A DNA stretch of 25,064 nt from a virus. The notes beneath the pieces were generated by a model, which was not told where the DNA came from, ran no database searches, and worked only from the letters and a program-made list of their open reading frames with translations. Location of the stretch: the IMG/VR virus record IMGVR_UViG_3300020472_000155, positions 1-25,064 of that record, one strand, 5' to 3'. The translations under genes were made by a program, and so were the position numbers. This document shows, piece after piece, positions 1-25,064 of the stretch. How positions within the stretch are numbered: the stretch's first letter is position 1; every line of letters begins with the position of its first letter.

Positions 1-1772
1 ACATAAGCGGTAGTAGCGACCTTTGTTGAGTTGTCGTCTGCCGACTGGGTGGTAGCCGTTACGCCGTCAGCGAGGACGACAGTTGCAGCGAGAGAAGTCG
101 ATGTCAGGATGCTAGTGCCATTGACGAGTATCCCTTTGCCAGTGGCAAGGTTCACACCCGATTCCATAACATCAGCAATCGTTGTCATCGTGCCAGCGAT
201 AGAAACGGCAGAACGGATTATTCCGTCCTCTCCACTAGGGCTTGCATCCTGTATAACGCCCGTTATGGCGGCATAAATATTTTCATTACCTGAACTAGAG
301 CCACCTGAATCGTTACCATAAAAGTTTATTTGACCTAGTTCGTCATTATTTGCAGCAGAGTTACTGTCGTTCTTTAGATCAATCTTGGGGCTAGGGCCAG
401 CACCGCCGCCCGTTTCCCATAAAGTAAGAGTTTCCCCAAAAGCAGCATGTGCTTGTGTGAAGGTAATGGAATCAACCCCAAACGATCCTTTCTCACTGCC
501 AGCAAAAGTGAATGCCAGAATGTCATCTGAATCCCAGTGAATTTTGGAATCCCCATCACCGTCGTAAACTTCGGTGACTTTTAAGTCGATTGCCCCATCG
601 CCTGCATCGTCATATGTGGCTGTGATACCGCTATGAGAACCGTTTGTCGCCAACTGTGCGCCAGAGATGTCTTGAACATTCTCTGTGACAAGAGCCAAAT
701 CAATCGCTCCGTCCCCCGCATCATCATATGTAGCAGTGATACCCGTGTGTGAACCGTTTGTCGCTAACTGGGCTCCTGAAACATCTTGTGTCGCTTCAGT
801 GAAATCAGTTACCGCTGTCGAAGGAATAGCAATTGTCGCATCAGCAGCGGCAGTCAAACGACCATAAGCGTCAACCGTGAAAGTACCTACCGCTGTGACA
901 CTTCCATAAGAAGCAGCTGTGACAGCAGTTGTAGCCAAATCCACATCATCAGCGTTAACAACTATCCGTGCAGAGTTAGCAGTTCCAACATTAATTGTGT
1001 TACCAGTAATACTTGCACCAGTACCAGCGGTTATCGCCTGTGTACCAGTGAACTGCGTGAATGTAATATCGTGAGTACCCACAGTATGTGGATCACTTGT
1101 GGATGTAACGACGAAACCTTGCCCATTATTAGTTGAACCTGAAAGAACATAAACAGATTCACCTGCTTTAATCTGACCAGTAGGGCTACCATCAAAATCA
1201 ACAGCACGGGTTAAAACCCAAGCGGCTGAACCGGAACCCTGAGTAGTCACATCATATAAACCGTTGTTAGCGTCAGTGGATTCGTCTTGGACAAGAACAC
1301 GGTCACCCGTTGTAGCGTTAGTCCCATCCACAACAAGTCTTATATTAGAACCAGAAGTAAGTGTCGCCCCTACCCCTGAAGTGCCATTGTCATAAGTCGG
1401 CGAGTTAGGAAGTGCAGCAGCGGTACCCAACTTGACGGCTTCATGCCAGTTAACAATGCTTTCCTGATCCACCCATTTAATGCCAGCGGTTTGGGCGCTA
1501 TCAGCAACAAGAACCTGTCCATTCGAGCCAACGGAGAGTTTAGCGACAGTGTTATCAGCGGAACCTGCAAGCAAGTCACCTTTAGCATCAATGATGGCAG
1601 TGTCAATTGACCCTAAACCACCATAAGCAAGAGATGTCCAAGCAGTGCTTCCATCCCCAATCTTGTATTTAGTCGTGTCCGTTTCTATAGCAAACTCACC
1701 GTTCGCTAATGTCGGATTGTTAGATGTCCAGTTGGATGCCGTGTCCCTTCTGAACTGAATTAATGCTGGCAT
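1..1772 (-). CDS. Tail-fibre-like protein, C-terminus cut by window edge
   Basis: Open from ATG at 1772 (good ribosome site AGGAGA five bases upstream) to the left window edge, at least 590 codons, so the C-terminus is missing. The N-terminus begins MPALIQFRRDTASNW and carries an IGDGSTAW motif by about residue 45. This is the short N-terminal module common to phage tail fibres and receptor-binding proteins (Mtd-N-like), thought to join the fibre to the tail. Low-complexity Thr/Ser/Gly/Ala beta-type sequence follows. A 38-residue unit (DISGAQLATNGSHSG type) occurs twice in tandem, encoded near 607-720 and 721-834. A stretch around SYGSVTAVGTFTVDAYGR also occurs in the fibre gene at 2280-3419. 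It is the last of the tail-fibre run seen here. Fibre assignment is confident; receptor unknown. Confidence 0.85.
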   Translation of the reverse strand, partial: MPALIQFRRDTASNWTSNNPTLANGEFAIETDTTKYKIGDGSTAWTSLAYGGLGSIDTAIIDAKGDLLAGSADNTVAKLSVGSNGQVLVADSAQTAGIKWVDQESIVNWHEAVKLGTAAALPNSPTYDNGTSGVGATLTSGSNIRLVVDGTNATTGDRVLVQDESTDANNGLYDVTTQGSGSAAWVLTRAVDFDGSPTGQIKAGESVYVLSGSTNNGQGFVVTSTSDPHTVGTHDITFTQFTGTQAITAGTGASITGNTINVGTANSARIVVNADDVDLATTAVTAASYGSVTAVGTFTVDAYGRLTAAADATIAIPSTAVTDFTEATQDVSGAQLATNGSHTGITATYDDAGDGAIDLALVTENVQDISGAQLATNGSHSGITATYDDAGDGAIDLKVTEVYDGDGDSKIHWDSDDILAFTFAGSEKGSFGVDSITFTQAHAAFGETLTLWETGGGAGPSPKIDLKNDSNSAANNDELGQINFYGNDSGGSSSGNENIYAAITGVIQDASPSGEDGIIRSAVSIAGTMTTIADVMESGVNLATGKGILVNGTSILTSTSLAATVVLADGVTATTQSADDNSTKVATTAY

Positions 1773-1781
1773 AATTTTCTC

Positions 1782-2216
1782 CTATAATGATGCGCCGTTA
1801 GCGCCACCGTCTGCTGCTAATTGATACCTGATCCAAGCTGCCGAATCTCCACCATCCGCGTCGGTGAGAGACATGGCGTTACTTGCAACCCAGGTGCTGT
1901 CCGCTCTGAAATACAGAGCCTTGTTTGTTGTGTCAATTGCTAAGTGTCCGTCTGGGACTGTATGCGTGGGCTTGGCTCCGTAGGTTAGGTTCTCGACACC
2001 AAGCATAGCTTTGAAGTAATCATCGGTCTGAAGATGGTTTCCCGAATTACGATACAAATTGACATCAGCTATACCACTACCAGGGCTCCAACTTAGCTTA
2101 CCGCCAGCATCTACAGCTAAACGGGCAGTTGAGTCACCGGAAACAAAGACATCTATAGCGGTCGATGCCGCTGAAGAAAACTTCTGCGCTGATAAACGCT
2201 CTAAAAATGTTGGCAT
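1782..2216 (-). CDS. Small tail/fibre-associated structural protein
   Basis: 144 residues starting MPTFLERLSAQKF. The centre holds a YRNSGNHLQTDDYF segment and an AIDTTNKALYFRADSTWV motif, resembling the 'ALYFRAGSTW' peg found in many phage fibre proteins where short beta repeats are read out. There is no catalytic motif, signal peptide or membrane segment. It lies between two fibre genes, 9 bases before the next start and 63 bases after the previous stop. A fibre-network or adaptor component is the natural reading, from composition and position rather than a firm family match. No clear ribosome site is seen; GAGG sits only 2 bases from the ATG. Confidence 0.7.
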   Translation of the reverse strand: MPTFLERLSAQKFSSAASTAIDVFVSGDSTARLAVDAGGKLSWSPGSGIADVNLYRNSGNHLQTDDYFKAMLGVENLTYGAKPTHTVPDGHLAIDTTNKALYFRADSTWVASNAMSLTDADGGDSAAWIRYQLAADGGANGASL

Positions 2217-2279
2217 AGCCTCAACTACCCTCTTTTAACATCTCGCCTCACACCCTCAAGTGTGATTTAAGAATTTTTA

Positions 2280-3419
2280 TTAACCTATTATTACTACCTT
2301 ATACGCATTGCTCGCTGGAGCTGAAGCGAATGACACTGTTACCTGACTTGTTGAATTGCGATTCACATTAGCGATAACCGTGTCATTTGTTGTTGCATCA
2401 TAAACCTCAACCACGACATCCATACTTGACCTGTTGTGTGTTATAGCGAATGATGTAGCGGAACCGTCACCGATAGTTTCAGTGACTTTCTCCATGATCC
2501 CAAGATTGGCTCTAGCAGCTGCACCTGTTGAAGCTCCAGTACCACCATGAAGGATTGCTACATCAGTGCCTTCCCAAGTACCAGAAGATATAGTGCCGAG
2601 AGTTTGAAGTGAAGAGTTGATAACCCCAGAACCAAGTGTGGCTGACGTTAAAACGGCTGTTCCGTGGATTCTGTAAGCAAGCCCCGTACCTATGTTTACG
2701 TTCTGGTTAAAGTCCCAAGAGTCTGTGCTATCTGTCCAAAGAATTGTTTTGTCACTAGCACCTTTAAGGGTGATACCGCCACCATCAGCAGTTGTGTCTG
2801 ATGGACTAGCGACAGTGCCAAGTTCGATGTTTTTATCATCAACAGTTAGTGTCGTTGAATTTACTGTTGTGGTTGTGCCATTAACAGTAAGGTTCCCTGT
2901 GACAGTCAGGTGTTGCCCGATTGTTACATCATCTGGGAGACCGACAACAAGGGTGCCTGACCCATCCGTGTAAGCAACTGATATTTCATCTGCTGTGCCG
3001 GAAATAAGAGCCCCAGCGACATCCTCTACGGCTTCTTGGAAATCTGTAATTTGAGTATTTGGGATTGCTATGTTGACATCAGCAGCGGCGGTTAAACGAC
3101 CTTGAGCGTCAACAGTGTAAGTCGGAACAGCGGTCGCACTGCCATAAGAGTTTGCAGTAACCGAAGTATCCGCAATGTTTAACGTGACATCCCCCTGGAC
3201 ACCACCTCCACTGAGCCCCGTGCCTGCAACGACAGATTCGATATCACCTTCAGCAAGATTTATCCACGAACTCCCGTTATAGAAATTTAGTGTGTTACTC
3301 GATGTGTTGTAATACATCTGCCCCGTGACAGGGGTAGATGGCGCGCTAGCGAGATTCTCTATGCGCGGTTTGATTAATTGATTCTGATTTAGGTCAAGAT
3401 TGACCAAATATTTTGCCAT
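2280..3419 (-). CDS. Tail-fibre-like structural protein
   Basis: 379 residues, ATG at 3419 with AGGAG nine bases upstream. N-terminus MAKYLVNLDLNQNQLIKPRIENL followed by GQMYYNTSSNTLNFYNGSSW (about residues 33-52) is the attachment module of many marine phage fibres. The middle carries the widespread VTGNLTVNGTTTTVNSTTL/VDDKNIELG segment (about 172-200), typical of cyanophage and pelagiphage fibres. A Gly/Thr-rich region and a C-terminal beta domain (residues about 310-379, ITHNRSSMDVVVEVYD) follow. The block around SYGSATAVPTYTVDAQGR is paralogous to one in the downstream fibre gene at 1-1772. The family look is strong; adsorption role is inferred from that and from position. Confidence 0.85.
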   Translation of the reverse strand: MAKYLVNLDLNQNQLIKPRIENLASAPSTPVTGQMYYNTSSNTLNFYNGSSWINLAEGDIESVVAGTGLSGGGVQGDVTLNIADTSVTANSYGSATAVPTYTVDAQGRLTAAADVNIAIPNTQITDFQEAVEDVAGALISGTADEISVAYTDGSGTLVVGLPDDVTIGQHLTVTGNLTVNGTTTTVNSTTLTVDDKNIELGTVASPSDTTADGGGITLKGASDKTILWTDSTDSWDFNQNVNIGTGLAYRIHGTAVLTSATLGSGVINSSLQTLGTISSGTWEGTDVAILHGGTGASTGAAARANLGIMEKVTETIGDGSATSFAITHNRSSMDVVVEVYDATTNDTVIANVNRNSTSQVTVSFASAPASNAYKVVIIG

Positions 3420-3459
3420 TTAAGCGGCTCCTATAGGGGAATTTTTCACGATCTTCCTA

Positions 3460-4050
3460 CTATGAAAGATACGCCTTTCCACCGAAGGACTGTGCGAAGG
3501 TCACCGTACAAGCATCGTCACTTGTGTACGTTACATCACCAAAACACACATTGTCAGAGGTATCCACAACAAAAATGCTTGGTTTAAAGCCTAAGTTATG
3601 CGTTATAGACCATGTAGTAGCGGGTGATTCTTGAGTATGCGTGTAAGCAGTTTGCCCAGCAATTGATGTATTAACATACGCTTGAGTAGCATAATTATGG
3701 GATGTAATTGGGTTCACAGCAGGGGTAACATCCGCTAAATCGAGAGTCCCCGCAGTGGAGTTTTGTGGTACAGAAATGTTGTATTTATTCTGCCCAGCGC
3801 CATCAATGTTCTCAGTTACCTCATAAGTGACACCAGTTGGTGATGTCGTTGAATCGTCAGTAGCCGTAAGTGAAACACTGATAGCCCCAGAACCATTCAA
3901 AGTACCTGTTGTTAAGGTCGGTGCGATAATTTGATTATTTGACGAATCGGTCATCGTTGTTGAGGCGATAAAGGTCACATTGCCACTAGCGGCAGTAGTC
4001 CCATCTGCTTGTTTGTATGTACCTGTTACGGTGATTGTTGTAAAAGCCAT
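3460..4050 (-). CDS. Minor tail / receptor-binding-type protein
   Basis: 196 residues from ATG at 4050. That start is chosen over an in-frame ATG at 4092 because it forms a TAATG overlap with the preceding stop. Residues 1-110 are an Ig-like beta domain (ITVTGTYKQADGTTAASGNV, then VTYEVTENI and NISVPQN), of the kind in actinophage minor tail proteins. A short linker with a NYATQAYVN helix follows. The C-terminus (about 145-196) holds WSITHNLGFKPSIFVVD and ends GGKAYLS, a small domain common at the ends of phage fibres. It lies exactly where the tail-tube gene often sits, but the sequence looks fibre-like rather than tube-like. Exact place in the virion is unknown. Confidence 0.75.
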   Translation of the reverse strand: MAFTTITVTGTYKQADGTTAASGNVTFIASTTMTDSSNNQIIAPTLTTGTLNGSGAISVSLTATDDSTTSPTGVTYEVTENIDGAGQNKYNISVPQNSTAGTLDLADVTPAVNPITSHNYATQAYVNTSIAGQTAYTHTQESPATTWSITHNLGFKPSIFVVDTSDNVCFGDVTYTSDDACTVTFAQSFGGKAYLS

Positions 4051-4439
4051 TAGTTTGTATGTGTTACGTTGACGGATAAAGCATGGTGGCAAACATTTTG
4101 ATCTATTTGAGCTAATCTTTGCACATCACCAACTCTACACCTAAAAACTGTTTTGTCTGCACCAGTAAGGTCAGCACTGTCAACAGCTGCTAATAAAGAT
4201 TCCACAAGGGTGACATCTTCTGAGTCAAGATTTTGCCATAAATCAACCTGAATTAACCTCTCTCTAGCAGTGACAACACCATCGCCTGCTAAAGCAACAC
4301 CACGCGCCAGGTCATCTGCGAAAGTAACAAGAGGGAAAGAAGCCGAATCTGGTGCATAATCACGGTACACCTTGTTCGTGATGTTAGTGATATTAGCGTC
4401 AACTATCACTGTTCTCAGGGAAGAAGCTACACTCGCCAT
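4050..4439 (-). CDS. Tail-completion / terminator-like protein (DUF3168-type)
   Basis: 129 residues. The size, the N-terminal helix followed by YRDYAPDSASFPLVTFADD, the central QVDLWQN strand and the position after an HK97 gp10-like gene are those of tail-terminator proteins (DUF3168 / lambda gpU-like), which cap the tail and join it to the head. Translation is tightly linked to the next gene through a TAATG overlap at 4048-4052; the upstream gene's stop lies 3 bases before this start. No enzymatic motif is visible. The family is judged from short motifs and gene order, so a different connector protein is possible. Confidence 0.7.
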   Translation of the reverse strand: MASVASSLRTVIVDANITNITNKVYRDYAPDSASFPLVTFADDLARGVALAGDGVVTARERLIQVDLWQNLDSEDVTLVESLLAAVDSADLTGADKTVFRCRVGDVQRLAQIDQNVCHHALSVNVTHTN

Positions 4440-4442
4440 TGG

Positions 4443-5177
4443 TTATGCCCTACCTCTTTGCGCAAGCACAGCTGCTGGCCCGTGCAGTGGGCTTCTGAAT
4501 CTTTCAGCCCTTATAACCAACCTAGTTGGTGTGCTAGCAAACAACTTTTTAGCTGTTTGTCTTTCATATCTAACAAAATTAATCCTAGTTGTTTTACCTA
4601 TATATCCTTCACCACCAGCAGTGAAATTACCAACAAGGTCTGTACCAATCTTTTTGACCGATGCGGTGGGGCTACTAGCTGTCGCAACATGTCGCCAAAG
4701 AGGACGAGGTGACACACCTCTACCGGAATCCCCTATATAACCAAATTCGAGATCCTTTGAGTAATCTAATGTAGAAAAAACTTCAATGGCTGTTGCGCCG
4801 AAACCTTTCATCAATTTCCCCATTTTCCCAGATCCAGGGGATGCGCCACGAACAGGTAATTGTGACGATATAAACTTTACGCTCCTCTGCAACTTTCCTG
4901 ACTGTTTAGCAGGAGGAGTGCCAGGTTTAGAGGATCTCGTTTTCCCTACTGTCTTATGGACATAAGGGTTTCCCATCTTGCCTGATTCGCCATATCCTGC
5001 TCTAATCCCCTTAGCGTATCTACTCCCTACTAAACGACCAGCTCTTTTTAAACCTAGTCGAGCGCCAGCATTATAAACATTTAAAGCATTAGCTATAATC
5101 ATTTCCTCAATGCTTGCTGGTTTAAGCCCAGCAGGAGTAGGGCATAAAACAACTACGTGTGATTTATTGCCAGCCAT
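4443..5177 (-). CDS. HK97 gp10-like tail-completion protein
   Basis: 244 residues, basic. The hallmark of the gp10 family is visible at about residues 82-101 (SKPGTPPAKQSGKLQRSV) and again at about 140-165, with a YSKDLEFGYIGDSGRG stretch then RPLWRHV, matching the family's 'lE.Gt..aRPfl' motif. These proteins work at the head-tail junction or tail tip during assembly. At 244 residues it is longer than many family members (usually about 120-160), with an extra N-terminal segment and an Arg-rich C-terminal extension. It overlaps the preceding connector gene by one base (TAATG, 5175-5179). Confidence 0.8.
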   Translation of the reverse strand: MAGNKSHVVVLCPTPAGLKPASIEEMIIANALNVYNAGARLGLKRAGRLVGSRYAKGIRAGYGESGKMGNPYVHKTVGKTRSSKPGTPPAKQSGKLQRSVKFISSQLPVRGASPGSGKMGKLMKGFGATAIEVFSTLDYSKDLEFGYIGDSGRGVSPRPLWRHVATASSPTASVKKIGTDLVGNFTAGGEGYIGKTTRINFVRYERQTAKKLFASTPTRLVIRAERFRSPLHGPAAVLAQRGRA

Positions 5178-5494
5178 TAGGTGTTCGCCCCCAACAAAAA
5201 CACACGCTGATGTGATTGTGTGTGTTGGATGCTCGTTATGTCATAAGTCCCATTCAAAAGAGAATGCAACCCTGAAACAACAATCTGGTCGTCGTCACTA
5301 AGGGTTGTCGCAAGAGGAAGCCAAGCAATAGCATCAGCTTGGTAACTTTGCTTACCCATATCAACATCATTAGAATTAGCGATATGCACACGACCTTGAA
5401 CAGTCGTGTCAGAATTTGAGTAGCTTGTTTGCCCCTCTATATCGACTGTAGGTGTTCGACTTCTAACCTTAAGAGAATGTATCGCCCCGCGCAT
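5177..5494 (-). CDS. Head-tail connector (head-closure/stopper-like)
   Basis: 105 residues, beta-rich, with a QADAIAWLPLATTLSDDDQIVV segment and a YDITSIQHTQSHQRVFLL C-terminus. In head-closure proteins of HK97/SPP1-type phages the same layout describes a small beta barrel ending in a strand that reports the connection. It is sandwiched between an adaptor-like gene and a gp10-like gene, with one-base TAATG overlaps on both sides (5494 and 5177), so the three are almost certainly translated together as one assembly set. Assigned on size, order and strand pattern; no decisive motif. Confidence 0.65.
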   Translation of the reverse strand: MRGAIHSLKVRSRTPTVDIEGQTSYSNSDTTVQGRVHIANSNDVDMGKQSYQADAIAWLPLATTLSDDDQIVVSGLHSLLNGTYDITSIQHTQSHQRVFLLGANT

Positions 5495-6054
5495 TAGTAA
5501 ACCCCTCTACGCCTGTACCTCCGCACCCATCGCAAATCCTCATCAGAAAAACCTGACATGCCATTATTTGCGAAAGACATATCCACACCTTCAGCTGCTA
5601 GTCTCTTGAGACCCTGTGCGTCCGCAAGGATTTGAGACATTTCCCTAGAACAAACACGAAGCATCAAAGCCTCTAACTGTTGTTGTTCTGTGGAACCCAT
5701 TCCTGCTGTATAGGAAATAAGAGCGCTTGTCCCTTGTGTGGTGTTCCAAATCCCGTCTATCCCCCAGTTGTAAATGTCAAAATCAGTTATTGTTTGCACC
5801 ACCTCAGAACCCAAAGTCCCTATTTTCAACTCGGTAACCGACAAAACTGGGTATTCCTTCAAAAAAATCTGCTGTTGATTTCTTTGTAAAATATGTGCTT
5901 CTCCAGTTATAGCGGTTCCTGTAAGAGACCTGTTAAGAATCCCTGAAAGTTCACGCTCTAATGCGCCAATCATAGTGTTAGCCGCTGATTGCTCTCCAGT
6001 AGTGAACGTCTTGTTCATATAGGTAGCAAGGTCTTGATAAGTAATAATCGCCAT
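5494..6054 (-). CDS. Head-tail adaptor (HK97 gp6 / SPP1 gp15-like)
   Basis: 186 residues. The N-terminus (ITYQDLATYMNKTFTTGEQSAAN) and the helix ALERELSGILNR are typical of adaptor proteins that bind the portal ring. They are followed by LKEYPVLSVTELKI, the usual 'yPV.sV..v' strand, and LISYTAGM, the usual 'v.Y.aG' segment before a helical C-terminus. The C-terminal tail is Arg-rich. It opens the connector run, and its stop overlaps the next start (TAATG). No clear Shine-Dalgarno site precedes ATG 6054; instead the leader at 6055-6071 is nearly identical to that of the gene at 16264 (see the repeat entry). Confidence 0.8.
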   Translation of the reverse strand: MAIITYQDLATYMNKTFTTGEQSAANTMIGALERELSGILNRSLTGTAITGEAHILQRNQQQIFLKEYPVLSVTELKIGTLGSEVVQTITDFDIYNWGIDGIWNTTQGTSALISYTAGMGSTEQQQLEALMLRVCSREMSQILADAQGLKRLAAEGVDMSFANNGMSGFSDEDLRWVRRYRRRGVY

Positions 6055-6071
6055 GTCTTTAGCCTACGCTT
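6052..6071 (-). promoter_or_regulatory. Repeated leader element, copy 1 (before adaptor gene)
   Basis: Includes ATG 6054 and the 17 bases before it. On the minus strand the core is AAGCGTAGGCTAA, present again at 16262-16281 at the same distance from an ATG (18 of 20 bases match). TAGGCT sits exactly 6 nt from the ATG, where a -10 box of a leaderless transcript would lie. It could instead act as a weak ribosome site (TAGG, 8 nt). Confidence 0.5.
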
Positions 6072-6089
6072 TCTTTACGCTCTAGTCGG

Positions 6090-6422
6090 TTAGGCTTCCT
6101 CTCCCTTTTCTAGCATTCTTTTAGCCCGAAGAATAAGTAAACGCTCACGGGTGCTTTTACCACCCCAAATCCCGTAGCGTTCATTATTTTTCAAAGCGTA
6201 CTTAAGACAAGTTACAACTACTGGACAAGTATTGCACATCGCCTTAGCCGCCTTCAGAGCGTCTGTGTCGCCTGGAGAGGGAAAAAATATAGCAGGGTCT
6301 TCCGCTTCGCGACAGGAGCCGTTCTTCTGCCACTCAGGGCGGTCTACGGCGATTATACGATCGTCATTGACCCAACCTGCTGACTCAGCTTTTGGTAAAG
6401 GAGAACTGTCCCGTAATGGCAT
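6090..6422 (-). CDS. WhiB-family Fe-S transcription factor, copy 1
   Basis: 110 residues. Four cysteines ligate the [4Fe-4S] cluster of this family: C37, then C63-x2-C66-x5-C72. GIWGG follows at 84-88, then a basic C-terminal tail (KSTRERLLILRAKR) used for DNA or sigma-factor contacts. All key residues are present, so it should be functional. WhiB proteins bind the primary sigma factor and alter host promoters; phage TM4 WhiB shuts off host whiB2 and causes superinfection exclusion (known of the family). Oddly, it lies inside the structural run between lysin and adaptor. ATG 6422 is forced by an in-frame TGA just before it. No Shine-Dalgarno site is seen, and an inverted repeat covers the upstream region. 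Confidence 0.93.
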   Translation of the reverse strand: MPLRDSSPLPKAESAGWVNDDRIIAVDRPEWQKNGSCREAEDPAIFFPSPGDTDALKAAKAMCNTCPVVVTCLKYALKNNERYGIWGGKSTRERLLILRAKRMLEKGEEA

Positions 6423-6427
6423 TCATC

Positions 6428-6447
6428 CATTGTCCCATATGACAATG
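6428..6447 (-). promoter_or_regulatory. Inverted repeat at WhiB copy 1 start; possible operator
   Basis: Perfect 7-bp arms CATTGTC and GACAATG with a 6-base loop, ending 6 bases before the WhiB start codon. On the minus strand GACAAT lies 6 nt from the ATG, so a -10 box may sit inside the repeat. It could be a binding site for autoregulation or a hairpin that limits translation. Confidence 0.45.
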
Positions 6448-6458
6448 TGTAAAAGTCT

Positions 6459-7271
6459 TTAAAGGGTGTCCTTCCAGCATTTCTTACTTGGATTCCAATG
6501 ATGGACACCTGATGAATAAAACAAATGTGCGGCTACGCCGACTTGAGCTTTGAGGTCATAAATGTCCCATCCCTTAAAACCGGCGGTGGCGGAGCGGTCT
6601 TTCCAATAGCGCGACAAGTGCTGGAAGGCTCCCACGGCTAGCGCAGAACTTACCGCATCATTATGAGTGTGGTGTGGTAAAGCGCTACTCTCACAAAACG
6701 CTATGCGAAGTGCAAGAGCCCTGTCATTTGGTAAGAACCATTGGTTCACTAACTGTTCAAGTGTTGGTCTCTCTACCCAATACTGACCTAAATATTCATC
6801 AGCAGGGTTTTCCTCAATGCTTTCCAAATACCATTGGTTTCTGCCATTGAAATGTTTGAGAGCATCTTCTATTGTCCCAAACCAAAGCATGTGTTTACTG
6901 CGAGTGTTTTTGCCGTAAATCCCATCCACTTGTTCCATGCCAAGAAATTCTTGTAAAGCGACTATATGATCGCCTCTTTCATGGAAACCATACATTTGAT
7001 CTATCAGGTAAGGAACAGGGGGAATGGTGGTAGTCGGAGGTGAAGGTCGGGAAAACGTAGACGTTTCACCTCGGACTACCATGTCAGAATTTACATGCTC
7101 GGATATATTTGGTTTGTCGTACCCAGTTGGAACAATGTAAGTTCTGAAAACTTCCGTAAAAGAAGAATTATAAGCTTCCGCTATTGAGGATGACATGCCG
7201 ATAATAACGATTATTATTGAACCGACTAATCCAACCACAATACGCGGAAGCCAGTGTATGCCTTCTTTCAT
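6459..7271 (-). CDS. Membrane-anchored transglycosylase-like lysin
   Basis: 270 residues. A hydrophobic N-terminal segment (about 9-28) after a short basic start suggests a signal anchor. Pro/Thr-rich linker at 75-87. Residues about 91-130 resemble a peptidoglycan-binding repeat (ALQEFLGMEQVDGIYGKNTR). The C-terminal 185-270 is a lysozyme/SLT-like domain: FCES with candidate catalytic Glu194, VGAFQHLSRYW at 213-223, and VAAHLFYSSG near the end. Actinophage lysins and tail-associated lysins share these motifs. It probably cuts cell-wall glycan, either at lysis or at entry. Start and upstream stop overlap (ATGA at 7268-7271), so it is coupled to the HNH gene. Confidence 0.82.
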   Translation of the reverse strand: MKEGIHWLPRIVVGLVGSIIIVIIGMSSSIAEAYNSSFTEVFRTYIVPTGYDKPNISEHVNSDMVVRGETSTFSRPSPPTTTIPPVPYLIDQMYGFHERGDHIVALQEFLGMEQVDGIYGKNTRSKHMLWFGTIEDALKHFNGRNQWYLESIEENPADEYLGQYWVERPTLEQLVNQWFLPNDRALALRIAFCESSALPHHTHNDAVSSALAVGAFQHLSRYWKDRSATAGFKGWDIYDLKAQVGVAAHLFYSSGVHHWNPSKKCWKDTL

Positions 7272-7609
7272 GGATCAAATATCCCCCTACTCGGTTTAAG
7301 TCTTCTTGTAAGCCCAAGAGTCGTGGCTTCTTCTGGATGCAAATGCTTCCAGTCGTGGTGCGCTCGGCATAAAACCTGACAATTATCAGGATCTAACCAA
7401 TCCCCGCCTCGTCCCCTTCCGATGATTTCATCTACATCTAGTGGCCCCCAACATTCTACCTCCTCGACTAAGAATTTTGCAACACATTTGTACGCATCAC
7501 GTTCTAAAACTTCTTCACGAACGCGTTTCCGAATGCTTAATTCAGCTCTTCTTTTAGCACTAACCTGCTTCAACGGCGTTTTTCGTCGAAGTGGCCCAGA
7601 GCGCTTCAT
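7268..7609 (-). CDS. HNH endonuclease
   Basis: 113 residues, strongly basic N-terminus (MKRSGPLRRKTPLK). Core: KCVAKF, then DVDEIIGRGRGGDWLDPDNCQVLC with CRAHHDWKH. This matches actinophage HNH proteins in which the first His of HNH is replaced by the D-x-D-E form. The Asn of LDPDN and the His of AHHDWKH are kept, as are Cys residues for a structural zinc. Phage HNH proteins beside capsid genes often assist the terminase in DNA packaging; whether this one does is inference. The start is coupled by ATGA to a 9-codon leader ORF, and a promoter precedes that. Confidence 0.85.
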   Translation of the reverse strand: MKRSGPLRRKTPLKQVSAKRRAELSIRKRVREEVLERDAYKCVAKFLVEEVECWGPLDVDEIIGRGRGGDWLDPDNCQVLCRAHHDWKHLHPEEATTLGLTRRLKPSRGIFDP

Positions 7610-7635
7610 ATAGTGAAGCCTTTGGTGGACAACAT
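7606..7635 (-). CDS. 9-codon leader ORF coupled to HNH gene
   Basis: Strong Shine-Dalgarno GAGGAGG (7642-7648) lies 6 nt before ATG 7635, which opens a reading frame of only nine residues (MLSTKGFTI). Its TGA overlaps the HNH start as ATGA (7606-7609). The HNH ATG has no ribosome site of its own at a normal distance, so its translation probably depends on ribosomes ending this mini-ORF. Whether the peptide itself matters is unknown. Confidence 0.55.
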   Translation of the reverse strand: MLSTKGFTI

Positions 7636-7660
7636 AACTAACCTCCTCGCGGTAGGTGTA

Positions 7661-7689
7661 AAGATACGGTGAGCTTCTGCTCTTGACAA
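7661..7689 (-). promoter_or_regulatory. Sigma-70-like promoter before HNH-lysin-WhiB run
   Basis: On the minus strand TTGTCA (7684-7689) and TATCTT (7661-7666) are separated by exactly 17 bases. They match the TTGACA/TATAAT consensus at 5/6 and 4/6. Predicted start near 7654, just upstream of the GAGGAGG ribosome site. It would drive the leader ORF, HNH, lysin and perhaps later genes. Confidence 0.55.
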
Positions 7690-7725
7690 CACGCTGTCAC
7701 AATTAATTAGGACAGTGAGAGAGGC

Positions 7726-7983
7726 TTAGAAAGCTCGTTTATGTGAAGTAGCTGACAGCTGCTGAGTCGAAGCGGAACGAACTACTTTAGATTCCATAGC
7801 AGGCATCCCAGCAGACTCTATTGGAAGAATCCCATGCTTAGTTGCAACTTCAGGGGTAACTCTTTCACCCCTGCGAGCAAGAAGAACTTTCGTTCCAAAC
7901 TCATTTGTTTCGTATATGTCACGATCCAACACGACACTAAGTGTCATTTCTGGTTGTATTCGTGTTTCTTTATTTTCCATCAT
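7726..7983 (-). CDS. Unknown small protein next to capsid gene
   Basis: 85 residues beginning MMENKETRIQPEMTLSVVLD. The middle is a compact charged beta-type region (VLLARRGERVTPEVATKHGI) and the C-terminus is Ser/Ala/Gln-rich and probably disordered. No family recognised. Following the major capsid gene, it could be a decoration or head-associated protein, but nothing in the sequence proves that. It lies just after the capsid terminator and has its own TATAAT box 6 nt from the ATG with no Shine-Dalgarno site, so it may be made from a leaderless mRNA. A second Met directly follows the first. Confidence 0.65.
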   Translation of the reverse strand: MMENKETRIQPEMTLSVVLDRDIYETNEFGTKVLLARRGERVTPEVATKHGILPIESAGMPAMESKVVRSASTQQLSATSHKRAF

Positions 7984-7989
7984 GTTGCC

Positions 7990-7995
7990 ATTATA
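7990..7995 (-). promoter_or_regulatory. TATAAT -10 box, probable leaderless start
   Basis: A perfect TATAAT on the minus strand lies 6 bases before ATG 7983, which places the expected transcription start on the start codon itself. No ribosome site lies between. It sits directly after the capsid terminator, which fits restarting transcription there. Confidence 0.55.
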
Positions 7996-8005
7996 GCCAC
8001 AAAAG

Positions 8006-8035
8006 AAGAACCCCGACCAAAAGGTCGGGGTTCTT
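8006..8035 (-). terminator. Rho-independent terminator after major capsid gene
   Basis: Perfect 13-bp inverted repeat (arms 8006-8018 and 8023-8035, GC core CCCCGACC) around a 4-base loop, followed on the minus strand by a pyrimidine/T-rich run. It begins about 30 bases past the capsid stop codon and should end most capsid transcripts there. Confidence 0.85.
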
Positions 8036-8066
8036 ACTAGATGCCCTGAAAAGGACTGGAGGTGGC

Positions 8067-9338
8067 TTATATGCCAGTCACCGTACAGAAGGACTCTGGG
8101 CGCTTCACTGCAAGAGCGATGCGCTCTTCGGCAAGAATTGCTATTGCATTCCTTACGAAGAAGTCACTGTGATTTTCTGAAATACGGATGTTGCCTTCCA
8201 TGCGATCATAGAGAGTCGCACCAATTCCGAAGGAGCCCATTAGAGCTGTACCTTCAGTGATTGCTGCCGTCTCAACGACCGGAAGCCGCCATAGGCGAGA
8301 TTCTGAACCAAGAGCAACAGAAGCAGCCATCATGTGACGGTTGTCTCCATCTTTCTCAAGTTCAATACCTTCAAGGTCATTTGGGTGAACAACGATGCCA
8401 GTTGCCTCGTAATAAGCGAGAGCAACCTTGGTGATCGCCTTACGCATTGCGTCAATGCGTGTGTCCGAGCCCAATGCTTGAGTGCCGATGCCGGATGTTT
8501 GGGTTATACCCGTGAGGTTGGTACCAGTTCCGTCACCATTAAGGATTTGGTCATCCTCTGTGAGACGAAGCCCGTAGAGCAACTCGTTGTCAATGATGCC
8601 ACGCATTGCTGGTTCATCTGCAAGCACGTTACGGTGTGCAACTTCGTAGTGACCGATGTTGCGAACCGGAGCCTGCGAACCGGCGATGGTTAGCGTTGAC
8701 TGTGGATATGAAGTGAATGTTTCAGGAGATCCTGAACGCTCTGCTGTTGTTGCAGAGTTGTTCGTGAATCCTGTCACACGGAAATATTCAACCAAGTTGG
8801 TTGAAGTCTGCTGTACGTTGAACAAATCACGTACACGCGCTGCACGGTGCGCTCTTTCAACAATTGCGTCACGTTGTGGTGTGCCGAATTGTGCAGGAGT
8901 GCCGGAAGGAAGTGTTGTGTACACATCCTTACGTTGCCACATGTCGCCAAGGTCGCCCTTAACGCTAAATGGAACGTGCATGGTGTAGCCATTTTGTCCA
9001 CCTTGCAGGTATTTAAATTCGTCAGAATCGACGAAAGACTGACCGACAGAAGTAATTTGATTTACTTCTTTCGCTTCAGCTACAACCTCTGGGTCGGAAG
9101 ATTCAGAAGCCCAGTCCTGAATTTCTTTTTGACCTTCCAAAGCTTCGATCTGCTCGCGCAGATCACGTGCTTTGGTGAGATTGGTGCGAAAGCCTTCGAT
9201 GTGCTTTGCTTCGACCTGAACGTCAGGGCCACCATCTTCGCGGTTTGCCTCTGCATGATTAACGATTGCATCGTTTTCAGCAAGGGTGTCACGAAGAGCG
9301 CCTTTTAGTTCCCTTAAGTGGGAATCTGTTACTGCCAT
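8067..9338 (-). CDS. Major capsid protein, HK97 gp5 family
   Basis: 423 residues. Residues 1-about 105 are helical and charged (LRELKGALRDTLAEND, LREQIEALEGQKEIQDW), which matches the N-terminal delta/scaffold domain removed by the prohead protease. The rest is the HK97 fold: a DVYTTLPSGTPAQFGTPQRD segment, RVTGFTNNSATTAERSG, HYEVAHRNVLADEPAMRGIIDNEL (spine helix region), ILNGDGTGTNLTGI and the C-terminal MEGNIRISENHSDFFVRNAIAILAEERIALAVKRPESF. All are typical motifs. Its position downstream of portal and protease genes is standard, although four other genes intervene. GAGG lies about 9 nt before ATG 9338. Confidence 0.95.
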   Translation of the reverse strand: MAVTDSHLRELKGALRDTLAENDAIVNHAEANREDGGPDVQVEAKHIEGFRTNLTKARDLREQIEALEGQKEIQDWASESSDPEVVAEAKEVNQITSVGQSFVDSDEFKYLQGGQNGYTMHVPFSVKGDLGDMWQRKDVYTTLPSGTPAQFGTPQRDAIVERAHRAARVRDLFNVQQTSTNLVEYFRVTGFTNNSATTAERSGSPETFTSYPQSTLTIAGSQAPVRNIGHYEVAHRNVLADEPAMRGIIDNELLYGLRLTEDDQILNGDGTGTNLTGITQTSGIGTQALGSDTRIDAMRKAITKVALAYYEATGIVVHPNDLEGIELEKDGDNRHMMAASVALGSESRLWRLPVVETAAITEGTALMGSFGIGATLYDRMEGNIRISENHSDFFVRNAIAILAEERIALAVKRPESFCTVTGI

Positions 9339-9376
9339 TTGGATCTACCTCATGTTTAGTTGATGGATAAAAGTAC

Positions 9377-9394
9377 ACAAGGTAAGCACCTTGT
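9377..9394 (-). promoter_or_regulatory. Palindrome in capsid-gene leader; candidate operator
   Basis: Perfect 7-bp arms ACAAGGT and ACCTTGT with a 4-base centre, in the 119-base gap before the capsid gene. On the minus strand it falls between a TTACAA and a TTTTAT hexamer 18 bases apart, so it could be a repressor site in a promoter or a small leader hairpin. The promoter hexamers are weak matches. Confidence 0.35.
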
Positions 9395-9457
9395 AAGAAC
9401 ATTGTTACATGAGCAGCTGTGTAAAAGTGTTAGGGAACCCTATTAAACTCGATTCTT

Positions 9458-10369
9458 CTAGTTCCCCTGTTCGATAAACGGAACAGCATCATGGACACAT
9501 TGTTCAAAAGGAACTTCGGGCAGTGGGGGGATGTTATTTTCAGCTTCTTGTGCATACGCAGGTTTCTCCCCATGCCAAATCATTTCATTTCCTGCTAAAC
9601 CCCTGTTAAAAGACCTTTTACCTTTCTCAAAAACAGAGAATGTATGTCCCACGCAACGATTATCAAAAATAACAAAATCGCCTTCGTCATAAACCCATCT
9701 CAACCTATTTGTTTCTTTTGCCAATTCTGTTGCAACCCATTCTTTGTAATCGTTAAACCAATCTTCTTGAGGATCATCAATAGGCTCTCGTTCTTTTCCA
9801 TGATTAGTTTCCCAAAAGTGTTCTTTCCCTACAAGTACTTGTCTGGGATCAGAATAGAGTAACGCTGTTTTTCCTGTCACCGGATGTGTCCGCAAGGCAC
9901 GGTGTACAGCCCCGTGAGGAAAATTTTGTACATAAGCTGTTGCCAACTGTTCCTTGAAAGGACATTTTTCGTAAAGATCCTCAAGGTCAACAAAAATAGT
10001 ATTACCCCAAGAATCGTCCATCTCCTCGAAATGTGTCATAGACAAAGTAATATAAGCTGTAACCCAAAGGTCATCACTGTTGTCTGTATGCCAATTTTGT
10101 AGAATAGTGGCTTCAGGATCAGTATTCTCTGGCGCTAAATAACGCCCTGCTAGATGAGCCCCATCAGTCCCAGTAAAAACAGATACTGGTTTACTATTGG
10201 CATGTAAAGAAATGCAACAACCATGTTCATACAACTTTTTACAAACAAAAAATTGTTGTTTTGGAGTTAAATAAACACCTTTAAACCCCAAAATTTTGTG
10301 TTCTTTAAGAACAGAACCAAAATCGTATTCAAGAACGTCTTCGTATGTTAAGCCATCTACTCTAAGCAC
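9458..10369 (-). CDS. TauD-family Fe(II)/2-oxoglutarate dioxygenase
   Basis: 303 residues from GTG 10369; no ATG is available before residue 111. The metal triad of the family is visible: H94-x-D96 in NWHTDNS and distal H242 in NRCVGHTFS. GNTIFVDLE (122-130), AVHRALRTHPVTGKTALLYSDP (154-175) and Arg252/Arg256 for 2-oxoglutarate also fit TauD/TfdA proteins. Such enzymes hydroxylate or desulfonate small molecules using Fe(II), O2 and 2-oxoglutarate. The substrate cannot be read from sequence; peptide, lipid or nucleoside modification is as open as taurine-type chemistry. It overlaps the preceding gene by 13 bases and lies directly before the capsid gene, so it is likely expressed with structural genes. 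Confidence 0.85.
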   Translation of the reverse strand: MLRVDGLTYEDVLEYDFGSVLKEHKILGFKGVYLTPKQQFFVCKKLYEHGCCISLHANSKPVSVFTGTDGAHLAGRYLAPENTDPEATILQNWHTDNSDDLWVTAYITLSMTHFEEMDDSWGNTIFVDLEDLYEKCPFKEQLATAYVQNFPHGAVHRALRTHPVTGKTALLYSDPRQVLVGKEHFWETNHGKEREPIDDPQEDWFNDYKEWVATELAKETNRLRWVYDEGDFVIFDNRCVGHTFSVFEKGKRSFNRGLAGNEMIWHGEKPAYAQEAENNIPPLPEVPFEQCVHDAVPFIEQGN

Positions 10370-10698
10370 GGGTCTATGTCATCCTCATCATCAAAATCAG
10401 GTGTCATCGCTAAAGGATCAAACACCATCTGACCAGCATAAGTGACCCTAGAAGGCCAAGCTAGTCTTTTCAACTGGGATGAAATAGATTCAAGAGCAGC
10501 TGCCGCTATTTGAGGAGGCACAGAACCAAGATCAACATGATTAGGTTCCCCAGGATCATCTATCGACAAAACAATAGTAATAATGGGAAAATGTTTAGCT
10601 TGAGGAACATCATCCTCAAGATTGAAGTCAGGAATCGGCAGAGAAGTACTTGCCTCTAAAGATGGCTTCCCCTCTGGAAATTGGGATGAGTTCGACAT
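10357..10698 (-). CDS. Unknown acidic protein overlapping phosphoesterase end
   Basis: 113 residues from ATG 10698, with GGAG about 12 nt upstream; a longer in-frame reading back to 10992 lies wholly within the phosphoesterase gene in another frame and is not chosen. No family recognised. Begins Ser/Pro/Glu-rich, has a central ITIVLSIDDPG strand then a helix (PQIAAAALESISSQLKRL) and a YAGQMVF strand, and ends in an acidic DDEDDID tail. It overlaps the phosphoesterase 3' end by 71 bases and the dioxygenase start by 13, so the three are surely one transcription unit. The fold could be a small alpha/beta protein; function unknown. Confidence 0.65.
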   Translation of the reverse strand: MSNSSQFPEGKPSLEASTSLPIPDFNLEDDVPQAKHFPIITIVLSIDDPGEPNHVDLGSVPPQIAAAALESISSQLKRLAWPSRVTYAGQMVFDPLAMTPDFDDEDDIDPCLE

Positions 10699-11788
10699 CG
10701 AAGTTAGCGTCTCCTTCCTCGTAGGTAACAACTGCCATTCCCTGTTGCCAGTCTTCCACCGCATTAACGGGTCTACCGTGAGGGTCTGTAGACCCCTTCG
10801 TAGACGGAACAGCCCCGTCGATACGACATAAACAACCTGGAGACGCTGCAAGGCTTCTCTTGGGGCCTTCAAAAGTACGGCGAGTTTTATGCTGAAGTTC
10901 GATCCTGTGAATATGCCCATGAATGATACTCGTCCTTTCGTCGTCAACAACCGCTTTAACCGTTGAGCCTCTGCTTCGTGTTGTGTGTCCATGTATACAA
11001 GCTATGTTTTGGTTGATCCAGTAGATACCCGCTGGATAACCGCCTACATACTCGACTTTCAAATGATCTTCATTCAACCGTAATAAGAATGGCACTGACA
11101 TGACTGGCCAGTCTTCGGGGACTTGAGCCCTCTTAAGATGTAAAGCCGCTGCTGTGTTAGCAGTAACCGACTTCTGTAATCTACGGTCATGGTTGCCTTC
11201 TAATAAAACTATGTGCGCTTTAGGAGCATTAGCTCTTTGTTCACATAAGAACTGGTGACCACGATCAATCCCTGCTTGCGTAGTTTTAGCGAAAGCAGGT
11301 TCCATCTCAAATCTTCCGAATTCTGCAAAATCTAAAAAATCCCCCAAGTTGACTATGGTGTCTACTTTGTCGAGAGAAGCAAGAATTTTTAATGCCACAT
11401 TCATAGACACTTCGTCATGGAAAGCATCCATCGAACCATCATCAAACATGCGGAAACCAATTTGAGGATCAGGTAAAATTACAGCAGTTTTATACTTCGA
11501 TCGGGTGGTTTTAGCTTTTGGTTTATGCCTAATCGAGACAGGAGCTGCCTGTTGAACAACGGGCCATTCAGGGCCATTGACCCAAGCAGGATTAATTACT
11601 ACAGAAACGCCACCAAGATCATGGATCTCTGCTTCGCCTTCCTCATTCTTTGTGAGACCCTGCCATTCAGAGATACGAACTTTCTCAACAGTCCCTATTT
11701 CCTCGGCTTCTATTCCAGAGCGTTCGAGAAGGTCAGCGATTTTTCCTAAACGAGATTTAGCTAATTCTTCTTTAAAGGCTTCGCTCAT
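10628..11788 (-). CDS. Calcineurin-like metallophosphoesterase
   Basis: 386 residues, start chosen at ATG 11788 because it overlaps the preceding stop as ATGA; an in-frame ATG at 11809 is less likely. N-terminal about 90 residues form a separate domain (helical, then KVRISEWQGL) seen in actinophage relatives, perhaps for binding. The phosphoesterase core from about 100 has all motif positions: D107-x-Q109 (Gln in place of the usual His), GD150 in NLGDFLDFAEFG, GNH200D, IHGH at 265-268 and GH292-x-H294. These bind two metal ions. Substrate may be DNA ends, nucleotides or a phosphoprotein. It is co-expressed with the HTH gene and the dioxygenase. Confidence 0.88.
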   Translation of the reverse strand: MSEAFKEELAKSRLGKIADLLERSGIEAEEIGTVEKVRISEWQGLTKNEEGEAEIHDLGGVSVVINPAWVNGPEWPVVQQAAPVSIRHKPKAKTTRSKYKTAVILPDPQIGFRMFDDGSMDAFHDEVSMNVALKILASLDKVDTIVNLGDFLDFAEFGRFEMEPAFAKTTQAGIDRGHQFLCEQRANAPKAHIVLLEGNHDRRLQKSVTANTAAALHLKRAQVPEDWPVMSVPFLLRLNEDHLKVEYVGGYPAGIYWINQNIACIHGHTTRSRGSTVKAVVDDERTSIIHGHIHRIELQHKTRRTFEGPKRSLAASPGCLCRIDGAVPSTKGSTDPHGRPVNAVEDWQQGMAVVTYEEGDANFDVELIPISRGEAIFRGKYFSADS

Positions 11789-12012
11789 CGGCTCTGCCCA
11801 TGTCTCCAATTACGCACAGCTCCAGCAGATACTACACGCCCATGAGCCGATAGGACTTTAGACACAGTTATATGAGCTATATCTGGGTCATTAAGAGCTG
11901 CTCTCAAAGATTCAGCTTCATCTTCAGGCATGTCTTCAAGGATTAAATCAATCTTGAATCGTTGCCAACTAGGGGTGTCGTAACTCTGCATTTCCGCATA
12001 AAAGTCAGTCAC
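11785..12012 (-). CDS. HTH protein, small-terminase-like
   Basis: 75 residues from GTG 12012, with a strong ribosome site AAAGGAG about 7 nt before. The C-terminal half (VSKVLSAHGRVVSAGAVRNWRHGQSR) is a helix-turn-helix that ends in the NWRHG pattern of small DNA-binding proteins placed near terminase genes in actinophages. It may be the small terminase subunit, which recognises packaging sites, or a repressor of this operon. Three copies of GGTGACG in the region just upstream favour local DNA binding. No large terminase follows in this window, which is unusual if it is TerS. Confidence 0.65.
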   Translation of the reverse strand: MTDFYAEMQSYDTPSWQRFKIDLILEDMPEDEAESLRAALNDPDIAHITVSKVLSAHGRVVSAGAVRNWRHGQSR

Positions 12013-12028
12013 AATAGGGCTCCTTTCG

Positions 12029-12095
12029 CGTCACCACGCTCGGTATCTCTATTGTAACCTACATCATCATCTAATACGGTGACGGTAGCGTCACC
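12029..12095 (-). promoter_or_regulatory. GGTGACG motif cluster and promoter before HTH gene
   Basis: Copies of GGTGACG lie at 12078-12084 (plus), 12089-12095 (minus, pairing with the first as a 7-bp inverted repeat around a 4-base centre) and 12029-12035 (minus). Between them on the minus strand is TACAAT (12051-12056), a good -10 box. The third copy lies in the leader immediately before the ribosome site. This looks like an operator around a promoter. The pair also follows the protease stop but has no T-run, so it is not a typical terminator. Confidence 0.5.
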
Positions 12096-12101
12096 TATGC
12101 G

Positions 12102-13646
12102 TTATTCTCCTAAATCAGAGTAAGTAACTAAGTCTTGGAACTCGCGAAGTTCAGCGAGATCAAGGCTATCTAACACGCCTTGTTCTTTTGCTTCTTCAAC
12201 TACCTCATCCACTGTTTCTTCTGTAATGGACTCGTCAGCTTTTTCTGCATCTTCTTCTTCTGCTGGTTCGTCAGCTGGCTTTTTAGCCGCTGGTTTTTTA
12301 GCAGGCTTTTCAGAGTTGCCTGCTGGGGTTCCTTCAACTTCCATTTCTGCTGGAGTGTTGGTTCCACCATGTGAGAGGTTCTCTACAACCTCTGGTGCAT
12401 CATCGCCTGCGCCTTCTGCACGTTCACTTGAATCAGGAGCAGTATTCGAGAAACCTGCGGTGTCTCCTGCCTTCTCCTCAAGCTGGTCTAGTTGTTCTGA
12501 CAGAGTATTCAAGGTTGCAATAGCATCTTGAATGACTGACTGAGCCGTGCTATTAGCACTGGCTTCTGTCTCAGCCGTCTCTAGTGTGATTTCGGCTTCG
12601 TCAGCCATAATGTCCTCCAAACTGGACTTGATTTCTACTATCTCGGCACCCTTTTCTATAAGAGCGTCTATTTCTGTAAAGTCAAAATCTGAATAAGTAT
12701 CTTTTAATTCCATGATCTCATCCACAAATTGATCTGATTTCAATTCAGGTGGATTGTTTTCTCCACCTTCACGATAATGACGGGCTAGGTGGTTGTAAAC
12801 ACCTTTACGGTCATTGCCTCTTAAAGTGGTACCCCTACGGGAACCATTTAAAGAACCTACGCCTTCGCGTAATCCACCTAAAGCAGCAGCACCGGCTTTG
12901 CCATCGCTATTGACATAATGGTGGATATAAGAATAATTAGTTTTGTAATTCGGGTCTTCGCCTGTTTTATGGAAAGCAAAAATATTTGAGTAATATGCTT
13001 TGTCTGCCGGAGAGCGCACATTTTTGTACATGGCAGGTTTCCACGGGCGATCATCTGCGAAACCAACTGCGTGACTCCTGATTGGCCCTTTACTGTCATC
13101 AAAACTTTCTTCTGCTGTTTCTTCAGAGAAAGTATCTTCTTTCACTGAGACAGTTCTAGTACCAGGAGCTGCACCAAATAGCACGGGTGAATATTCGTAC
13201 CATTCGAGTTGCTTAATGTGGCGAATGCCTTCTTCACCTTTCATTTCTGAACCGCCTTCAGGCACTGAATAGCCAATCGACCATTCTTGTTCTTGCCCAA
13301 AGAATTTAATGTCTTCGTAAGCTTCACGACCTCTTGTTGTATTGAGGTTGAACTTCATTTTCACAAGAACACCACCAGCGTCTTGCTCTCTTAAATGGTC
13401 AGGGAGGCGATCATCACCAGGTGCAAGTTCGATTGCTGAAAGTGTTTTAGCAATTGGGATGGTTGTATCGTGTGACCAGACACCTTTTGGTATACGTTTG
13501 CCTAAAGTTTGTTCATACGCACCTGGTTCGATTACATCTTTAACATTGTCAACAATGTTTGTGACTGAAACAACCGCTTGGACTGTGCCTTCCGCATCGT
13601 CAATCGCTTTTGCTTCTACTCCGACTTGTTTAGATTCTAGTTCCAC
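12102..13646 (-). CDS. Prohead protease (S78-type) with scaffold-like C-terminus
   Basis: 514 residues from GTG 13646, chosen because AGGAGG precedes it and the product starts MELESKQVGVEAKAID as in relatives; another GTG at 13670 lacks a ribosome site. Protease domain at 1-165: GDVIEPGAY-like DVIEPGAY (37-44), catalytic H59 in VWSHDTT, S123 in EWSIGYS, and the acid probably in EWYEYSPVLFGA (148-159). Residues about 185-305 form a second domain (AFHKTGEDPN, LNGSRRGTTL, YNHLARHYREGG) known from other phage proteases. The rest (310-514) is coiled, acidic and Lys/Pro/Ala-rich around 447-465, probably a scaffold removed during maturation. It cleaves the capsid N-terminal domain. Confidence 0.9.
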   Translation of the reverse strand: MELESKQVGVEAKAIDDAEGTVQAVVSVTNIVDNVKDVIEPGAYEQTLGKRIPKGVWSHDTTIPIAKTLSAIELAPGDDRLPDHLREQDAGGVLVKMKFNLNTTRGREAYEDIKFFGQEQEWSIGYSVPEGGSEMKGEEGIRHIKQLEWYEYSPVLFGAAPGTRTVSVKEDTFSEETAEESFDDSKGPIRSHAVGFADDRPWKPAMYKNVRSPADKAYYSNIFAFHKTGEDPNYKTNYSYIHHYVNSDGKAGAAALGGLREGVGSLNGSRRGTTLRGNDRKGVYNHLARHYREGGENNPPELKSDQFVDEIMELKDTYSDFDFTEIDALIEKGAEIVEIKSSLEDIMADEAEITLETAETEASANSTAQSVIQDAIATLNTLSEQLDQLEEKAGDTAGFSNTAPDSSERAEGAGDDAPEVVENLSHGGTNTPAEMEVEGTPAGNSEKPAKKPAAKKPADEPAEEEDAEKADESITEETVDEVVEEAKEQGVLDSLDLAELREFQDLVTYSDLGE

Positions 13647-13716
13647 TGTGCCTCCTGAGACTTCTGTCACTAGAATATGTCGGTTTAGACTGAACGTGGG
13701 GGAGCGTTAAGAAAGA

Positions 13717-16032
13717 CTATACAGTTTGTTCTACCGCTCCGTATTCTAAGAGCCCAACTGGGTTAGGAGTATTGGTAAACATCATCGAACAACGACAATT
13801 AGCTGTTTCTTTAATAGATGCCGACTGGTCACCAGGGTGCATCATTCGATAACCACCCACCAAAAATGGCTCTTCTATTGGTCTAGCTTGCCCATCAGAG
13901 CCTGTATGTGTAGCTCTAACCTTCTCGTCTTCCATCGTTAACCACACTTTGTAACGATAACCGGCGTTGATAGCGCCTATCCGCTGTCCTTCGTTAACTC
14001 CGAAAACAACAGTGTTATTGGCTATTAAGCGGGCTCTTTGCTTCATAGCCTTTGAATATACCTTTTCTATATCCTCAGCTATGTCATCCACAGAACGACC
14101 TGCCCCAAGACCATCATTAATTATTTCTTCCAATTGTTTCTTAGTGGTGAAATTAATTTCTCCAAACTTAGCTACACCAGCTGCTAAAGCTATCAAAATC
14201 AAATCGTCGTCATCTTCTTCTTGTTTAGTCCCAGATATCATGGCTACCTCACGGCTACCATCAATTAAAAGAGACATAATAAATGTTTTAGCGTCAGCAG
14301 TTAATTGCCTATCCCATGTAGGGATATCCAAAATATCATTCACACCAACAGAAACACCCTTATTGACTTTCTCACGAATCTTTCTAGACTTCCATTTCTC
14401 CAAAACAACTCGCCGTTGCCTCTGGAAAAAAGCGCCCATTTGTATAGCTATCGAATCTGCAAGACGTTCCATTTGTTGAGACTGCCGTCTACGCATAGCA
14501 TCAGCCTCTTTAGTGTCAATCCACACATTCCCATATTGAAACCCCCACGGGTCTTCTTCAGCTAAAGGGTCAGACTTCCTACCCTCCATGCCTTCTTCTT
14601 GTATGGCTATCAATTTCTGTTCTTCGGATAAACCATCTAATAAAGAAGCCGCTACAACTGATGTAGGGACAGTAGCAGTTGGGACAGTGGGAGGATTAAC
14701 AACCGCTGATTGAGGTTGGGTAGTATCCACATCATCAGGTTCATCAACAGTAGGAGGCTCAAAATCGCTAGATGGTGTTTCCCCATCTGCCACTGCTTGA
14801 CCCACAGGCATCAAATTCCCCTGTATATAAATAAGGTCAGCGCCAACAGGATCACGCCCTACCTTCTGTCGGTATTCGTCAATGGATATCGCCCCGAATT
14901 TGAGTTCTTCAAGATGAAATGACGCTCTTTCTCTTTCGTCTCTGGAAAGAATTGCAACATCTTCAAGATTGAACTTGACTGTTAAATCCTCTGACCCGTC
15001 TAAACGGTCAAAGGCTTTTTCAATCAGCATCAGGTGGGGAAGCATTGTTTCACGCCAGAACACCTCAAGCTCAGTATCAGCATTTGAAAATGTCCGATCA
15101 GCGGCATTACCGATAACTGATTCTGGGACACCAAACGCCATCAAGATTTCTTCTTTAGCCAACTGTTTTGTTTCTGTGTACTGAGCGTCACGTTGCGCCA
15201 TAGAAGTGTCAATCCACTTCGCTTGCTCGGCTTCCATGATTGTCATACGACCAGCGCCGCCAAGGGCAGAACCTGTGTTGCCAATGAATCTACGACGAAT
15301 TTCATCTGCCGCATCATCATCCAACTCGCCGTTAACCATGAGAATACCACCAGGGCGACCATCGTTAACCATAAAATTCCGGTTATAAATACGTGAGTAA
15401 TAGTCGATGTCTATAGCCAAACCGCATGATTCTAAGGGTGATTGCCCCCTATAAGGATCAGTCGGGTGGGGGATTCGCACCCAGACAACATCTTCTGCTT
15501 TAACAACACGTTCTTTATTATTTGGCACTTGGACTGAATAACCCGCAACAAACTTTTTAGGATCAGGAATCGGGTAAGTCCAATTAGGAGGCAGAAGATA
15601 TAAACCAGTGACGTTATCTAAACGGTCTTTAACTACTTCTACGAACGCCCCTCTTTTAGAAAGAAGAACTTGCGAAGAAAGCTGGAACCTGAAATTGTAC
15701 GCATCATGGTGTGGATTTGACTTCCTATTAAGAATAGGCAACAGCGGGTTATCCTGCGGGTCGCCCTCTTCATCTAAAATCTCCACAGGGAGACGAGCTG
15801 CGTTAGAGGCAATAGCAAACACACTTTTGAACACCCATGTAACACGGTCGTTGCCTTCTGAAACCGCACGGTCAACATCCCAATCATCTTTATACACTTT
15901 ATGTTTCTTATCTAAAGCACCTATGTTCGCCATGTTCTCGTTGTAGTAGAACGCTTTAGAACCATAACCACCGCCACGAACCCAACCTTCGCCGGTGTGA
16001 CCTGTAAAATCTAACCCATCAAGAAAACCCAT
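13717..16032 (-). CDS. Portal protein fused to MuF-like minor head domain
   Basis: 771 residues. The first about 410 are an HK97-type portal: VTWVFKSVFAIASNAARLPVEI, VLLSKRGAFVEVV, LPPNWTYPIP, DVVWVRIPHP, GRPGGILMVNGELD, KEEILMAFGVPESVIGN and FWRETMLPHL. Then a Pro/Thr/Val-rich linker at about 430-465. From about 490 to 771 comes a helical region (RQSQQMERLADSIAIQM) and a Mu gpF-like domain with ARLIANNTVVFGVNEGQ, KVWLTMEDEKVRATHTG, HPGDQSAS and the ending NCRCSM. In most phages these are two genes. Portal forms the DNA channel; MuF proteins are minor head components, some with attached toxins, but no toxin domain is seen. ATG 16032 lies just after the upstream stop. Confidence 0.93.
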   Translation of the reverse strand: MGFLDGLDFTGHTGEGWVRGGGYGSKAFYYNENMANIGALDKKHKVYKDDWDVDRAVSEGNDRVTWVFKSVFAIASNAARLPVEILDEEGDPQDNPLLPILNRKSNPHHDAYNFRFQLSSQVLLSKRGAFVEVVKDRLDNVTGLYLLPPNWTYPIPDPKKFVAGYSVQVPNNKERVVKAEDVVWVRIPHPTDPYRGQSPLESCGLAIDIDYYSRIYNRNFMVNDGRPGGILMVNGELDDDAADEIRRRFIGNTGSALGGAGRMTIMEAEQAKWIDTSMAQRDAQYTETKQLAKEEILMAFGVPESVIGNAADRTFSNADTELEVFWRETMLPHLMLIEKAFDRLDGSEDLTVKFNLEDVAILSRDERERASFHLEELKFGAISIDEYRQKVGRDPVGADLIYIQGNLMPVGQAVADGETPSSDFEPPTVDEPDDVDTTQPQSAVVNPPTVPTATVPTSVVAASLLDGLSEEQKLIAIQEEGMEGRKSDPLAEEDPWGFQYGNVWIDTKEADAMRRRQSQQMERLADSIAIQMGAFFQRQRRVVLEKWKSRKIREKVNKGVSVGVNDILDIPTWDRQLTADAKTFIMSLLIDGSREVAMISGTKQEEDDDDLILIALAAGVAKFGEINFTTKKQLEEIINDGLGAGRSVDDIAEDIEKVYSKAMKQRARLIANNTVVFGVNEGQRIGAINAGYRYKVWLTMEDEKVRATHTGSDGQARPIEEPFLVGGYRMMHPGDQSASIKETANCRCSMMFTNTPNPVGLLEYGAVEQTV

Positions 16033-16033
16033 A

Positions 16034-16264
16034 TCAGCCCTCGTAGCCCATCAATAAAGAAACCAGTAATAGTATCCCTGCGCTAACACCTAAACCAGCT
16101 GAGACATTAAGGGTGAATCCGCACATAATAGCGGCGGAAGCCCCTGAGACAAGTGCCACAGAAGAAACCTTCTCTTTTACTCTAAGCGCTGACATCAGCA
16201 CCACTCCTATTATCGCAACCAAGCTTAAACTTGCCCAGATGACCAACGCTGGAATACTAGACAT
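16034..16264 (-). CDS. Small membrane protein, unknown
   Basis: 76 residues with two or three membrane segments (about 5-25, 36-52 and 55-72) and a short charged turn (RVKEKVSS) between the first two. No family recognised. The size and topology would suit a holin, but the lysin is nearly 9 kb downstream. Holin is therefore possible but unproved; a membrane-modifying moron is another option. It ends one base before the portal start. Its leader at 16265-16281 is a near copy of that before the adaptor gene at 6054. No standard ribosome site. Confidence 0.65.
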   Translation of the reverse strand: MSSIPALVIWASLSLVAIIGVVLMSALRVKEKVSSVALVSGASAAIMCGFTLNVSAGLGVSAGILLLVSLLMGYEG

Positions 16265-16281
16265 GTTCTTAGCCTACGCTT
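16262..16281 (-). promoter_or_regulatory. Repeated leader element, copy 2 (before membrane gene)
   Basis: Same AAGCGTAGGCTAA core as at 6052-6071, at the same distance from ATG 16264. TAGGCT again lies exactly 6 nt before the start codon. The two genes are unrelated in sequence, so the match is in the control element rather than a gene duplication. Confidence 0.5.
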
Positions 16282-16306
16282 CCTAGACGACTATTTGTGG
16301 TAGCAC

Positions 16307-17062
16307 CTACCATCCTCCGAATAATCCTTTCCTAGACCCATCTTCGTGACGCGGATTGAAGGGAAATCCTTCAGTCACTTCATACAAAAATTCTTCTTCT
16401 ATGCCTTCCATCCTAGCCGTTCTTCTAGCCAAAATCGAGGCTGCTAGCACGGCAGAGTTCCAAGCAGTGAATGTTAACTTCAATAAAGAAGGTGAACCTT
16501 CTATTGCCTTAACTAAACATTTTCTTTGACCTATGTCATTAATCTCGAACAAAGATGCAACACACTCAGCCCCAAGGTTGTCACTGTGTACATACATGCG
16601 ATTACTGCCGACACTAACTGGGGGGTGTCCTATGATTACACCTTCCACATAAGTAGCTCCGCCAGCTTCAACAACACCTTTGATCTGTTCATTTTCTTCT
16701 TGTGTTTTTGTGTTCGCATCGACGTAATGACCTTTGAAGCTGCTGTATTTGCAAACTTTCCCAGCTATTGTGGCTGCCCCCATATTCAAGTACCCGTCTC
16801 TATAAGAATTAGATGAAGGGGGGTTATCCCGTATGACACATAAGACCACATCGGCTCTATCTCCCATAGCTTGCAAAGACCCGACATCTTCAAAAGGTTC
16901 TGCTCTTTTATGAGTCTCTAAAGAATATTCGTCATATGTTCTGCCTTCACTAGCCCATATAACCTCATGCCCTAAATCTTTAAGAATCTGACCATAAGCC
17001 GCACCCATGCTTCCCATAGAAACAATCCCAACGGTGGCTGGTCGTGTGCAATCAATTTTCAT
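16307..17062 (-). CDS. NAD(P)-binding 6PGDH/HIBADH-like protein
   Basis: 251 residues from ATG 17062 (GGGAG 7 nt upstream; TTG 17068 is less likely). Rossmann start VGIVSMGSMG (11-20) matches the G-x4-G-x2-G form of beta-hydroxyacid dehydrogenases. GHYVDANTKTQEEN (111-124), GGATYVEGVIIGHPP (134-148) and the C-terminal helix with K195 (PSLLKLTFTAWN) resemble proteins with a DUF1932-type C-terminal domain, where Lys is the catalytic residue. It ends at residue 251, shorter than usual (about 280-300). Known enzymes oxidise hydroxy acids, but this one's substrate is unknown. Sits between a basic small gene and a membrane gene in the pre-portal run; probably auxiliary metabolism. Confidence 0.8.
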   Translation of the reverse strand: MKIDCTRPATVGIVSMGSMGAAYGQILKDLGHEVIWASEGRTYDEYSLETHKRAEPFEDVGSLQAMGDRADVVLCVIRDNPPSSNSYRDGYLNMGAATIAGKVCKYSSFKGHYVDANTKTQEENEQIKGVVEAGGATYVEGVIIGHPPVSVGSNRMYVHSDNLGAECVASLFEINDIGQRKCLVKAIEGSPSLLKLTFTAWNSAVLAASILARRTARMEGIEEEFLYEVTEGFPFNPRHEDGSRKGLFGGW

Positions 17063-17294
17063 AAACAATCTCCCTTAATGGATCGTACTCGTAAATAGAG
17101 GGATCTGATTCACTCTGGAAATAATTATCTCTGCCAAGATTCCATTTCAAACTTTTTGGCAAAGGTGTAACTAGCCACGTTTCATCCCCATCACGCTCGC
17201 CTCCAGAAAAATAAACTTTTCTAGATTTTTCTTTTACTTCTGCTTTTTTTCTCTTTTTTGCCTTCGGTTTTGGAGGCATTCTTTGTCTAGCCAT
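17052..17294 (-). CDS. Unknown small protein with basic N-terminus
   Basis: 80 residues. Residues 1-27 are Lys/Arg-rich (KPKAKKRKKAEVKEKSRK), fit for nucleic-acid binding; the rest (VYFSGGERDGDETWLVTPLP onward) is mixed charge with Tyr/Trp and resembles a small beta domain common in phage hypothetical proteins. No family named. The start has only a weak AGG upstream. It overlaps the dehydrogenase-like gene start by 11 bases and begins the unit after the hairpin at 17355-17388. Confidence 0.65.
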   Translation of the reverse strand: MARQRMPPKPKAKKRKKAEVKEKSRKVYFSGGERDGDETWLVTPLPKSLKWNLGRDNYFQSESDPSIYEYDPLREIVYEN

Positions 17295-17354
17295 TTTACC
17301 TATACGACTCTTAGTGAAATAATGAAATTACTCCCAATGAGAGGAGGTGGCTGA

Positions 17355-17388
17355 AGAACTGCCCTTGACGTAAGTCGAGGGCAGTTCT
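17355..17388 (-). terminator. Hairpin after WhiB copy 2, probable terminator
   Basis: Two 15-base arms (17355-17369 and 17374-17388) pair at 14 positions plus one wobble, around a 4-base loop. It starts two bases past the WhiB stop codon. The following bases on the minus strand are only weakly T-rich, so stopping efficiency may be moderate; it could also protect the mRNA 3' end. Confidence 0.65.
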
Positions 17389-17390
17389 CT

Positions 17391-17693
17391 CTATGAGGAA
17401 GAATATCCATGCCTTTTAAGATTTATTCTTTCTAGCCATGTCAAACCACCCCATATCCCATAATCAAGATCAGCGCCTAAGGCATAATCGAGACATTCTC
17501 TACGGACATGACAATTAGAGCAAATTGCTTTTGCGATTTTGACTTTCGGTTTTGAGCGTATTTCAGGAAAAAAAATGTCAGTATCTAAATCTTTACACTT
17601 AGCTTTTTCCATCCAACCTGTTCGGAGCTTACTGTCTGGTCTACTAAGCCAGTAATTACGCGGATATGTGTGCGGTCTCTCTATGAACTTCAT
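17391..17693 (-). CDS. WhiB-family Fe-S transcription factor, copy 2
   Basis: 100 residues, start ATG 17693 with GGAG 6 nt upstream. Cluster ligands C33, then C58-x2-C61-x5-C67; GIWGG at 79-83; basic end (LERINLKRHGYSSS). All expected residues are present. It differs clearly from copy 1 (different N-terminus and spacing between first and second Cys), so the two probably have separate tasks or timing. It closes a run of small early-type genes and is followed at once by a terminator hairpin. It overlaps the previous gene by 38 bases. Family role: redox-sensing regulator bound to the main sigma factor; target genes unknown. Confidence 0.93.
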   Translation of the reverse strand: MKFIERPHTYPRNYWLSRPDSKLRTGWMEKAKCKDLDTDIFFPEIRSKPKVKIAKAICSNCHVRRECLDYALGADLDYGIWGGLTWLERINLKRHGYSSS

Positions 17694-17964
17694 CGTATCT
17701 CCGTAAAACCATAGGAGTGCCTTCTCCAGCCCATAGACCCCAAGTGTTGTAACTCAAATAGTCAATAGCACCTTCTGTATCTCCCCCAAGTTGTTCTGAC
17801 ATAACTTCAATCATCTTGTCCTCGTCATAAACAAGAACTGCTTGCATGTTTTGTCTGCTCGCATAACCAATTATGCAAGAATCAAACCCATCTAATATCA
17901 CGGCATCAGGATTCAACTCTGCGAGTTCATCCCACCATTCACCGTCTCTATCGTTTAAATCCAT
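17656..17964 (-). CDS. Conserved-type phage protein of unknown function
   Basis: 102 residues. The central pattern AVILDGFDSCIIGYASRQNM, a VLVYDEDKMIEVM strand-helix and a GAIDYLSYNTWGLWAGEGTPMVL end is a small alpha/beta form I recall from many phage genomes as an uncharacterised protein ('DGlDdaiiG' type). Function has not been established for that family to my knowledge. It overlaps the previous gene by 10 bases and WhiB copy 2 by 38, so is part of one transcript. Confidence 0.75.
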   Translation of the reverse strand: MDLNDRDGEWWDELAELNPDAVILDGFDSCIIGYASRQNMQAVLVYDEDKMIEVMSEQLGGDTEGAIDYLSYNTWGLWAGEGTPMVLRRYDEVHRETAHISA

Positions 17965-18245
17965 TCTTCAAACCCCATCATAAATAAAGTAAATGATTCC
18001 ACACCCCAAAGAGATTGCCCCTCCTCATCAGTGAATAAAACAATCCACGAATATTTAGACACCTTATCTGTAGGGTGAGCAAGCTCAACACTCGCCCACC
18101 AATCTTCTCCCACTATCCGCCACCCTGGTGCTGGGTATTGATCCTTCGCATCCAAACTGCTGACAATAAAACCCTTGTCGTCAGCTCCTTCTATAAGTTC
18201 AGCAACCTCATCAGGAACCACAGCTAGAAATGGGTAAGATAACAT
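17955..18245 (-). CDS. Unknown small Trp-rich protein
   Basis: 96 residues from ATG 18245, chosen over an in-frame TTG at 18248 since it forms a TGATG overlap with the preceding small gene. Contains PGWRIVGEDWWASVELAHPT and YSWIVLFTDEEGQSLWGVESF; acidic, without membrane or signal segments. No family recognised. Belongs to the early-type run 18840-17391. Confidence 0.65.
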   Translation of the reverse strand: MLSYPFLAVVPDEVAELIEGADDKGFIVSSLDAKDQYPAPGWRIVGEDWWASVELAHPTDKVSKYSWIVLFTDEEGQSLWGVESFTLFMMGFEEWI

Positions 18246-18397
18246 CAACTTTGTTTTCTGTATTTTTTACGCAGCTTGATAGAACGGCGTGTGTCTATGC
18301 CATTGAGGAAAATGTATTTAGTCGTTCCGGTCTTCGGGTTAATCTCTATCCGCCCAAACGGTGTCTCTTCGTCAGTTAATATTACCTTTTCGCTCAT
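18245..18397 (-). CDS. 50-residue basic protein, unknown
   Basis: Codons run from ATG 18397 to TGA 18247-18245, 50 residues, beginning MSEKVILTDEETPFGRIEIN and ending in a Lys/Arg-rich tail (RRSIKLRKKYRKQS). The stop overlaps the next ATG (TGATG), the same coupling used elsewhere in the genome, which supports it as real. No ribosome site; TAATAT (18404-18409) lies exactly 6 nt before the start, suggesting a leaderless mRNA. Basic end could bind nucleic acid. Confidence 0.65.
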   Translation of the reverse strand: MSEKVILTDEETPFGRIEINPKTGTTKYIFLNGIDTRRSIKLRKKYRKQS

Positions 18398-18403
18398 CCA
18401 AAG

Positions 18404-18409
18404 ATATTA
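18404..18409 (-). promoter_or_regulatory. TAATAT -10-like box, possible leaderless start
   Basis: On the minus strand TAATAT lies 6 bases before ATG 18397 with no ribosome site between, the same spacing as the TATAAT box at 7990-7995. No convincing -35 hexamer is visible. Confidence 0.4.
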
Positions 18410-18417
18410 CAACATCT

Positions 18418-18840
18418 TTATTTACAAGTGGTGCCTCGTCTACTCGTAAGGAATTCGTCTGCACGGACTACTTTAGTCGCCGACAAATCATGGACATATA
18501 TTTTTACAGTGTCATCTGCATAGCACTCAACAACAAAGCCGTCCAACCTGCGTGTGCCTGCTTTGCGTTTTAATTGAACACGAATATTTGTGCCAGCTTT
18601 TAGGATTCGTTGACCTTCACGGCGTATCTCTTTCACAACAGGGCTGACGCTAAGGCTTTCTTTTGCTTTAACACATAAACCAAAATTGTATTGAATAGCT
18701 TCTTCCTTCGGCATCACTTTATCATTGACTATAAAAGTCGTTCCTGCAGCTATTGATTTAGCCACCATGCAATGTCCGCAAATGTAATCTCCATACCTGC
18801 CTTTTCGTAAGCATGGTCGGTCTGTAAATAAGTCTTTCAT
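18418..18840 (-). CDS. Unknown protein with Cys cluster and SH3-like end
   Basis: 140 residues from ATG 18840, six bases after GGAAGG; an ATG at 18864 lacks such a site. C10, C21-x2-C24 and C56 could together bind one zinc ion in the N-terminal part (PCLRKGRYGDYICGHCMVAK). The C-terminal half (QRILKAGTNIRVQLKRKAG, GFVVECYADDTVKIYV) looks like a small beta barrel. It is the first gene of the minus-strand early-type run, divergent from the plus-strand cassette. No family recognised; a regulator or nucleic-acid binder is plausible. Confidence 0.7.
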   Translation of the reverse strand: MKDLFTDRPCLRKGRYGDYICGHCMVAKSIAAGTTFIVNDKVMPKEEAIQYNFGLCVKAKESLSVSPVVKEIRREGQRILKAGTNIRVQLKRKAGTRRLDGFVVECYADDTVKIYVHDLSATKVVRADEFLTSRRGTTCK

Positions 18841-18939
18841 ATCTAACCTTCCTGTCGTTAACATAATTACAGTCTACCAAGAGATGACATGAAAACCAAC
18901 CCTCTCCCAAATGGTCGTTTTTATTTGAAAGGATTTGGT

Positions 18940-19068
18940 ATGGAAACTACAGAAATTTTGGAGGCAGCAGAAGTTCAATTAGATGGCATCACAGCCGCCT
19001 TAACTTATGTAGAAGACCAACTAGAAGACTTACGTTGTCTTATAACAGATAGAGAAAATAATGCCTGA
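18940..19068 (+). CDS. 42-residue acidic helical protein
   Basis: ATG 18940 preceded by AAAGGA about 7 nt upstream; 42 residues, one amphipathic acidic helix (TTEILEAAEVQLDGITAALT, then YVEDQLEDL). An in-frame ATG at 18889 would add 17 residues but has a poorer ribosome site. The frame ends inside the next gene (8-base overlap), so translation is coupled. First gene of the plus-strand cassette. Function unknown; could be a coiled-coil partner for the membrane protein that follows. Confidence 0.6.
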   Translation: METTEILEAAEVQLDGITAALTYVEDQLEDLRCLITDRENNA

Positions 19069-19498
19069 AGAAAAAAGTGACGCAGAGATACTGACAGAAA
19101 GTCTTATGGAAATACAGGCAACATTAGAAAAAGCCACAGACAAAATGGCTGGCAAAGTCAAAGAAACAATTGATAATACATTAAGCATCTTTGACAAAAT
19201 GAAGGACAACATCGCATGGGTTCTAGGCTTACCAGCAGCTTTCGCAGGATCATTTGGTTTCTTATGGGATTCCAGCAATGACGAAGCAGCCCTTTCTTAT
19301 CAGGTGGAGCAACTCGAAGAAGCAGTTGCCGACCTCCAATCCCAAAACAACCTTCTGGGTGGAGGCACCAAAAACTTTTCGCTTGACATGAGCCAAGCAC
19401 CAGGCGGGTCAGTAACCGTCGTTATTGGTGCTGCTGCAATCGCAGCCCTTATAGGACTGTTGATCTGGTATCAGACTAAGCGCAGACGTAAACGATGA
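19061..19498 (+). CDS. Membrane protein with coiled coil, unknown
   Basis: 145 residues. N-terminal acidic/Lys helix region (1-48), a moderately hydrophobic stretch at 51-69 (AWVLGLPAAFAGSFGFLW), a heptad-like coiled coil at 78-97 (LSYQVEQLEEAVADLQ), then a clear membrane span at 117-136 (VTVVIGAAAIAALIGLL) followed by a KRRRKR tail that should stay in the cytoplasm. Some phage holins or spanins look like this, but no family is recognised. Its stop overlaps the lipoprotein start (ATGA), so the two proteins are probably made together and may work together at the membrane. Confidence 0.7.
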   Translation: MPEEKSDAEILTESLMEIQATLEKATDKMAGKVKETIDNTLSIFDKMKDNIAWVLGLPAAFAGSFGFLWDSSNDEAALSYQVEQLEEAVADLQSQNNLLGGGTKNFSLDMSQAPGGSVTVVIGAAAIAALIGLLIWYQTKRRRKR

Positions 19499-22400
19499 AA
19501 CGGCTCCTAGCGACTTTAGTCGCTGGGACGCTAATAGCGCTCGGTTGCTCAAGTGAAAGCAGTCAAACGGGGGAGAAGGTTGCGGAAACAACCGTGGCCC
19601 CTATCAGTATCCCCCCAAGAGATACAACACAACCTTTAGCAGATCACACCATTGATTATGTACCGAAGGAAGATTCCTTTTCTTTCGAGAACTTTGGTGG
19701 TGGAGAAGCCCCTGCGGATTTAACCGTTAATACCACTAGACGATTGTATGGGGATAGCCAAGTTTGTTCAGATGTAACAGATAATAAATGCACCCCTTAT
19801 CCAGTGATCCTTCAGCTGATAGGTCAAGCGAACCGTTCTATGCAGGGTGGTTTATGCGAAGGGTTAACAGTTCTTTCTTTGCGTTTAGCTAACAACCCTT
19901 CGGTATTAGGGGCATTTCAAAATACGGAAACTGTTGCAGAGCTTGTTAAGGAAGATCCTGCTTTGCTTTCAGAACTTGTTTATTGGTATGTGACCCAGTT
20001 TGCTACGGAAGTTCAAGAACAGGCTTCTGCTTATCTTAAAAAACACCCAGCGCAATTAGCTGAAATTCTACTTCGAGATTTTGAAGCCGCTGAAAGAGGA
20101 GAACCTTCCACGGGTTACACAATAGGTATTTATTCTGAACAGGGTGGTCACGCTGTGACACCTTACCGAGTTGAAGAAACACCAACTGGTTACCGGATTT
20201 ATATTTATGATTCAAACTGGCCCACCGCAGAGCGTTATATAGACGTTGATGGTGAGGGCTGGTCTTATGCTTTAGCGGCAACTAATCCCACAGAAGAAGC
20301 AACAGCATGGGGTGGGGGTAAAGGAACTATGGAGCTGACCCCCATGCAATCAAGGTCAGGGCCATTCTCATGCAGTTTCTGTCCTAGCAACACAGGAGAG
20401 GAATCGGGAACGATGCTCACAGTTGCTTCTTCAGGCAGTAAACAAATGGCTCTCAAAATTGAGACAGAAAGCGGTGATCGTCTCGGCTATTACGATGGCA
20501 AGTTTGTTAACGAGATAGAAGGAGCTACTTACAGGTATTTAATATCTGGCCCTTCAACAGCTGACCCAGTGTTAGTTTTCCTTCCGCCCAATATAGAAAC
20601 TTTCAGCGCTGATGTGGAAGAAATAGATGTTCCCACCCCAGAAAAATCAGACTCAGCCGTCAATACCAGTACAACTTTACTGGAGCAGGAACAGGATGAG
20701 CCTACCCAAGAAAAATTCTCTTTACTGCTACTGAATGAAGAAAAATCTGTTCAAGTAGAAGCTGCGATACAAGAAGAACCTGAACCAGCACCAGCAGGGA
20801 CGGGAGATCCAATGTCCCCCCTCCAAGCTGAACCAGAGATACCAACTGCTTCACTTATCTCTTTTTCAGAAGACAGTATTGGCATTGCAGAAGTAGAAGA
20901 TGCAACTGTGGCTATTGCTATTGATGCCTTAGAAGTAGAAATACCATTAGAGAGTGGGCAAGTAATAGAAGTGGTCGTAGCCCCAGACCCTGAACCGGCA
21001 CCTGACACGGAAGTGGGGGCTGAAGTCCCCCCTCCAACCATGCTTGATATTGCTATTGAAGACACCAGTGGTGAGGTTTTAGCTGAGGTAGAAGTGGATT
21101 TAACCGACTACCTAGTTGAAGAAGAACCAGCTGAACAGGAGGTCGTCCCACCGTCGCAGGGGGATACCCCACCACCAGAATTAGAAGAAGAGCCCCCTCC
21201 AGCAGCTCCAGTAGTCATTCAGATCATATTTGATGAAGAAGCAGGCGAAGTCATTCTTGAAGAAGAGGAAGTTGAAGCTTGGGTAGCATCAGACGCAGAA
21301 TATTTCCAAGCAATCGCTGAAGATCGTCTTGAAGAAGTGCTGGGTGAATCTTACGCAGAGGAAATCATTGAACGTGAAGAGTGGGTTGAAGAAGAACTCT
21401 TTGAAGAAGAATTTGATCTTTTAGAAATCATTCTTAATGTTGATGAAGAATATTGGGAAGACGAAATCTGGGAAGAAGTTTCTTACGACGACGAATGGTT
21501 TGAAGAAGAAGCGGAAATCCACGCCACCATGTACGCAATAGTTGAAGACATTGATGAGTGGTTTGAAGAAGAAGCATGGGAACCAGAAGAAGAATGGATT
21601 CAGGACTGGGCAGAGGAAGAAGAAGCATGGGTTCTTGAAGAATTCGGTCTTGAAGAATGGAACGAAGAACTCATGGGGCCAAACCCCTTAGAGACTATGG
21701 ACTGGACTGAAGACGACTGGGAAGCCTACGACGAGGAAATGGACGCTATCTGGGAAGAACAGATGGAAGACCCAGAAATGTTTCAAGAGTCTCTCTTAGA
21801 AGAACTTGATATGGAGGAGTGGGATGACAGTTGGGGGCCAAGCCCAACAGAGTCTTTTGACTGGACTGAAGAAGATTGGGAAGAGTTCGATGCCCAACAA
21901 GAGGCACTGTGGGAAGAAGAAGAGTTCTGGGAAGAAGAAGAATTTTGGGAAGAAGAAGAGTTAGAAGTTTGGGAAATAGACCCATTCCTTGACACAGAAG
22001 AAGAATGGGACGAATGGGAAGAAGAGTTCTGGCCAGAAGACATGGAATGGGAAGACGAATGGACAGAAGAATGGATAGAAGACGAAGAATTAGACCTTAG
22101 CTGGCTTTTAGAGATAGAGATTGATGATTGGGATGAAGATGAATGGGGGCCACACCCAACCACAACAATCGACTGGACAGACGACGACTGGGACATTTAC
22201 GAAGAAGAACAATCGGGTGAATTCGACGAAGAATGGGAAGTCTGGGAAGAAGAAGAATGGACAGAAGATGATTGGGATGAAGAGGAATGGACAGAAGAAT
22301 TAGAAATCTGGGAAGAAGAAATAGACTATGATGACTGGCATGAAGAAGAAGAAGAAACCCCACAATATGAAGAAGAAGCATGGGAGGACTACCCCGAAGA

Positions 22401-23418
22401 AGAGGAATGGGATAACCCCTACGCTGATTGTATAGGCACTTCAGCTTGCACTGATGCCCCTGCCGGATTTGATGATTGGGCTCAATGGGAATCAGCTAAT
22501 AACCCTAACTATGTAGCGCCTGAAGTCGGCGATCCTGATTATGTCCCTCCTCCACCTCCTCCACCTGTTTACGTGCCTACATTTTGGGCATATACCGAAG
22601 CCCTAATCACTCAAAGACACAACGACAGTAGCGAGTCAACTGTTACGACTGTGTTAGCAAGAGGCACAGACGGGCATTGGTATGAGACACACACGACTGA
22701 AACGACAACTACGACAACCACTTATACGACCAACGGTACAGAACAATACGGTTGTGTAGATAATGCCTGTGTTGTTAACGGTACAACTTGGGGAGAGGAA
22801 ACAAGCGCTCAAACTGTAGCGGTAACAACTGCAACCGAAGTTGTCCCTGCATCTTGCTCTCAAGGTGGTTGGACAGGCTTAGGCGACTGGTGCATAGTTG
22901 ATTCCAGTAGCCGAAACGATTACGACCATGTTGCTTTCTCAGTGCCTACCGCCGCTGAAGAAAACGCAGCGTGTAACTGTACTGATGGTGATGGGCTTAT
23001 GGATATTCGTATTGACGCTGAAAGTAATTTGACTCGCTCTCAGTTCGGTCAAAACAATGAACACGCTGACCCTTACATCTACCTGAACCACGACACAAAC
23101 GCCGATGACGGCGATCATTCAGGAGACATGGATGGTATAACGGTTGGTAATCTAATTCAGCAAAACGATGACAGTGGTAGAGATTGTGGGAGTCATTGCA
23201 ACAACCCTCCTAGCACTGCAACAGACCCCGATGAAACACCAAACGTCACACTTACTAACGGCGACCCAGTAATAGAAAACGTCGCAGATTCATGGGACTC
23301 TCGTATAACAAGAGAACTCTCAGCAGGCGATTACGTGGTGCGTGGTTCGGTGTATAATAATGCTAATGGGGGTTGGTATAGATTGACAATTAGAGATGCG
23401 GATGTGACTTACCCATGA
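19495..23418 (+). CDS. Giant Glu/Trp-rich lipoprotein with papain-like domain
   Basis: 1307 residues. Lipoprotein signal: basic start, hydrophobic core, lipobox ALGC with lipidation Cys18, so exported and membrane-anchored. Residues about 80-290 look like a papain-like domain: GGLCEGLTVL with candidate Cys121, GGHAVTPYRV with His219, and IYIYDSNWP with Asp239; protease or inactive binding fold cannot be decided. Residues about 370-580 are a Pro/Glu linker. Residues about 583-975 are almost entirely Glu, Asp and aromatic, with about 42 Trp by my count and only two Arg and no Lys. It contains diverged units starting [WM]GPxP...DWT spaced about 53 codons. A Cys-containing part and PPPPPPP linker follow, then Thr-rich sequence and a PPC-like C-terminal domain (DPYIYL, WDSRITRELSAGDYVV, GGWYRLTI). 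Possible roles include surface binding or superinfection exclusion. Coupled to neighbours by ATGA at both ends. Confidence 0.9.
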   Translation: MKRLLATLVAGTLIALGCSSESSQTGEKVAETTVAPISIPPRDTTQPLADHTIDYVPKEDSFSFENFGGGEAPADLTVNTTRRLYGDSQVCSDVTDNKCTPYPVILQLIGQANRSMQGGLCEGLTVLSLRLANNPSVLGAFQNTETVAELVKEDPALLSELVYWYVTQFATEVQEQASAYLKKHPAQLAEILLRDFEAAERGEPSTGYTIGIYSEQGGHAVTPYRVEETPTGYRIYIYDSNWPTAERYIDVDGEGWSYALAATNPTEEATAWGGGKGTMELTPMQSRSGPFSCSFCPSNTGEESGTMLTVASSGSKQMALKIETESGDRLGYYDGKFVNEIEGATYRYLISGPSTADPVLVFLPPNIETFSADVEEIDVPTPEKSDSAVNTSTTLLEQEQDEPTQEKFSLLLLNEEKSVQVEAAIQEEPEPAPAGTGDPMSPLQAEPEIPTASLISFSEDSIGIAEVEDATVAIAIDALEVEIPLESGQVIEVVVAPDPEPAPDTEVGAEVPPPTMLDIAIEDTSGEVLAEVEVDLTDYLVEEEPAEQEVVPPSQGDTPPPELEEEPPPAAPVVIQIIFDEEAGEVILEEEEVEAWVASDAEYFQAIAEDRLEEVLGESYAEEIIEREEWVEEELFEEEFDLLEIILNVDEEYWEDEIWEEVSYDDEWFEEEAEIHATMYAIVEDIDEWFEEEAWEPEEEWIQDWAEEEEAWVLEEFGLEEWNEELMGPNPLETMDWTEDDWEAYDEEMDAIWEEQMEDPEMFQESLLEELDMEEWDDSWGPSPTESFDWTEEDWEEFDAQQEALWEEEEFWEEEEFWEEEELEVWEIDPFLDTEEEWDEWEEEFWPEDMEWEDEWTEEWIEDEELDLSWLLEIEIDDWDEDEWGPHPTTTIDWTDDDWDIYEEEQSGEFDEEWEVWEEEEWTEDDWDEEEWTEELEIWEEEIDYDDWHEEEEETPQYEEEAWEDYPEEEEWDNPYADCIGTSACTDAPAGFDDWAQWESANNPNYVAPEVGDPDYVPPPPPPPVYVPTFWAYTEALITQRHNDSSESTVTTVLARGTDGHWYETHTTETTTTTTTYTTNGTEQYGCVDNACVVNGTTWGEETSAQTVAVTTATEVVPASCSQGGWTGLGDWCIVDSSSRNDYDHVAFSVPTAAEENAACNCTDGDGLMDIRIDAESNLTRSQFGQNNEHADPYIYLNHDTNADDGDHSGDMDGITVGNLIQQNDDSGRDCGSHCNNPPSTATDPDETPNVTLTNGDPVIENVADSWDSRITRELSAGDYVVRGSVYNNANGGWYRLTIRDADVTYP
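21673..22240 (+). repeat. Diverged protein repeat in Glu/Trp region
   Basis: Three copies of a unit starting GPNPLETMDWT, GPSPTESFDWT and GPHPTTTIDWT, each followed by an acidic EDDW/DDDW stretch, start near 21673, 21832 and 22144. The gaps are 159 and 312 bases (53 codons, and twice 52). A worn copy probably lies between the last two, around 21985 (DPFLDTEEEWDEW). Confidence 0.65.
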
Positions 23419-23684
23419 AACCAAATGAATTATCAGGAATGAAAGTGTGGATAGACCAAGACCTTTGTACAGGTGATGGGTTATGCGAAGAAATAGCACC
23501 CTCAGTGTTCTTCGGGCATTCCGATGGTCTTTTCTACGTCAAAGAAGATGGCTCTGAAACACCGAAAGAACCAACTCACAAGATGAGTGAAATGGTTGAG
23601 GTTAAGCCTGAGAATGTTGAAGCAGTAATCGAAGCTGCGGATGAATGTCCAGGGGAGTGCATCTTCCTGCATGTTGGGGATTGA
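23415..23684 (+). CDS. One-cluster ferredoxin (3Fe-4S or Asp-ligated 4Fe-4S)
   Basis: 89 residues. C18-x5-C24 (CTGDGLC) and a later C78-P-x2-C82 (DECPGEC) match single-cluster bacterial ferredoxins with IAPSVFFGHSDGLFYV and the CP-type end. Asp21 stands at the position of the missing second cysteine, as in Pyrococcus furiosus ferredoxin and actinobacterial P450-partner ferredoxins, so the cluster may be 3Fe-4S or Asp-ligated 4Fe-4S. It transfers single electrons. Partner unknown; no oxidoreductase lies next to it. The start overlaps the lipoprotein stop (ATGA 23415-23418). Some cytosolic step linked to the cassette is implied, as this protein has no signal peptide. Confidence 0.87.
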   Translation: MKPNELSGMKVWIDQDLCTGDGLCEEIAPSVFFGHSDGLFYVKEDGSETPKEPTHKMSEMVEVKPENVEAVIEAADECPGECIFLHVGD

Positions 23685-23687
23685 AGC

Positions 23688-23693
23688 TAACAT
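23688..23693 (+). promoter_or_regulatory. TAACAT -10-like box before nuclease gene
   Basis: TAACAT lies exactly 6 nt before ATG 23700, and no ribosome site is present in the 15-base gap after the ferredoxin gene. Same layout as the other candidate leaderless starts in this window. A weak match to the -10 consensus (4/6) on its own. Confidence 0.35.
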
Positions 23694-23699
23694 AAGTGC

Positions 23700-24071
23700 A
23701 TGAGCGCAGATAACTTATTTCATTACCGATCTACAGTAACCAAAGTCGTTGACGGTGACACAATAGATGTTGACCTCGACCTTGGGTTTGACATCAAATA
23801 CCATGTGCGAATCCGGTTGGTGGGTATTAACACCCCAGAATCACGCACAAGAGACCTTGAGGAAAAGGAGCGTGGTTTAGCTGCTAAGGACTTTGTTGGT
23901 CGGTGGTTGCTAGAAGAAGCCGGAATGAACCCTGTGATACAAACATCGTTGGACGACAGGGGTAAATTTGGTCGTGTCTTAGGGAAAGTTTTAACTAAAG
24001 ATGGTGTTTGTTTAAATGACGTTCTTATTGAAGAAGGTCACGCTGTTGCTTACGACGGAGGTAAACGGTAA
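23700..24071 (+). CDS. Staphylococcal-nuclease-like nuclease (SNase)
   Basis: 123 residues. VVDGDTIDVDLDLGF (16-30) and VRIRLVGINTPESRT (36-50) contain the family's calcium-binding aspartates (D18/D20, D40 equivalents are near) and the Arg39/Glu47 pair; GRVLG with Arg92 and LNDVLIEEGHAVAYDGG complete the fold. All expected catalytic residues are present. The enzyme cuts DNA or RNA using Ca2+. There is no signal peptide, so it acts in the cytoplasm, perhaps in host DNA breakdown. Its 3' end overlaps the small minus-strand gene at 24025-24186 by 47 bases. Confidence 0.9.
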   Translation: MSADNLFHYRSTVTKVVDGDTIDVDLDLGFDIKYHVRIRLVGINTPESRTRDLEEKERGLAAKDFVGRWLLEEAGMNPVIQTSLDDRGKFGRVLGKVLTKDGVCLNDVLIEEGHAVAYDGGKR

Positions 24072-24186
24072 GCGTTTCTTCAGCGAGACATGCTTCTAAA
24101 AATTCACAGAAGCTAACACCCCATCCTTTGCCATGAAACTCTTTAATGTAGGTGTGCTTTTGGTCTTTGACCCTAAAACTAATCAC
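24025..24186 (-). CDS. 53-residue protein coupled to Mom-like gene
   Basis: GTG 24186 overlaps the Mom-like stop as GTGA, with AAGGAGG 4 nt before. 53 residues: MISFRVKDQKHTYIKEFHGKGWG, then SFCEFLEACLAEETLTVYL and a basic end. Two Cys. No family recognised. It is supported by a strong ribosome site, the coupling and protein-like composition, but it overlaps the nuclease gene antisense by 47 bases. Might assist or regulate the modification enzyme. Confidence 0.6.
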   Translation of the reverse strand: MISFRVKDQKHTYIKEFHGKGWGVSFCEFLEACLAEETLTVYLRRKQQRDLLQ

Positions 24187-24830
24187 TCGCCCTCCTTGAA
24201 TAAAACAGCCTGAACATCAGGTTCATAAGAAGCGTCATAACGCTTATTGTCACCTTTAGGATAAGGCTCAACAGGGTAATTTAACTGCTTACTCCATTTT
24301 TTACGCTGGTCTTTAGTGCCAGTGAAATAAATATATCTGTATTTACTACTACGGAACTTTCTGTTCTTGGAGTAATCCAACCCTTTGTCATAATGTCTAC
24401 TATGAGTGCCGTCTTCTGACCCGATGTCAGTACGTGCCTTAGTAGCACCTGTGTAAATCCAATTAGTAGCCTGATAAATGTACCCATGATGGTTTTGCGC
24501 CGAGTCAGCATAACTGACCAATATCAGAGGAGGTAAGAGAGACAAGACTTTACCCACGAAAAAAGATAAAGCATTTTTAGGCAGACCATCATTCACGCAA
24601 AGCCTGTTCAATTCATAAACAAACTTAGAATTCTTTTCTCCACACACACCTTTGCATAATGATGGAGATGCAGGCTTACCTATTGTGCAGATCCCCACCA
24701 TAACGGTGTCCTCAAACAAACCATAGGCAAAAGAAATACTGGGTAGACGTTTAGCGTAATGCTTGTTGAGTATCCAATCGTGGGTGCTAGAAGATTCTAT
24801 TGCAGAAACCGAATAGGTGTCTTCAATCAT
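24183..24830 (-). CDS. mom: Mom-like DNA adenine-modification protein
   Basis: 215 residues. Key stretches agree with phage Mu Mom and its phage relatives: NKHYAKRLPSISFAYGLFED (22-41), VGICTIGKP, YELNRLCVNDGLPKNALSFFVGKVL, ILVSYADSAQNHHGYIYQATNWIYTG and the C-terminal YRYIYF. Mom converts adenine in DNA to N6-(methylcarbamoyl)adenine and so protects phage DNA from many restriction enzymes (known for Mu). The fold is an acyltransferase-like (GNAT-related) one. No com-like translational activator is seen next to it. It overlaps the upstream partial gene by 8 bases and the downstream 53-residue gene by 4. The match is from memory of motifs. Confidence 0.8.
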   Translation of the reverse strand: MIEDTYSVSAIESSSTHDWILNKHYAKRLPSISFAYGLFEDTVMVGICTIGKPASPSLCKGVCGEKNSKFVYELNRLCVNDGLPKNALSFFVGKVLSLLPPLILVSYADSAQNHHGYIYQATNWIYTGATKARTDIGSEDGTHSRHYDKGLDYSKNRKFRSSKYRYIYFTGTKDQRKKWSKQLNYPVEPYPKGDNKRYDASYEPDVQAVLFKEGE

Positions 24831-25064
24831 TAAGGGTTAAACCTGATTCCCACAAGTTATCTAACCCCTTAACCATCCCTCCCTCACGCAAAAACTCAAC
24901 CGCATAAGACAACCGGAAATGAAATCTGTCGGGTGTATTTGGAGGGTATCTCTCTTCTAAAAGTCTAACTGTTGCTTCAAATGGATACCCGTCCCACTCG
25001 GCATCAAAAAGGTCATAATCCCCCACCGCGCTGAGTGGGATAAGTGGAAACGCAACTTTCTGGG
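24823..25064 (-). CDS. Unknown protein, 5' end beyond the window
   Basis: The frame is open from the stop at 24823 to the right edge. A GTG at 25026 would give 67 residues, but in-frame codons continue upstream (KVAFPLIPLSA), so the gene probably begins outside. Seen: DYDLFDAEWDGYPFEATVRLLEER, FHFRLSYAVEFLREGG. Acidic, alpha/beta. No family recognised. It overlaps the Mom-like start by 8 bases, so is cotranscribed with it. Confidence 0.6.
   Translation of the reverse strand, partial: QKVAFPLIPLSAVGDYDLFDAEWDGYPFEATVRLLEERYPPNTPDRFHFRLSYAVEFLREGGMVKGLDNLWESGLTLND

Follow-up and report, generated by a model that had tools for sequence, protein, structure and literature searches.

What a phage gains from encoding a lipoprotein of more than a thousand residues is the question raised by the window, meaning the whole 25,064-nucleotide stretch analysed here (positions 1 to 25,064 of the IMG/VR virus record IMGVR_UViG_3300020472_000155). 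This virus fragment carries portal, prohead protease, capsid and tail-fibre-like genes on the strand opposite to the lipoprotein gene, and the adjoining portal, capsid and terminase genes rule out cellular contamination. The first-pass annotation had described the lipoprotein from the letters and their open reading frames, overlooking its cellular homologues, an obligate partner gene, the variability of its acidic tract and the lysis genes beside many relatives. With the partner gene, the feature reaches upstream to 19061, beyond the limits given earlier. The explanation tentatively preferred here is that the two genes would form an envelope-acting module of marine actinobacteriophages, most likely used at lysis or release. 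The lipoprotein is laid out as follows:

19495..23418, plus strand: giant lipoprotein gene, 1307 aa in 1307 open codons, its start overlapping the stop of the partner gene (ATGA)
19495..19548, plus strand: lipoprotein signal peptide with lipobox ALGC and Cys18, from the lipobox pattern across relatives
19669..20424, plus strand: CHD head domain, from the viral and cellular alignment and AF2
19855-19857, 20149-20151, 20209-20211 and 20215-20217, plus strand: codons of head residues Cys121, His219, Asp239 and Asn241
20425..21240, plus strand: middle region, beta-rich, partly acidic and Pro-rich, from AF2 strands
21241..22419, plus strand: Glu/Asp/Trp tract, residues 583-975, from composition and repeats
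22420..22578, plus strand: short Cys-pair/Pro-rich segment (DCIGTSAC...PPPPPPP) in the translation, with C.GTSAC also in relatives
22579..22851, plus strand: Thr-rich part with three beta strands of about 27 residues in the model (AF2 pLDDT mostly 89-97 over the strands)
22852..23415, plus strand: C-terminal PPC domain, from Foldseek against PDB

The annotated giant phage lipoprotein is borne out by the open frame and by the lipobox, which almost every viral relative with an intact 5' end has, as do most of the cellular relatives read. The protein, with a net charge of -303, is predicted to have a lipid anchor at Cys18 that fixes it to the outside of the cytoplasmic membrane. Its reading frame is kept in relatives, which together with the dN/dS values rules out an ORF arising by chance or as a frame artefact. 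These values are 0.035 for the head against the nearest relative, 0.12 for the middle region against L002 and 0.04-0.06 for the PPC part against relatives other than the nearest, and they point to strong purifying selection on the head and its triad. The tract gives 0.28 against the nearest relative and 0.15-0.24 in others with unsaturated dS, so the frame through it is also under selection, though loosely. AF2 confidence in the middle region is 38-89 by block. In L055, positions 4253-5170 hold a Met/Thr-rich stretch within the lipoprotein ORF that looks out of frame, a possible compensated frameshift.

Both ends of the lipoprotein gave zero matches by tblastn among 50,697 phage records, and targeted literature searches of open-licence papers returned no description of the layout. 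The earlier statement that no described family has such a layout agrees with the libraries searched (Pfam, NCBIfam, PHROGs, PADLOC and PDB), in which profile searches with the head found no relevant match. The search of viral sequences for relatives, which had been proposed at that stage, recovered the head domain in 73 viral loci at 53-94% identity.

The set Cys121/His219/Asp239, picked out beforehand as a candidate triad, is present, and the Cys, His, Asp and Asn positions do not vary in any of the 68 complete viral rows or the 31 complete cellular rows; in the myxococcal paralogue L197, which lies outside those 31 rows, Ser replaces the Cys of the triad. The AF2 model of residues 49-700 (mean pLDDT 73.9, pTM 0.76; mostly 75-94 over the enzyme-like core of the head) places Cys121 directly before a helix and the other two on consecutive strands, His219 within the first and Asp239 at the end of the second, a modelled sequence that matches the usual order in papain-like enzymes. 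The Cys-His-Asp/Asn order with Cys at a helix N-terminus is that of C1/C39-type peptidases. The papain-like character proposed in the first-pass annotation thus stands for motif and order, the papain fold itself being a candidate only, as Foldseek found no match at E<=1e-3 in PDB and BFVD with the 652-residue multi-domain model as query, and known peptidase profiles gave no match to the head. The Foldseek listings for this N-terminal model were discarded as noise, with TM-scores near 0.1. 'Papain-like' appears a reasonable working label, and the head may be described as a candidate thiol hydrolase or transferase near the membrane. The invariant triad and the low dN/dS of the head argue for the exit role, whereas the candidate status of the enzyme and the Ser-for-Cys paralogue argue against it.

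The relatives of the head extend into bacteria. A GTDB scan with the viral head alignment found 14 non-viral relatives, mostly in Acidimicrobiia MAGs, with one myxococcal and one deltaproteobacterial, and class surveys found the head family in 14 of 296 Acidimicrobiia genomes and 7 of 141 Myxococcota genomes, with up to five copies per genome. Most of the cellular proteins read are lipoproteins by their N-terminus. They combine a lipobox with the same head of about 250 residues (E to 1e-70) and have in common with the viral proteins the motifs C..C, GxCEG, GGHAVTPY, YDxNWPG, W and, mostly, CxFC, from which viral and bacterial heads are judged to be of common ancestry. The bacterial proteins differ in size (roughly 550-700 aa in the closest, some much longer, against 1307 aa for the viral one) and in their tails, which are Thr/Pro repeats or Cys-rich repeat stretches without an acidic Trp tract; they have no recognised PPC tail and no two-TM partner. 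The analysis thereby defines a family of lipoproteins, in Acidimicrobiia and Myxococcota, that is undescribed and has no name in the libraries searched; by its sequence the viral head belongs to it. In the heads of the family's bacterial sequences (L086-L118 and L192-L197) the Cys-His-Asp-Asn set hardly varies. The viral sequences form a single clade, with support of 100/99, in a tree of 39 heads, so the simplest reading of the origin of the viral head would be a single capture or a shared source. Four MAG contigs titled Bifidobacterium breve (L088, L091, L096 and L098) encode CHD proteins resembling those of Acidimicrobiia and are probably mislabelled records.

Behind the head and middle region, the composition claimed for the acidic tract was reproduced: 393 residues with 42 Trp, 141 Glu, 47 Asp (188 D+E) and 2 Lys+Arg, for a net charge of -186. 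Three degenerate units of the form GP.P.E..DWTE.DW..YDEE occur here, and across relatives the tract is 148-616 aa long, a unit like EEWPEDWGPSPSESWDWTEDEWQAFDEE recurs in it 0-7 times, and Lys/Arg make up 0-3.4%. In L050 a Pro/Thr repeat occupies part of it. The length range and the repeats of L050 rule out the tract as the functional core, and it is probably best seen as a variable stalk; an acidic-aromatic patch at its start, YWEDE.W....YDDEWFEE, persists even in relatives with a short tract.

The PPC-like end was recovered by structure. In the AF2 model of residues 1010-1307 (pLDDT 82.6), Foldseek against PDB matched a collagenase PPC domain, 5sv5 (prob 1.00; TM-score by target 0.70), and the PPC domains of ColG and ColH (prob 1.00; ColG domain 3b with a TM-score up to 0.73), so that the beta-sandwich is supported at prob 1.00 with TM-scores by target of 0.60-0.73. 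Multi-domain beta proteins with the best C-terminal E-values were set aside as chance pairings of long strands (TM about 0.2, rmsd about 25 A). The Pfam PPC profile (PF04151) matched neither the window sequence nor the C-terminal alignment, and the relative L053 passes NF038127 of the DVUA0089 family (47.3 bits against a cut-off of 29). This part was found in 10 viral loci. Unlike in the collagenases, the fold is here carried on a phage lipoprotein. Collagenase PPC domains bind Ca2+ and substrates, which, with an extreme acidity suited to cation binding and a variable tract length, could speak for a lysogenic-conversion or fitness moron whose lipoprotein alters how the infected cell adheres, binds metal or resists grazing. 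The late-gene neighbourhood described below, with no integrase noted beside the pair, weighs against this explanation, which has a low probability.

The second gene of the module, directly upstream of the lipoprotein gene in a conserved pairing, and a possible third are:

19061..19498, plus strand: partner gene, encoding a 145-aa membrane protein
19352..19411, plus strand: conserved extracytoplasmic loop of the partner, LLGGGTKNFSLDMSQAPGGS, with invariant residues
18889..19068, plus strand: short ORF of 59 aa from ORF calling, overlapping the partner start

By hydropathy the partner has a clear transmembrane segment at 117-135 and a marginal one at 50-68, separated by a coiled-coil-like stretch, and it ends in a C-terminal KRRRKR. 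Since this basic end follows the strongest segment, the C-terminus is predicted to lie inside the cytoplasm. Residues L98, L99, G100, G101, N105 and G116 are invariant in 25 sequences, the invariant residues clustering in TM1 and the LLGG loop. An alignment scan found the partner in 108 marine viral contigs; it lies directly upstream of the lipoprotein gene in 71 viral loci and is present in 18 of 18 large records. Among 80 retained partner loci, 78 carry the lipoprotein and the remaining two end at a contig edge 150 nt further on, and from this the two genes are taken to be an obligate pair. They overlap by 4 nt in 34 of 65 loci and are spaced by -28 to +6 nt in the rest, and their partner and head distances correlate (r=0.81, 0/2000 permutations), with phage relatedness contributing. 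Obligate pairing, overlap or near-overlap in every measured locus and this correlation all argue for joint action at exit. In profile searches the partner scores weakly against Rz-like spanins (E 5e-4) and a phage hemolysin family (E 1.5e-4), and this adds to the case for exit; coiled-coil composition can explain such scores, however, which counts against the same role. Similar short ORFs precede the pair in L003 and L009, and the 59-aa ORF is possibly, on weak grounds, the first gene of an operon.

The loop also raises the possibility that the partner is a substrate: the CHD head, on the same membrane face, would cut or modify the LLGG...APGGS loop, a switch that would govern surface attachment or the timing of lysis and could serve as the mechanism of either an exit role or exclusion. 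Papain-like C39 peptidases cut after a double glycine, and the obligate pairing, the place of the loop among the partner's most conserved parts and the selection on the triad are in keeping with such a switch. The bacterial homologues, however, retain the triad while the partner had no match in 296 Acidimicrobiia genomes, the class to which they belong (a set without a positive control), and the double-glycine consensus is matched at -1, -2 and -4 only. The enzyme-substrate relation is accordingly improbable, if somewhat less so than the fitness moron.

The genes around the pair bear on host and on time of expression:

23415..23684, plus strand: ferredoxin gene (4Fe-4S, Fer4_15; PF13459, 2e-16), overlapping the lipoprotein stop
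23700..24071, plus strand: SNase-like nuclease gene, a frequent neighbour (PF00565, phrog_452)
24183-24830, minus strand: Mom-like DNA modification protein at the window edge (PF25680, 5e-35)
6090-6422 and 17391-17693, minus strand: two WhiB-like genes, named by eye, whose counterparts in G001 pass the WhiB cut-off

WhiB occurs in 17 of 26 records from several phage types and, in a control set of 14 genomes, was matched only in Corynebacterium. Together with the head relatives in Acidimicrobiia this points to actinobacteria as the phage hosts, which also favours the exit role as formulated above. WhiB has also been reported in phages of Actinomarinales (PMC7771536, PMC3861242). The ferredoxin gene lies 3' of the pair in several phage types and is frequent rather than constant. 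The pair itself is constant while its flanking genes differ between phage types, which have two terminase types and different portals.

Late genes surround the pair, with tail-fibre assembly genes, terminase or portal beside it, and this late position supports an exit role, though any late moron could occupy such positions. The adjoining tail-fibre, portal or terminase genes of many loci are also what would be expected of a virion component, acting in adsorption or as an internal protein despite its lipobox. With the lipobox kept across the family, bacterial homologues that are lipoproteins and no virion-protein family matched in the profile searches, this is very improbable, the least probable of the readings weighed.

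The arrangement recalls two-component spanins, for which the definition was taken from PMC6139136. As in Rz/Rz1, a membrane protein with an extracytoplasmic coiled coil is followed by an overlapping or adjoining lipoprotein gene, with lysis neighbours in a subset of loci. In contrast to Rz, which as an i-spanin would have an N-terminal transmembrane segment and a periplasmic C-terminal part, the partner is predicted from hydropathy to return to the cytoplasm through a second segment, and the lipoprotein is many times larger than Rz1, with a catalytic-type domain. The hosts here, placed by WhiB and the Acidimicrobiia relatives, are probably actinobacterial, and an outer membrane is not expected in them; to our knowledge none is known from actinobacterial hosts of this class, so a strict spanin role makes no sense. 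The pair was for these reasons rejected as a spanin by definition.

Lysis genes adjoin the pair in a subset of loci, which argues for exit. An r1t holin, identified by PF16945 and phrog_443, precedes the partner at a distance of 26-92 nt in 15 of about 70 non-redundant loci, which are mutually dependent fragments and are counted as loci rather than independent events, and within 2 kb in three more. The L048-type order is endolysin, PG-binding protein, holin, partner and lipoprotein, and an endolysin-like gene follows the lipoprotein in L021, L055, L056 and L059. Against an exit role, most loci have the pair without adjoining lysis genes. This includes G001, the closest large genome and of the window's phage type, in which an amidase and an r1t-like holin ORF (by eye) lie far from the pair; G013 (44 kb) has the pair behind its terminase gene and the holin-amidase genes about 17 kb off. 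The two-TM partner as sole holin was judged unlikely, as r1t-type holins coexist with it in several phage types. L119, from the genome of a close relative of the window's phage, has by eye a small XhlA-like ORF (5-205) followed by an r1t-type holin ORF (353-568).

The main competitor is superinfection exclusion, with the displayed lipoprotein and its partner blocking, masking or cleaving the phage receptor on infected cells and debris; the head would imitate a surface lipoprotein of the host or compete with it, and a net charge of about -300 would act as a repelling brush. It has been described that T5 Llp blocks FhuA and that exclusion also stops adsorption to lysed fragments (PMC9586334). 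Like Llp and TP-J34 Ltp, the protein is phage-encoded, has a lipobox and is presumed to be displayed in the envelope of the infected cell, and its variable tails, the head in common with bacterial lipoproteins, moron-like placement at unrelated genome positions and a membrane protein-lipoprotein combination that recalls plasmid exclusion pairs would all suit exclusion. Searches of Pfam, NCBIfam and PHROGs showed no similarity to Llp or Ltp. Known exclusion lipoproteins are small, with Llp an early product (PMC9586334), whereas this one is far larger, has an obligate partner and lies among late genes, often beside a holin or endolysin, and no receptor is known. Exclusion is on this evidence possible but rather unlikely. 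Of the functions guessed at in the first-pass annotation, surface processing fits equally as well as receptor blocking.

Under the preferred exit role, the partner's extracytoplasmic loop would hold the lipoprotein, itself anchored through Cys18 on the outside of the cytoplasmic membrane, and the head would act near the membrane, as thiol hydrolase or transferase, on the surface material on which its bacterial relatives act. The long acidic, Trp-rich stalk would take the PPC tip out through the wall. At exit, the module would aid holin and endolysin in opening the envelope, or clear the surface so that released virions do not stick, making the pair somewhat like a spanin pair in its membrane coiled coil, lipoprotein and overlapping genes, yet not one. 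A bacterial surface enzyme captured once, lipid-anchored, fitted with a variable acidic Trp stalk and PPC tip, and processing or working through a dedicated membrane protein so that virions are freed from cells that have no outer membrane, is a possible but doubtful account.

Actinophages have additional lysis membrane proteins, LysZ in corynephages and LysF1a/b in mycobacteriophages, which are thought to handle the envelope or its opening (PMC13056207). Compared by description only, these differ from the present pair in having no lipoprotein partner, and LysZ and LysF1b have one transmembrane segment. If the exit role is true, a lipoprotein-based, enzyme-bearing part would be added to the ways in which phages handle envelopes without an outer membrane. 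We know of nothing spanin-like beyond LysZ for such cells. The actinobacterial hosts of the phages carrying the pair would be mostly uncultured. The viral pair is also present on a Phycisphaerae MAG contig, L085 (JASLZV010000272.1), which is probably a phage contig in the bin.
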